DNA from: Marmoricola sp. Leaf446
GTDB taxonomy: Bacteria > Actinomycetota > Actinomycetes > Propionibacteriales > Nocardioidaceae
Assembly (NCBI RefSeq): GCF_001424755.1
Contig: NZ_LMRF01000006.1
Coordinates: 413,862 to 477,861 of the forward strand
DNA length: 64,000 nt
Direction: 5' to 3'
This document shows, one piece after another, positions 1-64,000 of this stretch. How positions within the stretch are numbered: position 1 is the first letter of the stretch; the number at the start of each line of letters is the position of its first letter. A program made the position numbers and the translations under genes. The notes under the pieces are model-generated. The model was not told the origin of the DNA. It saw only the letters and a program-made list of their open reading frames with translations, and made no database searches.

Positions 1-41
1 CGGTCGAGGTCACGGAACGGGTCGGTGGTGCGCAGCAACAT
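1..41 (-). CDS. Hsp20-family small heat-shock protein (N-terminal fragment)
   Basis: Only the first 13 codons lie in the window. They read MLLRTTDPFRDLD, the usual opening of actinobacterial Hsp18/Hsp20 chaperones, which are ATP-independent holdases for unfolding proteins. A strong ribosome site (GAGGAGG on the minus strand, about positions 47-53) precedes the ATG. The gene is divergent from the HspR-like regulator at 158 and shares a control region rich in inverted repeats, which fits heat-shock repression. The alpha-crystallin domain lies outside the window, so the call rests on a short match plus context. Confidence 0.6.
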   Translation of the reverse strand, partial: MLLRTTDPFRDLD

Positions 42-61
42 CTCTTCCTCCTCGGAGTCGT

Positions 62-97
62 CAGGTCGTCGGGACGACCTGTAATGTCTGATACAGG
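62..97. promoter_or_regulatory. Overlapping inverted repeats between hsp20 and the MerR-type regulator
   Basis: Two palindromes share bases. caggtcgtc (62-70) pairs with gacgacctg (73-81) across 2 nt. cctgta (78-83) pairs with tacagg (92-97) across 8 nt. An AT-rich TATAGA at 101-106 can serve as the -10 of the rightward gene. The published HspR operator HAIR (CTTGAGT-N7-ACTCAAG) is not visible, so a different operator sequence is implied. The repeats are seen directly; the regulatory role is inferred. Confidence 0.5.
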
Positions 98-157
98 TTT
101 TATAGATCGACCGAGGTGCTTCTTTCAAGTCCGTCATCCACTTTTCCCGGAGGAGTC

Positions 158-460
158 GTGCCCCGTCCCCCGACCCACCACCGCGGCGTCTACGCGATCT
201 CGGTGGCCGCCGAGATGGTCGCGATGCAGGTGCAGAACCTGCGGGTCTACGAGCGGCGCGGCCTGCTGCGGCCCGACCGCACCGAGGGCGGGACCCGCCT
301 GTACAGCGCCGCGGACATCGACACGCTGCACCGCATCCGCGACCTGCTCGCCGAGGGCCTCAACCTGGTGGGCGTCGCCCGCGTGCTCGACCTCGAGGCC
401 GAGAACGCACGACTGCGGGCACGGCTGGGCTCCCGACCCCGAGCTCGGGGGCACGACTGA
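158..460 (+). CDS. HspR-like MerR-family transcriptional regulator
   Basis: This 100-residue DNA-binding protein probably represses the divergent small heat-shock gene. The GTG start at 158 follows an AGGAG site at 151-155; an upstream in-frame ATG at 116 lacks a site. Residues about 11-55 form the MerR winged helix-turn-helix (AISVAAEMV, then LRVYERRGLLRPDR and the GGTRLYS wing), and residues 60-90 form a short helix ending in a Leu/Glu/Arg-rich stretch. HspR proteins share the small size, the VISVAAE-type opening and the LRxYxRxGL motif. Most HspR genes sit in dnaK operons; this one sits beside hsp20, so it could be a dedicated paralogue. No metal-binding Cys residues are present, which argues against a metal-sensing MerR. 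Confidence 0.75.
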   Translation: MPRPPTHHRGVYAISVAAEMVAMQVQNLRVYERRGLLRPDRTEGGTRLYSAADIDTLHRIRDLLAEGLNLVGVARVLDLEAENARLRARLGSRPRARGHD

Positions 461-524
461 GGGGGTTGCCGCAGGGCGTGGCGTCGGTCACAGTGGCGGC
501 CCGTCGTACCCCGCAGGAGGACAC

Positions 525-2084
525 GTGTTCCCGGGCACCCACGCCGCCACCACCCCCGACAAGGTCGCCCTGGTGATGGCCGACACCGGTGAGACCCTGA
601 CCTACGGCGAGCTCGAGGAGCGCTCGGTCCGGCTCGCGCACGTGCTGCGCGACGGCGAGGGCACGGCCGGGTTCGCCGGTCTGACCGTCGGCGACGACGT
701 GGCGCTGCTGTCGGAGAACTCGCTGCGCTACCACGAGGTCTACTGGGCCGTCCTGCGCAGCGGCCTCTACGTCACCGCGCTCAACCACCACCTCGCGACC
801 GAGGAGCTGGTCTACATCCTGCGCGACTGCGGCGCGAGGGTGCTGGTCGCGAGCGCCGACCGGCGGGAGCAGGCGCTGGCCCTGGCCGCCGCGGTGCCGG
901 GCCTGGAGCTGCGGCTGGCCTTCGACGGCGAGGTCGAGGGCTTCGAGGACTACGAGTCGGCGCTGGCCGCCGCCTCCCCCGTGCCGTACGACGACCAGCC
1001 GGCCGGCAACGACATGCTCTACTCCTCCGGCACCACCGGCCACCCCAAGGCGATCCGGCCGAGCCTGCCCGACCGGCAGGTCGACGAGCCCGGCGACCTG
1101 CTGCTGGCGGTGTTCGCGAAGCTCTACGGCTTCGACGGCGAGACCGTCTACCTCTCCCCCGCCCCGCTCTACCACGCCGCACCGCTGCGCTTCGTCGGCA
1201 TGATCACCGCCACCGGCGGCACCGTCGTGGTGATGTCGCGCTTCGACGCCGAGCGCGCGCTGGCGCTGGTGCAGGAGCACCGGGTGACCCACAGCCAGTG
1301 GGTGCCGACGATGTTCGTGCGGATGCTCAAGCTGCCCGAGGAGGTGCGGGCGGCGTACGACGTGTCCTCGCTGCGCGTCGCGATCCACGCCGCCGCGCCG
1401 TGCCCGGTGGAGGTCAAGCAGCGGATGATGGACTGGTGGGGCCCGGTGCTGCACGAGTACTACGCCGCCACCGAGGCCGCCGGCGTCACCCTGGTCGGGC
1501 CGCAGGACTGGCTGCAGCGGCCCGGCACGGTCGGGAGGGCCGGCCTCGGCGTGGTGCACGTCTGCGACGAGTCGACGCCCGACCAGGACGAGGTGCCGAC
1601 CGGCGAAGTCGGGCTGATCTACTTCGAGCGCGAGCAGATGCCGTTCGTCTACCACCACGACCCCGACGCCACCCGCGCCGCGCAGCACCCGCGGCACGAC
1701 ACCTGGGCCACCACCGGCGACATCGGTCGCATCGACGAGGACGGCTTCGTCTACCTCACCGACCGCAAGGCGTTCATGATCATCTCGGGCGGGGCGAACA
1801 TCTATCCCCAGGAGGTCGAGGACGTCCTCACCCTGCACCCCGCCGTCCACGACGTCGCGGTGATCGGCGTGCCCGACGACGACATGGGCGAGGTCGTCAA
1901 GGCGGTCGTCCGACCCGCCGAGGACGCCACCCCCGGGCCCGACCTCGAGGCCGAGCTGATCGGCTACGTCCGCGAGCGCATCGCCCACCTCAAGGCCCCC
2001 CGCTCCGTCGACTTCGTCGACTCCCTCCCCCGCACCCCCACCGGCAAGCTGGTGAAGCGGAGGGTGCGGGAGCGGTACGTGTGA
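525..2084 (+). CDS. Acyl-CoA synthetase (AMP-binding, FadD-like)
   Basis: A 519-residue ANL-superfamily enzyme that should activate a carboxylic acid to the acyl-AMP and then the CoA thioester. The phosphate-binding loop YSSGTTGHPKA is near residues 165-175, the adenine motif YYAATEAAG near 313, the TGDIGRIDEDG motif near 403, and the C-terminal lysine motif PTGKLVKR near 505-512. The GTG start at 525 follows AGGAGG at 515-520; the open frame reaches 147 codons further up but overlaps the regulator gene and looks non-coding. It resembles the medium/long-chain FadD group found beside lipid-degradation genes, and a lipase-like hydrolase follows. Substrate cannot be read from sequence. Confidence 0.85.
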   Translation: MFPGTHAATTPDKVALVMADTGETLTYGELEERSVRLAHVLRDGEGTAGFAGLTVGDDVALLSENSLRYHEVYWAVLRSGLYVTALNHHLATEELVYILRDCGARVLVASADRREQALALAAAVPGLELRLAFDGEVEGFEDYESALAAASPVPYDDQPAGNDMLYSSGTTGHPKAIRPSLPDRQVDEPGDLLLAVFAKLYGFDGETVYLSPAPLYHAAPLRFVGMITATGGTVVVMSRFDAERALALVQEHRVTHSQWVPTMFVRMLKLPEEVRAAYDVSSLRVAIHAAAPCPVEVKQRMMDWWGPVLHEYYAATEAAGVTLVGPQDWLQRPGTVGRAGLGVVHVCDESTPDQDEVPTGEVGLIYFEREQMPFVYHHDPDATRAAQHPRHDTWATTGDIGRIDEDGFVYLTDRKAFMIISGGANIYPQEVEDVLTLHPAVHDVAVIGVPDDDMGEVVKAVVRPAEDATPGPDLEAELIGYVRERIAHLKAPRSVDFVDSLPRTPTGKLVKRRVRERYV

Positions 2085-2087
2085 GGG

Positions 2088-2121
2088 GGGCAGTTTCACC
2101 GGCCAGCCGGTGAAACTGCCC
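2088..2121 (+). terminator. Perfect 16-bp hairpin after the acyl-CoA synthetase gene
   Basis: The arms at 2088-2103 and 2106-2121 (gggcagtttcaccggc and its exact complement) pair fully around a 2-nt centre, beginning 4 bases after the stop codon. There is no T-run, so it is a GC-type hairpin terminator or an mRNA 3'-end stabiliser. Confidence 0.6.
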
Positions 2122-2204
2122 GCCGAACGCCGCATACCGGGCACCCACGGGCAGTGTTCCCCCGTCCGCCATCCGTTTCGTCCGATCCACCCCGAGGAGC
2201 CCGC

Positions 2205-3104
2205 ATGAGCCAGACCGCCCCCGAGCCGACGCCGATCGACCTGCCCAGCGCGGGCGGGGTGACCGTGCAGGCCTACCGGTGGGACCCCGAGGGCGAGCCG
2301 ACGGCGGTGGTGCGGCTGACGCACGGCATGGGTGAGCACGTACGCCGCTACGACCACCTGGCCGCGCAGCTCACCGCCCGCGGCTGGGTCGTCTACGGCC
2401 AGGACCACCGGGGCCACGGGACGACCGTGCAGCGGGCCGGGACCGAGCCGGGGGTGATCGGGGCCGAGGGGTGGACCGAGCTGGTGCGCGACGTCGGGCG
2501 GCTCGGCGACCTGGCCCGCGAGGCGCACCCGGGGCTGCCGCACGTGCTGCTCGGGCACTCGATGGGGTCCTTCGCCACCCAGCAGCACCTGCTCGACCGC
2601 GGCGACGACCCCGACGCGGTGGTGCTCACCGGCACCGCCGTCATCGACCTGCTGGAGCCCGCGCTCGACCTCGACGCCCCGCTCGACCTGTCGATGTTCA
2701 ACGCGCCGTTCGCGCCGGCGCGCACCGACTACGACTGGCTCAGCCGCGACGAGGCACAGGTGGACGCCTACGTCGCCGACCCGCTGTGCGGCTTCGGGCT
2801 GGACGGCGAGGGGGGCCGGCAGATGTTCGTGGCCGCCCGGCGGATGGCCGACCCCGACGCCGTGGCCGCGATCCCGAGCTCGCTGCCCGTGCTGGTCGCG
2901 GTCGGCACCCACGACCCGGTGGGCGGCGACCTGGCGCTGGTCAACGCCCTGGTGTCGCGCTACACCGCCGCCGGGCTCGACGACGTCACCCTGCTCACCT
3001 ACCCCGAGGCGCGGCACGAGGTGTTCAACGAGACCAACCGCGACGAGGTCGAGGCCGACGTCGTGGGCTGGGTCGCACAGCGGTTGGAGGGCCTCAGCCG
3101 CTGA
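2205..3104 (+). CDS. Alpha/beta hydrolase, monoacylglycerol-lipase-like
   Basis: A 299-residue cytoplasmic hydrolase of the serine aminopeptidase S33 / monoglyceride lipase type. The lid-side opening LTHGMGEH (about residue 37) and GQDHRGHG are the usual MGL signatures. The nucleophile Ser is in GHSMGS near residue 119, the catalytic Asp in GTHDPVG near 237, and the His in ARHEVFNE near 270. The ATG at 2205 follows GAGGAG at 2194-2199. Likely role: release of fatty acid from monoglycerides, which the upstream acyl-CoA synthetase could activate; that link is inference. The 3' end overlaps the convergent aminotransferase gene by 11 bases. Confidence 0.85.
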   Translation: MSQTAPEPTPIDLPSAGGVTVQAYRWDPEGEPTAVVRLTHGMGEHVRRYDHLAAQLTARGWVVYGQDHRGHGTTVQRAGTEPGVIGAEGWTELVRDVGRLGDLAREAHPGLPHVLLGHSMGSFATQQHLLDRGDDPDAVVLTGTAVIDLLEPALDLDAPLDLSMFNAPFAPARTDYDWLSRDEAQVDAYVADPLCGFGLDGEGGRQMFVAARRMADPDAVAAIPSSLPVLVAVGTHDPVGGDLALVNALVSRYTAAGLDDVTLLTYPEARHEVFNETNRDEVEADVVGWVAQRLEGLSR

Positions 3105-4281
3105 CCCGCGCCATCCGGGTGACCGCCTCGGTCAGCACCTCCGTGCTGGTCGCCATCGTCACCCGGACGTGGTCGAGGCCGCCGGCGCCGAACGCGGTGC
3201 CGGCGGCCAGCCCGACCCGCGAGCGCTCCAGGAACGCGCGCGCCGGGCCCGCGTCGGCGTTCATCACGCCCCGGGGCGCCGGGGCGTCGGCGTACGGCCC
3301 GGTCAGGCCCAGCCCGGAGCAGTCGAGCCAGGCCAGGAAGGTCGCCCGCGGCGGCGTCCACGAGACCTGCGGCAGGTGCTCGGCCAGCAGCGTGCCCAGC
3401 AGGTCGCGCCGGGCACGCAGCGCGGCCAGCACGTCGTCGAGCCAGGGGCCGCCATGCTGCAGCGCGGCGGTGTGGGCGAGCACGCCGAGGTGGCTCGGCC
3501 CGTGGGTGGCGACCTCGGGCAGCCGGGCCAGGTCGGCGGCCGCGTCGGGCCCGGCGACGAGCACCGCGGCCTTGAGGCCGGCGAGGTTCCACGCCTTCGA
3601 GGCCGAGGTCACCGCGAGCCCGGCGGGATCGACCGAGAGCCACGGCACGAAGCCGGGCCCGTCGAGCACCAGCGGGGCGTGGATCTCGTCGGCCACGACC
3701 CGCACTCCCGCGGCCCGTGCCAGGTCGGCCAGCGCGGTCAGCTCCTCGGCCGTGTGCACCACGCCGGTCGGGTTGTGCGGCGAGCAGAGCAGGTACGCCG
3801 CGGCCCGGCCGCCGGAGGTGGCCCGCTCGAACGCCTCGCCGAGACCCTCGAGGTCGAGCCGTCCGTCGTCGCCCAGCGGCGCCTCGAGCACCTCGCGCCC
3901 GGTGTCCTCGAGGTAGCCGAAGAACGGCGGGTAGACCGGCGGGCTGACCACCACGGTCGAGCCCGGTCCGGTCACCAGCCGCACCGCCTCGGCCACGCCG
4001 GTCATCACGTCGGCGACCAGCGCGGTGCGGGCGGGGTCGTGGCCCGACCAGCCCCAGCGCTGCTCGGCGAACGCGGCCAGCGCCTCGGCGTACGGCGTGG
4101 TGCCGGGGTAGCCGGTGTCGCCGTCGCGCACGGCCCGCACCAGGACCTCGCGGACGGGGTCGGCGAGCAGCACGTCCATCTCGGCGACCCACAGCGGCAG
4201 CACGTCGGGGTCGAACCGGTGCCACTTCATGCTCTGCCGGGTGCGCAGCTGCTCCAGGGTGAGCGCGTCGAACGGGTCCAC
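3094..4281 (-). CDS. MalY/PatB-type PLP-dependent C-S lyase / aminotransferase
   Basis: A 395-residue fold-type I PLP enzyme. The opening SMKWHRFDPDVLPLWVAEMD is diagnostic of the MalY/PatB cystathionine beta-lyase group. SPHNPTG near residue 164 and the Schiff-base Lys229 in SASKAWNL are present. Such enzymes split cystathionine or cysteine S-conjugates to pyruvate, ammonia and a thiol. The GTG start follows AGGAGG (4288-4293) at 6 nt, with a TAGCGT -10-like hexamer at 4310-4315. The next genes upstream on the same strand are a sulfonate-monooxygenase-like operon, so a shared sulfur-scavenging role is plausible but unproved. Confidence 0.82.
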   Translation of the reverse strand: MDPFDALTLEQLRTRQSMKWHRFDPDVLPLWVAEMDVLLADPVREVLVRAVRDGDTGYPGTTPYAEALAAFAEQRWGWSGHDPARTALVADVMTGVAEAVRLVTGPGSTVVVSPPVYPPFFGYLEDTGREVLEAPLGDDGRLDLEGLGEAFERATSGGRAAAYLLCSPHNPTGVVHTAEELTALADLARAAGVRVVADEIHAPLVLDGPGFVPWLSVDPAGLAVTSASKAWNLAGLKAAVLVAGPDAAADLARLPEVATHGPSHLGVLAHTAALQHGGPWLDDVLAALRARRDLLGTLLAEHLPQVSWTPPRATFLAWLDCSGLGLTGPYADAPAPRGVMNADAGPARAFLERSRVGLAAGTAFGAGGLDHVRVTMATSTEVLTEAVTRMARVSG

Positions 4282-4332
4282 GGGTGTCCTCCTGAGGGCG
4301 GGGACCCCGACGCTAGCGAGGCGGCGCGGTCC

Positions 4333-4884
4333 TCACCCCTCGTGGGCGCTGACCGACCCGAAGCCGCTGCGGTGGAAGACCAGGGGGCCGGCCTGCTCGT
4401 GCGCCGGGTGGTCGGCGTCGACCGGCGCGTGGTCGTAGCCGTGGAGGGCCAGCAGCACCAGGGTGTGGTCGCCGGCCTCGACCTCGCGGTAGATCGTGCA
4501 GTCGAACCGGGCCAGGCCGTCGTCGAGCGTCAGCGCCCCGTCGTCGTGGGAGGTCCACGCCAGGCCCTCGAAGCGCTGGCCCGCCGGCCCGGCGAGCTGG
4601 CGGCAGGCCTCGCCGTGGTGGTCCGCGAGCACCGTCACGCCGAGGTGGTCGGCACGGCGCAGCGCCGGCCAGGTGCCCGAGGAGTTGGCGACCGAGAACG
4701 ACACCAGCGGGGGCTCGAGGCTGACCGAGGTGAAGGACGACGCGGCCAGGCCGGTCGGCACGCCCGCGACGGTCGCGGCCACGGCGACGACCCCGCTGGG
4801 GAACGTCCCGAAGGCCTCGCGCAGCCGCACGGGGTCGAGGTCCTGGTTGGTCGGGAAGCTGCCCGACTGGGCGGTGACGGTCAC
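4333..4884 (-). CDS. Flavin reductase-like domain protein (DIM6/NTAB family)
   Basis: This 183-residue protein begins with the family's DPVRLREAFGTFPSGVVAVAA and continues with GLAASSFTSVSLEPPLVSFSV, the FMN-binding core of short flavin reductases that supply FMNH2 to two-component monooxygenases. The GTG start overlaps the stop of the upstream reductase gene by four bases (GTGA) and has AGGAG just ahead, so the two are translationally coupled. It is the third gene of a monooxygenase operon. It could instead be the reductase partner of an oxygenase elsewhere. Confidence 0.85.
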   Translation of the reverse strand: MTVTAQSGSFPTNQDLDPVRLREAFGTFPSGVVAVAATVAGVPTGLAASSFTSVSLEPPLVSFSVANSSGTWPALRRADHLGVTVLADHHGEACRQLAGPAGQRFEGLAWTSHDDGALTLDDGLARFDCTIYREVEAGDHTLVLLALHGYDHAPVDADHPAHEQAGPLVFHRSGFGSVSAHEG

Positions 4885-5408
4885 GGTGCTCCTGTGGTCT
4901 CGCGGTCGAGCAGCGCGCGCACGGCGGGGCGCGCCGTCGCCAGCCACGCGTCGTACGCCGCGGGGTCGTCGTGGTCGCGGTCCAGCACGTAGAGCGCCCG
5001 CGTCGGCAGCAGCGCGCCCAGCTCGGCCAGCAGCGGCCGCAGGTGGAGCTCGCCGGCCAGCGCGTGGGCGGGCGACCCGCCGAGCATCAGCGGCACCGCG
5101 ACCCCGCGCAGGCCGGTGTCGCCGGCGAAGCGGTCGAGGAACAGCTTGAGCAGGCCGGTGTAGGTCGCCTTGTACGTCGGGCTCGCGACCACCACCAGGT
5201 CGGCGGCGCCCACCTGCTCGACGAGCGCCGTCACCTCGGGCGCGGACCAGTCGAGCAGGGTGGTGCCGAGGTCGGCGAGGTCGACCACCAGGTCGGGCTC
5301 GCCGGCCAGCTCCCGGGCGACGTGCACCCCGGCGGCCCGGGTGCGGGACCCCGACCGGGGGTTGCCCACGACCACCGCGACCCGGGGACCGCCGGCCCGG
5401 TCGCTCAC
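4881..5408 (-). CDS. NADPH-dependent FMN reductase (SsuE/MsuE-like)
   Basis: A 175-residue flavodoxin-fold reductase. The phosphate-binding loop is GNPRSGSRT at about residues 14-22, and the FMN contact SPTYKATYTGLLKLFLDR lies near 80-97, as in SsuE. It should reduce FMN with NADPH and pass FMNH2 to the LLM monooxygenase encoded just upstream. The GTG start overlaps that gene's stop by four bases. Having both an SsuE-type and a DIM6-type reductase in one operon is redundant on paper and may reflect use of two nucleotides or two oxygenases. Confidence 0.85.
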   Translation of the reverse strand: MSDRAGGPRVAVVVGNPRSGSRTRAAGVHVARELAGEPDLVVDLADLGTTLLDWSAPEVTALVEQVGAADLVVVASPTYKATYTGLLKLFLDRFAGDTGLRGVAVPLMLGGSPAHALAGELHLRPLLAELGALLPTRALYVLDRDHDDPAAYDAWLATARPAVRALLDRETTGAP

Positions 5409-6553
5409 CGGGCGGAGCCGAACGGCACGGCGGCGCCCTGCTCGCGCTGCGGGTGCGGGTGGGTCCACCGGCCCCGCCGGGCCAGCTCGGGCAGCACGCC
5501 CTCGCCGAACCAGTAGGCGCCCTCGAGGTGGGGGTAGGCCGAGAGCACGAACTCCTCGATGCCGATCTCGGCGTACTCCTCGATCCGGTCGGCCACCTCC
5601 TCGTGCGACCCCACCAGGGCGGTCCCGGCGCCGCCGCGCACCAGGCCGACACCGGCCCAGACGTTGGGGTGGATCTCCAGCCCGTCCTTGGAGCCGCCGT
5701 TGAGGGCGAGCATCCGGCGCTGCCCCTCGGACTCGCTCCGGCGCAGCCCGTCCTGGACCTTCTTCACCGACGCGGGGTCGATGGCGTCGAGCAGCCGGTC
5801 GGCCTCGGCCCACGCCTCGGCCGAGGTGTCGCGGTTGATGGTGTGCATCCGGATGCCGAAGCGCACCTCGCGGCCCTCGTCGGCGGCGAGCTTGCGGATC
5901 CACTCGACCTTCTGGCGCACGGCGTCCGGCGGCTCGCCCCAGGTCAGGTAGACGTCGGCGTGCCGCGCGGCCACCGCGCCGGCGGCGGGCGAGGACCCCC
6001 CGAAGTAGATCTCCGGCAACGGGTCGGGGACGTGCGCGAGCACGGCGTCCTCGACGTGGACGTGCTCGCCCTCGAAGGTGACCGCCTCCCCCGTCCAGAG
6101 CCGACGCACCACCTCGAGGAACTCCCCGGCGCGGGCGTAGCGGGCGTCCTTGTCGAGGAAGTCGCCGAACATCCGCTGCTCGTGGCTCTCCCCGCCCGTC
6201 ACCACGTTGAGCAGCAGCCGGCCGCCCGTGCGGTTCTGGAAGGTGCCGGCCATCTGGGCGGCGAGGAACGGCGAGGTCAGGCCGGGACGGAAGGCGACCA
6301 GGAACTTCAGCCGCTCCGAGACCTGGCTCAGCATCGCGGTGGACAGCCAGGCGTCGTCGCACCAGGCGCCGGTCGGCGTCAGCGCGGCCTCGAAGCCGAC
6401 GTCCTCCGCTGCGCGGGCGATCTGGCCCAGGTAGGAGATCGACGCCGGTCGACCGGAGGCCCCGGCGCTCACGCCGTGGCCGCCCCCGACGATCTGGCGG
6501 CCGTCACCGCCGTTGGTCGGCAGGAACCAGTGGAACCGCAGCTGGTCGCTCAC
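5405..6553 (-). CDS. ssuD: FMNH2-dependent alkanesulfonate monooxygenase-like enzyme (SsuD/LLM family)
   Basis: A 382-residue luciferase-like TIM-barrel enzyme of the usual SsuD length. It opens with LRFHWFLPTNGGDGR and carries SYLGQIARAAEDVGFEAALTPTGAWCDD and FLVAFRPGLTSP, features of SsuD that oxidise C1-C14 sulfonates to aldehyde and sulfite. The GTG start follows a perfect AAGGAGG. It is the first gene of a three-gene coupled operon with two flavin reductases. No ABC sulfonate transporter is adjacent, unlike the classic ssuEADCB operon, so the natural substrate could differ (for example methanesulfonate or a sulfone). The divergent aldehyde dehydrogenase could remove the aldehyde product. 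Confidence 0.8.
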   Translation of the reverse strand: MSDQLRFHWFLPTNGGDGRQIVGGGHGVSAGASGRPASISYLGQIARAAEDVGFEAALTPTGAWCDDAWLSTAMLSQVSERLKFLVAFRPGLTSPFLAAQMAGTFQNRTGGRLLLNVVTGGESHEQRMFGDFLDKDARYARAGEFLEVVRRLWTGEAVTFEGEHVHVEDAVLAHVPDPLPEIYFGGSSPAAGAVAARHADVYLTWGEPPDAVRQKVEWIRKLAADEGREVRFGIRMHTINRDTSAEAWAEADRLLDAIDPASVKKVQDGLRRSESEGQRRMLALNGGSKDGLEIHPNVWAGVGLVRGGAGTALVGSHEEVADRIEEYAEIGIEEFVLSAYPHLEGAYWFGEGVLPELARRGRWTHPHPQREQGAAVPFGSAR

Positions 6554-6693
6554 GATCGCCTCCTTGTTGAGGTGTATCTCGATCAGGTCACTCGACAATG
6601 TACGCCGGTGCACCACCTGTCGTGCGCCGTGCCCGACCCGTGGGCCGCCGACCCGCCGTTGTGCGGGCCGGGGTCGTCGGCGACGCTGGGGGC

Positions 6694-8109
6694 ATGACCA
6701 CCCTGGACAGCCCGCCGGCCGACGACACCCGCGAGGCACCCGAGCTGCTCGTGCCGCGGCTGCGGGCGGCGTACACCTCGGGCCGGACGCGCTCCCTGGC
6801 CTGGCGCCACGAGCAGCTCGCCGCGCTGAAGCGGATGCTGGTCGAGCGCGAGGCGGAGTTCACCGCGGCGCTCGTCGAGGACCTCGGCCGGCCGCCGTTC
6901 GAGGCGTGGGCCGCCGACCTGCGCGCGAGCGTGCGCGAGGTCGAGGACCTGCAGGAGAACCTCGAGGCCTGGACCGCGCCCCGCCGGCAGAAGGTGCCGG
7001 CGCTGTTCAAGCCGGCCAAGGCCTCGGTCGTGGTCGAGCCGCTGGGCGTGGCCCTGGTGATCGGTCCGTGGAACTACCCCGTGCAGCTGCTGGCCTGCCC
7101 GCTCGCGGCGGCGCTCGCCGCCGGCAACGCCGTCGTGCTCAAGCCCTCGGAGGTCGCGCCGGCCACCTCGCGCGCCTTCGCCCGCTGGGTGCCCGCCTAC
7201 CTCGACCCGGCCGCGGTGGCGGTCGTCGAGGGCGGCGTGCCGGAGACCACGGCCCTGCTCGAGCAGCGCTTCGACCACGTCTTCTACACCGGCAACGGCA
7301 CCGTGGGCCGCATCGTGGCGCAGGCGGCCGCGAAGCACCTGACCCCGGTCACCCTCGAGCTCGGCGGCAAGTCGCCGGTGATCGTGGCGCAGGACGCCAA
7401 CGTGCGGCTCGCCGCGAGCCGGGTGGCGTTCTCGCGCTTCCTCAACTCCGGTCAGACCTGCGTCGCCTCGGACCACGTCTACGTGCACCGCGACGTCGAG
7501 CAGGCCTTCCTCGACGCGCTGGCGGCCGAGATCCGCACGCGCTACGGCGCCGACCCGCGCACGTCGGCCGACTTCGGCCGCATGGTCAACCGGCGCCACA
7601 CCGAGCGGGTCCAGGCGCTGCTCGACGGCGGCGGCCACGAGGTGGTCGTCGGCGGCGAGGTCGACCTCGAGGAGCGGTACGTCGCCCCGACGGTCGTGCG
7701 GACCACCGACCTCGACTCCCCGCTGATGCGCGAGGAGATCTTCGGCCCGGTGCTGCCCGTGCTCACCTTCACCGACCTCGACGAGGTGTGCGCGACGATC
7801 ACCGCGGGCGACAAGCCGCTCGCGCTCTACCTGTTCACCGGCTCCGACGCGGTCGTCGACCAGGTGCTCGCGAGCACGTCGTCGGGCGGGGTCTGCGTCA
7901 ACGACGCCCTCACCCACCTGCTGGTGTCCTCGCTGCCCTTCGGCGGCGTCGGCGAGAGCGGCTACGGCAGCTACCACGGCCGGTGGGGCGTGGACACCTT
8001 CAGCCACCACAAGGCGGTCTACCGCCGGCCGTCGTGGCACCGCGACCTGCCCCTGCTCAACCCGCCCTACGGCCGGTTCAAGCAGCGGGCCGCCCGCCGG
8101 CTGTTCTGA
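6694..8109 (+). CDS. NAD(P)-dependent aldehyde dehydrogenase (ALDH3-like)
   Basis: A 471-residue aldehyde dehydrogenase of the compact class 3 type. It carries GPWNYPVQLLACPLAAALAAGNAVVLKPSE for dinucleotide binding, the general base Glu222 in LELGGKSP and the nucleophile Cys256 in NSGQTCVAS. The class 3 C-terminal signature LPFGGVGESGYGSYHG is also present. The ATG at 6694 has only a weak purine stretch upstream; a GACGCT hexamer six bases ahead could be a -10 giving a leaderless transcript. Divergent from the SsuD-like operon across 140 bases. Confidence 0.85.
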   Translation: MTTLDSPPADDTREAPELLVPRLRAAYTSGRTRSLAWRHEQLAALKRMLVEREAEFTAALVEDLGRPPFEAWAADLRASVREVEDLQENLEAWTAPRRQKVPALFKPAKASVVVEPLGVALVIGPWNYPVQLLACPLAAALAAGNAVVLKPSEVAPATSRAFARWVPAYLDPAAVAVVEGGVPETTALLEQRFDHVFYTGNGTVGRIVAQAAAKHLTPVTLELGGKSPVIVAQDANVRLAASRVAFSRFLNSGQTCVASDHVYVHRDVEQAFLDALAAEIRTRYGADPRTSADFGRMVNRRHTERVQALLDGGGHEVVVGGEVDLEERYVAPTVVRTTDLDSPLMREEIFGPVLPVLTFTDLDEVCATITAGDKPLALYLFTGSDAVVDQVLASTSSGGVCVNDALTHLLVSSLPFGGVGESGYGSYHGRWGVDTFSHHKAVYRRPSWHRDLPLLNPPYGRFKQRAARRLF

Positions 8110-8140
8110 TCCCGGGTCCCGCTCCGGTCACGCGTGGCCG

Positions 8141-8932
8141 CTAGCCGGCGATCGGCTTGCGGCGGCCGGGGATCCGGTTGGCGAGGTCGGAGAGCGGCCC
8201 GACCGAGCGGCCGAGCACCTCGATGGCGCGGTGCAGCTCGGGCAGCACGTCGACGAGCTCATCGAGCTGCGGGTAGACGCGCTCCAGGGTCGGGCCCAGC
8301 GCCACCAGCTGGTCGAGCGTGCCGTCCTCGGCGACGAGCTTCTCCACGAAGCCGCGCTCGGCGAGCAGCCGGTCGACCAGACCTCCCTCGGCCAGCACGG
8401 TGTCCAGCGCTCCCCCGGGCCGGGTGACACGGTCGAGCGGGCCGTCCTCGTCGACGAGCCGCTCCAGCGGGCCGTCCTCGACGAGGAGGCGGTCGAGCAC
8501 GCCGCCCGAGGCCAGCAGCCGGTCGAGGGCGCCGCCCGGGGCCAGGATCCGGTCGAGGGCGCCGTCGTCGCTGAGCAACCGGGTGAGCGGGCCGTCGTCG
8601 GCCAGCGCGCGGTCGAGGATGCCGCCGGGGGCCAGGGCCCGGCCCAACGGGCGCTCCTCGCCGGCGGCCTGCGACAGCGCCGCGACCCGGCCCAGCGGGC
8701 TCTCGGGGTCGCGCGACATCGCGTCGAGCTTGCCGACCATGCCGTCCTCCCCGAGCACGGCGGCCAGCTGGTCGGCGTACCCCCCGGCTCGGCGCACCGG
8801 GCCGTCGGGCGCCACCAGGGCGCCGACGGCCAGCGTCACGTGCACGGCGGCACCGACCAGGCGGAACGGCAGCGCCACCGCGCGGGTGACGAGAGGTGCG
8901 TCGCGGTCAGCGGACAGCTCGACGGAGGCCAT
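8141..8932 (-). CDS. Decapeptide-repeat protein of unknown function
   Basis: The product has 263 residues. Residues about 14-41 are hydrophobic (AVALPFRLVGAAVHVTLAVGALV) and could anchor in a membrane. Residues 92-211 are twelve back-to-back 10-residue repeats with consensus x-[DG]-G-x-L-[DE]-R-[LIV]-L-[AV]; the repeat Gly falls at 104, 114, 124 and every tenth position to 204 without a gap. A short helical, basic tail follows (residues 215-263). I do not recognise a named family. Period ten with alternating acidic turns and Leu/Arg/Leu suggests an elongated solenoid or amphipathic helical rod. The gene looks leaderless: TAGGCT lies six bases before the ATG. Confidence 0.8.
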   Translation of the reverse strand: MASVELSADRDAPLVTRAVALPFRLVGAAVHVTLAVGALVAPDGPVRRAGGYADQLAAVLGEDGMVGKLDAMSRDPESPLGRVAALSQAAGEERPLGRALAPGGILDRALADDGPLTRLLSDDGALDRILAPGGALDRLLASGGVLDRLLVEDGPLERLVDEDGPLDRVTRPGGALDTVLAEGGLVDRLLAERGFVEKLVAEDGTLDQLVALGPTLERVYPQLDELVDVLPELHRAIEVLGRSVGPLSDLANRIPGRRKPIAG

Positions 8933-8973
8933 GGCCGCAGCCTAGGGACTGACCCCGCTCGTCGTGGCGGGAG

Positions 8974-9867
8974 TCAGCTCAACCGGTCGACGTAGGAGAC
9001 CATCCGGTTGAACAGGCCGGTCACCGCGAGCGGATCGGCGGAGGACCCGGGCGGGTTGGTCACCGGGGGCGCCTCGACGCCCGCCACCGACGCGCACACC
9101 CGGGCGGCGTCGTGGACGGCGGCGGAGTCGACGGTCCACATCGACTCGAACAACCGGTCGCGGTCGCGCACGTCGGACTGGCCGGGCAGCTCCCACGCGG
9201 TGAGCACCATCGGCAGGTCGGGGGCGTCGCACACGACCGCCCACTCCCGGCGCATCGGCGCGTCGGGCTCGAGGTGGACCTCGACCGGCGAGGCGTCGCG
9301 GTCGTCGGCCCCGAAGTCGGCCAGCACGGTGGCCGAGCGCGCCACCCGGGCCAGCTCGGTCCACCGGGGCTGCGCCTTGCGGTAGTAGCGCTCCTGCTGG
9401 AAGGCGCCGTAGATCGACGCCCGGTCGGCCTTCGCGCAGAACTCGTCCTCGATCGCCCACGACAGCGCCAGCAGCGTCGTCTTGCGCAGCCGGTGCACGC
9501 CGATCGCAGGGTGGCGGCGGCGCAGGTAGGCGTACACCGACGGGGCCGCGGGCTGGGCGTCGGCCATGGCGCGGCGGATCGCCTGCTCGAGCCGGGTGCC
9601 GGCGTCCTTGTGCTGCACCACCCGCTCGATGGTGGACACGTCCTCCTCGGAGTAGCGGCGGTGGCCGCTGTCGAGGCGCTGCGGCTTGGGGAACCCGTGG
9701 CGCGTCTCCCACATCCGCAGCGTCGCGGGACTCAGGCCGGTGCGGTCGGCCAGGTCCCCGATGCTGAGGTGTGCCTCTTCCGTCGAAGAATTTGTTGATG
9801 ACATCTCAGACATGTCGGACGCGTGGACTTGCGCATCGCGGTCAGTGGTGGGCATGCTGACCATCAT
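8974..9867 (-). CDS. MerR-family regulator with C-terminal DICT sensory domain
   Basis: An N-terminal MerR helix-turn-helix (LSIGDLADRTGLSPATLRMWETRHGFPKPQRLDSG and HRRYSEEDV) is joined to a roughly 190-residue sensor. The stretch LRKTTLLALSWAIEDEFCAKADR and the following FGAFQ-like and LADFGADD motifs fit the DICT domain, first noted in light- and nucleotide-signalling proteins. About 297 residues. The start is uncertain: TTG at 9876 and ATGs at 9867, 9864 and 9855 are in frame, and GAGG at 9872-9875 suits 9864. The start region overlaps the palindrome shared with the rightward operon, so autoregulation is likely. The first 30 residues are Ser/Thr-rich and less GC-rich than the surroundings. 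Confidence 0.8.
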   Translation of the reverse strand: MMVSMPTTDRDAQVHASDMSEMSSTNSSTEEAHLSIGDLADRTGLSPATLRMWETRHGFPKPQRLDSGHRRYSEEDVSTIERVVQHKDAGTRLEQAIRRAMADAQPAAPSVYAYLRRRHPAIGVHRLRKTTLLALSWAIEDEFCAKADRASIYGAFQQERYYRKAQPRWTELARVARSATVLADFGADDRDASPVEVHLEPDAPMRREWAVVCDAPDLPMVLTAWELPGQSDVRDRDRLFESMWTVDSAAVHDAARVCASVAGVEAPPVTNPPGSSADPLAVTGLFNRMVSYVDRLS

Positions 9868-9870
9868 AAA

Positions 9871-9889
9871 CCTCAACAGCTTGTTGAGG
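9871..9889. promoter_or_regulatory. Perfect palindromic operator in the MerR-DICT divergon
   Basis: cctcaacagcttgttgagg reads as two exact 8-base arms (9871-9878 and 9882-9889) around a 3-base centre. It sits between the MerR-DICT start and the RBS (GGAGG, about 9898-9902) of the rightward gene. MerR proteins bind such symmetric sites between promoter elements. Palindrome seen directly; ownership inferred. Confidence 0.7.
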
Positions 9890-9908
9890 TCAACGCAGGA
9901 GGTACGAC

Positions 9909-10148
9909 ATGCCGCAGAGCAACCGCGCGATGGACGACAGCTCCCCCGAGGTCGTCGACTGGACCGACCTCGGCCGCAAGATGTGGGACTTCCTCACCGG
10001 GCGTGAGGCGGCCATCAACTACACCTTCTCCGACATGACCGTCGAGATCCCGCGTGACACCGGGCCGCAGGCGCCCCGCGCCACCTGGAAGGTCGACGGC
10101 ACCCTGACCGTCACCACGAGCGACAACCACGACCCGCGACGCTCGTGA
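9909..10148 (+). CDS. Small conserved-looking protein of unknown function (79 aa)
   Basis: The 79-residue product begins at an ATG with a good site (GGAGG ending 7 bases ahead). It is acidic, without membrane segment or signal, and centres on DLGRKMWDFLTGREAAINY followed by DMTVEIPRDTGPQAPRATWKVDGTLTV, which looks like a helix plus a small beta sheet. I do not recognise a named domain. The next gene (FHA protein) starts inside its stop codon, so they are translationally coupled and probably work together, under control of the divergent MerR-DICT regulator. Confidence 0.75.
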   Translation: MPQSNRAMDDSSPEVVDWTDLGRKMWDFLTGREAAINYTFSDMTVEIPRDTGPQAPRATWKVDGTLTVTTSDNHDPRRS

Positions 10149-10987
10149 GCCCCGCCGCCACCCTCGTCGAGGTCGACGCCGACCTGCGCGTCGAGCTCAC
10201 CGGACTCGACGGGCAGTCCGCCCGGGGCCACCTCTACGGCGAGGCCAACCACTTCACCTTCGAGCTCGACCACCCGGGTGTCTTCGCCGGCAGCGACGAC
10301 GCCCCCACGGTGGCGGCGGCCGCCGAGATGTTCGCCGAGCGCGGCATCACCATCAAGGTCGTCAGCGACGGCGTCCACCTCGTCACGATCGGCGCGGTCC
10401 GGGCCCCCTGGTGGCAGCGACGCGCGACCGGCTCGCGCCACATCCGCGTCGGCACCTGGCGCGGCGGCTGGACGGCGCTGCGTTCCCGCGCGGCCGGCCA
10501 GCCCCCGGTGCTCCCGTCGGGGAAGGCGTTCCCGCCGCCCAGCATGCTGCCCGTCGCGCCGACCTTCGGGTTCCGCCGCCGTCGCCTCACCGGCACCGAC
10601 TCCCCCGGAGCCGGGTCTCCCCGCCTGGCCGTCGAGCGGGCCTCGGTGATGGCCGGCGAGACGCAGTCGGTGTTCTGGCTGCAGGGCGACGTGGTCGGCA
10701 TCGGCTCCGACCCCTCCAACGCGGTGGTGCTGCCCGACATCGAGCCCTTCCACGCCGTGATCAACCGCGACCCCGAGCGCGACGAGTTCGTGATCAGCAC
10801 CGCGGGTCCGGAGGTCCGGGTCCACGGCGAGGTCGTGCGGGAGAAGCTGCTCCGCTCGGGCTCGCGGATCGAGGTCGGACGCCACACGCTGGCCTACTAC
10901 CGCGACGAGCACGCCGACCACGGCCGCCCCTACGGCGGCCGGCAGGGCGGCGAGATGGGACGACAGCGGCCCCAACCGGGCCGCTGA
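10145..10987 (+). CDS. FHA-domain protein
   Basis: A 280-residue protein whose GTG start overlaps the stop of the 79-residue gene (GTGA). Residues about 1-85 form a domain of unknown type (VEVDADLRVELTGLDGQSARGHLYGEANHFTFEL), residues 85-160 a basic, proline-rich linker, and residues 175-260 an FHA phosphothreonine-binding fold: GIGSDPSNAVVLPDIEPFHAVI carries the Ser, Asn and His positions of the family. FHA proteins read Ser/Thr-kinase signals, so this operon may couple the DICT-sensed signal to a phosphoprotein partner. No transmembrane segment is evident. Confidence 0.82.
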   Translation: MSPAATLVEVDADLRVELTGLDGQSARGHLYGEANHFTFELDHPGVFAGSDDAPTVAAAAEMFAERGITIKVVSDGVHLVTIGAVRAPWWQRRATGSRHIRVGTWRGGWTALRSRAAGQPPVLPSGKAFPPPSMLPVAPTFGFRRRRLTGTDSPGAGSPRLAVERASVMAGETQSVFWLQGDVVGIGSDPSNAVVLPDIEPFHAVINRDPERDEFVISTAGPEVRVHGEVVREKLLRSGSRIEVGRHTLAYYRDEHADHGRPYGGRQGGEMGRQRPQPGR

Positions 10988-11043
10988 TACCCGGACCGGG
11001 TGACCCGGCGCTCCCCGCCGGTACCCGGCACCCGGTCCGATGA

Positions 11044-11087
11044 GGCACGGGGACCTGCGCAACTGTGCCTGCGCAGGTCCTCGTGCC
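11044..11087 (+). terminator. 18-bp hairpin between the FHA gene and the FAD oxidoreductase gene
   Basis: Arms at 11044-11061 (ggcacggggacctgcgca) and 11070-11087 pair with one G-T wobble around an 8-base loop. It lacks a T-run. It ends the FHA operon or lies in the 5' leader of the next gene, whose RBS follows at about 11096. Confidence 0.55.
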
Positions 11088-11105
11088 GCCCCCCTGAGGA
11101 GTCAC

Positions 11106-12350
11106 GTGCCACTGCCCACCCAGACCGACGTCGTCGTCGTCGGGGCCGGCCTCGCCGGTCTCGCCGCCGCTCTGCGCCTGCAGCGGGCCGGCCTCGGCGT
11201 CGAGGTGCTCGAGTCCGCCGCGGCCCCCGGGGGCCGGGTGCGCACCGACGAGGTCGACGGCACCCTGCTCGACCGGGGTTTTCAGCTGCTCAACCCCGCC
11301 TATCCCGAGGTGGGCCGCGTGGTCGACGTGGGCGCGCTCGACCTGCAGCCGTTCGGTGCCGGCGTGGTCGTCGCGCACGGCGAGGGCCGGTTCACCCTCG
11401 GCGACCCCCGGCGGCTGCCGAGCAGCCTGGTCTCGGACCTGCGGGCACCCGTCGGCGGGCTCGCGACCAAGCTGCGGCTGCTGCGGTGGGCCGCGCCGGT
11501 CGGCTTCGGTCCGGCGAGCGCCGTGCGCGCCGGGTCGGACCGCCCGTTGATGGCCGAACTGCGGCGGCGCGGCCTCGACGGCCCGCTCACCGAGCGGGTG
11601 CTGCGTCCGTTCCTCGCGGGCGTGCTGGCCGACGAGGAGCTGGTGACCTCGCGGCGCGTCGCCGAGATGATCCTGCGGTCCTTCGTCCGGGGCACGCCCG
11701 CCGTCCCGGCCCGCGGCATGCAGGCGCTCCCGGACCAGCTGGCGGCCGGTCTCGTCCCCGGCACCCTGCGCTGCGGCGTACGCGCCCGGCTCGCGACCGG
11801 GCACCGCGTCTCCACCGACCAGGGCACGATCGGTGCCCGCGCGGTGGTGGTGGCCGCCGACCCGGTGGCCGCCGCCGACCTCGTCGCGCTCCCCCGGCCG
11901 CGGGTGCGGGCACTGACGACCTTCTGGTTCCGCGCGGCGCAGCCGCCGACCGGCTCACGGTTGCTGCACGTCGACGGCGACCGCCGCGGACCGGTGGTCA
12001 ACACCGCGGTGATGACCAACGCCGCCCCGTCGTACTCCCGGGACGGCGCGCTGGTGCAGGCCACCGTCGTCGGCGCCCACCGCGACCTGGCCGAGGACGT
12101 ACGCCGGCACGCCGGCTTGCTCTACGGTGCGGACCCGCGGTCGTGGGAGCTGCTGCGCACCGACGTGATCGCCACCGCGCTGCCGGCCCACGCGGCGGGG
12201 GTGCCGCTGCAGCGCCGCGTGGACCTCGGCGAGGGGATGTTCGTGGCGGGCGACCACCGCGACACCCCCTCGATCCAGGGCGCGCTGGTCTCCGGGCGCC
12301 GCGCCGCCGACGCGGTGCTCGCCCGGCTCGGCGCGACCCCGGCCGCCTGA
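11106..12350 (+). CDS. FAD-dependent oxidoreductase (amine oxidase / phytoene desaturase-like)
   Basis: This 414-residue flavoprotein starts with a Rossmann loop, VVVVGAGLAGLAAALRLQRAGLGVEVLESAAAPGGRVRT, the FAD/NAD-binding signature of the amine oxidase, protoporphyrinogen oxidase and phytoene desaturase group. The C-terminal MFVAGDHRDTPSIQGALVSGRRAAD is the second FAD contact. The GTG start at 11106 has a TGAGGAG site at 11095-11101. Neighbouring a DICT regulator hints at pigment or redox biology, but no carotenoid genes are present. Substrate unknown. Confidence 0.82.
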   Translation: MPLPTQTDVVVVGAGLAGLAAALRLQRAGLGVEVLESAAAPGGRVRTDEVDGTLLDRGFQLLNPAYPEVGRVVDVGALDLQPFGAGVVVAHGEGRFTLGDPRRLPSSLVSDLRAPVGGLATKLRLLRWAAPVGFGPASAVRAGSDRPLMAELRRRGLDGPLTERVLRPFLAGVLADEELVTSRRVAEMILRSFVRGTPAVPARGMQALPDQLAAGLVPGTLRCGVRARLATGHRVSTDQGTIGARAVVVAADPVAAADLVALPRPRVRALTTFWFRAAQPPTGSRLLHVDGDRRGPVVNTAVMTNAAPSYSRDGALVQATVVGAHRDLAEDVRRHAGLLYGADPRSWELLRTDVIATALPAHAAGVPLQRRVDLGEGMFVAGDHRDTPSIQGALVSGRRAADAVLARLGATPAA

Positions 12351-12356
12351 GTCGTC

Positions 12357-13130
12357 CTAGACCTTCGTGAACTGCTTGCGGGCGTAGCCGCCGACCTGGC
12401 GGGTGGCCCAGGCGTCGCTGCCCGCGCCGATGACGCCGCCCACCACGGGCACTCGCTTGCCGGCGAAGGTCGCCAGCCGCTTGCCGCCCACGTTGGCGAT
12501 CAGCGTGGTGGCGACCTGGGCGCCGACGACGCGGTCGAGCTGGGTGCGGGCCTTGCGACGCGACCCCTTGGCGTCGCTCTCGCGGACGGCGTCCGGGGGA
12601 CGCTCCTCCTCGAGCCGGCGCTCGGCGGACGCGGCACGGTCCTCGACCTCGGCCGAGGGCAGGGTCGCGATCTGGTGGGGCGTGCCGGGCAGCTTGCCCT
12701 TCTTGACCAGCGACCTCACGGCGTCCTCGCCCATCATCGTGGCGAGCACGGCGTTGCGGACGCGCGAGTCGTCGACGTCGTACCCCCGCAGGTGCGCGAT
12801 GGCGGCCACCATCCGGCACTGCAGCAGCGCGAGGCCGCTGATGTTGGCCGGGATCGTCGCCGCGGCGGTCACCAGCCCGCCGAGGTTGGTGGCGAAGCCC
12901 TCGGCGCCGGCGAGCGCGAGGTGGGTGTTGACCAGCTTGTCGATCGCCTTCTCGACGTCGCCTCCCTGGTCCTCCAGCTCCTTGTCACCGGCGGCGCGGG
13001 CGCCGTCGAGCGGACCGATGCCGCGGATGGCACGGTCGAGGGCCTGGTGGACGATCTCGGCCACGGGGCCGGGGGCGAGGTCCCCGGCGCGGGGGACGAG
13101 CTTGGCGCCGAGTCGGCGAGTGATTCCCAT
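12357..13130 (-). CDS. EcsC-family protein
   Basis: A 257-residue protein resembling the EcsC family, named after the third gene of the Bacillus ecs locus and functionally unclear. Visible are AIDKLVNTHLALAGAEGFATNLGGLVTAAATIPANISGLALLQCRMVAAIAHLRGYD, a hydrophobic segment at about residues 68-115, and a Gly-rich hydrophobic stretch near the C-terminus (VPVVGGVIGAGSDAWATRQVGGYARKQF). TAGATT (complement of 13138-13143) lies seven bases before the ATG and no RBS is seen, so a leaderless start is likely. Confidence 0.75.
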   Translation of the reverse strand: MGITRRLGAKLVPRAGDLAPGPVAEIVHQALDRAIRGIGPLDGARAAGDKELEDQGGDVEKAIDKLVNTHLALAGAEGFATNLGGLVTAAATIPANISGLALLQCRMVAAIAHLRGYDVDDSRVRNAVLATMMGEDAVRSLVKKGKLPGTPHQIATLPSAEVEDRAASAERRLEEERPPDAVRESDAKGSRRKARTQLDRVVGAQVATTLIANVGGKRLATFAGKRVPVVGGVIGAGSDAWATRQVGGYARKQFTKV

Positions 13131-13201
13131 GGCCGAGAATCTAGCGGGGGCTCGTTTACGTTGTACGCGCCCTACCCAGCCAGCCGACCCGAGGAGACAC
13201 C

Positions 13202-13699
13202 GTGGCCAAGCAGCGCGACCTGATCCAGATGACCGCCGCGGAGGTCGACGAGCTGCTGCACCAGCAGCGCAGCGCGACCGTCGCGACCTACGGCCCGGAC
13301 GGCGCGATCCACCTCGTCGCCATGTGGTACGCCGTCCTCGACGGCGAGGTCTGGATCGAGACCAAGGCCAAGTCGCAGAAGGTCGTCAACCTGCGTCGCG
13401 ACGACCGGATGTCGGTGCTCGTCGAGGCCGGCCACACCTACGACCAGCTGCGCGGGGTGGCCCTTGAGGGACGCGGCGAGGTGGTCGAGGACCCCGAGAC
13501 GGTCTGGCGCGTCGGGGTCGACGTGTTCGAGCGCTACCAGGGCCCCTACACCGAGGAGATGAAGCCGCTCGTGGAGGCGATGCTGGCCAAGCGCGTGGTG
13601 GTGCGCCTCGCCGTCGAGCGCACCCGGTCGTGGGACCACCGCAAGCTCGGGATGGGCGCCGTCGAGCTCGGCGGCACCACCGCGGCACACGTCGGGTAG
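13202..13699 (+). CDS. Pyridoxamine-5'-phosphate-oxidase-like (PNPOx/FDOR) split-barrel protein
   Basis: This 165-residue split beta-barrel protein begins MTAAEVDELLHQQRSATVATYGPDGAIHLVAMWYAVLDGEVWIET, the flavin/F420-binding core of PPOX-class enzymes. Actinobacterial members often bind F420 or heme-breakdown products rather than act on pyridoxamine. The GTG start follows GAGGAG (13191-13196). It probably stands alone between EcsC and DUF3097 genes. Cofactor cannot be assigned by eye. Confidence 0.8.
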   Translation: MAKQRDLIQMTAAEVDELLHQQRSATVATYGPDGAIHLVAMWYAVLDGEVWIETKAKSQKVVNLRRDDRMSVLVEAGHTYDQLRGVALEGRGEVVEDPETVWRVGVDVFERYQGPYTEEMKPLVEAMLAKRVVVRLAVERTRSWDHRKLGMGAVELGGTTAAHVG

Positions 13700-13751
13700 C
13701 CCGCGGCGCTGCGCCACCACCCGGCGCCCGTGGGGGCCTAGCGTTCCTCCG

Positions 13752-14615
13752 GTGCCTCCCCCCACGCCTGCCGACCGCTACGGCTCCGACGTCCTCGCCA
13801 CCGACTGGCGCGCTCCCAGAGGCGGCCGGGCCGTCGAGATCGACGCCGACCTCGGGCTGGTCGTGGAGGAGGTCGGCCGCGACTGGGTCGGCGAGATCGT
13901 CAAGGTCGAGCGCGACCTCGGCACCGTGACCCTGGAGGACCGCCACCGCAAGCGGCGCACCTTCCCGCTCGGCCCGGGCTTCCTGCTCGAGGGCCGCCCG
14001 GTCGTGCTCGTCGCCCCCACGCGCCAGGGCCCGCAGGCGGCCACCCGCACGGCGTCGGGCTCGGTGGCCGTGCACGGCACCAAGGCCCGCGTCGCCCGGG
14101 CCAGCCGGATCTTCGTCGAGGGCCGCCACGACGCCGAGCTGGTCGAGAAGGTCTGGGGCGACGACCTGCGCATCGAGGGCGTCGTCGTGGAGTACCTCGA
14201 CGGCGTCGACGACCTGGGTGAGAAGCTCCGCGACTTCGGGCCCGGCCCCGAGCGCCGCGTCGGCGTGCTCGTCGACCACCTCGTCCGGGGCTCCAAGGAG
14301 AGCCGCATCGCCGACTCCGTGCGCCGCTCCCCGGTCGGCCAGCACGTGCTCATCGTCGGCCACCCCTTCATCGACATCTGGGCGGCGGTCAAGCCCGAGC
14401 GGCTCGGCAAGAAGGCCTGGCCGCAGGTGCCGCGCCACATCGAGTGGAAGAAGGGCGTGTGCCAGCAGTTCGGCTGGCCGCACCGCGAGCAGGCCGACAT
14501 CGCCCGCGCCTGGAAGCACATCCTCGGTGGAGTGCGCGGCTTCCAGGACCTCGACCCCGCGCTGCTCGGCCGGGTGGAGGAGCTGATCGACTTCGTGACC
14601 GAGCCCGGCCACTGA
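13752..14615 (+). CDS. DUF3097 family protein
   Basis: A 287-residue protein of the actinobacterial DUF3097 family, typically encoded next to hemW as here. Residues about 1-75 form a small beta-rich domain; residues about 115-200 carry RIFVEGRHDAELVEKVWGDDL and EYLDGVDDL, which look like a TOPRIM-type acidic fold (Glu then DxD), a guess from pattern only. The GTG start has no RBS; TAGCGT at 13739-13744 with a 7-base gap points to a leaderless mRNA. It converges on hemW, which ends 22 bases away. Confidence 0.8.
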   Translation: MPPPTPADRYGSDVLATDWRAPRGGRAVEIDADLGLVVEEVGRDWVGEIVKVERDLGTVTLEDRHRKRRTFPLGPGFLLEGRPVVLVAPTRQGPQAATRTASGSVAVHGTKARVARASRIFVEGRHDAELVEKVWGDDLRIEGVVVEYLDGVDDLGEKLRDFGPGPERRVGVLVDHLVRGSKESRIADSVRRSPVGQHVLIVGHPFIDIWAAVKPERLGKKAWPQVPRHIEWKKGVCQQFGWPHREQADIARAWKHILGGVRGFQDLDPALLGRVEELIDFVTEPGH

Positions 14616-14636
14616 GGTCGCCCGGCTCGGGCCCGG

Positions 14637-15773
14637 TCAGGTCAGGTCGCGGACCACGGCGTCGGCGAGCAGCCGGCCCTCGCGGGTGAGCACCAGCCGG
14701 TCGTCGCGTCGTACGCCGAGACCTCGCGCGACCACGTCGTCGACCCCCGTGGCGGGGACCAGCGACAGCGGCAGCCCGTCGCGCAGCCGGACCTCGAGCA
14801 GCACCCGCTCGAGGTGGCGGTCCTCGGGGCTCAGCGTCTCGCGGTCCTGGGCCGGCGACTCGCCGGCGGCCAGCCGGGCGGCGTAAGCGCTGGGGTGCTT
14901 GACGTTCCACCAGCGCTCGCCGTCCACGTGGGAGTGGGCGCCGGGGCCGATCCCCCACCAGCTCGCCGAGGTCCAGTAGAGCCCGTTGTGGCGGCACCGC
15001 GACTGCTCGCTCCGGGCCCAGTTGGACACCTCGTACCACCCCAGGCCGGCGGCGGTGAGCAGGTCGTCGACCAGGACGTACTTCTCCGCGAGGTCGTCCT
15101 CGTCGGGCATCGGGACCACGCCGGTGCGGACCTGGCGGGCCAGGCGGGTGCCGTCCTCCACGATGAGGGAGTACGCCGAGACGTGGTCGGGCCCGCTCGC
15201 GAGCGCCGCCTCCACCGAGGTGCGCCAGTCGGCGACCGACTCGCCGGGCGTGCCGTAGATCAGGTCGAGGCTGACCTGCTCGAAGCCGGCCTCGCGCGCC
15301 CACCGCACGGCCCGGTCGACACCTGCGGGGTCGTGGGTGCGCTCGAGCACGCGCAGCACGTGGCCGACCGCGGACTGCATCCCGAAGGAGACGCGCGTGA
15401 ACCCCGCCTCGCGCAGCCGTGCCAGCGACTCCGGGGTGACGCTGTCGGGGTTGGCCTCGGTGGTGACCTCGGCGCCGTCGGCCAGCCCGAAGTGCTCGCG
15501 CAGGCTGTCCAGGACGCGCGTCAGGTCGTCGGCGGGCAGCAGCGTCGGGGTGCCGCCGCCGAGGAAGACCGTGTCGATCTCCGGGGCGTCCGGGCCGAGC
15601 GTCGCGGCGGCCAGCGCCACCTCGGCGACCGCGTGGTCGGCGTACGCCGCCTGGGAGCCGCCGCCGCCGAGCTCGGTCGCGGTGTAGGTGTTGAAGTCGC
15701 AGTAGCCGCACCGGCTCGCACAGAACGGCACGTGGACGTAGACCCCGAACGGGGTCCCAGGGGGCACGTGCAC
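14637..15773 (-). CDS. hemW: HemW radical-SAM heme chaperone
   Basis: A 378-residue radical SAM protein. VHVPFCASRCGYCDFNTY (about residues 13-30) contains the CxxxCxxC cluster motif with the extra Cys typical of HemN/HemW; GGGTPTLL, EANPDSVT, GMQS and DLIYGTPGES are the family SAM and core motifs. The short N-terminus before the cluster marks HemW, which transfers heme to membrane respiratory proteins, rather than HemN. GTGs at 15773 and 15767 are both possible starts; the site (GGAG) suits either. Lies next to DUF3097 as in other actinobacteria. Confidence 0.88.
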   Translation of the reverse strand: MHVPPGTPFGVYVHVPFCASRCGYCDFNTYTATELGGGGSQAAYADHAVAEVALAAATLGPDAPEIDTVFLGGGTPTLLPADDLTRVLDSLREHFGLADGAEVTTEANPDSVTPESLARLREAGFTRVSFGMQSAVGHVLRVLERTHDPAGVDRAVRWAREAGFEQVSLDLIYGTPGESVADWRTSVEAALASGPDHVSAYSLIVEDGTRLARQVRTGVVPMPDEDDLAEKYVLVDDLLTAAGLGWYEVSNWARSEQSRCRHNGLYWTSASWWGIGPGAHSHVDGERWWNVKHPSAYAARLAAGESPAQDRETLSPEDRHLERVLLEVRLRDGLPLSLVPATGVDDVVARGLGVRRDDRLVLTREGRLLADAVVRDLT

Positions 15774-15839
15774 GGCTCCAGTCTCCCACCCGGTGCTGGG
15801 GCCGCGTCGTACGGTGGGCGGGGACGAAAGGGACCCGCC

Positions 15840-16790
15840 ATGACTCCTCGACCCCGTCCGCTCCTCGCCCTCGCCCTGGCCGCCGTGCTGGGCGCCTCGC
15901 TCGCCGGTCCGGCCACCGCCGCCTCCGCCGAGCGGCGTCCACCCCGGGCCGAGCCGCCGAGCCGGATCGAGCTGCCCGACGGGTTCCAGCCCGAGGGCAT
16001 CGAGGCGCGCGGACCGATCGCCTACCTCGGCTCGCGCGTCGACGGCGACGTCTACGCGGCCGACCTGCGCACCGGCACCGGCCGGGTGATCAGCCAGGGC
16101 GACGGGACGCCGGCCATCGGCCTCGAGCTCGGCCGCGGCACGGACCTGTGGGTGGCCGGAGGGGCCGACGGCGACGTCAAGGTGGTCGACGTCCGCACCG
16201 GCGCGACCACGGCGACCTACGAGCTCACCCCCGACCCCGCCCCGGGCACGAGCTTCGTCAACGACGTCGTGGTGACCGGCCGGGCGGCGTACGTCACGGA
16301 CTCGCTGCAGGCGGCGCTGTTCCGCGTCTCCCCCGGCCCCCGCGGCACCGCCGAGGTGACCCGGCTGCCGCTGACCGGCGACTGGGTGCAGACCCCCGGC
16401 GTCAACAACGCCAACGGCATCGAGACCACGCCCGACGGGCGCGCGCTGCTGGTCGTGAACTCCAGCAACGGCCTGCTCTACCGCGTCGACCCGCGCACCG
16501 GCGTCGCCCGCCAGGTCGACCTCGGCGGCACCCTGCTGACCAACGGCGACGGCCTGCTGCGCGAGGGCCGCACGCTGTTCGCGGTCCAGAACCGGCTCAA
16601 CCAGGTCGCCGAGCTCCGCCTGTCCCGCGACGGCCGCTCGGGCCGGCTGGTGCAGACCCTCACCTCCCCCGACTTCGACGTGCCGACCACGGTCGCCCGC
16701 TGGCGCGACGGCCTCTACCTGCCCAACGCGAGGTTCACCACCCCGGCGACCCCGACCACGGAGTACTGGGTCACCCGCGTCCAGGACTGA
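15840..16790 (+). CDS. Secreted SMP-30/NHL-type beta-propeller protein
   Basis: The 316-residue product has a clear Sec signal peptide (RPRPLLALALAAVLGASLAGPATAASA, cleavage near residue 30). The mature part is built of about six repeats of the form GPIAYLGSRVDGDVYAADLRTG, DLWVAGGADGDVKVVDVRTG, AAYVTDSLQAALFRV and LLVVNSSNGLLYRVDPRTG, blades of an SMP-30/gluconolactonase-like propeller. Actinobacteria carry many such extracytoplasmic proteins and no substrate is known. The ATG follows a short AAAGGGA site. Divergent from hemW across 66 bases. Confidence 0.8.
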   Translation: MTPRPRPLLALALAAVLGASLAGPATAASAERRPPRAEPPSRIELPDGFQPEGIEARGPIAYLGSRVDGDVYAADLRTGTGRVISQGDGTPAIGLELGRGTDLWVAGGADGDVKVVDVRTGATTATYELTPDPAPGTSFVNDVVVTGRAAYVTDSLQAALFRVSPGPRGTAEVTRLPLTGDWVQTPGVNNANGIETTPDGRALLVVNSSNGLLYRVDPRTGVARQVDLGGTLLTNGDGLLREGRTLFAVQNRLNQVAELRLSRDGRSGRLVQTLTSPDFDVPTTVARWRDGLYLPNARFTTPATPTTEYWVTRVQD

Positions 16791-16798
16791 GCACCTAC

Positions 16799-16854
16799 GC
16801 CGACCGGGCATTCGGCGTACGCCGTGGGGCGCCGACCGGGCGTTCGGCGTACGC
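16799..16854. repeat. Two 24-bp direct repeats in an intergenic gap
   Basis: The copies at 16799-16822 and 16831-16854 differ at a single base and start 32 bases apart; both contain gccgaccgggc and ttcggcgtacgc. They lie in the 195-base gap between the convergent propeller and dioxygenase genes. The rest of the gap has further gcgtacgc words but no gene I can support. Confidence 0.65.
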
Positions 16855-16985
16855 GCACTGGGGCGGCATCTGGTGCGGTGCTGTGGTGCCCGAGTGCGCG
16901 GCACACGGCTTGTTCAGATGCCATAACTCCGCGTTACATGCGGGCCCGGCGGGCGTACGGCGGGCGGGCGCGCGGCGTACGCCGC

Positions 16986-17897
16986 TCAGACGGGGACGTT
17001 GAGCGTGGCGGTGTAGCCCTCCTCGACGCTGCCGGTGACCTTGGCCATCTGGAGCGAGTAGCCGTCACTGAAGACCATGTCGCTGGAGAGCGAGACCTGG
17101 CCGAGGTTCTGCACCGACGCCTCGTAGCCCTCCGTGGCGTAGACGGTCTCGCAGACGTCCTGGGGCAGCGCGAGCTGGGAGGTGCGCAGCTTCTCGCCCC
17201 CGCTCGTGGCGGCCTCGACGTCGGCGTACACCTCGAAGTGGACGTGCGGCCACCGGCCGGCGTAGCAGGAGGGGAAGATGCTGGCGAACTCCACCCAGCC
17301 CGTCGCGTCGGTGACCTGGACGCCGCGGAGGTAGTTCTGGTCGGCCACCTCGTCGTCGTACATCGAGTAGCGGCCCTCGCGGTCGGCGTGCCAGGCGTAG
17401 ACCGCGGCGCCGGACAGGACGGTGGCGTCGTCACCGTCGAGGTCGTAGACCTTCATCCGGATGGTGAGCGGCACGCCCCCGGCGGTGCCGCTGGCCGAGC
17501 CGAAGCTCGTGGTGATGTCGCTGCGGACCACGCCGCTCTCGGAGAGCACGTCGGGCCCGTTGCTGCCGTCGCCCGGGTAGGGGCCGGCGGTCTCCTCGGG
17601 GATCTCGCCCTCGGCGACCGTGGTGGTCGACCCGCCGCCGTCGGGCGGGGTGCCGGGACCACCCGACGACGCGCCGGAGGACGACGAGGACGTGGACGCC
17701 TCCGACCCGCAGCCGACGACGGCGACCGCCCCGACCCCGCCGAACAGGGCCAGCAGGCCGCGACGGCCGAGGTTGCGCTCGACGATGCGCGGCAGGTCGT
17801 GGGACAGGCCGAGGTCGTGGGCCTCGACCTCGCCGTGCTCGTGGGCGGCGTGGTGGTGGGCGGGGACGGCGACAGGGGTGCGGGTGCGGCGGCTCAT
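16986..17897 (-). CDS. Exported intradiol-dioxygenase-like lipoprotein
   Basis: A 303-residue protein related to protocatechuate 3,4-dioxygenase-type intradiol enzymes. A His-rich cytoplasmic tail (HHHAAHEH near residue 14) precedes a twin-arginine-like signal: Arg45-Arg46, then a hydrophobic run and lipobox VVGC with Cys63. After a Ser/Gly linker comes PEETAGPYPGDG, then AVYAWHADREGRYSMYDD and WPHVHFEVY, which supply the Tyr and His ligands of the non-heme Fe(III) site. The enzyme would act outside the membrane on catechol-like compounds. No catabolic operon surrounds it. Confidence 0.8.
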   Translation of the reverse strand: MSRRTRTPVAVPAHHHAAHEHGEVEAHDLGLSHDLPRIVERNLGRRGLLALFGGVGAVAVVGCGSEASTSSSSSGASSGGPGTPPDGGGSTTTVAEGEIPEETAGPYPGDGSNGPDVLSESGVVRSDITTSFGSASGTAGGVPLTIRMKVYDLDGDDATVLSGAAVYAWHADREGRYSMYDDEVADQNYLRGVQVTDATGWVEFASIFPSCYAGRWPHVHFEVYADVEAATSGGEKLRTSQLALPQDVCETVYATEGYEASVQNLGQVSLSSDMVFSDGYSLQMAKVTGSVEEGYTATLNVPV

Positions 17898-17946
17898 GGG
17901 CCGATCCTCACCCGCACCCCTGTGCGGTGGCTGTGCGAGACCTGGG

Positions 17947-19776
17947 TCAGGCGTACATGCCGTCGATGACGTCCTGGTGGTTGGTCTGCACGACGTTGCG
18001 CTTGACCTTCATCGAGGGGGTCAGCTCGCCCGACTCGACCGAGAGGTCGTGGTCGAGGAGCGTGAACTTCTTGATGGTCTCCCAGCGGTTGAGCTGGCCG
18101 TTGAGCTCCTCGACGTAGCCGTCGACCATCTGCTCGGTCTTCGGGTCGGCCACGATCTCGGCGTAGGACTTGCCGCCCAGGCCGTTCTCCTCGGCCCAGC
18201 CCACGATGGCGTCGGGGTCGAGGGTGACGAGCGCGACGCAGTAGTTGCGCTCGTCGCCGAAGACCATGAACTGGCTGGCGTAGGGGCACACGGCCTTGAA
18301 CTTGGCCTCGATGGCCGGGGGCGCGATGTACTTGCCGCCGGAGGTCTTGAAGAGCTCCTTGATGCGGCCGGTGATCGTCAGGTAGCCCTCGTCGTCCAGG
18401 GCGCCCTTGTCGCCGGTGCGCAGCCAGCCGTCCTCGGTCAGCGTCTCGGCGGTCTGGTCGGGCAGGTTGTGGTAGCCGTCCATGATGCCGGGACCCTTGA
18501 TCTGGATCTCGTCGTTGTCGCCGAGACGGACCTCGCTGCCGGGGACGACCGGGCCGACGGTGCCGAACTTGTAGTTGTCCGGGTGGTTGACGAACGAGCC
18601 GGCGGAGGTCTCGGTGAGGCCGTAGCCCTCGAGGATCAGGATGCCCGCGGCGTGGAACCACTCGGCGATGTCGCGGTTGAGCGCCGCGGCGCCGGAGATG
18701 AAGAACCGCACCCGTCCGCCGAAGCGGTCGCGGATCTTGGAGAAGACCAGCTTGTCGAACACGGCGTGCTGCAGCTTGAGCGGCAGCGGGACCGACTTGC
18801 CCTCGCGCTTGAGGGCGTCGACCTTGCGCCCGACGGCGAACGCCTGGTTGAAGATCTTCTCCTTGGCGCCGCCCTCGGCGGCCTGCATCGTGAGGATCCG
18901 GCCGTGGGCCTTCTCGAAGATGCGCGGGGCCGCGCCCATGAAGGTCGGCTTGACGATGGCGAGGTTCTCGATGATCTTCTCGACCCGGCCGTCGACGGCG
19001 GTCGCGAAGCCGCAGGCGAGCTGGGTGGAGAGCAGCACCTTGCCGAAGGAGTGGGCCATCGGCAGCCACAGGAACTGCAGGTCCTCCTCGCTGAGGATGC
19101 CCTGCGCCTCCATCGCGGCGCCCTCGTAGGTCCACGAGGAGTGCTTGAGCCGCACGCCCTTGGGCTTGCCGGTGGTGCCGGAGGTGTAGATCAGGGTGGC
19201 GAGCTGGTCGGGGCCGATGGCGTCCACGGCCCGGTCGACCGCGTCGCCCGACTCGGCGAGGTGCTTCGCGCCGAGGGTGGAGAGGTCGTCGAGGCTGAGC
19301 ACCCAGTCGCCGTCGCCGGCGCCCTCGAAGAGCACCACCTTGTCGAGGTGGGGCAGCTCGGTGCGGTGCTGGCGCAGCTTCTCCAGCTGGCTCGCGTCCT
19401 CGGCGAAGACGATGCGGCACTCCGAGTCGGCCACGATGTAGGCGACGTCCTCGGCCATGGTCGAGGGGTAGACGGTCGTGGTGGCGCCGCCGGCGCACAT
19501 GATGGCGAGGTCGGCGAAGATCCACTCCACCCGGGTGCCCGAGGCGATGCCCACGCGCTGCTCGGGCTGCAGGCCCAGCGCCAGCAGGCCCGCGGCGAGG
19601 TGCTCGACGCGGTCGCCGGTCTCCTTCCAGGTGATCGACGTCCACGGCTCGCCGTCGGCCGCGGGGTAGCGGTAGGCCTCCCGCTCGGGGGACTTCTGGA
19701 CCCGCTCCCGGAACTGGACGGCCACGCTGGGCGGCCGGTTCTCGATGAAGGACGTGTCGGGCGTGACCGCTGACAT
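17947..19776 (-). CDS. Long-chain-fatty-acid--CoA ligase (FadD15-like)
   Basis: This 609-residue ANL enzyme is of the large long-chain type. The P-loop is LIYTSGTTGKPKGVRLKH near residues 194-212, the adenine motif EGYGLTETSAG near 385, and the linker TGDKGALDDEGYLTITGRIKELFKTSGGKYIAP near 465-497. It should activate long-chain fatty acids for lipid metabolism. The ATG follows GCAGGAG. Divergent from the glycosidase-like gene across 183 bases. Confidence 0.9.
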   Translation of the reverse strand: MSAVTPDTSFIENRPPSVAVQFRERVQKSPEREAYRYPAADGEPWTSITWKETGDRVEHLAAGLLALGLQPEQRVGIASGTRVEWIFADLAIMCAGGATTTVYPSTMAEDVAYIVADSECRIVFAEDASQLEKLRQHRTELPHLDKVVLFEGAGDGDWVLSLDDLSTLGAKHLAESGDAVDRAVDAIGPDQLATLIYTSGTTGKPKGVRLKHSSWTYEGAAMEAQGILSEEDLQFLWLPMAHSFGKVLLSTQLACGFATAVDGRVEKIIENLAIVKPTFMGAAPRIFEKAHGRILTMQAAEGGAKEKIFNQAFAVGRKVDALKREGKSVPLPLKLQHAVFDKLVFSKIRDRFGGRVRFFISGAAALNRDIAEWFHAAGILILEGYGLTETSAGSFVNHPDNYKFGTVGPVVPGSEVRLGDNDEIQIKGPGIMDGYHNLPDQTAETLTEDGWLRTGDKGALDDEGYLTITGRIKELFKTSGGKYIAPPAIEAKFKAVCPYASQFMVFGDERNYCVALVTLDPDAIVGWAEENGLGGKSYAEIVADPKTEQMVDGYVEELNGQLNRWETIKKFTLLDHDLSVESGELTPSMKVKRNVVQTNHQDVIDGMYA

Positions 19777-19959
19777 GGGGGCTCCTGCCTGGGGCTGGCC
19801 GGGCCGTCTCGGAGGCCCGACACCTGGGTGACGTGGCAGTAACTTAGATCACAGGAGCAAGTCGGGCACCCCTCGGGGGCGACCCGATATCCCGGTCGCC
19901 ACGACATGGTGGACGTGGGCAACCGACGCAAAGCCGACCCCGTCAGTAGGGTTCGGGTC

Positions 19960-20853
19960 ATGGAGCTCGTCGACACCCCCCTGCCCGCCGTCGAGGACGC
20001 CCAGGTCGTCGTGCCGGCACCCGGGTCCGGCCCGGGCAACTGGGCCGGCGCCGCGTCGGCCGTGCTCGTCGACGGCGTCACCTACCTGACCTACCGCGTA
20101 CGCCGCCCGCTCCCCGACGGCCGCGGGGTCGCCACCGTGGTCTCCCGGTCGACCGACGGCGTCACCTTCACCCCCGTGTGCGAGGTGATGCGCGACGACT
20201 TCGGCGCGGAGTCCTTCGAGCGCCCCGTCGTCTGCCGCCGCCCCGACGGCGGCTGGCGGCTCTACCTCTCCTGCGCCACCCCGGGCTCCAAGCACTGGTG
20301 GATCGAGGCGCTGGACGCCGACACCCCCGAGGAGCTGCCCCGCGGTCGCCGTACCGTCGTGCTGCCCGGGTCGGACACCGTCGCGGTGAAGGACCCCGTG
20401 ATCACGCTGCGCGACGGCCGCTGGGAGATGTGGCTGTGCGAGCACCCGCTGACCGACCCCGGCCACGAGGACCGGATGTCGACGGCCTACCTCACCAGCG
20501 ACGACGGCCTGGTCTGGGAGCGGCACGGCACCGTGCTCGAGCCCACCCCCGGCACCTGGGACGCCCGCGGCGCCCGCGTCACGACCGTGCTCTCCCACGA
20601 CCCCCTCGTGGTCCTGTACGACGGCCGCCCGACCGCCGAGGACAACTGGCACGAGACCACCTCGGTCGCGCGCGCCGACGCCACCGGCGTGCTGCGCCCG
20701 GCCCCGGACGCACCGGTGCTGCGCTCCCCCGCCAGCGACGGGGCGATGCGCTACGCCAGCGCCGTGCCGCAGCCCGACGGCAGCACCCGCTTCTACGTCG
20801 AGGTCGCGCGCCCCGACGGGGCGCACGACCTCGTCACGTCACTGGCCCGCTGA
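19960..20853 (+). CDS. Five-bladed beta-propeller protein, GH43/GH32-like
   Basis: A 297-residue intracellular-looking protein. Repeated SxDGVxF/LVW and R-P-V motifs (STDGVTFTPVCEVM, SFERPVVCRRPDGGWRLYLS, KDPVITLRDGRWEMWLCEH, TSDDGLVWERHGTVLEP) match the five-bladed propeller of GH43/GH32/GH130-like enzymes. KDPVI and an early NWAG supply possible acidic sites, but I cannot place a full catalytic triad, so it may be a lectin-like or inactive member. The ATG at 19960 lies seven bases after TAGGGT (19947-19952) without an RBS: leaderless. Confidence 0.7.
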   Translation: MELVDTPLPAVEDAQVVVPAPGSGPGNWAGAASAVLVDGVTYLTYRVRRPLPDGRGVATVVSRSTDGVTFTPVCEVMRDDFGAESFERPVVCRRPDGGWRLYLSCATPGSKHWWIEALDADTPEELPRGRRTVVLPGSDTVAVKDPVITLRDGRWEMWLCEHPLTDPGHEDRMSTAYLTSDDGLVWERHGTVLEPTPGTWDARGARVTTVLSHDPLVVLYDGRPTAEDNWHETTSVARADATGVLRPAPDAPVLRSPASDGAMRYASAVPQPDGSTRFYVEVARPDGAHDLVTSLAR

Positions 20854-21825
20854 GGCCTTCGACCGGCCGGCCGCCTGGCGGCTGGAGAACGACCCGCCGT
20901 CGCGGTACTCCCGCCACTGCGCGAACGACTCGCCGGTCAGCTCCTCGAGCAGCGCGATGTCCTCGAGGTGGGGCTGCAGCAGGAGGGTGCGCTGCTCGGG
21001 GGTGAGCCTGGGCCGCCCGGTCTCCCCGCCCTTGTGGAGCTGGTTGATCAGCGGCTTGCTGACGGTGCGCCAGACCTTCGGCGGCAGGAACTGGCCGACC
21101 GCGGCTCCGGCCCGGATCACCGGGCCGACGGTGCGGGCCCGCACCCCGTCCTTGACGAAGGGGCGGCTATTGTCCGAGGGGATCTGGGCGATCTCCTGCG
21201 TCTGCACCCCGAGGAAGTCGAAGACCCGGTTGAGCACCCGGTCGGGCTCGTCGACCAGCTCGCGGTAGCGCAGCACCAGCACCTGCTCGCGCGGGACGTG
21301 GTCGTAGAGGTCCTGCAGCTGCCGGCCGTACATCCCCATCGACTGGTAGTGCCAGAACGGCGCCCAGCCGTTGTCGATGCGCTCGGGCTCCTTGCGCACC
21401 GCCTCGACGATGTCGGCGCGCGGCTCGAGGCCGTCCATCCACAGGTGCATCCAGTTGGAGTACGCCCGGTCGACCGGGTCCCGCAGCACCGCGATCAGCT
21501 TGGCGTCGGGACGGTCGGCCGCGATCCGGCGGCGGGCGTCACGGTTGTAGAGGTAGAACGGCGTGCTCTCGCCGCGCAGCTGGTCCTCGCCCGCCCCGTC
21601 GAAGAGGTCGAGGTAGCGCTCGCGCTGCCAGATCCACTCCTGGTTGCTGTGGGCGTCGCCCGGACCCTTGTACGCCGGGGGCGGGGAGTCGCCGCACATG
21701 TAGTACTTCGGCTCCTTGACCCGGCTCAGGAACAGCTGCGGGTGGAGCGTCAGCGCGGCGTGGAGGGCGCTCGTGCCCGCCTTGGGTGCCCCGACCAGGA
21801 AGAAGTCGGGAGGTCGTCGACTCAT
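20839..21825 (-). CDS. Sulfotransferase family protein
   Basis: A 328-residue PAPS-dependent sulfotransferase. The 5'-phosphosulfate loop is FFLVGAPKAGTSAL at residues 8-21 and the 3'-phosphate site is LIAVLRDPVDRAYSNWMHLW near 110-129. It should add sulfate to a carbohydrate or lipid hydroxyl. Its 3' end overlaps the convergent propeller gene by 15 bases. TAGGCT (complement of 21832-21837) lies six bases before the ATG, so the mRNA is probably leaderless. No PAPS-synthesis genes are nearby. Acceptor unknown. Confidence 0.85.
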   Translation of the reverse strand: MSRRPPDFFLVGAPKAGTSALHAALTLHPQLFLSRVKEPKYYMCGDSPPPAYKGPGDAHSNQEWIWQRERYLDLFDGAGEDQLRGESTPFYLYNRDARRRIAADRPDAKLIAVLRDPVDRAYSNWMHLWMDGLEPRADIVEAVRKEPERIDNGWAPFWHYQSMGMYGRQLQDLYDHVPREQVLVLRYRELVDEPDRVLNRVFDFLGVQTQEIAQIPSDNSRPFVKDGVRARTVGPVIRAGAAVGQFLPPKVWRTVSKPLINQLHKGGETGRPRLTPEQRTLLLQPHLEDIALLEELTGESFAQWREYRDGGSFSSRQAAGRSKASAGQ

Positions 21826-21881
21826 GACGAAAGCCTACCCACTCTATGGACTAACAATGCGCGAGGCCACGAGATGGACGC

Positions 21882-22520
21882 TCAGCCGCCGACGTAGGCC
21901 TCCGCGCGACGCCGCGCCTCGGTCGTGAGCCCCTCGACGCGCAGCAGGTCCGGCAGCAGCGACCGCTCGGTGGTGAGTGCCCGGAACATCGTCGCGACCG
22001 TCACCCCGTGGCCGGGCTGGTGCACCACCTCGATCGGGTCGCCCACCTGGACCTCGCCCTCGTGGACGACGCGCAGGTAGGGGCCCGGTCGGCCGTCCTC
22101 GGTGAAGCGCCGGACCCAGCCCCGGTCGTCGAAGCCGTGGCGACGCTGCCAGGTCTTGAAGTCGTTGCAGGGCGTGCGGACCGAGGCCACCTCGAGCACG
22201 GCGGTGCCGACGCGCCACCGCTCCCCCACCTCGGACTCGTTGACGTCGAGCCCGCGGGTGGTGAGGTTCTCGCCGAAGTGCCCGTCGGGGACCTCCTGGC
22301 CCAGCCGATCGGCCCAGCGGTCGAGGTCCTCGCGGGCGAAGGCGTAGACCGCCCTGTCGATCCCGCCGTGGTGGCGGGTGTCGGAGACCTCGTCGCCCTC
22401 CAGGCCGAGCCGGCCCACGGCCACCGGCCCCGTGACCTGGTGCTTGTCGATCGAGGTGCGGCCGATCCCGGCCCACGCGGCGGGGCGGGGACGACCGACG
22501 TTGACGGAGACCACCTGCAC
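21882..22520 (-). CDS. MOSC-domain protein (YiiM-like)
   Basis: A 212-residue MOSC protein with the YiiM-type ordering: VSVNVGRP, GLEGDEVSDTRHHGGIDRAVYAFAREDLDRW, FGENLTTRGLDVNESEVGERWRVG, then VRTPCNDFKTWQ, whose Cys corresponds to the predicted molybdenum-cofactor sulfur ligand. A C-terminal three-helix tail follows. YiiM relatives reduce N-hydroxylated bases. The GTG start has no obvious RBS. Alone on its strand, divergent from the YCII/ECF42 pair. Confidence 0.85.
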   Translation of the reverse strand: MQVVSVNVGRPRPAAWAGIGRTSIDKHQVTGPVAVGRLGLEGDEVSDTRHHGGIDRAVYAFAREDLDRWADRLGQEVPDGHFGENLTTRGLDVNESEVGERWRVGTAVLEVASVRTPCNDFKTWQRRHGFDDRGWVRRFTEDGRPGPYLRVVHEGEVQVGDPIEVVHQPGHGVTVATMFRALTTERSLLPDLLRVEGLTTEARRRAEAYVGG

Positions 22521-22566
22521 GCGGACATGGTCTCAGGAACCCGCCGGAAGTTTTTTTCGCGCGGGG

Positions 22567-22592
22567 TGTCGTGTGTGGCCCTCCCCGTTCGT
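22567..22592 (+). promoter_or_regulatory. Candidate ECF42-dependent promoter upstream of the YCII gene
   Basis: TGTCGT (22567-22572) and CGT (22590-22592) are separated by 17 bases, about 55 bases before the YCII start. The ECF42 consensus as I recall it is TGTCGA near -35 and CGA/TC near -10; the match is close but not exact. Autoregulation of the YCII-sigma operon would follow. Confidence 0.45.
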
Positions 22593-22646
22593 GGAGAGGG
22601 TGAGACCGGGCGCACCGGGCGCCCGGCCCGAGCAAGGAGCACCGAC

Positions 22647-22997
22647 ATGACGCAGTACCTCCTCTCCGTCCACACCGACTTCGACGACGTGGCCGGCACC
22701 ACCGAGGCCGAGATGCAGCAGGCCTTCGCCCAGGTCGACGCCTTCAACACCGAGCTGCAGGCCAGCGGCAGCTGGGTCTTCGCCGGTGGCCTCACGCCGC
22801 CCTCGGACGCCACGGTGGTCGACGCCACGGGCTCCGACGCGGTGCTGACCGACGGCCCGTACGCCGAGACCAAGGAGGTCCTCGGCGGGTTCTGGGTCAT
22901 CGACGTCGCCGACCTCGACGCGGCGCTGGAGGTCGCGAAGAGGGCCTCGGCCGCCTGCATGGGCAAGGTCGAGGTGCGCCCCTTCCAGGGCGAGTGA
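22647..22997 (+). CDS. YCII-related DGPF-domain protein
   Basis: A 116-residue protein of the YCII / DGPF family: MTQYLLSVHTDF opening, TDGPYAETKEVLGGFWVIDVADLDAALEVA core, and a C-terminal VEVRPF strand. DGPF proteins are the standard partners of ECF42 sigma factors, and the sigma gene follows with a four-base GTGA overlap. The biochemical role is unknown; enzymatic turnover of small molecules has been suggested for YCII folds. The ATG has an AAGGAG site. Confidence 0.88.
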   Translation: MTQYLLSVHTDFDDVAGTTEAEMQQAFAQVDAFNTELQASGSWVFAGGLTPPSDATVVDATGSDAVLTDGPYAETKEVLGGFWVIDVADLDAALEVAKRASAACMGKVEVRPFQGE

Positions 22998-24235
22998 GCA
23001 CCCCCGCCCCGGTCGGGCTGTCGGCTGTGTTCCGTGCCGAGCACGGACGCGTGGTCGCCGGCCTGGCCCGGCGCCTGGGCGACCTCGACCTGGCCGAGGA
23101 CGCGGTGGGCGAGGCCCTCGTCGTGGCCGCCGAGCGGTGGCCGGTCGACGGGGTGCCGCCCAACCCGGGTGCCTGGTTGACCACCGTGGCCCGCAACAAG
23201 GCCCTGGACCGGCTGCGACGCGAGCAGCGCCGCGACCTTAAGCACGCCGAGGCGCAGATGGTCTCCGACCCCACCCCGCACGAGCCCACCGGACCCGTGG
23301 CGGACGACCGGCTCCGGCTGGTGTTCACCTGCTGCCACCCGGCGCTGGCCCCCGAGGCCCGGGTGGCGCTCACGCTGCGGCTGCTCGGCGGGCTCACCGT
23401 GCCCGAGATCGCCGCGGCCTACCTGGTCCCCGAGACCACGATGGCCCAGCGCCTGACCCGGGCGAAGCAGAAGATCGCCCGGGCCGGCATCCCCTACCGG
23501 GTCCCGGCGGCATCGGACCTCCCCGAGCGGCTCGACGGCGTGCTGGCCGTGCTCTACCTCGTCTTCAACGAGGGCTACCTCTCCCACTCGGGCCAGGCGG
23601 TGCGCGAGGACCTGACCGGCGAGGCGATCCGGCTGGCGCGGCAGCTGCACGAGATGGTGCGGCACACGCCGTCGCTCGGTGCTCAGCCCGAGGTCGACGG
23701 CCTGCTCGCGCTGATGCTGCTCACGGAGGCCCGCCGCCCGGCCCGGGTGGCCGAGGGACGGCTGGTGCCGCTCGCCGAGCAGGACCGCACCCGCTGGGAC
23801 GCCGCCCTCGTCGACGAGGGGCACCGTCTGGTCCGGGGCTGCCTGGCGCTGGGGCGGCCCGGGCCCTACCAGCTCCAGGCGGCGGTCAACGCGGTGCACA
23901 CCGACGCCCTCGACGCCTCGATGACCGACTGGTCGCAGGTCGTGCAGCTCTACGACCAGCTGCTCGCGCTGCGCCCGACCCCCGTGGTGGCGCTCAACCG
24001 GGCGGCCGCGGTGGCCGAGGTCGACGGGCCGGAGGTCGCGCTGGGCGTGGTCGACCGGCTGCCGCTGGAGCGCTACCACGCCTGGCACGCCACCCGGGCC
24101 GACCTGCTGCGACGGCTCGGACGGCACGAGGAGGCGCGGACGGCGTACGACGCGGCGATCGGGCTGGCCGGCAACGACGCCGAGCGGGCCTTCCTCGCCG
24201 GCCGCCGGGACGGCCTGGGCCGCGGCCCGACCTAG
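22994..24235 (+). CDS. ECF42-group extracytoplasmic-function sigma factor with TPR-like C-terminal domain
   Basis: The 413-residue product is twice the usual ECF size. Sigma region 2 spans residues about 8-75 (LARRLGDLDLAEDAVGEALVVAAERWP) and region 4 about 105-165 (LTLRLLGGLTVPEIAAAYLVPETTMAQRLTRAKQKI). Residues 180-405 form the helical extension typical of ECF42 (LYLVFNEGYLSHSG, DWSQVVQLYDQLLALRPTPVVALNRAAAVAEVDG). No anti-sigma factor gene is adjacent, as expected for the group, where the extension is needed for activity. Coupled to the DGPF gene. The signal is unknown. Confidence 0.9.
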   Translation: MSTPAPVGLSAVFRAEHGRVVAGLARRLGDLDLAEDAVGEALVVAAERWPVDGVPPNPGAWLTTVARNKALDRLRREQRRDLKHAEAQMVSDPTPHEPTGPVADDRLRLVFTCCHPALAPEARVALTLRLLGGLTVPEIAAAYLVPETTMAQRLTRAKQKIARAGIPYRVPAASDLPERLDGVLAVLYLVFNEGYLSHSGQAVREDLTGEAIRLARQLHEMVRHTPSLGAQPEVDGLLALMLLTEARRPARVAEGRLVPLAEQDRTRWDAALVDEGHRLVRGCLALGRPGPYQLQAAVNAVHTDALDASMTDWSQVVQLYDQLLALRPTPVVALNRAAAVAEVDGPEVALGVVDRLPLERYHAWHATRADLLRRLGRHEEARTAYDAAIGLAGNDAERAFLAGRRDGLGRGPT

Positions 24236-25044
24236 TCCTGGACCGCCTTGGCCACGGTGACCGCCCGGGTCACGACCGCGGCGTCCGCGAGCGCCCCGGC
24301 CGCGTCGGCGAGCACGCGCACCACCACCCAGGCCCGGGCGCGGTCCTCGTCGAGCCCGGCGGTGTCGACCAGTGCGTGGAAGCGCTGCCGCAGCCCGTCG
24401 CGGACGCCGACGCCCCCGGGCAGCGAGAGCTCGTCGTAGCGGTGGGTCAGCATCGGTGCCGGCTCGTAGTGCCGGTCGCCGCTCAGCGGACGCGGGTCGA
24501 CGACCAGCCACGGCTCGCGGTCGCCCGCCAGCACGGTGCCGTAGTGCAGGTCGCCGTGCACCAGGGTGCCGTCGGTCGCCGGGTCGCCCGCGAGGTCGCG
24601 GGCCAGCCCGGCCGCCTGCTCGACCAGCCGGCGCGGCAGCGGGGCCGAGCGGGGCAGGGCGGCGAGGTGGTCGGCCACCCGGGCGGCGTACGCCGAGAGC
24701 AGGCGCAGCTGCGGCGTGGCCCGCACGTGCAGCCGGCCGTAGAGCCCCGCCACCACCTCGCAGGCCTCGACGTCCCAGGCGTCGGCGAGGTCCTCGGCGT
24801 GCAGCCGCTCGAGCAGCAGCGCCCCCTGGTGCGGGTCGGCCCGCAGCAGCCGGGCGGCGCCGGCGCCGTCCCAGCGGCGCAGCGCGAGGTGCTCCTCGGG
24901 CGCCGCGCCCAGCTTGAGGGAGGCCGGGGTGCCGGCCTCGGTGCGCACCGGCTGCACCGTCGCCGCGCCCCGGCGCGTCACCGGGCCGTCGGCACGCAGC
25001 TCCCACGCGCGGCGTACACCCTCGAGCGGATCGGCGCTGGACAT
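24232..25044 (-). CDS. Aminoglycoside/hydroxyurea phosphotransferase-like kinase
   Basis: A 270-residue protein-kinase-fold phosphotransferase. LVHGDLHYGTVL near residue 165 is the Brenner-type catalytic loop (HGDxHxxN variant with T in place of the usual N), and WLVVDPRPLSGDRHYEPAPML gives the Mg-binding Asp. It most resembles the APH(6)/hydroxyurea kinase group. The N-lobe has an ATP-binding TPASLKLG. Without flanking resistance genes, a chromosomal housekeeping or detoxifying role is as likely as drug resistance. Its stop codon overlaps the sigma-factor stop. Confidence 0.78.
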   Translation of the reverse strand: MSSADPLEGVRRAWELRADGPVTRRGAATVQPVRTEAGTPASLKLGAAPEEHLALRRWDGAGAARLLRADPHQGALLLERLHAEDLADAWDVEACEVVAGLYGRLHVRATPQLRLLSAYAARVADHLAALPRSAPLPRRLVEQAAGLARDLAGDPATDGTLVHGDLHYGTVLAGDREPWLVVDPRPLSGDRHYEPAPMLTHRYDELSLPGGVGVRDGLRQRFHALVDTAGLDEDRARAWVVVRVLADAAGALADAAVVTRAVTVAKAVQD

Positions 25045-25134
25045 CCCGGCGATCGTGCCACGCCGGTCTGGTCCAGGTGCGGGTCGGTGTGACAACGCCA
25101 CCCGGTCGGGGCACGGAGATGATGGGCTCCCCTC

Positions 25135-25761
25135 ATGCCCCCCACCGTCACGCCGGCCGCCCCCGCGACCGGGCTGACCCAGCTCCCCGCCCGCGAGCTC
25201 GCCGCCCTGGTCCGCCTCGGTCGGCTCTCGGCCCCGGACGTGCTCGCCGCCCACCTCGACCGGCTGGCCCTCGTCGCCCCGGGGCTCGCCGACACTCGGC
25301 GCGCCGCCGCCCAGGTGGTGCGGCTGGACACCCGGCTGCGCCACGGCCTGCCCGGCGGCGCCCTGGCCGGGGTCCCGGTGCTGGTCCGTCCCGACCTCCT
25401 CGCCGCGGCCCGGCTGACGGCGGCCGGCGCGGTCGTGCTCGGCTGCCGCGACCTGAGCGACGCCGCCGCGGCCGCCGCCGTCGCCGCGGTCACCGACGGC
25501 GTGCTGCCCCTGGCGCTGGTCGCGGCCGGCCCGGCCGGGTCGTTCGCCCCCGACCTGGTGCGGCTCGACCTGACCGTGGGCGAGGAGCGGGTGCGGGTGC
25601 TGGCCCGGGACGTGCGCGACGCCGGGCTCGTCCTCGGCGTGCTGGACGCGGCGTACGGGACGGACTCGGTGCTCTCGCTGCCCCGCGCCGACCACGCCGT
25701 GGCGCTGCCCGAGGCCGAGGCCCGGCTGCTCGCGGCGGCCGCGCGGGTGCCGCGGGCCTGA
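25135..25761 (+). CDS. Degenerate amidase-like protein lacking catalytic residues
   Basis: A 208-residue protein whose N-terminal half aligns by eye with amidase-signature enzymes: ELAALVRLGRLSAPDVLAAHLDRL then GALAGVPVLVRPD and LTAAGAVVLGCRDLS. The intact amidase at 29425 has GALAGVPVVVKDN and TTAAGS at the same places. The catalytic Lys is replaced by Arg here and the Gly-Ser-Ser motif is absent, so it should not hydrolyse amides. The frame is open with strong coding bias, so it is a shortened family member rather than a recent pseudogene. It may be a scaffold or regulator for the cluster that follows. Confidence 0.65.
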   Translation: MPPTVTPAAPATGLTQLPARELAALVRLGRLSAPDVLAAHLDRLALVAPGLADTRRAAAQVVRLDTRLRHGLPGGALAGVPVLVRPDLLAAARLTAAGAVVLGCRDLSDAAAAAAVAAVTDGVLPLALVAAGPAGSFAPDLVRLDLTVGEERVRVLARDVRDAGLVLGVLDAAYGTDSVLSLPRADHAVALPEAEARLLAAAARVPRA

Positions 25762-25783
25762 CCCGGTGGCTACGGTGGGCGCC

Positions 25784-26089
25784 GTGACCACGACCGCCCC
25801 CGCCCCCGAGCGCCAGGCGTCCGACCCGACGGCCCAGGACCCGGTCACCTCGCTCTTCGCCAGCCGGAGCGTCACCGAGCACGTGCTGCGCGGCCTGCTC
25901 GGCCTGGCGCTCGTGGTGGTGGCGCTGTGGCAGGCGGCCGCGCACCCCGCGGCCCTGCTGCTGCTCGTGCCCGCCGCCGTGGCCTGGCGGGGCTGCCCGA
26001 CCTGCTGGGCGCTCGGCCTGGCCGCGACCGTGTCCCGCTGTCGCGCCGCAGCCGGCGCGGGCTGCGCCGACGGGTCCTGCCGGCGATGA
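25784..26089 (+). CDS. DUF2892-type small membrane protein with Cys-rich tail
   Basis: A 101-residue protein with two hydrophobic spans (about residues 40-55 and 58-85), the second containing GCPTCWALGL, the GCP-W/Y-L motif of the DUF2892 (YgaP-like inner membrane) family. The tail is Cys-rich (CRAAAGAGCADGSC). TACGGT at 25771-25776, seven bases before the GTG, indicates a leaderless mRNA. The gene overlaps the flavoprotein gene by four bases (ATGA), so it begins the coupled part of the cluster. Confidence 0.75.
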   Translation: MTTTAPAPERQASDPTAQDPVTSLFASRSVTEHVLRGLLGLALVVVALWQAAAHPAALLLLVPAAVAWRGCPTCWALGLAATVSRCRAAAGAGCADGSCRR

Positions 26090-27495
26090 CGGTCCGCACC
26101 CGCACCCTCGACGTCACCCACCTCGTGGTCGGGGCCGGGGCGACCGGCCTGGCCTTCACCGACGCGCTGATCGACCACTCCGACGCCCGGGTGGCGCTGG
26201 TCGACCGCCGGCCGGGCGTGGGCGGCCACTGGCGCGAGGCCTACCCGTTCGTGAGGCTGCACCAGGCCTCGTCGTTCTACGGCGTCGCCTCCACGGTGCT
26301 GGCCGAGGGACGCACCCAGACCGAGGGCCCCGAGGCGGGCCTGCACGTCCGCGCCGACCAGCCCACCATCCAGGCCTACTACGACGACGTCGTGCAGCGC
26401 CGGATGCTCGACAGCGGCCGGGTCGAGCTGTTCGCCGGCTGCGACTACCTCGGCGACCGCAGCTTCGTCTCGGTGGAGACCGGCACCGTCCACCTCGTGC
26501 CCGAGGACTGCCGCGTCGTCGACGCGCGCTACCTCGCCCCGCGGATCCCCGCCGAGACCCCGCCCCGCTTCGTGGTGGGCGCCGGGGTGCAGGTCGTGCC
26601 CGTCAACGACCTCCCGGCCCTGGAGCACGACCCGAGCCAGTACGTCGTCGTCGGCTCCGGCAAGACCGCCACCGACGCCTGCGTCTGGCTGCTCGGACGG
26701 GGCGTCGACCCCGACCGGATCTGCTGGGTCCGCCCGCGCGACCCCTGGATGCTCAACCGCGCGCTGATCCAGCCCGACCCCGAGGTCTACCTCGGGATGG
26801 TCGCGGAGATGATGCGGCTGGCCGCCTCGGCCGAGACCCTCGAGGGCCTGTTCCTCGACCTCGAGGAGGCCGGCATCATGCTCCGGGTCGACCGCACCGT
26901 CACCCCGAGCATGGCCAAGGCGCCCACGCTCGGCACCTGGGAGCTCGACCTGCTCCGCACGATCGGTCACGTCGTACGCCGGGGGCACGTCGTCTCGGTC
27001 GAGCGCGGCCGGCTCCGGCTGACCGAGGGCTCGGTGGAGATCGCCGAGGACGCCGTAGTGGTCAACTGCGCCGCCGACGGGCTGCGCTCGCGGCCGCGGC
27101 TGCCGGTCTGGGGCCAGCAGGCGATCACGCTGCAGCCGGTCCGCGCCGGGTTCCCCTGCTTCGGCGCCGCGCTGACCGGCTACGTCGAGGCCACCCGCCC
27201 CGCCGGGCCGGAGGGCGACGCCGAGAAGAACCGGCTGTGCCCGCCGTCGTCGTTCGGCAACACGCTGGCCGACTGGGCCCGGATGAACGTCCTCGGCACC
27301 CGTAGCGCCGCCTCCTTCGGCGCCGAGCCCGACGTCAAGGCGTGGTCGGACCGGGTCGCCCTCAACCCCGCGCGGGTGCCGCCCGAGCACCCGGGCTCGC
27401 CCGCGCTCGACGCCGCCCGCGAGGGCCTGGCGCGCTGGACCACCCCCGGCGTCACCCGCCTGGCCGCCCTCGGCGGCCTGGGAGGGGGTGCCTGA
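26086..27495 (+). CDS. FAD/NAD(P)-binding flavoprotein monooxygenase-like enzyme
   Basis: This 469-residue protein has the N-terminal dinucleotide loop HLVVGAGATGLAFTDALIDHSD (about residues 11-32) followed by DRRPGVGGHWREAYPFVRLHQ, as in FMO/NAD(P)-binding flavoproteins. A second loop, YVVVGSGKTATDACVWLLG, lies near residue 187. The ATG overlaps the stop of the membrane-protein gene, and its own stop shares one base with the next ATG, so translation is coupled both ways. It probably oxidises an amine or other small substrate made or used by the AsnB/amidase pair; this is inference. Confidence 0.8.
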   Translation: MTVRTRTLDVTHLVVGAGATGLAFTDALIDHSDARVALVDRRPGVGGHWREAYPFVRLHQASSFYGVASTVLAEGRTQTEGPEAGLHVRADQPTIQAYYDDVVQRRMLDSGRVELFAGCDYLGDRSFVSVETGTVHLVPEDCRVVDARYLAPRIPAETPPRFVVGAGVQVVPVNDLPALEHDPSQYVVVGSGKTATDACVWLLGRGVDPDRICWVRPRDPWMLNRALIQPDPEVYLGMVAEMMRLAASAETLEGLFLDLEEAGIMLRVDRTVTPSMAKAPTLGTWELDLLRTIGHVVRRGHVVSVERGRLRLTEGSVEIAEDAVVVNCAADGLRSRPRLPVWGQQAITLQPVRAGFPCFGAALTGYVEATRPAGPEGDAEKNRLCPPSSFGNTLADWARMNVLGTRSAASFGAEPDVKAWSDRVALNPARVPPEHPGSPALDAAREGLARWTTPGVTRLAALGGLGGGA

Positions 27496-27821
27496 TGGTC
27501 GCCAGCCGCTCCGCGCGCGAGCGCAAGGCCGGCGTCGAGGCCGGGCCCCTGGCCCGCGTCGTCGTCGACGTCGACCGCACCCGGGCCTTCGTCTACAAGA
27601 TCAGCTGCACGACCTGCACGACCAAGGGCGACAAGCCCTGGGGGGCGTACCGTCCGGGCGGCGACAACGGCTACCTCGCCGCCATGGACCGCTGGACGTT
27701 TCACCTCGTGGAGCGGCACCCGGGCACCGAGGCGCCGTGCCTGACCTACCTCGCCGACGCGCAGCAGCGGCTGCACGAACGGCGCGAGGGATCGGCCCCG
27801 ACGCCCTCCCCCGACGCCTAG
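27495..27821 (+). CDS. Small protein of unknown function with CxxC motif
   Basis: The 108-residue product starts at an ATG overlapping the flavoprotein stop (TGATG). KISCTTCTTKGDKPWGAYRPGGDNGYLAAMDRW holds a CxxC pair, with a third Cys later (EAPCLTYL). No signal peptide or membrane span. I do not recognise a domain. The coupling to the flavoprotein suggests a partner, possibly a metal- or substrate-binding subunit. Confidence 0.7.
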   Translation: MVASRSARERKAGVEAGPLARVVVDVDRTRAFVYKISCTTCTTKGDKPWGAYRPGGDNGYLAAMDRWTFHLVERHPGTEAPCLTYLADAQQRLHERREGSAPTPSPDA

Positions 27822-27849
27822 GCTGGAGCCCCCGACCCCAGGAGTCCGC

Positions 27850-29418
27850 GTGTGCGGCATCGCAGCGGTGCACGACCTCTCGCCCGACGCCCCTGACCCC
27901 GGCCGCCGGCGCCGCTCGCGCGAGCTCGGTGAGCAGCTGCTCTCGCGGCTGCACCACCGCGGGCCCGACGGCTCGGGCACCCGCCAGGTCGGCCCCACCT
28001 GGCTGGGCCACACCCGGCTGGCGATCGTCGACCTCGACGGCGGCGAGCAGCCGCTGCGCAGCCAGGACGGACGGCGCTGGGTGGTGGCCAACGGCGAGAT
28101 CTACAACCACGAGGCGCTGCGCGCCGAGCTGGGCGGCCCCTTCGCCACCGGGTCCGACTCCGAGGTGGTGCTCCGGGTGCTGGAGCGGCGCGGCACGGCG
28201 GGCGTGCACGACCTCAAGGGCATGTACGCCTTCTGCACCGCCACCGGCGACGGCGAGGTGGTGCTGGCCCGCGACCCGCTGGGCGTGAAGCCGCTCTACT
28301 GGGCGCGCCACGAGGACCGGGTGCTGGCCGCCTCCGAGCTGGTGGCGTTCCCCGAGGCGCTGCGCGGGCTGGTCGAGGAGTTCCCGCCCGGGCACCACTG
28401 GACCCCCGAGCAGGGCCTGATGCCGTTCGTCGACCTGCGGACCGACCCGCTCGGGCTCGACGCACCGGCGGCGCCGGCGTACGAGGACCGGGAGCAGGCG
28501 CGGGTCGCCGTCCGCGAGACGCTGGTGAGCAGCATCGGCGCGCGGATGATGGCCGACGTGCCGGTCGGCGTCTTCCTCTCCGGTGGGCTCGACTCCAGCA
28601 TCGTCGCGGCGGTCCTGGCGAGGCTGGCCCGGACGACGGACGGGCCCGGGGCCGTCGTACGCTCCTTCGCCGCCGGCACCGAGGGCAGCTCCGACCTGGC
28701 CGCCGCCCGCGTCGTGGCCGAGCACCTCGGCCTGGACCACCACGAGCGGGTCTACACCGACGACGACGTCGTGGCGGTGCTGCCCGAGGTGGTCCGCTCG
28801 ATCGAGAGCTACGAGCCGTCGCTGGTGCGCAGCGCGGTGCCCAACTACCTGCTCGCCGAGCTCGCCGCCCGGCACCTCAAGGTCGTGCTGACCGGCGAGG
28901 GGGCCGACGAGCTGTTCGCGGGCTACCACCACTTCCGCGACCTGGACGCGGTCGCGCTCGGCGAGGCGCTGGCCGACGGCGTCGACGGGCTGCACCACCT
29001 CAACCTGCAGCGCTGCGACCGCGTCACCATGGCCCACGGGCTCGAGGCGCGGGTGCCGTTCCTGTCCCGCGAGCTGCTGGCCGTGGCGCAGCGGGTCCCG
29101 CTGGAGTGGAAGCTGCTCGGCGAGGACGGCCAGGAGCAGGCGCAGGAGAAGGCGCTGCTCCGCGAGGCCTTCGCCGGCTGGCTGCCCGAGAGCATCCTGT
29201 GGCGCCGCAAGGAGCAGTTCGGCGACGGCTCCGGCACCGCCGAGGTGATGGCCCGCCAGGCCGCCCGGCTGGTGCCCGACGCCGACTGGGAGCGGGTGCG
29301 GATCCCCGGCCTGCCCCCCGCCCGGACCCGCGAGGAGCTCGGCTACCAGCGCATCTTCGCCGAGCACCTGGGCGGCATCCGCGCCGAGCAGGTCCTGGGC
29401 CGGTTCGCGACCGCCTGA
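27850..29418 (+). CDS. asnB: Glutamine-hydrolysing asparagine synthase (AsnB-like)
   Basis: A 522-residue class II amidotransferase. Cys2 is the glutaminase nucleophile (after removal of the initiator), with RLHHRGPDGSG, VVANGEIYNHEALR and FLSGGLDSS (PP-loop, about residues 241-249), then VVLTGEGADELFAGYHHF. It adenylates a carboxylate and transfers ammonia from glutamine. A GTG start follows CAGGAG. The length is shorter than the 600-residue actinobacterial housekeeping AsnB, and it sits in a cluster with an amidase and a flavoprotein, so a specialised carboxylate substrate is possible. Confidence 0.88.
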   Translation: MCGIAAVHDLSPDAPDPGRRRRSRELGEQLLSRLHHRGPDGSGTRQVGPTWLGHTRLAIVDLDGGEQPLRSQDGRRWVVANGEIYNHEALRAELGGPFATGSDSEVVLRVLERRGTAGVHDLKGMYAFCTATGDGEVVLARDPLGVKPLYWARHEDRVLAASELVAFPEALRGLVEEFPPGHHWTPEQGLMPFVDLRTDPLGLDAPAAPAYEDREQARVAVRETLVSSIGARMMADVPVGVFLSGGLDSSIVAAVLARLARTTDGPGAVVRSFAAGTEGSSDLAAARVVAEHLGLDHHERVYTDDDVVAVLPEVVRSIESYEPSLVRSAVPNYLLAELAARHLKVVLTGEGADELFAGYHHFRDLDAVALGEALADGVDGLHHLNLQRCDRVTMAHGLEARVPFLSRELLAVAQRVPLEWKLLGEDGQEQAQEKALLREAFAGWLPESILWRRKEQFGDGSGTAEVMARQAARLVPDADWERVRIPGLPPARTREELGYQRIFAEHLGGIRAEQVLGRFATA

Positions 29419-29424
29419 GCCCCG

Positions 29425-30780
29425 ATGACGCCGTACGACGCCCCGCCGGGCACCAGCGACGCGCGCGCGACCGCCCGGGCCGTGCGCCGCGGCGAGCGCT
29501 GCGCCGAGGAGGTCCTCGAGGCCCACCTCGAGGTGGTCGCGCGGCTCAACGCCGAGGTCAACGCCCTGGTCCATGTCGACGCCGAGGGTGCGCTCGCGGC
29601 GGCCCGCGCGCTCGACGAGCGGGTCGCGGCGGGGATCCGGCCGGGCGCCCTGGCCGGGGTGCCGGTGGTGGTCAAGGACAACATCGACGTCGGCGGCCAG
29701 ACGACCGCGGCCGGATCGGCGGGCCGGTTGCCGGTGAGCGCGGTCCGCGACGCCACCGTGGTGACCCGGCTGCGGGCCGCCGACGCGATCCTGCTCGGCC
29801 GGGCCAACATGGACGAGCTGGCCATGGGCGCCTCGACGCAGACCTCCGCCTTCGGACCCACGCGCAACCCGCTGGACCACCGCCGCAGCCCCGGCGGGAG
29901 CAGCGGTGGCTCGGCGGCCGCGGTCGCCTCGGGGATGGCGCCGCTCGCGCTCGGCACCGACACCGGCGGCTCGGTCCGCGAGCCCGCCTCGCAGTGCGGG
30001 CTGGTCGGCATCGCCCCCTCGCAGGGCCGGTTCCCGATGCGCGGGGTGCTGCCGTTCGCGCCCGGCTTCGACACGGTCGGTCCGCTGGGCCGGTCCGTGG
30101 GCGACGTACGGCTGGCCACGGAGGTGCTGGTCGGCCGCCGGCTGCGCTCGCGTCTCGGCGGGCGGGTGCGGCTCGGCGTACCGCAGGAGCTGTGCGGGCC
30201 GGCCAACCAGCCCGGCGTCCTGGAGCGGTTCGACGAAGCCCTGGAGCGGCTGCGGGGGCTCGGGTGCGTGGTCGACCCCGTCTCGCTGCCGACCGCGCCC
30301 CGCGGCCTCGACGCCTACATGAAGCTGACCTCGGTGGCGGCGCTGCCCGTGCTGCGCCAGGGGGTGCAGACCCCCCACGCGGGCGCCGAGGTGGTGCGCC
30401 GCCACGAGTACGCCGACCACCTCCGCCGCCACGGCCGCGACCTGCTCGAGGCGGCCGAGCGCGACCGCCACTGGCTCCGCGCCGAGACCCGCGCGGCGCT
30501 GGCCGAGCACGACCTGCTGGTCTCCCCCACCATGCCGACCACCGCCCCGCTGCTGTTCGGCGACCTCACGCCCGAGGACCTCACCGACCCGATGGCCCGG
30601 CCCTACACGGACTGCTGGACGGTGGTCACCAGCCTCGGCGGCTTCCCCTCGCTGTCGGTCCCGATGGGCACCTCGCCGGCCGACGGCATGCCGGTCGGGC
30701 TGATGCTCGCCGGACCGCCCGGCTCCGACGCCGACCTGCTCGCGCTCGGCGCCCGGTTCCTGGGCGAGCCGGGGGGCTGA
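29425..30780 (+). CDS. Amidase (amidase-signature family, GatA-like)
   Basis: This 451-residue hydrolase carries the Ser-cisSer-Lys triad: Lys84 in VVVKDNID, and the SPGGSSGGSAAAVASGMAPLALGTDTGGSVREP block at about residues 153-187. It starts 7 bases after the AsnB-like gene, so the two are co-transcribed. GatA proper is usually about 485-500 residues and lies beside gatC/gatB; neither is here, so a small-molecule or acyl-amide hydrolase is more likely. Making and splitting amides in one operon suggests a transient or transferred amide group. Confidence 0.88.
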   Translation: MTPYDAPPGTSDARATARAVRRGERCAEEVLEAHLEVVARLNAEVNALVHVDAEGALAAARALDERVAAGIRPGALAGVPVVVKDNIDVGGQTTAAGSAGRLPVSAVRDATVVTRLRAADAILLGRANMDELAMGASTQTSAFGPTRNPLDHRRSPGGSSGGSAAAVASGMAPLALGTDTGGSVREPASQCGLVGIAPSQGRFPMRGVLPFAPGFDTVGPLGRSVGDVRLATEVLVGRRLRSRLGGRVRLGVPQELCGPANQPGVLERFDEALERLRGLGCVVDPVSLPTAPRGLDAYMKLTSVAALPVLRQGVQTPHAGAEVVRRHEYADHLRRHGRDLLEAAERDRHWLRAETRAALAEHDLLVSPTMPTTAPLLFGDLTPEDLTDPMARPYTDCWTVVTSLGGFPSLSVPMGTSPADGMPVGLMLAGPPGSDADLLALGARFLGEPGG

Positions 30781-30989
30781 GGCAGCTCGGGCCCGGGCCC
30801 GCAGCCGCAGCCCGGCGTACGCCCGACACCGATGAAGCCGGACACCACCAGGCAGAACCACGCCACCGCGCGCCAGGACGTGGAGCCCAGGTCGAGCGGG
30901 TGCGAGCCGCCCGGCCGCACGCTGCGTCCGAGGGGCGGGCCCGCGGGGCGCACCGATGAGACCCGTCCCCCACCACGGTCCACCCCGGC

Positions 30990-31469
30990 ATGAGCGACGA
31001 GAGCGTGAGCGCCACCCGCATCCTGGCCGCGTCCCGCGCTGCCGTGTTCGCCGTCCTCACCGACCCCGCCCAGCACGCCGGTATCGACGGCACCGGATGG
31101 GTGACCGCGGCGGTGGACCGGCGGCGGATCACCGGGGTGGGCAACCACTTCCGGATGGCGATGTACCACCCGGACCACGTCGACGGCGCCTACGAGACCG
31201 TCAACGAGGTCATCGCCCACGAGGAGGCGCGGGTGGTCGCCTGGCGCACCGGCTACGTCGAGGCGGAGTCGGGGGAGCTGCGCTTCGGCGGCTGGTGGTG
31301 GCGCTACGACCTGACGCCGGTCGGCTTGGGTGACACCGAGGTCACGTTGACCTACGACTGGTCCGAGGTCGGCCCGGGGCCCCGCGAGTACCTCACCTTC
31401 CCGGGGTTCGCCGACGGCCACCTCGAGCGCTCGCTCGCCCACCTCGCCGAGCTGGTGGCCGGCGCCTGA
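30990..31469 (+). CDS. SRPBCC-family (START-like) protein
   Basis: A 159-residue protein with the helix-grip fold pattern of polyketide cyclase/dehydrase-like SRPBCC proteins: SATRILAASRAAVFAVLTDPAQHAGIDGTGWV at the N-terminus and a long C-terminal helix (GHLERSLAHLAELV). It should bind a hydrophobic small molecule; function unknown. No clear RBS precedes the ATG. The 209-base gap upstream (30781-30989) shows no convincing gene. Confidence 0.78.
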   Translation: MSDESVSATRILAASRAAVFAVLTDPAQHAGIDGTGWVTAAVDRRRITGVGNHFRMAMYHPDHVDGAYETVNEVIAHEEARVVAWRTGYVEAESGELRFGGWWWRYDLTPVGLGDTEVTLTYDWSEVGPGPREYLTFPGFADGHLERSLAHLAELVAGA

Positions 31470-31513
31470 CGGGTGGCCTGCTCGGGTGCGCCGCGACGCG
31501 GGGAGCCCCGGAC

Positions 31514-31605
31514 GTCATACGAACTGGTGCCTGGAGGCCACGTTGCGCATGACGTCCCGCGACGTGTCATACGAGCTGGCGGCTGAGGGCACCGATCCGT
31601 ATGAC
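31514..31605. repeat. Three GTCATACG repeats between the SRPBCC gene and lepA
   Basis: gtcatacgaactgg (31514-31527) and gtcatacgagctgg (31566-31579) are direct copies with one change, and cgtatgac (31598-31605) is the inverted word. A degenerate gcatgacgtc lies between them at about 31547-31556. They fill most of the 177-base gap between convergent genes and are AT-richer than their surroundings. They may be an intergenic repeat family or part of a transcription stop. Confidence 0.6.
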
Positions 31606-31646
31606 GCTCCCGCTCGGCGCCGCGACGCCGGCCGCCCGGCGTCCGC

Positions 31647-33527
<1,881 letters not shown>

Positions 33528-33644
33528 GGAGTGCTCTCGGGACGGTGGGTGCGGCCGGGCCATCCTCCCACGCCGGGCCCCGTCCCCCGGCCCTCACCCG
33601 GCGGTCCCCAGCCGGAGCCGCGGGGGCGACCTCGCCGACGCTGG

Positions 33645-35369
33645 TCACTCGGCGCTGGTCAGCGCCTCCGTGGTCTTGGCGATGGCGAAGCCCCAGGCCT
33701 GGGAGACGGTCGGCGAGGGCGGCAGCGCCACCTCGTCGGGGTTGGTCACGACGTCGAGGAGCACCGGGCCCTCGTGGGCGAAGGCCTCGCGTACCGCCTC
33801 GTCCACGTCGCCGGGCCGCTCGACCCGCACGGCGTGGAGTCCCATGGCGCGCGCGACGGCGGCGAGGTCGGGGTTGCGCAGCACGGTGCCGAACTCGGGC
33901 AGACCGACCTGCTCCATCTCCAGCTTGACCATTCCCAGCCGCCCGTTGTCGAAGACCACGAGCTTGACCGGGAGGTCGTAGGCCACGGCCGTGGCCAGGT
34001 CGCCCAGCAGCATCGTCAGCCCCCCGTCGCCGCACATCGCGACGGCCTGGCGACGCCGGTCGAGCGCGCTGGCACCGAGGGCCTGCGGCATCGCGTTGGC
34101 CATCGAGCCCAGGTTGTAGGAGCCCAGCAGCCGCCGGGTGCCGGTCATCCGCACGAACCGCGAGAACCACACTGTGGCCATCCCGGTGTCGGTGGTGAAG
34201 ACGGCGTCGGAGGCGGCGTGCCGGTCGACCGCGGCGGCCAGCAGCTCGGGCCTGATCAGGGCGTCGGGGTTGTCGACCTTGCGGCGCAGCAGCCCCTTCG
34301 GGGTGTGGTCGTACGCCGGGTCGGCCAGCGCCTGCTGCGACTCCTGCCACGACAGGTACTCCTCGCGCACCGCGTCCAGGTGCGACCGGTCCCGGCCCTC
34401 CCGCAGCAGCGGCAGCAGCGCCTGCACGCCGAGCCCGGCGTCGCCGACCAGCGGCAGGTCGACCGCGAGACGGCGACCGATGTGCGAGCCACGCACGTCC
34501 AGCTGCACCACGGTCTTCCCCTCGGGCAGGAAGTCGCGGTAGGGGAAGTCGGTGCCGATCAGCACCAGCGCGTCGCAGTCCGCGAACGCCGTCGCCGTCG
34601 CGGGATTGCCGAGCAGGCCCGACTGGCCCACCTCGAACGGGTTGTCGTCCTCCAGGCCCTCCTTGGCCTTGAGGCTCAGCACCATCGGCGCGGCCAGCCG
34701 GTCCGCCAGCCGGAGCACCTCCTCGCGCGCGTCGATCGCCCCGAGACCGACGAGGAGCGTGACCTTGTCGGCCGCGTCCAGGGCCGAGGCGGCGGACTGC
34801 ACCGCGGCCGGGTCGGGCACGGCCCGGGGCGACTGGCGCACGAACCGGGGCACCGGGGTGTCCTTCGGGAGGTCCAGTCCGCCCACGTCGCCCGGCAGCG
34901 TGAGCACGGCCACGCCGCGGTGCTGCAGCGCGGCGTTGCCGGCGGCCTCGATCAGGGCGGGCAGCTGGTCGACGTGGGTCACCGTCTGGTTGAACACCGC
35001 GACGTCGGCGAAGAGCGCGTCGTTGTCGACCTCCTGGAAGAACTCGCTGCCCATCTCCTCCCGCGGCACCTGGCCGCACACCGCCAGGACGGGGGCGTGC
35101 GACTTCTTCGCGTCGTACAGGCCGTTGAGGAGGTGGATGGCGCCGGGCCCGACGGTGCCCATGCACACCGCGAGGTCGCCGGTGAGCTGGGCCTGGGCGG
35201 CGGCTGCGAAGGCCCCCACCTCCTCGTGGCGCACCCCGATCCACTCGATGCGGTCCTCCCGTCGGATGGCGTCGGTGACCGGGTTGAGCGCGTCGCCCAC
35301 CACGCCCCACACCGACCTCACGCCGTGCTCGGCCAGGGACTCGATCAACAGCTCGGCGACGGTGGGCAC
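33645..35369 (-). CDS. poxB: Thiamine-diphosphate-dependent pyruvate oxidase/dehydrogenase (PoxB-like)
   Basis: A 574-residue ThDP enzyme of PoxB length. [16 protein letters not shown] and [22 protein letters not shown] hold the cofactor-activating Glu, and [29 protein letters not shown] is the GD-N metal/ThDP motif. It should oxidise pyruvate to acetate and CO2 with quinone as acceptor at the membrane. The GTG follows GAGGAG at 6 nt. It lies between lepA and rpsT, an uncommon place, and so appears to be an insertion into the conserved block. Confidence 0.87.
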
Positions 35370-35467
35370 GCGGACTCCTCGGGGGACGGTGACGGGCGTC
35401 GCCCCGGATCCGGAGCCGCCGTGGCGGATGTACCCGGACCACCGGCCGACGCACGCCCCGACGCGAT

Positions 35468-35497
35468 TTGGCCGCCCCGGAGCCACGCTGGTAATCT
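35468..35497 (+). promoter_or_regulatory. Probable sigma-70-type promoter of rpsT
   Basis: TTGGCC (35468-35473) and TAATCT (35492-35497) are separated by 18 bases and lie 90 bases upstream of the rpsT start. This is the most conventional promoter I see in the window and suits a ribosomal protein gene. Confidence 0.5.
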
Positions 35498-35586
35498 CGG
35501 CGATCGTGTCTGGCCGCTCCGGCGAGCAGGCCGACCCCATGACTCAGCACCACATCCACACCCGACCCAGACGAGGCGAGCCTGCA

Positions 35587-35847
35587 GTGGCCAACATCAA
35601 GTCCCAGATCAAGCGCAACCGTCAGGCCGACGCCGCGCACGAGCGCAACAAGTCGGTCAAGACCGCGCTGAAGAGCGCCGTGCGCAAGTTCCGCCAGGCC
35701 GCCGAGTCCGGCGACGCCGACCAGGCCAAGACCCTCGCCGCCGCCGCCGGTCGCCAGCTCGACAAGGCCGCCAGCAAGGGCGTCATCCACAAGAACCAGG
35801 CCGCCAACCGCAAGTCGGCGATGGCCAAGAAGGCCGCTTCGCTCTGA
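35587..35847 (+). CDS. rpsT: 30S ribosomal protein S20
   Basis: The 86-residue basic protein reads [22 protein letters not shown] and ends with [21 protein letters not shown], the classic S20 sequence that binds 16S rRNA near its 5' and 3' minor domains. It starts with GTG, with a modest GAGG upstream. Monocistronic: its own promoter and a strong hairpin flank it, and it converges on holA. Confidence 0.96.
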
Positions 35848-35866
35848 GGTAGCCCCCGCAGCACCA

Positions 35867-35894
35867 GGCGTCGCACCCCCTCGGGTGCGGCGCC
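35867..35894. terminator. Bidirectional hairpin between rpsT and holA
   Basis: The 12-base arms at 35867-35878 (ggcgtcgcaccc) and 35883-35894 pair with one G-T wobble around a cctc loop, 20 bases after rpsT. It is placed to stop both convergent genes. Confidence 0.7.
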
Positions 35895-35922
35895 TTCGTG
35901 CGTCCCGGGCTCCCCGCGACCG

Positions 35923-36906
35923 TCAGCGGCGCGGCCGGGCCCGGACCACGTCGAGCACCATCTTCTCCAGCGCGTACGCCGCGTCGCTGGCCTGGCCCTT
36001 GACGTCGGCGTCGGCCCGGGCGACCGAGCGGATCGCGCGCCCCACCCCGTCGGCGTCCCAGCCGTGCGACTGGCGACGCAGCACGTCGATCTTCCACGGC
36101 GGCACCCCGACCTCCCGGGCGAGGTCGTTGTTGCGCATCCCCCGGGGAGCGCCCATGAACTTGGCCAGCCCGCGCAGGCTGCCCGCCAACGCGCTGGTCA
36201 CCAGCACCGGCGCGGTGCCGCGCTCCAGCGCCCACCGGAGCTCCTCGAGCGCCTTGGCCGCCTGGCCGTGCAGGGCGAGGTCGGCGACCGCGAACGACTT
36301 GGCCTCGGCCCGGCCGCCGAAGTAGCGCTTGACCATCTCGGTGGTCAGGGTCGAGCCCTCGAAGTCGCTCGCCAGCTGGTGGGCGGCCGCGGCCAGCGAG
36401 CGCAGGTCCTGACCGACGGCCTGCACCAGGAACTCGGCGGCGTCGGGCTCGATCCGCGAGCCGTGGCCGCGCAGCTCCTGGCCGACGAAGCCGGGCAGCT
36501 CGCTCGGTCGTGGCGAGGCCGACTTGACCTCCACGACGCGCTCCAGCTTGCGCAGCCGGGTCAGCACCCCGCTGCCCTTCTGGCCACCGCCGTGGGCCAG
36601 GACCAGCGCCACGTCGTCGGCCGGTGAGGCGGCGTACTGCAGGAGGCCGGGGACCGACTCCTCGGGCAGCTCCTCGAGCCGGCGCACGACCACGCAGCGG
36701 ATGCTGGAGAACAGCGACGGGGCGGCGAGGTCGCCGAGCACGGCCATGGTGAGCGTCGCGGCGTCGGTCTCGGACAGCTCGGCGTCGGCGTCGTGGCGGC
36801 GGACCTGCTCGCGGACCGCGCGCACGGCGCGCTCCCCCAGGAACTCCTCCGGACCGGTCACCAGGGTCACGTGACCCAGCGCCGGCCGGCTCTCCGCACG
36901 TGCCAT
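35923..36906 (-). CDS. holA: DNA polymerase III subunit delta
   Basis: This 327-residue AAA+ clamp-loader subunit opens a beta clamp ring. VTLVTGPEEFLGERAVRAVRE at the N-terminus, the delta motif FSSIRCVVVRRLEELPEE and AQASDAAYALEKMVLDVVR at the end are typical. The P-loop is degenerate, as always in delta. It lies in the conserved comEC-holA-rpsT order; here the phzF-like gene separates it from comEC. Confidence 0.92.
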   Translation of the reverse strand: MARAESRPALGHVTLVTGPEEFLGERAVRAVREQVRRHDADAELSETDAATLTMAVLGDLAAPSLFSSIRCVVVRRLEELPEESVPGLLQYAASPADDVALVLAHGGGQKGSGVLTRLRKLERVVEVKSASPRPSELPGFVGQELRGHGSRIEPDAAEFLVQAVGQDLRSLAAAAHQLASDFEGSTLTTEMVKRYFGGRAEAKSFAVADLALHGQAAKALEELRWALERGTAPVLVTSALAGSLRGLAKFMGAPRGMRNNDLAREVGVPPWKIDVLRRQSHGWDADGVGRAIRSVARADADVKGQASDAAYALEKMVLDVVRARPRR

Positions 36907-36950
36907 GGCCCGACCTTCTCACGCGGCGCCGACAGCCGGCGGACGCAGGG

Positions 36951-37808
36951 TCAGGGGGTGAGGTGGCCGGCCACGACCGTGCGGGTCGTGCCGCCGACCC
37001 AGAGCGCGCCGCCGTCGTCGCGCTCGACGTGCACGCGGCCGTCGCGACCCACCGCAGTGCCCTGCCGGGCGACGTAGGAGGCGGGCAGGACGCCCTCGCC
37101 GACCAGCCACACGGCGAACCCGGCGTTGAGGCTGCCGGTCACCGGGTCCTCCGGGACCGCGAGGCCGGGGCAGAACGCCCGCACCTCGTACGCCGCCCGG
37201 AGGTGCTCCGCCTCGGCCGTGTCGTGGGCGCCGATCACCCCCAGCTCCAGCCCCTGCATGGCCGCGAAGTCGGGCGCGAGGTCGAGCACCGTCCGGGCGT
37301 CGCGCAGCTGCAGCCCCAGCCACCCCGGCCCGTTGTCGATCCACGCCGCCCGCAGCACCAGGGCGGGATCGACCCGCAGCGCCGCCACCGCCCGCGCGAG
37401 GGTCGCGTCGTCGACCGGGCCGGACCGGAGGAACCCCGGCGCGCGGAACGACCGGCGTTCCGCGCCGGGACGGGCGCGCACCTCGACCAGCCCGAGGCCG
37501 CACTCCTGCACCGCCACGCCCTCGCGGGCCGGCACGCCGCCCGCCTCGAGCCAGGCGTGGGCGGTGCCCAGCGTCGGGTGACCGGCGAACGGCAACTCCT
37601 CGGCGGGGGTGAAGATCCGCACCCGGTAGTCCGCGCCAGACTCCCGCGGCGGCAGCAGGAACGTCGTCTCGCTCAGGTTGGTCCACCGGGCGAAGGCCGC
37701 CAGGGTCCCGTCGTCGAGCCCGTCGGCCCCGTGCACCACGGCGACCGGGTTGCCGCTGAGCGGGCCGTTCGCGAAGACGTCGACCCAGGACACGGGGAGG
37801 CTGACCAT
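36951..37808 (-). CDS. PhzF-family isomerase/epimerase
   Basis: A 285-residue protein of the diaminopimelate-epimerase-like PhzF fold. The VDVFANGPLSGNPVAVV opening, catalytic Glu in NLSETTFLLPP near residue 47, PFAGHPTLGTAHAWLE and EDPVTGSLNAG are all present. Most such chromosomal proteins have no known substrate; no phenazine genes lie nearby. The gene is placed between holA and comEC on the same strand, 30 bases from comEC, and may be co-transcribed. Confidence 0.88.
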   Translation of the reverse strand: MVSLPVSWVDVFANGPLSGNPVAVVHGADGLDDGTLAAFARWTNLSETTFLLPPRESGADYRVRIFTPAEELPFAGHPTLGTAHAWLEAGGVPAREGVAVQECGLGLVEVRARPGAERRSFRAPGFLRSGPVDDATLARAVAALRVDPALVLRAAWIDNGPGWLGLQLRDARTVLDLAPDFAAMQGLELGVIGAHDTAEAEHLRAAYEVRAFCPGLAVPEDPVTGSLNAGFAVWLVGEGVLPASYVARQGTAVGRDGRVHVERDDGGALWVGGTTRTVVAGHLTP

Positions 37809-37837
37809 GCGGGCCAGCCTGGCAGGCGGCCGCGACG

Positions 37838-40126
37838 TCAGTCACGGCTCCCCACCACGCGCAGGCCGTGGTCGACGACCACCGCGACGTCGCCGTCACG
37901 GTCGGTGCGGGCGACCCGCATGCCGGCGTCGCGCAGCAGCGCGCTCAGCGACGGCGCGGGGTGGCCGTAGTCGTTGCCCTCCCCCACCGAGACCACGGCC
38001 ACCCGGGCCCCGGTCGCCCGGACCAGGTCGGGGTCCTGGCTGGCGCTGCCGTGGTGGGCGACCTTGAGCACGTCGGCCGCGATGCCGCCGGTCTCGCGCA
38101 GCAGCCGGGCCTGCGAGGCCTCCTCCTCGTCGCCCATGAGCAGCAGCCGGACGCCGCGGGTGCGCACCAGCAGCACCACGCTGGAGTCGTTGGGCGGGGA
38201 CTCCGAGGCGGCGGGGGGCGGACCGGCCGGGGCGACGACCTGCCACTCCAGGTCGCCGAGCCGCCGGGTCCCGGCGTACGACGCACGCTGCACCGGCACC
38301 CCGGCCGCAGCCGCCACCCGCGCCACCTCGCGGGCGCCCGCCGCCGGCTCGTCCAGCCCGGTCACCTCGACCGCCCCGGCACGGCGCCCGCGCAGCACCC
38401 CCGCCAGCCCGTCGACGTGGTCGGCGTGGAAGTGGGTGAGCACCACCAGCGGGACCTCCTCGACGTCCAGCCGGCGCAGGCAGCGGTCGACCGGGGCGGG
38501 GTCGGGTCCGGCGTCGACCACCAGGGCCCGGCCGGGCCCCACCCGCAGCACCAGGGCGTCGCCCTGGCCCACGTCGCACGCCACCATCACCCAGCCCGGG
38601 GGCGGCCACCCGGGGCTCGGCAGCGGCACGAGCAGCGCCACCAGCGCGAGCGAGGCCAGCACCACGCTCGTCCGCCGGCGCGCCAGGACGTGGCCCAGCA
38701 CCACCGTGAGCACCAGGCAGAGCAGGGTGAGCAAGGTCAGGCCGAGGGCGGAGGTGGGCCACGAGGCCGACGCCGAGGGCAGGTCGGCCGCCCGCTGCGC
38801 CACCGCGACGATCCAGCTCGCGCACCACGCCGCCGGGGCCGCGACCACCGCTCCCAGCCAGGGCCAGAGCAGCCCCACCACCCCGCCCGCGAGCCCGAGC
38901 AGCGTGGCGGGCCCCACGGCCGGCGCCACCAGCAGGTTGGCCAGCACGGCCACGAGGCTGACCTGGCCCGACAGCGCCGCCACCAGCGGCGTGCAGGCCA
39001 GCTGGGCGGCGAGCGGCACCGACACCGCCTCGGCGACCCAGCGCGGCACCCAGCGCACCATCCGGTCGCGCCAGGCGGGCGCCAGCCACACGATGCCGGC
39101 CGTCGCCAGGGCCGACAGCGCGAACCCGGCCGACAGCGCGAGCCACGGGTCGAGCAGCAGCAGGCCCAGGACGGCGGCGCCGAGGGCCCGCGTGGCCTGC
39201 CGCCGCCCGTGCGACCCCAGCGCGAGCAGGCCCACCACCCCCATCGCCGCCGCCCGGACCACGCTCGGCTCGGTGCGGGCCAGCAGCACGAACCCGGCCA
39301 CCCCGAGCAGCCCGACCACCAGCAGCCCCCGAGCCCGTACGCCGGCCCAGCGGGCCAGCAGCAGCAGGCTGCCGACCACCAGCGTCAGGTTGGTGCCGGA
39401 GACCGCGAGCAGGTGGGTCAGCCCGGCGGTGCGGAAGTCCTCGGCGACCCCCTCCGGCATCGCCGTGTCGTCCCCGTCGACCAGGGCGGGCACCAGGGCC
39501 CGAGGAGCCGGCGGCCGGTCGGCCACCGCCTCGCGGATCGAGGCCCGCAGCGCCGCGGCGCCGCCGAGCAGCGGACCCGGCTCGCCGACCACGACGGGCG
39601 GACCCCGGGGCCCCAGCACCGCGGCGAGGTCGCGGCTGCGCGGCGGCGCCAGCCGGCCCGAGGTCTCGACCCGGCTGCCCAGCTCCACCCGCGACCACGC
39701 GGTGTCGGCCAGGAGCAGCACGGGGGCGCGCACCGCGTGCGACCGCCCCCGACCACTGACCTGCTCCACCCGGGCGCGCACCAGCACCACGTCGCCGAAC
39801 CGCCCCGGCCGCAGCACGGGGTCGGAGGTCGTCACCAGCTCGACCCGGACCACGGCACGCTGCCGGGCCAGGTCGGCGACCGGACCCGACCCCACCCCGT
39901 CGACCCGGAGCAGCACCGAGGCCACGACCCCGACCCCGCAGCACAGCCAGACCACCAGCGTGGTGGTGTCGCGACCCTGCCGCTGCCGCCGCACCCACAG
40001 CACGCCCACGACCGCCACCACGGGCACGGCCGCCCACGAGGGTGCCAGCAGGGCGAGCAGCGCGCTCCCCCACGCCACCAGCGCCAGCGCCGGCAGCCGC
40101 AGGTCGTCGACCGACGGCGGCCTCAC
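37838..40126 (-). CDS. comEC: ComEC/Rec2 DNA-uptake channel
   Basis: A 762-residue membrane protein with about ten transmembrane spans. The Competence core GLTHLLAVSGTNLTLVVGSLLLL is near residue 230, and a C-terminal metallo-beta-lactamase domain carries VVLTHFHADHVDGLAGVL near residue 565 and VLKVAHHGSASQDPDLV. It should transport single-stranded DNA across the membrane. The GTG overlaps the comEA stop by four bases (GTGA). With comEA it suggests retained DNA uptake, though pilus genes are not in the window. Confidence 0.92.
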   Translation of the reverse strand: MRPPSVDDLRLPALALVAWGSALLALLAPSWAAVPVVAVVGVLWVRRQRQGRDTTTLVVWLCCGVGVVASVLLRVDGVGSGPVADLARQRAVVRVELVTTSDPVLRPGRFGDVVLVRARVEQVSGRGRSHAVRAPVLLLADTAWSRVELGSRVETSGRLAPPRSRDLAAVLGPRGPPVVVGEPGPLLGGAAALRASIREAVADRPPAPRALVPALVDGDDTAMPEGVAEDFRTAGLTHLLAVSGTNLTLVVGSLLLLARWAGVRARGLLVVGLLGVAGFVLLARTEPSVVRAAAMGVVGLLALGSHGRRQATRALGAAVLGLLLLDPWLALSAGFALSALATAGIVWLAPAWRDRMVRWVPRWVAEAVSVPLAAQLACTPLVAALSGQVSLVAVLANLLVAPAVGPATLLGLAGGVVGLLWPWLGAVVAAPAAWCASWIVAVAQRAADLPSASASWPTSALGLTLLTLLCLVLTVVLGHVLARRRTSVVLASLALVALLVPLPSPGWPPPGWVMVACDVGQGDALVLRVGPGRALVVDAGPDPAPVDRCLRRLDVEEVPLVVLTHFHADHVDGLAGVLRGRRAGAVEVTGLDEPAAGAREVARVAAAAGVPVQRASYAGTRRLGDLEWQVVAPAGPPPAASESPPNDSSVVLLVRTRGVRLLLMGDEEEASQARLLRETGGIAADVLKVAHHGSASQDPDLVRATGARVAVVSVGEGNDYGHPAPSLSALLRDAGMRVARTDRDGDVAVVVDHGLRVVGSRD

Positions 40127-41115
40127 AGGGTGACGTGGGGGGCGATCTCGGCGAGCGTCTTGTCGCCGATGCCGTCCACCTCGAGCAGCTCGTCGACGGC
40201 GGTGAACGAGCCGTGCGTGCTGCGCCAGTCGAGGATCTTGCCCGCCGTCACCGGCCCCACCCCCGGCAACGTCTCGAGCTGCTCGGGCGTCGCGGTGTTG
40301 AGGCTGACCAGTGCCCCCGCGGGGTCCGGCGCGGCCTGCGCCGCCCCCGCCGCCGCTCCCCCGGGTCCGGCAGCACCAGCTGCGGCGGCCGGGGCGCCGA
40401 CCAGCACCTGCTCCCCGTCGACCAGCACCCGCGCCAGGTTGAGGCCCGCGAGGTCGACCCCCTCGCGAGCACCGCCGGCGTGCTCGAGCGCGTCGACCAC
40501 CCGCGACCCGGCGGGCAGCGTGGCCACGCCGGGGCGACGGACCTTGCCGGCCACGTCGACCACGACCGTGGCGCCGGGCGACCCCGTCCCCGACGGGGAC
40601 GTCGCCGGCGGGGAGGTCGCCGACGCCCCGGTCCCCGCCGCGACCGACGGCGACGCCGAGGGCGTCAGCTCCGCCAGCGGCTCGGCCGACGCGGGGGCGC
40701 GGTCGAGCGCGACCGGCCGCGGGCTCCCCCGCTGCCAGACGTACGCCGCCAGGGCGACCCCCGCCACCACCAGCAGGACCACCAGCACCGCCTGGCCCCG
40801 CTGCAGCCCCACCCGACCCCGCACCGTGCTCGGCAGCACGTCGACCACCCAACCGCGGACCCCACCGCCGAGCCGGGCCCCGAGGCCCGGCGGCCGCTCG
40901 CGCGCGTGCCGACCCACCGGCCGCACCACGGCCGGCGCCCCGATCCCGACCCCGACCTCGGGCGGCTCGTCGACGGCGTCCGGCTCCTCCCAGGGCGCCG
41001 GCTCGTCGTCCACGCGCCGCAGCCCGGCCGCCTCCAGCTCCCGCCCGAGCAGCTCGAGCCGACGACGGGCCGCCGCGGCGACCTCCTCCTGCGACTGCCT
41101 GCTCCTGCCGACCAT
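40123..41115 (-). CDS. comEA: ComEA DNA-binding competence protein
   Basis: The 330-residue product has an acidic N-terminal cytoplasmic part of about 110 residues, one membrane span (VLVVLLVVAGVALAAYVW), a Pro/Ser/Thr-rich spacer, a SLBB-like domain (VVVDVAGKVRRPGVATLPAGSRVVDAL) and a C-terminal helix-hairpin-helix pair (LNTATPEQLETLPGVGPVTAGKILDWR). It would hand duplex DNA to ComEC. No RBS; TAGCGT (complement of 41123-41128) seven bases before the ATG indicates a leaderless start. The N-terminal extension is longer than in Bacillus ComEA (about 205 residues). Confidence 0.9.
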   Translation of the reverse strand: MVGRSRQSQEEVAAAARRRLELLGRELEAAGLRRVDDEPAPWEEPDAVDEPPEVGVGIGAPAVVRPVGRHARERPPGLGARLGGGVRGWVVDVLPSTVRGRVGLQRGQAVLVVLLVVAGVALAAYVWQRGSPRPVALDRAPASAEPLAELTPSASPSVAAGTGASATSPPATSPSGTGSPGATVVVDVAGKVRRPGVATLPAGSRVVDALEHAGGAREGVDLAGLNLARVLVDGEQVLVGAPAAAAGAAGPGGAAAGAAQAAPDPAGALVSLNTATPEQLETLPGVGPVTAGKILDWRSTHGSFTAVDELLEVDGIGDKTLAEIAPHVTL

Positions 41116-41182
41116 GGGCCCGACGCTAGGAAGCGGGCGCCGGCCCCACCAGGGTCGCCCGGCACCCTGTGGACAACTCGGG

Positions 41183-42052
41183 TCAGGCCCCGGCCTGTGG
41201 AGGCCGGGGGGCCACCACGACCGCGACCATCCCCGGGCCGACGTGGGCGCCGAGCACGGCACCGATCTCGACCAGGGCGACCTCGCGACCCTCGAGCTGG
41301 TCGGCCAGCCGCCCGCCCAGCGCCTCGACGAGCGCCGTGGCCCGCTCCTCGGACTCCAGGTGCGCCACCGCCACGTCGACCGGGCCGGTGGCCGCCTCCA
41401 CGGCGAGCACCTCGAGCCGCTGCAGCGCCTTGCCGGCGGTGCGCACCTTCTCGAAGGCGCCGACCCGGCCGTCGGTGAGCCTGAGGATCGGCTTGACCGC
41501 CAGCGCCGAGCCGACCAGCGCCGCCGCCGCACCGACCCGGCCGCCACGACGCAGGTGCTCGAGGGTGTCGACGTAGAACAACGAGGTGGTGGCCTCGCCG
41601 CGGGCCCGGGCGACCTCGGCCGCCTGCTCGGCGCTCGCCCCCGCCGCCAGCGCGTCGGCGGCCGAGAGCACCGCGAAGCCGGTGCCCATCCCCACCTGGC
41701 GGGTGTCCACCACGTGCACGGGCACGCTGGCCCGCCGCGCGGCCAGGCGGGCCGACTCGACGGTGCCGCTGAGCTCGCCCGAGATGTGCACCGAGACGAT
41801 CTCGTCGTGCCCCTCGCGCACCAGCTGCTCGTAGACGGCGAGCACGACCTCGGGACCGGGGCGCGAGGTGGACACGGCGCGACGCCGGTCGCGCAGCGCC
41901 GCCGCCAGCCGACGGGGCGAGGCGGCCTCGCTCCCCTCCTCGTGGGCGGTGCCGCCGATGACCACCTGCAGCGGCACGACCCGGACGCCGCGCTGCTCCG
42001 CGGTCCGCTGCGACAACGAGGCCGTCGAGTCGGTGACCAGGGCGACGGGCAT
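41183..42052 (-). CDS. DegV-family fatty-acid-binding protein
   Basis: The 289-residue product begins VALVTDSTASL, the DegV signature, and carries TSRPGPEVV and VHISGELSGTVESARLAA, which line the lipid pocket. DegV (FakB) proteins hold a fatty acid for phosphorylation by FakA; no fakA is adjacent. The ATG lies seven bases after TAGCCT (complement of 42060-42065) without an RBS: leaderless. Position between leuS and comEA is usual for actinobacteria. Confidence 0.9.
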   Translation of the reverse strand: MPVALVTDSTASLSQRTAEQRGVRVVPLQVVIGGTAHEEGSEAASPRRLAAALRDRRRAVSTSRPGPEVVLAVYEQLVREGHDEIVSVHISGELSGTVESARLAARRASVPVHVVDTRQVGMGTGFAVLSAADALAAGASAEQAAEVARARGEATTSLFYVDTLEHLRRGGRVGAAAALVGSALAVKPILRLTDGRVGAFEKVRTAGKALQRLEVLAVEAATGPVDVAVAHLESEERATALVEALGGRLADQLEGREVALVEIGAVLGAHVGPGMVAVVVAPRPPQAGA

Positions 42053-42062
42053 GGCGCTCAGG

Positions 42063-43592
42063 CTAGCCGCGGCCGTGGTCGGGCTCCGGCGCCCGTCCGG
42101 TCGCGGCCGGGGTGACGCTCGCCCCCGGCGTACGCACGCGACGCACGAGGTCGGCGAGCCCCAGCAGCAGCGCCACCACGACCAGCCCGATGGTGGTGCG
42201 CAGCGACGTCGAAAGCGCCTCGGCGTAGTCGCCCCGGGTCGCGGCGAGCGCCCCGAAGAACTGCGCGAGCACGACGGCGACGCCGAGCGCCGATCCCACC
42301 CGCTGGGCGGTCTGGAGCAGCCCCCCGCCCGCGCCGGCCCGGGCGGGGTCGACCTCGTCGAGCGCGAGGGTGATGTTGGGCGAGATCACCAGGCCGCCCC
42401 CGGCGCCGGCGAGCAGCAGCAGCGGCGCGAGGCTCAGCCCGACGTGGCCCTCCAGGCGTGGCAGCACCAGGTCGATCGCGACCAGGGCGACGGTGATGGC
42501 CACGAGCCCGCCGAGCACCAGCGCGCGACCCCACCGCTGCACGACGCGGCCGCCGTAGAACGCCGTCACCGCCGAGCCCGCCGCGAACGGCAGCTGGGTC
42601 AGGCCCGCCTCGAGCGCGCTGTAGCGCAGCCCCGACTGCAGGTAGAGGGTCAGCACGATGAAGATCGAGGTGAAGCCGGCGAAGTAGAACGTGCCCAGCC
42701 CCAGCCCGAAGACGTACGACGGCACCCGCGCCAGGCTGAGGTCGACGAGCGTCTCCCGGCCGCGCCCCGACCAGTGCCGCTCCCAGCCGTAGAACACCGC
42801 CAGCACCACGACGGCGACCCCGGCCAGCCACCACGGCCGCTGCGACAGCGGCGCCCCCTGGTCGCCCTCCACCACGGGCAGCAGCACGAGCAGCATCGCC
42901 GAGGCGAACAGCAGCACCCCGACCGGGTCGAGGGACTGCCGGCGCCCGGGCGGCACGCGGGGCAGCCACCTCCGGGCCAGCACGAGGAGCAGCAGCCCGA
43001 CCGGCAGGTTGACGTAGAACACCAGCCGCCAGCCCCACTCCGGACCGCCGAGCTGCACCAGCAGCCCGCCGAGCAGCGGACCGATGGCGGTCGAGATGCC
43101 GATGCTCGCGCCAAAGAGCCCGAAGGCCCGCCCGCGCTCGGGTCCGCGGAAGAGGTTCTGGATGAAGCCCGACACCTGCGGCGTGATCATGCCGCCACCG
43201 ACGCCCTGCACGACCCGGGCGACGGCGATGGCCCACGCGGTGGGGGCGGCCCCGCAGGCCGCGCTGGCGACGGTGAACAGCGCCACGCCCCACATGAAGA
43301 CCGTACGACGCGAGCGCGCGTCACCGAGCCGACCGGCCGGCACCAGCGCCATGCCGAAGGCCAGCGAGTAGCCGGCCACCACCCACTGCACCTGGCTGTC
43401 GCTGGCGTCGAGGCCCTCGCGGATCGACGGCAGCGCGACGTTGACGATGCTGACGTCGAGCAGGCACATGCCGCCCGCCACCAGGCACACCGCCAGCGCC
43501 CGCCAGCGGTCGTCGTGACCCGGCTCCCCGGCCGCCCCGTGACCCGCCCTGCCACCCGTCGCGGCCGCCCCGGCCCGGTCGTCCTCACGCAC
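42063..43592 (-). CDS. MFS drug exporter, DHA2 family (14 TMS)
   Basis: A 509-residue major-facilitator protein with about 14 hydrophobic spans. DHA2 motifs are visible: LDVSIVNVALPSI in TM1, GRLGDARSRRTVFMWG as the loop 2-3 motif, and RVVQGVGGGMITPQVSGFIQNLF in TM5. It should export hydrophobic drugs or metabolites by proton antiport. TAGCGT (complement of 43599-43604) lies six bases before the GTG: leaderless. The gene ends 11 bases before degV on the same strand. The substrate is not deducible. Confidence 0.88.
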   Translation of the reverse strand: MREDDRAGAAATGGRAGHGAAGEPGHDDRWRALAVCLVAGGMCLLDVSIVNVALPSIREGLDASDSQVQWVVAGYSLAFGMALVPAGRLGDARSRRTVFMWGVALFTVASAACGAAPTAWAIAVARVVQGVGGGMITPQVSGFIQNLFRGPERGRAFGLFGASIGISTAIGPLLGGLLVQLGGPEWGWRLVFYVNLPVGLLLLVLARRWLPRVPPGRRQSLDPVGVLLFASAMLLVLLPVVEGDQGAPLSQRPWWLAGVAVVVLAVFYGWERHWSGRGRETLVDLSLARVPSYVFGLGLGTFYFAGFTSIFIVLTLYLQSGLRYSALEAGLTQLPFAAGSAVTAFYGGRVVQRWGRALVLGGLVAITVALVAIDLVLPRLEGHVGLSLAPLLLLAGAGGGLVISPNITLALDEVDPARAGAGGGLLQTAQRVGSALGVAVVLAQFFGALAATRGDYAEALSTSLRTTIGLVVVALLLGLADLVRRVRTPGASVTPAATGRAPEPDHGRG

Positions 43593-43643
43593 CTCGCCAC
43601 GCTAGCCGTGGGGTCGCTACGGCCCGGCCGCTACGGTCGGGGC

Positions 43644-44291
43644 ATGCGCATCGTCATCGCAGGAGGACACGGTCAGATCGCCCGCCAGCTCGGGCGCCTC
43701 GTCACCCAGGACGGCCACGAGGTGGTCGGCCTGATCCGCAAGGCCGAGCACGTGCCCGACCTCGAGGCCGACGGGGTCGGCTGGAAGCAGCTCGACCTCG
43801 AGGACACCTCGGTCGAGCAGCTGACCGAGGCCGTCCGCGGCGCCGACGCCGTGGTGTTCGCCGCCGGCGGCGGGCCCGACGGCAACGCCGCCCGCAAGGA
43901 GACCGTCGACAAGGGCGCGGCCGTGATGCTGGCCGACGCCGCCATCGCCGCGGGCGTGCGCCGCTACGTGATGATCTCCTCGATGGGCCAGGACCGCATC
44001 GACGAGGACTCCGACGAGGTCTTCCAGGTCTACCTCCGCGCCAAGCGCGACGCCGACGACCACGTCCGCTCCCAGGACGCGCTCGACTGGACCATCGTGC
44101 AGCCCGGCAAGCTCACCGACGACGTGCCCACCGGCACCGTCGCCGTCGGCGACGTCGAATACGGCTCGGTCACTCGCGGCGACGTCGCCCACGTGCTGGC
44201 CGAGGTGCTGGAGTCCGACCACACCATCGGCCGCACCTTCGCGGTGATCGGCGGCGACCAGCCCGTCGCCGAGGCGGTCCGCAAGCTCTGA
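43644..44291 (+). CDS. NAD(P)-binding SDR-like protein (YhfK/NmrA-type)
   Basis: A 215-residue Rossmann protein. MRIVIAGGHGQIARQLGRLVTQDGHEVVGLIR gives the GxxGxxG-type loop, VVFAAGGGPDG and YVMISSMGQDRID follow the atypical SDR pattern, and DWTIVQPGKLTDD is a family motif. It binds NAD(P)H; the substrate is unknown. TACGGT at 43632-43637 lies six bases before the ATG, so the mRNA is probably leaderless. It converges on leuS at a strong hairpin. Confidence 0.85.
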   Translation: MRIVIAGGHGQIARQLGRLVTQDGHEVVGLIRKAEHVPDLEADGVGWKQLDLEDTSVEQLTEAVRGADAVVFAAGGGPDGNAARKETVDKGAAVMLADAAIAAGVRRYVMISSMGQDRIDEDSDEVFQVYLRAKRDADDHVRSQDALDWTIVQPGKLTDDVPTGTVAVGDVEYGSVTRGDVAHVLAEVLESDHTIGRTFAVIGGDQPVAEAVRKL

Positions 44292-44297
44292 GCCAGG

Positions 44298-44360
44298 GGT
44301 AGTCCGAGACGAGGAGCACCGTCCACCGGTCCGCGACGGTGCTTTTCGTCTCGGACTACC
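44298..44360. terminator. Long bidirectional hairpin between the SDR-like gene and leuS
   Basis: The outer arms 44298-44311 (ggtagtccgagacg) and 44347-44360 are exact complements; the inner arms 44315-44323 (agcaccgtc) and 44335-44343 pair exactly as well. They are separated by a small AGG/TTT bulge (44312-44314 and 44344-44346) and an 11-base loop. A TTTT run (44343-44346) lies in the 3' side. It can stop both convergent transcripts. Confidence 0.85.
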
Positions 44361-44369
44361 GCCCCCGTG

Positions 44370-46847
<2,478 letters not shown>

Positions 46848-46895
46848 CTGGGGGCTCCTCCTGGGCGGGAACGGGCGGGGACGGTCGGGACATGG

Positions 46896-46918
46896 AAAAG
46901 CCCCTCGCGCAGAGGGGC
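46896..46918 (-). terminator. Intrinsic terminator in the leuS leader (attenuator)
   Basis: On the minus strand GCCCCTC (46918-46912), a 5-base loop and GAGGGGC (46906-46900) are followed at once by TTTT (46899-46896). This is a textbook rho-independent terminator, but it lies about 50 bases upstream of leuS on the same strand and downstream of the leader peptide. No other minus-strand gene ends here, so its purpose is most likely to abort leuS transcription. Confidence 0.75.
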
Positions 46919-46919
46919 G

Positions 46920-46941
46920 GCCGCGTCGTGGTCGACGCGGC
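46920..46941 (-). promoter_or_regulatory. Leader hairpin immediately after the leuS leader peptide
   Basis: gccgcgtcg (46941-46933 on the minus strand) pairs exactly with cgacgcggc (46928-46920) around ACCA. Its first base is the G of the leader-peptide stop codon, so a ribosome at or near the stop would disturb it. It abuts the terminator arm, as expected for a ribosome-sensitive attenuator. Confidence 0.65.
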
Positions 46942-46967
46942 TAGGCGAGACGCAGGGAGGTGCTCAC
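46941..46967 (-). CDS. Putative leaderless leader peptide of leuS
   Basis: GTG at 46967 opens an 8-codon frame, V-S-T-S-L-R-L-A, ending TAG at 46941. TAGGAT (complement of 46974-46979) lies six bases upstream and fits a -10 whose transcript would begin at the GTG. Two of eight codons are leucine (CTG, CTC). Placement before a hairpin and terminator upstream of leuS suggests translation-coupled attenuation by charged tRNA-Leu. It is too short for a homology argument; the evidence is positional. Confidence 0.6.
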   Translation of the reverse strand: MSTSLRLA

Positions 46968-47048
46968 CGCTCCATCCTAGACCCTGCCCGGCGCAGGCGG
47001 CCGCTCGCTCCCGGAGCCGCCTTCGGGCGGGGTCGTACCGTGAGGCGC

Positions 47049-48158
47049 ATGGGTCCTGCGGCGCGCTGGCTGGTGGTGCTCGCCGTGGCCGTGGCCCTCG
47101 TGGCGGTGCCCCAGGGCCTGCGCGCCCTCCCCGTGGCCGACACCGAGGAGAGCGCCGCCGACCTGGCCGCGCGCGTGCTCGACGCCGACCGTCTCGGCTG
47201 GTCCGGCGAGGTCGCCACCCAGGGTGACGTCGAGGTCCCGCTCAGCGGCGACACCTTCGGCGGCGTGGTGCGGATCCTCGGCGAGTCCAGCCGGCTGCGG
47301 GTGTGGTGGCGCGGGCCCACCGAGCACCGTGTCGACCGGGTCCGCGAGAGCGGCGAGACCGACGTGGTGCGCAACGGTGGCATGACGATCCGGTGGCGCT
47401 ACGAGGGCAACCGGGTCAGCTTCGTGCCGTACTCCCGGATCCGGCTGCCCGACGACCCCGACGTCGTCCCCGTCGCGCTGGCGCAGCGGCTGTTCACGGG
47501 CGCCCGACCCGCGGAGCTGTCCCGGCTGCCGTCCGAGCGCGTCGCCGGTCGCGCCGCCGCCGGTCTGCGGCTGGTGCCCGCCGACCCCCGCTCCACCATC
47601 GGCCGCGTCGACCTGTGGGCCGACCAGGAGACCGGGCTCCCGCTCCGCGTCGAGGTGTACGACGGAGCAGCCGGCTCGCGCCCCGTGCTGACCACCGAGA
47701 CCACCTCGGTCGACCTCGACCGCCCGGCCCGGTCCGCGACCCGGCTCGACATCTCCTCCGGCGTGGACTTCTCCCGCGGCGTGACGCTCGACGACGCGGC
47801 GGGCGCCGACGCCTACGCGCCGTTCGCCCCGCCCGACGAGGTGGCCGGGCTCCCCCGCCGCGGCGACCCCGAGGACTTCGGCGCGGTCGGCGTCTACGGC
47901 CGCGGGCCGACTGCCCTGGTCGCGGTGCCGCTGCGCGACGTGGTCGCCCGGGGGCTGCGCGAGCAGCTGCGCAAGGCCGGCACCGTCCGGGACACCGGCG
48001 AGCGGCAGGCGCTGGAGTTCGGGCCGCTCTCGGTGCTGCTCGACAGCAGCGGCCGCGGCAACTACGTGCTGCTCGGCACGGTCACCCCGGAGACCCTCGA
48101 GCAGGCCGCCGACGACGTGCGGGCCGGCGTACGCCTCGTGGACCCGGTGGGCCGATGA
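47049..48158 (+). CDS. LolA/MucB(RseB)-like exported protein
   Basis: A 369-residue protein with a signal anchor at residues 7-25 (WLVVLAVAVALVAVP). The mature part starts SAADLAARVLDADRLGWSGEVATQGDVEVP and continues with strands such as RLRVWWRGPTEHRVDRV and IRWRYEGNRVSFVPYS, the half-barrel pattern of LolA/RseB proteins that hold lipids or lipoprotein. TACCGT at 47036-47041, seven bases before the ATG, suggests leaderless initiation. It is coupled by overlap to an ABC transporter, so it may be the transporter's extracytoplasmic partner. Confidence 0.72.
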   Translation: MGPAARWLVVLAVAVALVAVPQGLRALPVADTEESAADLAARVLDADRLGWSGEVATQGDVEVPLSGDTFGGVVRILGESSRLRVWWRGPTEHRVDRVRESGETDVVRNGGMTIRWRYEGNRVSFVPYSRIRLPDDPDVVPVALAQRLFTGARPAELSRLPSERVAGRAAAGLRLVPADPRSTIGRVDLWADQETGLPLRVEVYDGAAGSRPVLTTETTSVDLDRPARSATRLDISSGVDFSRGVTLDDAAGADAYAPFAPPDEVAGLPRRGDPEDFGAVGVYGRGPTALVAVPLRDVVARGLREQLRKAGTVRDTGERQALEFGPLSVLLDSSGRGNYVLLGTVTPETLEQAADDVRAGVRLVDPVGR

Positions 48159-49057
48159 GCGAGCTGCTGATCGCCACCCACGGGCTGACCAAAGTCTACC
48201 GCGGCGGCGTCACCGCCGTCGACCACGTCGACCTCGAGGTCCGTGCCGGGGACGTCTACGGCTTCCTCGGCGCCAACGGCTCGGGCAAGACCACGACCGT
48301 GCGGATGCTGCTCGGGCTGGTGCTCGCGACCGAGGGCGGGATCGAGCTGTTCGGCGAGGCGATGCCGAAGGCGGGCGCGTCGGTGCTGCCCCGGGTCGGT
48401 GCCCTGGTCGAGGGGCCCGGGGCCTACCCCCACCTGTCGGGTCGGGCCAACCTGACGCTGCTCGACTCCACCGACGGCCGGCGCCGCCGCGGCGACCGCC
48501 GGCGCCGGGTCGGCGAGGTGCTGGAGCAGGTCGGGCTCGACCCGGCCGACCGGCGCCCGGTCCGCACCTACAGCCTCGGCATGCGCCAGCGCCTGGGGCT
48601 CGCCTCGGCACTGCTGCGGCGACCGCCGCTGCTCGTGCTGGACGAGCCGACCAACGGCCTGGACCCCCAGGGCATCCGCGAGATGCGCGAGCTGCTGCTC
48701 TCGCTCAACCGCGCCGGCACCACGATCTTCCTCTCCAGCCACCTGCTCGCCGAGATCGAGCAGATGTCGAGCCGGGTGGGCGTCCTCGACCGTGGCCGGC
48801 TGGTGCTCCAGGAGGACCTCGCCACGCTGCAGGCGCCCACCGGCCTGGTGCGGGTCCGCACGCCCGACCTGAGCACCGCGCTGCGGCTGCTCGACGGCCA
48901 GGTGGTCGACCGCGGCGAGGGCCACCTCGTCGTGCGCAGCCCCGACGCCGCCGCCCTCAACGCCCACCTGGTGGCCCGCGACGTGCGCGTCACCGAGCTC
49001 GGTCCCGAGCGACGCAGCCTGGAGGAGATCGTGCTCGCCGCGAGTGAGTCGGCGTGA
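48155..49057 (+). CDS. ABC transporter ATP-binding protein
   Basis: The 300-residue ATPase has Walker A GANGSGKTT near residue 41, signature YSLGMRQRLGLASALL near 141, Walker B LLVLDEPTNGLDPQG near 163 and the switch His in LSSHLLAEIEQ. It is of the exporter (CcmA/NatA-like) type. The ATG overlaps the stop of the LolA-like gene (ATGA), and the following permease overlaps its stop (GTGA). It powers export through the ABC-2 permease. Confidence 0.92.
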   Translation: MSELLIATHGLTKVYRGGVTAVDHVDLEVRAGDVYGFLGANGSGKTTTVRMLLGLVLATEGGIELFGEAMPKAGASVLPRVGALVEGPGAYPHLSGRANLTLLDSTDGRRRRGDRRRRVGEVLEQVGLDPADRRPVRTYSLGMRQRLGLASALLRRPPLLVLDEPTNGLDPQGIREMRELLLSLNRAGTTIFLSSHLLAEIEQMSSRVGVLDRGRLVLQEDLATLQAPTGLVRVRTPDLSTALRLLDGQVVDRGEGHLVVRSPDAAALNAHLVARDVRVTELGPERRSLEEIVLAASESA

Positions 49058-49866
49058 TCCGCGTCGAGCTGGTCAAGCTGTTGACCCGTCCGCGCACCTG
49101 GATCACCATCCTGGCGCTCAACGCCCTGCCCACGCTGGTGGCGGTGCTGCTCGCGGTCACCGACCTCGGGCCCCGCCCGGGCACCGGCCCGCCGTTCCTG
49201 TCCGCCGTGCTGACCGACGGCACGCTGTTCCCGCTGGCGGCGCTGGGCATCGTGCTGCCGCTGTTCCTGCCGGTGGCGGTGGCCGTGGTCGGGGGCGACG
49301 CGATCGCCGGGGAGGTGCAGAGCGACACGCTGCGCTACCTGCTGGTGCGGCCCGTGTCGCGGCTGCGGCTGCTCGTGGCCAAGCTGGTCAGCGTCGTGGT
49401 CTTCGTCGTGCTGGCCGTGCTGGCCGTCGCCGTCGTGGCGTACGTCGAGGGGCGACTGCTGCTCGGCGACGCCCCCGCCACCGGGGTGGTCAGCGTGTCG
49501 GGCTCGACCCTGACCCAGGCCGAGATGACCCAGCGCACCGGGCTGGCCTTCGTCTACGTCGTGCTGGCGATGCTCGGGGTGGCCGCGATCGCACTGTTCT
49601 TCAGCACCCTCACCGACTCCGCCGTCGGCGCCGCGCTGGGCACCATCGGCGTGCTGGTCGCCTCCACGGTGCTGCTGGGCCTGGACGCCGCCGACGCGAT
49701 CAAGCCCTACCTGATGACCCGGCACTGGCTGGCCTTCGTCGACCTGTTCCGAGATCCGATCCGGTGGGGCGACGTGGTCGACGGGGTGCTCACCCAGCTG
49801 GGCTACCTCGTGGTGTTCGCGGGTGCCGCCTGGGCCAACTTCGCCACCAAGGACGTCAACCGGTGA
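49054..49866 (+). CDS. ABC-2-type transporter permease
   Basis: A 270-residue protein with six predicted membrane spans. The amphipathic opening MIRVELVKLLTRPRTWITILAL and GEVQSDTLRYLLVRPVSRLRLLVAKLVSVVVF (about residues 88-119) are typical of ABC-2 permeases. Gene overlaps on both sides tie it to the ATPase and to a lipoprotein gene. Confidence 0.88.
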   Translation: MIRVELVKLLTRPRTWITILALNALPTLVAVLLAVTDLGPRPGTGPPFLSAVLTDGTLFPLAALGIVLPLFLPVAVAVVGGDAIAGEVQSDTLRYLLVRPVSRLRLLVAKLVSVVVFVVLAVLAVAVVAYVEGRLLLGDAPATGVVSVSGSTLTQAEMTQRTGLAFVYVVLAMLGVAAIALFFSTLTDSAVGAALGTIGVLVASTVLLGLDAADAIKPYLMTRHWLAFVDLFRDPIRWGDVVDGVLTQLGYLVVFAGAAWANFATKDVNR

Positions 49867-50429
49867 GGGCGCGGCTCGTGGGTCTGCTGGCGGCGCTCCC
49901 CCTCGCCGCGTGCGGCGGCGGCCCCGAGGGTCCCGACCTGGGGTTCGACCCGCCCGTGGAGCGGCTCGACCAGCAGCAGTACGACCAGCTGCGTGCGGCC
50001 GTCGACCGGGTCGCCGACGACGCCTTCGCCGCGGCGGGCACCGCCGTCGACGGGCGGGTCCGGGCCTACCAGCTGGTGACCGTGCGGTGCGCCGGCGAGC
50101 CGCGCACCGTCGGCAGCCTCACGGTGGTCGGCGAGCTGACCTACGCCGAGCCCGACGACACCGTGACCGACCGGACGATCGGGGCCGCCTGGCGCGACCA
50201 GGGCCTGGAGCCCGACGCCGAGGGACGTGCGGGCGCCTTCGCCAGCGCGGACCTCCCGGCCGGGTTGCCCGGCGACCTGCGGGCCGACGTGGGCGCCCGC
50301 GCCTCGCGCGACGAGCCCGGGACGCAGGACCGCGTCCGCCAGCTGTTCGCCCACAGCCCGTGTGTGGACCTGCGTGACGTCGAGGTGCCCGACGAGGACC
50401 GCGGCGACCTCGACGACCAGCTGCGGTAG
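49863..50429 (+). CDS. Putative lipoprotein of an ABC exporter operon
   Basis: The 188-residue product has a short signal (VRARLVGLLAALPLAACGG) with lipobox LAAC at Cys17, then an acidic domain with a late Cys pair (VRCAGEP and SPCVDLRD) that could form a disulfide. No named family recognised. The GTG overlaps the permease stop by four bases. As the last gene of the LolA-like/ABC operon, it may be a cargo or partner of the transporter. Confidence 0.75.
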   Translation: MRARLVGLLAALPLAACGGGPEGPDLGFDPPVERLDQQQYDQLRAAVDRVADDAFAAAGTAVDGRVRAYQLVTVRCAGEPRTVGSLTVVGELTYAEPDDTVTDRTIGAAWRDQGLEPDAEGRAGAFASADLPAGLPGDLRADVGARASRDEPGTQDRVRQLFAHSPCVDLRDVEVPDEDRGDLDDQLR

Positions 50430-50436
50430 GCCGGAC

Positions 50437-51219
50437 TCAGCACCCCGGCTCGGGCGCCACGACCGGCCCAGCACCGAGGGCGGCGTCCAGCACCCGGGCC
50501 ACCCGGGGGTCGCCCGGCAGGTCGTCGTGCTGCACGTCGGCCCCCGGGCACAGGTCCTGGACCAGCACGTTGCGCGCCCCCGCCAGGACCGCGGAGTCCG
50601 TCGGCGTCACCACCCGGTCGGCGTCGCTGCGCACCGTCGCCCACCGCGGCCCCTCGGGCGTCTCGTCGCCCGCGTTGAGCCCGCGCAGCAGGTCGCTGTC
50701 GGGCACCAGCTGCTCGCAGGCAGTGGGGCAGGTGCCGGCCGCCTCGACGGCCAGCTCGGCCACGTCGGTGCCGTGGTGCGGCGAGCCGAGCGTCACCACG
50801 CGGCGCACGACGTCGGCGCCGCCGTCGTCGCGGACGTAGAGCCGGACCACCACTCCCCCGGCCGAGTAGCCCACGAGGTCGACCGACGCGGCCCCGGTGC
50901 GCTCCCGCGTGTCCTCGACGAGCGTGGCGAGCCGGGCCGCCTCGTCGCGCAGGTCGCCGGTGCCGCCGCCCGCGGGCTGCAGCACCACCACCTCGCGGCC
51001 CTGGTCGCGCAGCCGCCGCACCAGCGGGTCGAGGGCGGCCACGCGGCCGCCGTACCCCGTCACGGCCACGACCGGGCCCGGGGTGCCCTGGTCGACCGAC
51101 GGGCCACCGAGGACGGCTCGGATCCCGGCCCACGCGACGAGCGCGACGAGGGCGGCGACGAGGAGGACGCCGAGCACCACCGCCTGCCGGCGCCGGGCCG
51201 GCGCGAGCCGGGACCTCAC
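50437..51219 (-). CDS. Membrane-anchored lipase/esterase-like alpha/beta hydrolase
   Basis: A 260-residue protein with an N-terminal signal anchor (residues 12-33). PVVAVTGYGGR opens the hydrolase fold, the nucleophile motif is LVGYSAGGVVVRLYV near residue 118, and TLGSPHHGTDVAEL is the lipase class-2-like strand after it. Asp and His follow (DRVVTP and VQHDDLPGDPRV). It starts 7 bases after the small membrane-protein gene on the same strand, so it is the third gene of the symporter operon. Substrate unknown. Confidence 0.82.
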   Translation of the reverse strand: MRSRLAPARRRQAVVLGVLLVAALVALVAWAGIRAVLGGPSVDQGTPGPVVAVTGYGGRVAALDPLVRRLRDQGREVVVLQPAGGGTGDLRDEAARLATLVEDTRERTGAASVDLVGYSAGGVVVRLYVRDDGGADVVRRVVTLGSPHHGTDVAELAVEAAGTCPTACEQLVPDSDLLRGLNAGDETPEGPRWATVRSDADRVVTPTDSAVLAGARNVLVQDLCPGADVQHDDLPGDPRVARVLDAALGAGPVVAPEPGC

Positions 51220-51226
51220 GGAGATG

Positions 51227-51496
51227 TCAGGGCGTGTCCTCGGGCACCACGACCGGACGCAGCCGCGCCCAGGCGAAGAACACGATCGCGGTCACGACCA
51301 TGCCGGCGCCGGCCCACAGGTTGACCCGCACCCCGTCGGCCTTGGCGATGTCGGCCGCGCTGTCGAAGATCGAGGCGATCAGCAGCACCACGCCGAAGAT
51401 GCCGATCAGCATCCCGATGAAGTTGCGGATGTCGAAGGCACCCGCCTTGCGGGTGCGCTCCGCCTGCGCGTCCGCGCCGGACATTTTCTCAGCCAT
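51227..51496 (-). CDS. Small two-span membrane protein next to an SSS symporter
   Basis: An 89-residue protein with spans at about residues 26-43 (FIGMLIGIFGVVLLIASIF) and 59-77 (LWAGAGMVVTAIVFFAWARL) and charged ends. It is 10 bases downstream of the symporter gene. SSS transporters such as ActP and PanF have small two-span companions (DUF485, DUF997); this one is not obviously either, but the arrangement is alike. Confidence 0.8.
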   Translation of the reverse strand: MAEKMSGADAQAERTRKAGAFDIRNFIGMLIGIFGVVLLIASIFDSAADIAKADGVRVNLWAGAGMVVTAIVFFAWARLRPVVVPEDTP

Positions 51497-51506
51497 GACT
51501 ACCGCC

Positions 51507-53207
51507 CTACCAGAAGATGATGTTGAGGCCGACGACGATGACGACGCCGACGCCGGCGAGGATGTTGGGCTTCTGGTACCACGCCAGTGCCCCCTCGTTG
51601 TCGTCGTGGAAGTCCATCTTGGGGGTCAGCGAGTAGACCAGGCCCCGCAGCTCGGACTCCTCGCGCGGCTTGGTGACCAGGGTGACCAGGACGCTGACGA
51701 TGATGTCGACCACGAAGGCCGCGCCCGCGGCCACGAAGCTCGCGCCCTGCCCGGAGAGGCCGACCCAGCCCTGCGAGAGGCCGCCGAGCGCGTCCTGGGA
51801 GGCGATGCCGACCAGGATCGCCGCCGTGGTGCCGGCCACCAGGCCGGTCCAGCCGGCCGTCGCGGTCATCCGCTTCCAGAACATGCCGAGGATGAAGGTC
51901 GCGAACAGCGGTGCGTTGAAGAACCCGAACAGCGTCTGCAGGTAGTTCATGATGTTCGAGTACGACGCCGCGAACGTCGCCGTGAAGATCGCGATCACCG
52001 TCGCCCCGACCGTGGCCGCCCGACCGACGGCCAGGTAGTAGCCGTCGGGCCGGTCCTTGACCACGTAGGTCTCCCACAGGTCGTAGGAGAAGACGGTGTT
52101 GAAGGCCGAGATGTTGGCCGCCATGCCGGCCATGAAGGACGCCAGCAGGCCCGCGATCGCGACGCCCAGCATGCCGTTGGGCAGCAGGTCGCGGATCAGG
52201 TAGAGCAGCGCGTTGTTGTAGTCCGGAGACCCGCCGTTGTTCTTGGGCTCGGAGATCTCGTTGACCAGGACCGCGGCGATCATGCCGGGGAAGATCACGA
52301 TGAACGGCACGAACATCTTGGGGAAGGCGCCGATGATCGGCGCGCGCTGGGCGGCCGAGATCGAGCTCGAGGCCATCGCCCGCTGCACCTCGACGAAGTT
52401 GGTGGTCCAGTAGCCGAAGGACAGCACGAAGCCGAGGCCGAGCACGATGCCGACCACCGACCAGAACGGGCTGTCGAAGCCGGTCAGCGCCTGGCCGGGC
52501 CACGACGAGAGCTGCTCGGCGCCGCCGGCGCTGGCGGCCACCTTCTCCTTCAGGCCGCCCCACCAGCCGACCTTGTGCAGGCCGATCAGGGTCAGCGGCA
52601 GCAGCGCGGCCACGATGACGAAGAACTGCAGCACCTCGTTGTAGATCGCGGCCGAGAGGCCACCGAGCGAGGTGTAGGTGAGCACGATGGCCGCGGCGAC
52701 GATGAGCGAGACCCACAGCGGCCAGCCGAGGATGATCTCGACGATGTTGGCCAGCAGGTAGAGGTTGATGCCCGCGATCAGCAGCTGCGCGATCGCGAAG
52801 CTCAGCGCGTTGACCAGGTGGGCCCCGGTGCCGAACCGGCGGCGCATGAACTCGGGCACCGAGCGGACCTTGGAGCCGTAGTAGAACGGCATCATCACCA
52901 CGCCGAGGAACAGCATGGCCGGGACCGCGCCGACCCAGAAGTAGTGCACCGTCGGGATGCCGTAGTTGGCGCCGTTGGCCGACATGCCGATGATCTCGAC
53001 CGCGCCGAGGTTGGCGGAGATGAACGCCAGTCCGGTCACCCACGCGGGCAGCGAGCGGCCCGAGAGGAAGAAGTCGATGCTGGAGGAGACCGAGCGGCGG
53101 GCCAGCACGCCGATGCCGATCACGAAGGCGAAGTAGACGCCGATCAGCAGGTAGTCCACCCAGTTGGTGTCGAGCCGCAGCGCACCTTCCGCAGCGAGGA
53201 CCGTCAT
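51507..53207 (-). CDS. Sodium:solute symporter (SSS/SGLT-like)
   Basis: A 566-residue transporter with about 14 spans. LGAVEIIGMSANGANYGIPTVHYFWVGAVPAMLFLGVVMMPFYYGSKVRSVPEFMRRRFG is the SSS sodium-site and TM1-3 signature and GYWTTNFVEVQRAMASSS the central one. It should import a sugar or similar solute with Na+. The divergent neighbour is galE, so a galactose-type sugar is a fair guess. The ATG follows GGAGG. Confidence 0.88.
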   Translation of the reverse strand: MTVLAAEGALRLDTNWVDYLLIGVYFAFVIGIGVLARRSVSSSIDFFLSGRSLPAWVTGLAFISANLGAVEIIGMSANGANYGIPTVHYFWVGAVPAMLFLGVVMMPFYYGSKVRSVPEFMRRRFGTGAHLVNALSFAIAQLLIAGINLYLLANIVEIILGWPLWVSLIVAAAIVLTYTSLGGLSAAIYNEVLQFFVIVAALLPLTLIGLHKVGWWGGLKEKVAASAGGAEQLSSWPGQALTGFDSPFWSVVGIVLGLGFVLSFGYWTTNFVEVQRAMASSSISAAQRAPIIGAFPKMFVPFIVIFPGMIAAVLVNEISEPKNNGGSPDYNNALLYLIRDLLPNGMLGVAIAGLLASFMAGMAANISAFNTVFSYDLWETYVVKDRPDGYYLAVGRAATVGATVIAIFTATFAASYSNIMNYLQTLFGFFNAPLFATFILGMFWKRMTATAGWTGLVAGTTAAILVGIASQDALGGLSQGWVGLSGQGASFVAAGAAFVVDIIVSVLVTLVTKPREESELRGLVYSLTPKMDFHDDNEGALAWYQKPNILAGVGVVIVVGLNIIFW

Positions 53208-53336
53208 CGTCGTACCTCCGTCGTGCCCCAGCGGCGACCCGATGTCGCCTCGGGCACGCTACTCCTCGCGCCTGGTCCCGTCGCGCACCCCGCTGGGTAA
53301 AGTCGCCGCTCCGTGTCGACGAGGTGAGGACGGGCG

Positions 53337-54296
53337 ATGAGCTGGCTGGTGACCGGGGGTGCGGGCTACATCGGCTCCCACGTGGTGAGGGCGTTCGGCG
53401 AGGTCGGTCTCGAGGTGGTCGTCGTCGACGACCTGTCCAGCGGGCACCGCGAGTTCGTCGGGTCCGACGTGCCCCTCGTCGAGGGCAGCGTCGTCGACAC
53501 CGACCTGCTGACCCGCACGATGCGCGAGCACCGCGTCGAGGGCGTCGTGCACCTCGCCGGCTACAAGTACGCCGGGGTCTCGGTGCAGCGACCGCTGCAC
53601 ACCTACACCCAGAACGTCACCGGCACCGTCCACCTGCTCGAGGCCATGGCCGCCACCGACGTCGGCGCCCTGGTGTTCTCCAGCAGCGCCGCGACCTTCG
53701 GCACCCCCGACGTCGACCTGGTGACCGAGGAGACGGCCACGCGCCCGGAGTCGCCGTACGGCGAGAGCAAGCTGGTCGGCGAGTGGGTGATCCGCGACCA
53801 GGCGGTCGCCACCGGCCTGCGCCACACCTCGCTGCGCTACTTCAACGTGGTCGGCTCCGGCACCGACGACCTCTACGACACCAGCCCGCACAACCTGTTC
53901 CCGATCGTGTTCGAGAAGCTGCTGGCCGGCGAGACGCCCCGCATCAACGGCACCGACTTCGAGACGCCCGACGGCACCTGCGTGCGCGACTACGTCCACG
54001 TCGCCGACCTCGCCCGCTCCCACGTGGTCGCCGCCCAGCGGCTCGCGGCCGGCGAGGACCTGCAGCCGGTCTACAACCTCGGCAGCGGCACCGGCTCCTC
54101 GGTCGCGGAGATCATGACCGCCATCCGCACCGTCACCGGCATCGACTTCACCCCCGAGCACGGCCCCCGCCGCCCCGGCGACCCCGCCCGCATCGTCGCC
54201 ACCGGTGAGGCCGCCGCCCGCGACCTCGACTGGCAGATGCGCCACACCCTCGAGGACATGGTCCGCTCGGCCTGGCAGGCCCGCAGCAGCCACTGA
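53337..54296 (+). CDS. galE: UDP-glucose 4-epimerase
   Basis: A 319-residue extended SDR. GGAGYIGSHVVRAF is the NAD loop (residues 7-20), SSSAATFG the active-site Ser/Thr region, and Tyr141/Lys145 lie in SPYGESK. RYFNVVGSG and HNLFPIVFEKLLAG are GalE features. It converts UDP-galactose and UDP-glucose. GTGAGG precedes the ATG by 7 bases; a TAAAGT -10-like hexamer lies at 53298-53303. Length is slightly short of E. coli GalE (338). Confidence 0.88.
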   Translation: MSWLVTGGAGYIGSHVVRAFGEVGLEVVVVDDLSSGHREFVGSDVPLVEGSVVDTDLLTRTMREHRVEGVVHLAGYKYAGVSVQRPLHTYTQNVTGTVHLLEAMAATDVGALVFSSSAATFGTPDVDLVTEETATRPESPYGESKLVGEWVIRDQAVATGLRHTSLRYFNVVGSGTDDLYDTSPHNLFPIVFEKLLAGETPRINGTDFETPDGTCVRDYVHVADLARSHVVAAQRLAAGEDLQPVYNLGSGTGSSVAEIMTAIRTVTGIDFTPEHGPRRPGDPARIVATGEAAARDLDWQMRHTLEDMVRSAWQARSSH

Positions 54297-54336
54297 CCCT
54301 GGCGCTCCGGGGGGCCGGTGCTGCCATGATCACCAC

Positions 54337-55104
54337 ATGAGCGCACCCATCACGGACCTGTTCGACCTGACCGGCAAGGTGGTCGTGGTGACGGGGGCCT
54401 CCTCGGGCCTCGGCGTCGCCTTCGCCGAGGCCTTCGCCCAGGCGGGCGCCGACGTCGCGCTGGGGGCGCGCCGGGTGGCGCGGCTCGACGACACCGCGGC
54501 GCTGGTCGAGGCCGCCGGGCGGCGGGCGCTCAAGGTCGGGACCGACGTCAGCTCCCCCGAGGACTGCCAGGCGCTGGTCGACGCGGCGGTCGAGGCGTTC
54601 GGCCGCGTCGACGTGCTCGTCAACAACGCGGGCATCGGCACGGCCGTGCCCGCGACCCGGGAGACGCCCGAGGAGTTCCGCTCGGTCATCGACGTCAACC
54701 TCAACGGCTGCTACTGGATGGCCCAGGCCTGCGGCCGGGTGATGGAGCCCGGCTCCTCGATCATCAACATCTCCTCGGTGCTGGGCCTGACGACCGCCGG
54801 GCTCCCCCAGGCGGCGTACGCCGCGTCCAAGGCCGCCCTGATCGGACTCACCCGCGACCTCGCCCAGCAGTGGACCGGGCGCAAGGGCATCCGCGTGAAC
54901 GCGCTGGCGCCGGGGTTCTTCGCCTCCGAGATGACCGACAGCTATCCCGAGGGCTACCTCGAGGCGCAGCAGCAGCGGATCCCGGCCGGCCGCCAGGGAG
55001 ACCCCCGCGAGCTCGCGGCCACGGCGGTGTTCCTGGCCTCGGACGCCGCGGGCTACATCACCGGGCAGACCCTCGCCGTCGACGGCGGCATGACGATCAC
55101 CTGA
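54337..55104 (+). CDS. Short-chain dehydrogenase/reductase
   Basis: This 255-residue classical SDR has VVVTGASSGLGVAFAEAFAQAG (NAD(P) loop), NNAG near residue 93, and the Tyr161/Lys165 pair in AAYAASKAALIG. The acidic/neutral residue after strand 2 (GARRVAR) suggests NADP preference. FabG-like but standalone; the substrate is unknown. No RBS; CATGAT six bases before the ATG could be a leaderless -10. It ends adjacent to the convergent DUF1304 gene. Confidence 0.88.
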   Translation: MSAPITDLFDLTGKVVVVTGASSGLGVAFAEAFAQAGADVALGARRVARLDDTAALVEAAGRRALKVGTDVSSPEDCQALVDAAVEAFGRVDVLVNNAGIGTAVPATRETPEEFRSVIDVNLNGCYWMAQACGRVMEPGSSIINISSVLGLTTAGLPQAAYAASKAALIGLTRDLAQQWTGRKGIRVNALAPGFFASEMTDSYPEGYLEAQQQRIPAGRQGDPRELAATAVFLASDAAGYITGQTLAVDGGMTIT

Positions 55105-55497
55105 TCAGCCCACCGCAGCGAGCGCGAGCAGCACCAGCGCGACGGCCGGCAGCGTGCCCTGCACCGCGGCCGGGCGCGCCTTGGTGCGGTCGGAGGTGAT
55201 CAGCACCAGTGCCGCGGCGAGCATCGAGCCGGTGCCCGCGACGACCAGGGCGACCCCGGCCTCGCGCACCGGCCCGAGCAGCGCCACGCCGACCAGCGTG
55301 ACCACGGCGAGGAACAGGTTGTAGAAGCCCTGGTTGTAGGCCATCTCCCGCGTCGCGGCCGCCTGCTCGGCGGTCGTCCCGAACGTACGACGCGTCGCAC
55401 GCTCCTCCCACCGCAGCGACTCCAGGACGAAGATGTAGACGTGCAGCAGCGCGGCCAGGACGGCGGGGACCGCGGCGGCGACGAGGAGGGCGTCCAT
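55105..55497 (-). CDS. DUF1304 family membrane protein
   Basis: A 130-residue protein with four spans. LHVYIFVLESLRWEERATRRTFGTT and MAYNQGFYNLFLAVV are the DUF1304 hallmark stretches, including the conserved Tyr-Asn-Gln-Gly. Function unknown. TAGCGT (complement of 55506-55511) lies eight bases before the ATG. Confidence 0.88.
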   Translation of the reverse strand: MDALLVAAAVPAVLAALLHVYIFVLESLRWEERATRRTFGTTAEQAAATREMAYNQGFYNLFLAVVTLVGVALLGPVREAGVALVVAGTGSMLAAALVLITSDRTKARPAAVQGTLPAVALVLLALAAVG

Positions 55498-55565
55498 GGC
55501 CGGGGACGCTACGCCCCCTCTCAGGTGCTCAGGAACCGCTCAGAGCGCGGTGGGACCCTGGAGGC

Positions 55566-56081
55566 ATGAGCCAGCAGCAGCCCTCCCCCCGCTTCCCGCA
55601 GTCCCCGCTCACCCTCGCGTTCCCCATGTCGCTCGGCGTCTACAAGAAGTACGCCGACGCCCAGCGGGCCGTCGACCACCTCTCCGACCACGAGTTCCCG
55701 GTGCAGAACTGCCTCATCGTCGGGACCGACCTGCGCCAGGTCGAGCGGGTGACCGGCCGGCTCACCTGGGGCAAGGTGCTGCTGGGCGGCGCGGCGTCGG
55801 GCCTGTGGCTCGGTGTCTTCGTCGGCCTGGTCGTCTCGCTCTTCGGCACCGGCAGCGCGGTCCCGGTGGTCCTCTCCACGATGCTCTTCGGTGCGCTGTT
55901 CGGCGTCGCGTGGGCCGCCGCGGGGTACGCCGCGACCCGCGGCCGCCGCGACTTCACCTCGGTGTCCCAGGTCGTGGCCACCCGCTACGAGCTGCTCGTG
56001 GAGCACAAGCACGCCGAGCAGGGCCGCGCGCTGCTCACCGGGCAGGACGACGCGCAGCAACCCCACCAGCCGGCCCCGTGA
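55566..56081 (+). CDS. General-stress-protein 17M (YflT)-like membrane protein
   Basis: The 171-residue protein carries a soluble alpha/beta domain at residues 25-60 (VYKKYADAQRAVDHLSDHEFPVQNCLIVGTDLRQVERV), typical of the YflT/GSP17M domain, and two spans at about 70-120 (LLGGAASGLWLGVFVGLVVSLF and VVLSTMLFGALFGVAWAAAGY). The tail is polar and Gln/Pro-rich. Family members are stress-induced; the mechanism is unknown. TGGAGG touches the ATG. Confidence 0.8.
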   Translation: MSQQQPSPRFPQSPLTLAFPMSLGVYKKYADAQRAVDHLSDHEFPVQNCLIVGTDLRQVERVTGRLTWGKVLLGGAASGLWLGVFVGLVVSLFGTGSAVPVVLSTMLFGALFGVAWAAAGYAATRGRRDFTSVSQVVATRYELLVEHKHAEQGRALLTGQDDAQQPHQPAP

Positions 56082-56098
56082 GCCGCTAGGTTCGGCGG

Positions 56099-57559
56099 AT
56101 GCGACCTCTCGGAAGCCGGCCCAGCGTCACCGTCATCGGAGCCGGGTTCGGGGGGATCGGCACCGCCGTCGCGCTGCGTCGCGCGGGCTACAGCGACGTG
56201 ACGGTGCTGGAGAAGGGCGACTCCGTCGGCGGCGTGTGGCGCGACAACACCTATCCCGGGGCCGCGTGCGACGTGCCGTCCTCGCTCTACTCCTTCTCCT
56301 TCGCGCCCAACCCGCGCTGGCCGCACCGCTACTCCCGCCAGCCCGAGATCAGGGACTACATCGAGACCGTCGCGCGCGAGCACGGGGTGCTCGACCTGGT
56401 CCGGTTCGGCGTCGAGGTCGCCACCGCGGCGTACGACGAGGACGAGTGCCGCTGGACCCTCACCACCACGACCGGGGAGTCGCTGCACACCGACGTCGTC
56501 GTCAGCGCCGTCGGCCAGCTCTCCCGACCGGCGATCCCCGAGCTGCCGGGCCGCGAGGAGTTCGAGGGCCCGGCGTTCCACTCCGCCGACTGGGACCACG
56601 ACGTCGACCTGACCGGCAAGCGGGTCGCCGTGCTCGGCACCGGCGCCAGCGCGATCCAGTTCGTGCCCGAGATCGCGCCGGTGGCCGGTCACGTCACCGT
56701 CTTCCAGCGCTCGGCGCCCTACGTCGTGCCCAAGCCCGACCGGGAGTACACCGGGCTGCACCGGCGCGCCTTCGAGCGCGCGCCCCGCAGCCAGCGCGTC
56801 GGCCGGCTGCTGACCTGGGTGGTGACCGAGAAGTTCAACAAGGCGCTGCTCGAGGACACCTGGATGAAGAAGGCCGTGGGCCTCGGCTGGCGCGGGCTGC
56901 TGCGCACCCAGGTGCGCGACCCCGAGCTGCGTCGCCGGCTCACCCCCGACCACGAGCTCGGCTGCAAGCGGGTGCTGTTCAGCAACGCGTGGTACCCCGC
57001 CCTGACCCGCGACGACGTCGAGCTGGTCACCTCGCCGGTCTCCCGGGTGCTGCCCCACGGGGTGCTGGCGCAGGACGGGACCGAGCACCCGGCCGACGTC
57101 GTCATCTACGGCACCGGGTTCGCCGCCACGGAGTTCCTGGCGCCGATGCAGGTGACCGGGGCGGGTGGGGCCGACCTCCAGGACCGCTGGAAGTCCGGCG
57201 CCCACGCCTACCTCGGCCTGTGCGTGCCCGACTTCCCCAACTTCTTCGTGGTCTACGGCCCCAACACCAACCTGGGCGGCAGCTCCATCGTGGGGATGCT
57301 CGAGGCGGCCGCGGGGGCGGTGGTCACCCTGCTCGACCGGGCACGCGCGGCCGGGGCGCGCAGCGTCGCAGTGCGTGACGACGTCGAGCGCACCTTCGAC
57401 GACGAGGTCCAGCGACGGCTGCGCGAGAGCGTGTGGGCCGGGTGCCAGAGCTGGTACCGCGGCTCCGACGGACGCATCAGCACCAACTGGCCGGGCCTGG
57501 TCGCGGAGTACCAGCGCCGCTGCGCCGACCTCGACCCCGACGCCTTCGTCCTCGCCTGA
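56099..57559 (+). CDS. Flavin monooxygenase, Baeyer-Villiger type
   Basis: A 486-residue class B monooxygenase. VIGAGFGGIGTAVALRRAGY binds FAD, the fingerprint FxGxxxHxxxW is exact at residues 155-165 (FEGPAFHSADW), VLGTGASAIQFVPEIA binds NADPH, and VIYGTGF with YGPNTNL are C-terminal FAD contacts. It should insert oxygen into ketones or oxidise heteroatoms. TAGGTT at 56087-56092 lies six bases before the ATG: leaderless. A 116-base gap separates it from the heme-oxygenase-like operon. Confidence 0.9.
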   Translation: MRPLGSRPSVTVIGAGFGGIGTAVALRRAGYSDVTVLEKGDSVGGVWRDNTYPGAACDVPSSLYSFSFAPNPRWPHRYSRQPEIRDYIETVAREHGVLDLVRFGVEVATAAYDEDECRWTLTTTTGESLHTDVVVSAVGQLSRPAIPELPGREEFEGPAFHSADWDHDVDLTGKRVAVLGTGASAIQFVPEIAPVAGHVTVFQRSAPYVVPKPDREYTGLHRRAFERAPRSQRVGRLLTWVVTEKFNKALLEDTWMKKAVGLGWRGLLRTQVRDPELRRRLTPDHELGCKRVLFSNAWYPALTRDDVELVTSPVSRVLPHGVLAQDGTEHPADVVIYGTGFAATEFLAPMQVTGAGGADLQDRWKSGAHAYLGLCVPDFPNFFVVYGPNTNLGGSSIVGMLEAAAGAVVTLLDRARAAGARSVAVRDDVERTFDDEVQRRLRESVWAGCQSWYRGSDGRISTNWPGLVAEYQRRCADLDPDAFVLA

Positions 57560-57675
57560 GGGGCCCGTCCGCCACGTCGACTTCACCCCTCCGGGTCGCG
57601 AGGGAACGCGCGGGGTGGGTACGGAACCAGGGTCCTGACCGGGGCTCGGTGCCCCACCCGACGAGAGGCGACACG

Positions 57676-58686
57676 TTGCTCCTCCCCCGCGAGCGAGGCC
57701 CGCTGAGCCGCCGCGTCCTGCAGACGCTGCGGACCGGCCCCGGGTCCTCCCGTTCCACCACCGCCTTCACCGAGCTGGCGCTCGGCCCCGACTCCGTGGT
57801 CACCGACGAGGACGCCCAGCTGGCGCTCTGGACGCTCTACGAGCTGCACTACCGCGGCTTCGACGACGCGGCCGAGGACCTCGAGTGGGACCCCACGGTG
57901 CTGCGGCTGCGTCGCACCCTCGAGCGCCGCTTCGAGCGCGAGCTCCGCGAGGCCGTGGCCCTCCGGCTGCGCTCGCTGCCCGGCGAGGCACCGGTCGGCG
58001 AGACGCTGCTGGCCCTCCCGGCCACCTCCACCGGCCCCTCGCCCGCGGCGTACCTCCACCGGCACGCGAGCCGTGAGGTCGTCGTGGACTTCCTGCGCGA
58101 GCGCAGCCTGCAGCAGCTCAAGGAGTCCGACCCGCAGGCCTTCGTGCTCCCGCGCCTGACCGGTCGCTCCAAGGTGGCCCTGGCCGAGCTGCTCTACGAC
58201 GAGTTCGGCGGCGGACGGCCCGAGCGGCTGCACCAGCGGCTGTTCGCCGAGGCCATGGTCTCCGTCGGGCTCGACCCGACCTACGGCACCTACGTCGACG
58301 AGGTCGGCGCGCTGTCGCTCGCCAGCGCCAACGCGATGTCGATGTTCGGGCTGCACCGGCGGCTGCGGGGCGCGGCGATGGGCCACCTCGCCGTCTTCGA
58401 GGCCACCAGCTCGGTGCCGTCGCGCAAGATCGCCGGTGGCATGGACCGGCTCGGGCTGCCGCCGGCCGCCGCGGCGTACTTCCACGAGCACGTCGAGGCC
58501 GACTCCGTGCACGAGCACCTCGCCGCCCACGACATCTGCGGCGCGATGGTGGCCGAGGAGCCCGGGCTGCGCGAGGACGTCCTCGTCGGCGCCGCCGTGT
58601 GCCTGCACCTCGACGAGCTGTCGGCGCTGGAGCTGACCGAGCGCTGGAACCCCACGGCCCCGACGGCCCAGGAGGTGGCGTCGTGA
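57676..58686 (+). CDS. Iron-containing redox enzyme family protein (heme-oxygenase-like fold)
   Basis: A 336-residue all-helical protein of the heme-oxygenase-like group. ALWTLYELHYRGFDDAAEDLEWDP gives an early Glu-x-x-His pair, and ALAELLYDEFGGG, LFAEAMVSVGLDP and YFHEHVEADSVHEHLAAHDI give later acidic and His ligands, the pattern of di-iron members. TTG at 57676 is the start that follows GAGAGG; no ATG/GTG fits. The next two genes overlap it in series. A di-iron oxygenase or oxidase is expected; the substrate is unknown. Confidence 0.78.
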   Translation: MLLPRERGPLSRRVLQTLRTGPGSSRSTTAFTELALGPDSVVTDEDAQLALWTLYELHYRGFDDAAEDLEWDPTVLRLRRTLERRFERELREAVALRLRSLPGEAPVGETLLALPATSTGPSPAAYLHRHASREVVVDFLRERSLQQLKESDPQAFVLPRLTGRSKVALAELLYDEFGGGRPERLHQRLFAEAMVSVGLDPTYGTYVDEVGALSLASANAMSMFGLHRRLRGAAMGHLAVFEATSSVPSRKIAGGMDRLGLPPAAAAYFHEHVEADSVHEHLAAHDICGAMVAEEPGLREDVLVGAAVCLHLDELSALELTERWNPTAPTAQEVAS

Positions 58687-58883
58687 GGCTCAGCGGACCC
58701 GACGACGTCAGCGTGCGCTCCTGTCCCGGCGGGCCCGACCTCGTCCGCGGCGCGACCCTGGTCGTCGACGACGACGGCGTGCAGCACGAGGTCACCCGCC
58801 CGGTCGTCGCGATCTGCCGCTGCGACCGCTCCTCGCGGATGCCGTGGTGCGACAGCACCCACAAGGCGGTGCGGCCCCGGTGA
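58683..58883 (+). CDS. CDGSH iron-sulfur domain protein
   Basis: A 66-residue protein built round ICRCDRSSRMPWCDSTH: Cys45, Cys47, Cys56 and His60 ligate a redox-active [2Fe-2S] cluster as in mitoNEET-type proteins. GTG overlaps the stop of the heme-oxygenase-like gene, and its own stop overlaps the methyltransferase start, so it is made in step with both. Probably an electron donor for the upstream di-iron protein; inference. Confidence 0.92.
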   Translation: MRLSGPDDVSVRSCPGGPDLVRGATLVVDDDGVQHEVTRPVVAICRCDRSSRMPWCDSTHKAVRPR

Positions 58884-59539
58884 GCACCACCTCCACCACC
58901 ACCCCCGGCACCTCGCACCCCGGCGCCGACCGACTGGCCTACGGCGAGCTCGAGATCTCCTTCGACGACCGGGTCCTGCGACCGCGGCCGTGGACCGCTG
59001 CGCAGTCGCGGTGGGCCGCCGACCTGCTCCGCACCGCTCCCCCGGGTCCCGTCCTCGAGCTCTGCTCGGGCGCCGGCCACATCGGCCTGCTGGCCGTGCA
59101 CGGCTCGCGGCGGCACCTGGTGTGCGTCGACGCCAACCCCGCCGCGACCGAGCTGACCGCCGCCAACGCGCGCGCCGCGGGGATGGCCGACCGCGTCGAG
59201 ACCCGCGAGGGCTGGATCCGCGACGTGCTGCGTGCCGGCGAGACCTTCCCGCTCGTCGTGGCCGACCCGCCGTGGGTGCCGGCCGCCGAGACCGGACGCT
59301 TCCCCGAGGACCCGCTGCTCGCCATCGACGGCGGCGAGGACGGCCTGGTCGTCGTCCGCGAGGTCCTCCAGGCGCTGCGGCAGCACCTGGCCCCCGGTGG
59401 GGTGGCGCTGCTGCAGCTCGGCACCGCGGCCCAGGCGGAGGCCGTCGGCGAGGCGCTGCGCGACTCGGGGCTGGTCCCCGGTGAGCTGCGGGAGTACGGC
59501 GACCGCGGCGTCCTGCTGCGCCTCGACCGCCCCGCCTGA
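58880..59539 (+). CDS. SAM-dependent methyltransferase (HemK/PrmC-like)
   Basis: A 219-residue class I methyltransferase. VLELCSGAGHIGLLAVHGS is motif I near residues 57-75, VCVDANPAATELTAANARAAGM is motif II, and VVADPPWVP is the DPPW/NPPY motif used by amide- or amine-methylating enzymes. It lacks the N-terminal domain of PrmC. The GTG overlaps the CDGSH stop. Target unknown; because of the operon it may act on the same molecule as the di-iron protein. Confidence 0.85.
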   Translation: MSTTSTTTPGTSHPGADRLAYGELEISFDDRVLRPRPWTAAQSRWAADLLRTAPPGPVLELCSGAGHIGLLAVHGSRRHLVCVDANPAATELTAANARAAGMADRVETREGWIRDVLRAGETFPLVVADPPWVPAAETGRFPEDPLLAIDGGEDGLVVVREVLQALRQHLAPGGVALLQLGTAAQAEAVGEALRDSGLVPGELREYGDRGVLLRLDRPA

Positions 59540-59551
59540 GGGCCGCCCCGC

Positions 59552-61486
<1,935 letters not shown>

Positions 61487-61598
61487 CGGGCCATCACAAC
61501 GCGCCCCGAGGGCCCCGGGCGCCGTCCTGACAGGATCCTGACACCGCACCGGCGCCCACCCGGCCTCCCCGACGTCGGGCAGGGGCCACACTGGTCGG

Positions 61599-62783
61599 GT
61601 GAGTGCCGTGCCCGACCTCGCGGTGACGCCCGACCCGACGCCCCACCCGACCCCGGACCCGCCGCCGGGGTCCCTGTCCCGGCGACGGTGGGCCTCCGGC
61701 CTGGCGGTCGCGGTCGTGCTGCCGACGTTGCTGTCAGCCGGGCTCGTAGTCCTGGACGACCGGCTCGACCTGGCCACGCAGGCCCTGCTGCTGGTGCTCC
61801 CGACCGTGGTGGCGGCCCTGGTCGGCGGGCTGGCCCCCGCGGTGGTCGCCGCGGTGCTCGGCTCGGTGCTGCTCGCCTACCTGTTCACCCCGCCCGAGCG
61901 CACCTGGGAGGTCGCCGGGGCGACCAACGTCGTCGGGCTGGTCGTGCAGCTGGCGGTGGGGCTCTCGACCGCCGCGGCCGTCGACCTCGCGGCCCGACGG
62001 GCCCGCCAGGCCGAGGAGGCCGAGACCCGGCGCCGGGCCCTCGCCGCCGTCGACCGCACGCGTACGGCGCTGCTCGCCGCCGTCGGCCACGACCTGCGCA
62101 CCCCGCTCGCGGCGGCGGGCGCCAGCATCGCCACGCTGCGCAGCGACGACCTGCGGCTGAGCGACGCCAACACCGCGGAGCTGCTGGAGGGCGCCCAGCA
62201 GTCCCTCGACCGCCTCGGCGCTCTCGTGGCCGACCTGCTGGACGTCAGCCGCCTCCGGGCCGGCGCGATGGCGGTGGTGCTGCAGCCGGTGGACCTGGAG
62301 GAGGTCTGCGCCCGGGCGCTGGACGACCTGGCCGCCGCTGCGACCGTGACGCTCGGCCGGGCCGCCGACGTGCCCGACGTGCGCGCCGACCCGGGCCTGC
62401 TCGAGCGCGTCGTGGTCAACCTGGTGGCCAACGCGCTGCGCCACACCCCCGGCGGACGGCCGCCCCGGCTGGTCGCCCGCCGGACGGACGGGATGGTCGA
62501 GCTCCGCGTCGTCGACCACGGGCCGGGCATCCCCGCGGAGCGGCGCGAGGAGGTCTTCGCCCCCTTCCAACGGCTGGGCGACACCGACCCGGCGAGCGGG
62601 ATCGGGCTCGGGCTGGCGCTGTCCCGGGGCCTGGTGGAGGCGATGGGCGGGACGCTGCTCCCCGAGGACACCCCCGGCGGCGGCCTCACCATGGTCGTGG
62701 CCCTGCGCCCGGCGCCCGGGGGCCACGCCGGGCTGGTGCCCGGTCGGCGCGAGCGCGGCGAGACCCCGGAGGCGTCCCCGTGA
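61599..62783 (+). CDS. KdpD-like sensor histidine kinase lacking the N-terminal Usp/KdpD domain
   Basis: A 394-residue kinase. Residues 30-115 form the four-span DUF4118 region of KdpD ([54 protein letters not shown]). His164 in [13 protein letters not shown] is the phosphorylation site; the ATPase has [21 protein letters not shown] and [18 protein letters not shown]. The long KdpD cytoplasmic N-domain (about 360 residues) is missing and no GAF domain is present. It pairs with the overlapping response regulator. Confidence 0.88.
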
Positions 62784-63475
62784 CCCGCGCGCTGGTCGTC
62801 GACGACGAGCCCACCATCCTCCGGGCGCTGGGGATCAACCTCACCGCCCGCGGCTACGACGTCAGGACGGCCGCCGACGGGGCCACGGCGCTGGCCGAGG
62901 CCGCCGTGCACCGGCCCGAGATCGTGGTGCTCGACCTGGGCCTCCCGGACCTCGACGGCACCACGGTGATCGCCGGGCTGCGCGGCTGGACCAGCGTGCC
63001 GGTGCTGGTGCTCTCGGGTCGTTCGGACTCGGCCGACAAGGTCGAGGCCCTCGACGCGGGCGCCGACGACTACGTCACCAAGCCGTTCGGCATGGACGAG
63101 CTGCTCGCCCGGATGCGCGCGCTGCTGCGCCGCGCCGACCGCCCGGGCGAGGACCCGCCGGTCGTCGGCTTCGGCGACGTCACCGTCGATCTCGCTGCCC
63201 GCCGGGTGCGACGGTCCGGGGCCGACGTACGGCTGACGCCCACGGAGTGGCACCTGCTCGAGGTGCTGGTGCGCCACCCGGGACGGCTGCTGACGCAGGC
63301 GCGGCTGCTCGACGAGGTCTGGGGGCCGGGCTACGAGACCGCGCACGGCAACCTGCGGCTCTACGTCGGCCAGCTGCGCAAGAAGCTCGAGCCCGACCCC
63401 GCCCGACCCCGGCACCTGCTGACCGAGCCGGGCATGGGCTACCGCTTCGAGCCCCAGGGCCGCTCGGCCCCCTAG
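62780..63475 (+). CDS. KdpE-like OmpR-family response regulator
   Basis: A 231-residue regulator. The receiver has VVDDEP, Asp52 in VVLDLGLPDLDG, and VTKPFGMDELLARM; the C-terminal winged helix (about 130-228) has LTPTEWHLLEVLVRHPGRLLTQARLLDEVWGPGYETAHGNLRLYVGQLRKKLEPDPARPRHLLTEPGMGYRF, KdpE-like. GTG overlaps the kinase stop. Its likely target is the shared kinase/KimA-like intergenic region, since no kdpFABC genes are in the window. Confidence 0.9.
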   Translation: MTRALVVDDEPTILRALGINLTARGYDVRTAADGATALAEAAVHRPEIVVLDLGLPDLDGTTVIAGLRGWTSVPVLVLSGRSDSADKVEALDAGADDYVTKPFGMDELLARMRALLRRADRPGEDPPVVGFGDVTVDLAARRVRRSGADVRLTPTEWHLLEVLVRHPGRLLTQARLLDEVWGPGYETAHGNLRLYVGQLRKKLEPDPARPRHLLTEPGMGYRFEPQGRSAP

Positions 63476-63484
63476 CCTGGGCGG

Positions 63485-63548
63485 GTGACCTTGCCCCGAT
63501 GGTTGCCGGCCGCCCGGCTCCCGCTGCCGCCCCGGCCGGCCCCGTGAC
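63485..63548 (+). CDS. Possible leaderless upstream ORF before the phosphoesterase gene
   Basis: TAGCCT (63473-63478, overlapping the kdpE-like stop) lies six bases before a GTG that opens a 20-codon Pro/Leu/Arg-rich frame. Its TGA (63546-63548) overlaps the GTG at 63544, which is in frame with the next gene. This is either a short coupled leader ORF or a chance frame. Confidence 0.3.
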
Positions 63549-64000
63549 CACCGATGACGGCGACCCCGTCTTCACCGTGCAGCGCCACCACGCCTCGACG
63601 CTGCACTTCGACCTGCGCCTCGAGGTCGACGGCGTGCTGGTCAGCTGGGCGGTGCCCAAGGGACCCTCGCTCGACCCGTCGGTGAAGCGGCTGGCGGTCA
63701 AGGTCGGCGACCACGACCTCGACCACGCGACCTACGAGGGACGGCACGCCGGCGGGCGGGGCCCCGGCACCAAGATCGTCTGGGACACCGGCACGCTGAC
63801 CAACCTGACCCGCCGCGACGGCACGGAGCTGCCCCTGACCGAGGCCGTGGAGGCCGGCCACCTCAAGGTCGAGCTGCACGGGCACCGGTTGAACGGCGCC
63901 TTCGCCCTGACCCGCACGTTGCTCCGCGGCGACCCCGCCAGCTGGATCCTGGTCAAGGTCGACGACCACGGCGCCGACCCCGCGCACGAGGTGACCGAGG
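63499..64000 (+). CDS. LigD-type 3'-phosphoesterase domain protein (runs off the window)
   Basis: The frame is open to the end of the window. FTVQRHHASTLHFDLRLEVDGVLVSWAVPKGPSLDP is the hallmark of the LigD phosphoesterase (PE) domain: the first two His residues and Asp are catalytic metal ligands in the non-homologous end-joining ligase D. HATYEGRH and KIVWDTGT follow. Starts at ATG 63499 or GTG 63544 are both in frame. Standalone PE proteins trim 3' ends; without the remainder I cannot exclude a full LigD. Confidence 0.82.
   Translation, partial: MVAGRPAPAAAPAGPVTTDDGDPVFTVQRHHASTLHFDLRLEVDGVLVSWAVPKGPSLDPSVKRLAVKVGDHDLDHATYEGRHAGGRGPGTKIVWDTGTLTNLTRRDGTELPLTEAVEAGHLKVELHGHRLNGAFALTRTLLRGDPASWILVKVDDHGADPAHEVTE

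Follow-up and report, generated by a model that had tools for sequence, protein, structure and literature searches.

The leucine--tRNA ligase gene leuS of Marmoricola sp. Leaf446 is preceded by a compact array made up of a -10 hexamer, an apparently leaderless eight-codon open reading frame (ORF) with leucine codons, a hairpin (P1), and a terminator hairpin (P2) that directly adjoins it. Judged from its sequence and that of its relatives, this array is very probably a leucine-responsive, ribosome-controlled transcription attenuator. We give a probability of roughly 0.6 to the best explanation as a whole, namely that the array is a leucine attenuator of leuS and that P1, abutting P2, serves as the control. 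In the textbook form of attenuation, the two hairpins must have one strand in common. A conserved family with the leader codons and the terminator but no common strand would show another route by which a ribosome can act on termination, and the design, about 85 bases long, is open to base-by-base testing. The same module would also join leuS, cimA, and ilvB, here and in related genomes, into a single codon-sensed set. The parts of the element and its neighbor in the window (the whole 64,000-nucleotide stretch of DNA analyzed) are as follows.

46974 to 46979, minus strand: TAGGAT, putative -10 hexamer of the leader promoter (from the sequence; all 42 elements have a TA...T hexamer 6-7 nt ahead of the leader start).
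46941 to 46967, minus strand: leader ORF with a GTG start (46967-46965), VSTSLRLA, eight sense codons, and a TAG stop (frame and position conserved).
46953 to 46955, minus strand: CTG, Leu, codon 5, candidate control codon (at least two Leu codons in 42 of 42 elements).
46947 to 46949, minus strand: CTC, Leu, codon 7, candidate control codon (from the sequence and relatives).
46920 to 46941, minus strand: hairpin P1, nine pairs, its 5' end overlapping the stop codon by one base (from folding and from compensatory changes in alignment A1).
46900 to 46918, minus strand: terminator hairpin P2, seven pairs, one base past P1 (from folding and the terminator scan; CCCCTC/GAGGGG conserved).
46896 to 46899, minus strand: TTTT, U-run of the terminator (from the sequence and the terminator scan).
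46857 to 46862, minus strand: AGGAGG, leuS ribosome-binding site (from the sequence).
44370 to 46847, minus strand: leuS, leucine--tRNA ligase, 825 aa, the putatively regulated gene (NCBIfam TIGR00396 leuS_bact, 919 bits against a cutoff of 548).
47049 to 48158, plus strand: divergent gene with a weak MucB/RseB match (28.2 bits against a cutoff of 22.3).

Six bases separate TAGGAT (46979-46974) from the GTG, and the first-pass annotation had read this hexamer, the spacing, the start codon, and VSTSLRLA with its stop on the minus strand exactly to the base. The hairpin that it placed from the stop codon onward, as well as the second hairpin with TTTT behind it, were confirmed by folding and by the terminator scan, which picked up P2 (mean of 0.0 sites in 50 shuffles). 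Its distance of about 50 bases to the leuS ribosome-binding site was too long: 33 bases lie between the end of the U-run and AGGAGG, and 48 between the U-run and the leuS ATG. It was right that no gene ends here on the minus strand; the divergent gene upstream of the leader most likely starts at 47049 on the plus strand, with an ABC transporter ATPase gene behind it. The arms and loop of P1 read GCCGCGTCG-ACCA-CGACGCGGC, with the G of TAG in the first pair, and those of P2 read GCCCCTC-TGCGC-GAGGGGC. The P1 region of the window reaches a fold z score of -5.3, and 0 of 500 dinucleotide shuffles fold as well; the 77-nt fold taken as a whole is less striking (z of -2.6, with 5 of 200 shuffles equally good).

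The scan of the window leader returned no -35/-10 consensus promoter, the -10 alone being recognizable. From the sequence, we infer that the leader ORF is leaderless and that transcription starts at the GTG itself; in Streptomyces lividans, the mean distance from -10 to transcription start is given as 6.3 nt (PMC8079986). The window had no Rfam match at the gathering score, whether to the T-box or to other families, and seven element loci searched at E up to 1 gave a tRNA and two weak matches below their gathering scores and nothing else. One of these two weak matches, to ncS54 (21 bits against a cutoff of 43), overlapped the cimA element. With no fitting covariance-model match, identity with the T-box or another Rfam family was rejected. 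Codon 6 of the leader is CGT in the window and CTT (Leu) in the closest relative (L005), whose leader reads VSTSLLLA with CTG CTT CTC in place of CTG CGT CTC. By this comparison, the two Leu codons in the window are a local reduction in which Arg has replaced one Leu. As separate observations, a TGYGY-like sequence of the P2 loop (46911-46907) is retained by many leuS elements, although terminator loops need no conservation, and matches a pause motif in leuS only; directly after the U-run, at 46895-46880 and thus outside the terminator, many of L005-L053 keep a sequence like CATGTCAGGA or TGTGCCCGGG.

To place the element in its phylogenetic setting, 58 genomes including the source genome were searched, and the region upstream of leuS was read in 49 of them; one locus without upstream sequence (L030) and eight genomes in which leuS was unfetched or gave partial or distant matches had been left out. 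The -10 hexamer, the Leu-codon ORF, and the terminator were present in 42 of the 49 regions by the rule used, that is, a TA...T hexamer 6-7 nt before an ATG or GTG that opens a frame of 7-11 codons, two to four of them for Leu, with a terminator-like hairpin behind. CTG CTC CTT is the codon run seen most often (23/42 elements), and P1 ends 0-3 nt before P2 in all 42. The element is absent in seven (L010, L014, L023, L026, L027, L048, and L053); in L023, the start and some Leu codons remain before leuS while P1 and P2 are gone, which looks like a loss in progress. The reading of this stretch as an attenuator before leuS, proposed at first pass, is partly supported by an array kept in most relatives, the response to leucine itself being a prediction.

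A covariance model built from the leuS elements alone (R1) was used for wider scans. Among the best 80 named loci of a wider scan, R1 matches 45, and a search script finds the array in 44 of the same 80; the matches take in every record among the 80 that is titled Nocardioides, Marmoricola, Kribbella, or Actinomadura and a few others, and no element was found at the Nesterenkonia, Microbacterium, Cryobacterium, Agromyces, and Tessaracoccus loci listed among these 80. At the level of the class, R1 matches at E up to 0.1, counted at any location in the genome, were found in 179 of 296 genomes. In the source genome, leuS is the sole match below E of 1, and two matches at E of 2.1 and 4.4 were rejected as unlike the elements in appearance. 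Two diverged types of LeuS, about 60-85% versus about 38-45% identical to that of the window, were seen behind the same leader (L102, L105, L064, and L183), and one genome (G265) carries one LeuS of each type. One contig, with a leuS 62% identical to that of the window, is titled Stenotrophomonas maltophilia (JACEFY010000292.1, L264) and is perhaps mislabelled or contaminating.

Base changes in the two hairpins support their pairing. In alignment A1, which comprises 37 of the 42 leuS elements after removal of five near-duplicates, 97.6% of the cells of P1 and P2 together are paired, compared with 90.1% in shuffles and 40-60% when the alignment is slid, and 64 two-sided changes are found against 17.9 in shuffles. 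The first-pass annotation had proposed that aligned leaders should show conserved Leu codons and compensatory changes in both stems. The codons and the frame are indeed conserved, and two-sided compensatory changes occur in four of the nine P1 pairs; in P2, however, covariation is slight, with three pairs varying, mainly the outermost, and four of seven invariant. Conservation and covariation together led us to reject a chance origin of the leuS element. The median fold z score of P1 is -4.5 for leuS (range -7.1 to -0.9), -3.6 for cimA, and -3.0 for ilvB. For cimA, alignment A2 (24 sequences, L109 having been removed from 25) has 94.6% of cells paired versus 92.2% in shuffles and 14 two-sided cells versus 5.3, whereas further pair types (11 versus 12.1) do not exceed the shuffles, and 14 of the 24 sequences fail to form one inner P1 pair. 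This weak P1 covariation is attributed to the invariance of the base of P1. A control for abutting stems was too lax, as it was passed by 40/42 leuS, 24/25 cimA, and 10/10 ilvB elements and also by 42/72 other terminators, 37/72 shuffled upstream regions, and 336/840 shuffled leuS upstream regions; the argument is therefore based on the fold scores and spacing of P1 and on conservation.

How a ribosome on the leader would act on these hairpins was modeled by folding the leaders in four states: ribosome absent, and A site occupied by the first control codon, the last control codon, or the stop codon. The ribosome was mimicked by masking 12 nt from the A site, taken as the extent of its footprint. 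P2 forms in all four states, with a probability of at least 0.88 in 41 of 42 leuS elements and of 0.65-0.68 in the other (L046). Sequestration was measured as the paired fraction of the P2 5' arm when the transcript is folded before the P2 3' arm exists, a fraction of 0.5 or above counting as sequestered. In the stalled state, the equivalent arm of the Escherichia coli attenuators is paired to 0.83 (trp), 1.00 (thr), 0.78 (his), 0.75 (leu), and 0.88 (phe), so that all five controls are sequestered; hisL is sequestered in the stop state as well, which leaves a full switch in four of five. For the leuS elements, the mean paired fraction in the stalled state is 0.11 with 0/42 sequestered, and for 37 further class-wide leuS elements it is 0.16 with 0/37 sequestered. 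This further set came from 38 loci, one of which (L177) was not parsed; all 37 have a LeuS-like frame downstream, and three carry the Streptomyces leuL2 peptide. Sequestration was found in 1/25 cimA and 0/10 ilvB elements, the single cimA case probably being L109, in which the script misplaced P2.

Folding thus gave no antiterminator that takes the P2 5' arm on stalling in either leuS set, and an alternative antiterminator in the leuS leader was rejected under the four ribosome positions. The five E. coli attenuators share with the leuS elements a leader-peptide codon run and a terminator ahead of the gene, but their first hairpin, folded alone, overlaps the terminator by 5-9 nt of its 5' arm. 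The P1 of leuS, cimA, and ilvB elements, folded alone, ranges from a 3-nt overlap to a 3-nt gap with P2 (the misparsed L109 apart), and leuS P1 thus takes at most three bases. Of the trp-type features, the leuS elements have the control codons and the intrinsic terminator and lack the antiterminator. In these folding models, P1 and P2 abut but do not compete.

We propose that a ribosome would start on the 5' end of the transcript at the GTG and read the eight codons. When charged Leu-tRNA is plentiful, it would reach the stop codon and cover the P1 5' arm; with P1 blocked, P2 would close and transcription would end. When Leu-tRNA is uncharged, the ribosome would stall on the first Leu codon, P1 would be left free, and RNA polymerase would read into leuS, and more of the leucine-charging enzyme would probably be made when charged leucine tRNA is short. 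The masking model agrees with these positions, as the P1 5' arm is masked with a ribosome at the stop and accessible with one at the first Leu codon; a stall on the last Leu codon already covers part of P1, which weakens the contrast between stop and stall. Since only P1 depends on the position of the ribosome, P1 itself would have to control P2, and since leuS encodes a synthetase, for which readthrough should rise on starvation, P1 should hinder P2. An intact P1 lying 0-3 nt before P2 may do so by keeping the base of P2 from closing in the RNA exit channel, and for this steric hindrance we see the chances as evenly balanced. No direct precedent for steric hindrance of this sort emerged from a limited literature search.

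P1 might instead compete with P2 for base pairs where the two meet, on the pattern of the Corynebacterium glutamicum ilvBNC "fast attenuator": nucleotides shared by the end of P1 and the start of P2 would make the choice of readthrough or termination depend on a few pairs. In that system, the bases of the hairpins lie next to each other with a GCC trinucleotide in common, and mutating this region is reported to alter expression (PMC11857589). P1 folded alone does reach into P2 by 1-3 nt in 22/42 leuS elements, by 1-2 nt in 9/10 ilvB elements, and by two bases in the window. On the other hand, it shares no base with P2 in 20/42 leuS and 23/25 cimA elements, a three-base overlap occurs in 2/42 leuS elements, and both hairpins form when both are allowed in folding. 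We consider junction competition unlikely, though boundary pairing may play a part in the 22 leuS elements with overlap.

More improbable still is that P1 is a pause hairpin only, which would hold RNA polymerase for the ribosome while P2 ends a fixed share of transcripts, the effect of leucine arising from timing. Under the Y-G pause rule, a pause-like G-Y-G motif lies 10-12 nt past P1 in 28/42 leuS elements, compared with 5.2 in letter shuffles, but it is found at that place in 0/24 cimA and 0/10 ilvB elements, and because the leuS sequences are related, the excess may reflect inheritance. As the motif holds for leuS only, it was rejected as a general feature of the module; in leuS, a pause after P1 may add timing to hindrance by P1. 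Translational control, in which, on readthrough mRNA, the Leu codon run (CTCCTT) would pair with the leuS ribosome-binding site much as the LEU element pairs Leu codons with the leuA Shine-Dalgarno box (PMC1262725), is very improbable, as pairing at or above 0.5 is predicted in 12/42 elements but not in the other 30, the window value is 0.00, and P1 and P2 would be left unexplained.

The codons themselves change with the gene that follows. Of 20 stretches matched by R1, ten are followed by cimA (citramalate synthase) and have Ile codons in the leader, and four are followed by ilvB (acetolactate synthase) and have codons for Ile, Leu, or Val. Another two, with Leu codons, are followed by leuA and three by leuS, while L093 is too short to assign. 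Twelve further low-scoring matches comprise seven upstream of ilvB, four upstream of cimA, and one that a contig end truncates. Gene names behind these matches were read from the downstream frames, and NCBIfam agrees with those of the cimA and ilvB of the source genome and the leuA of L095, these being fragments whose scores fall short of the cutoffs for whole proteins (438.5 of 450 for cimA). The source-genome cimA and ilvB elements, with the leaders MQHGTRIIA and MRSDLLVRTRRVS, were missed by R1 and located via protein searches. Upstream of cimA in relatives, a start at the -10 distance with at least two Ile codons was found in 25 of 29 regions; L111, without upstream sequence, had been removed beforehand, and L115, L129, L131, and L132 lacked this arrangement. 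Upstream of ilvB, an Ile/Leu/Val leader was found in 10 of 30 regions, and the other 20 have the terminator and, by the rule used, no leader. The gap between P1 and P2 is 0-3 nt in 24/24 cimA and 10/10 ilvB elements folded (L109 being too short).

The match between control codons and gene pathway is the best evidence here that the codons would be the sensor. The first-pass annotation had left two alternatives, a ribosome stalled at a Leu codon or a response to general initiation; Ile codons before cimA and Ile/Leu/Val codons before ilvB fit the codon sensor, and general initiation fits less well. Against this, altering the supposed control codons in the sister leader of Streptomyces coelicolor ilvB is reported to have been without effect (PMC1262725). 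A wider possibility, which we advance tentatively and hold at somewhat less than even odds, is a modular attenuator of actinomycetes whose leaderless micro-ORF, made up of cognate codons, would control a terminator via an abutting hairpin and not via alternative pairing, with Leu codons for leuS, Ile for cimA, and Ile/Leu/Val for ilvB, bringing branched-chain amino acids and leucine charging into a single regulon.

Attenuators before leuS have been predicted in two Streptomyces (Seliverstov 2005, PMC1262725), and leuL2 of S. lividans TK24 is a leaderless leuS leader, MRAVRLLLSEPR, with a hairpin and U-run (PMC8079986). The idea that a leaderless version on leuS had gone unrecorded is therefore superseded. 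R1, built without them, finds three loci with the exact leuL2 peptide MRAVRLLLSEPR at E of about 1e-14. The Streptomyces attenuator and that of the window share the gene, the Leu run, the hairpin, and the terminator, the leaderless state being reported in S. lividans and inferred here. They differ in that the window leader has eight codons with its stop at the base of P1, whereas the Streptomyces leader has 12 with the stop further in, and in that the 2005 account describes antiterminator and terminator hairpins (PMC1262725), whereas the three loci with the leuL2 peptide have no antiterminator by the measure used here. The leuS element thus belongs to a kind already described, of which it is a shorter version, and the missing antiterminator and the cimA member seem to be what is new.

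Other actinobacterial leaders are similar in part. C. glutamicum ilvBNC, besides its adjoining hairpins, has a branched-chain leader peptide and a terminator, and its transcript begins one nucleotide from the leader start; it differs by an extra hairpin over the leader and by the shared trinucleotide (PMC11857589), such shared bases not being conserved in leuS and cimA. The Corynebacterium ilvB-II motif likewise combines a branched-chain leader peptide with a terminator but places an antiterminator between the P1 loop and P2 (PMC10272879). In Mycobacterium tuberculosis ilvB1NC, a short branched-chain uORF, a Rho-independent terminator, and a proposed stop-versus-stall logic resemble the present system, whereas the mutually exclusive terminator and anti-terminator and the 166-nt leader do not (PMC13236596). 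Our limited literature search, judged by title and abstract opening, found no report of a cimA leader and nothing on point for Nocardioides leaders, and the list of eight leader peptides in the S. lividans paper contains none for cimA; the same paper reports the S. lividans leuA leader as having no typical terminator (PMC8079986). In two genomes of one genus (L095 and L098), leuA stands behind the same leader as leuS, with Leu codons and the terminator.
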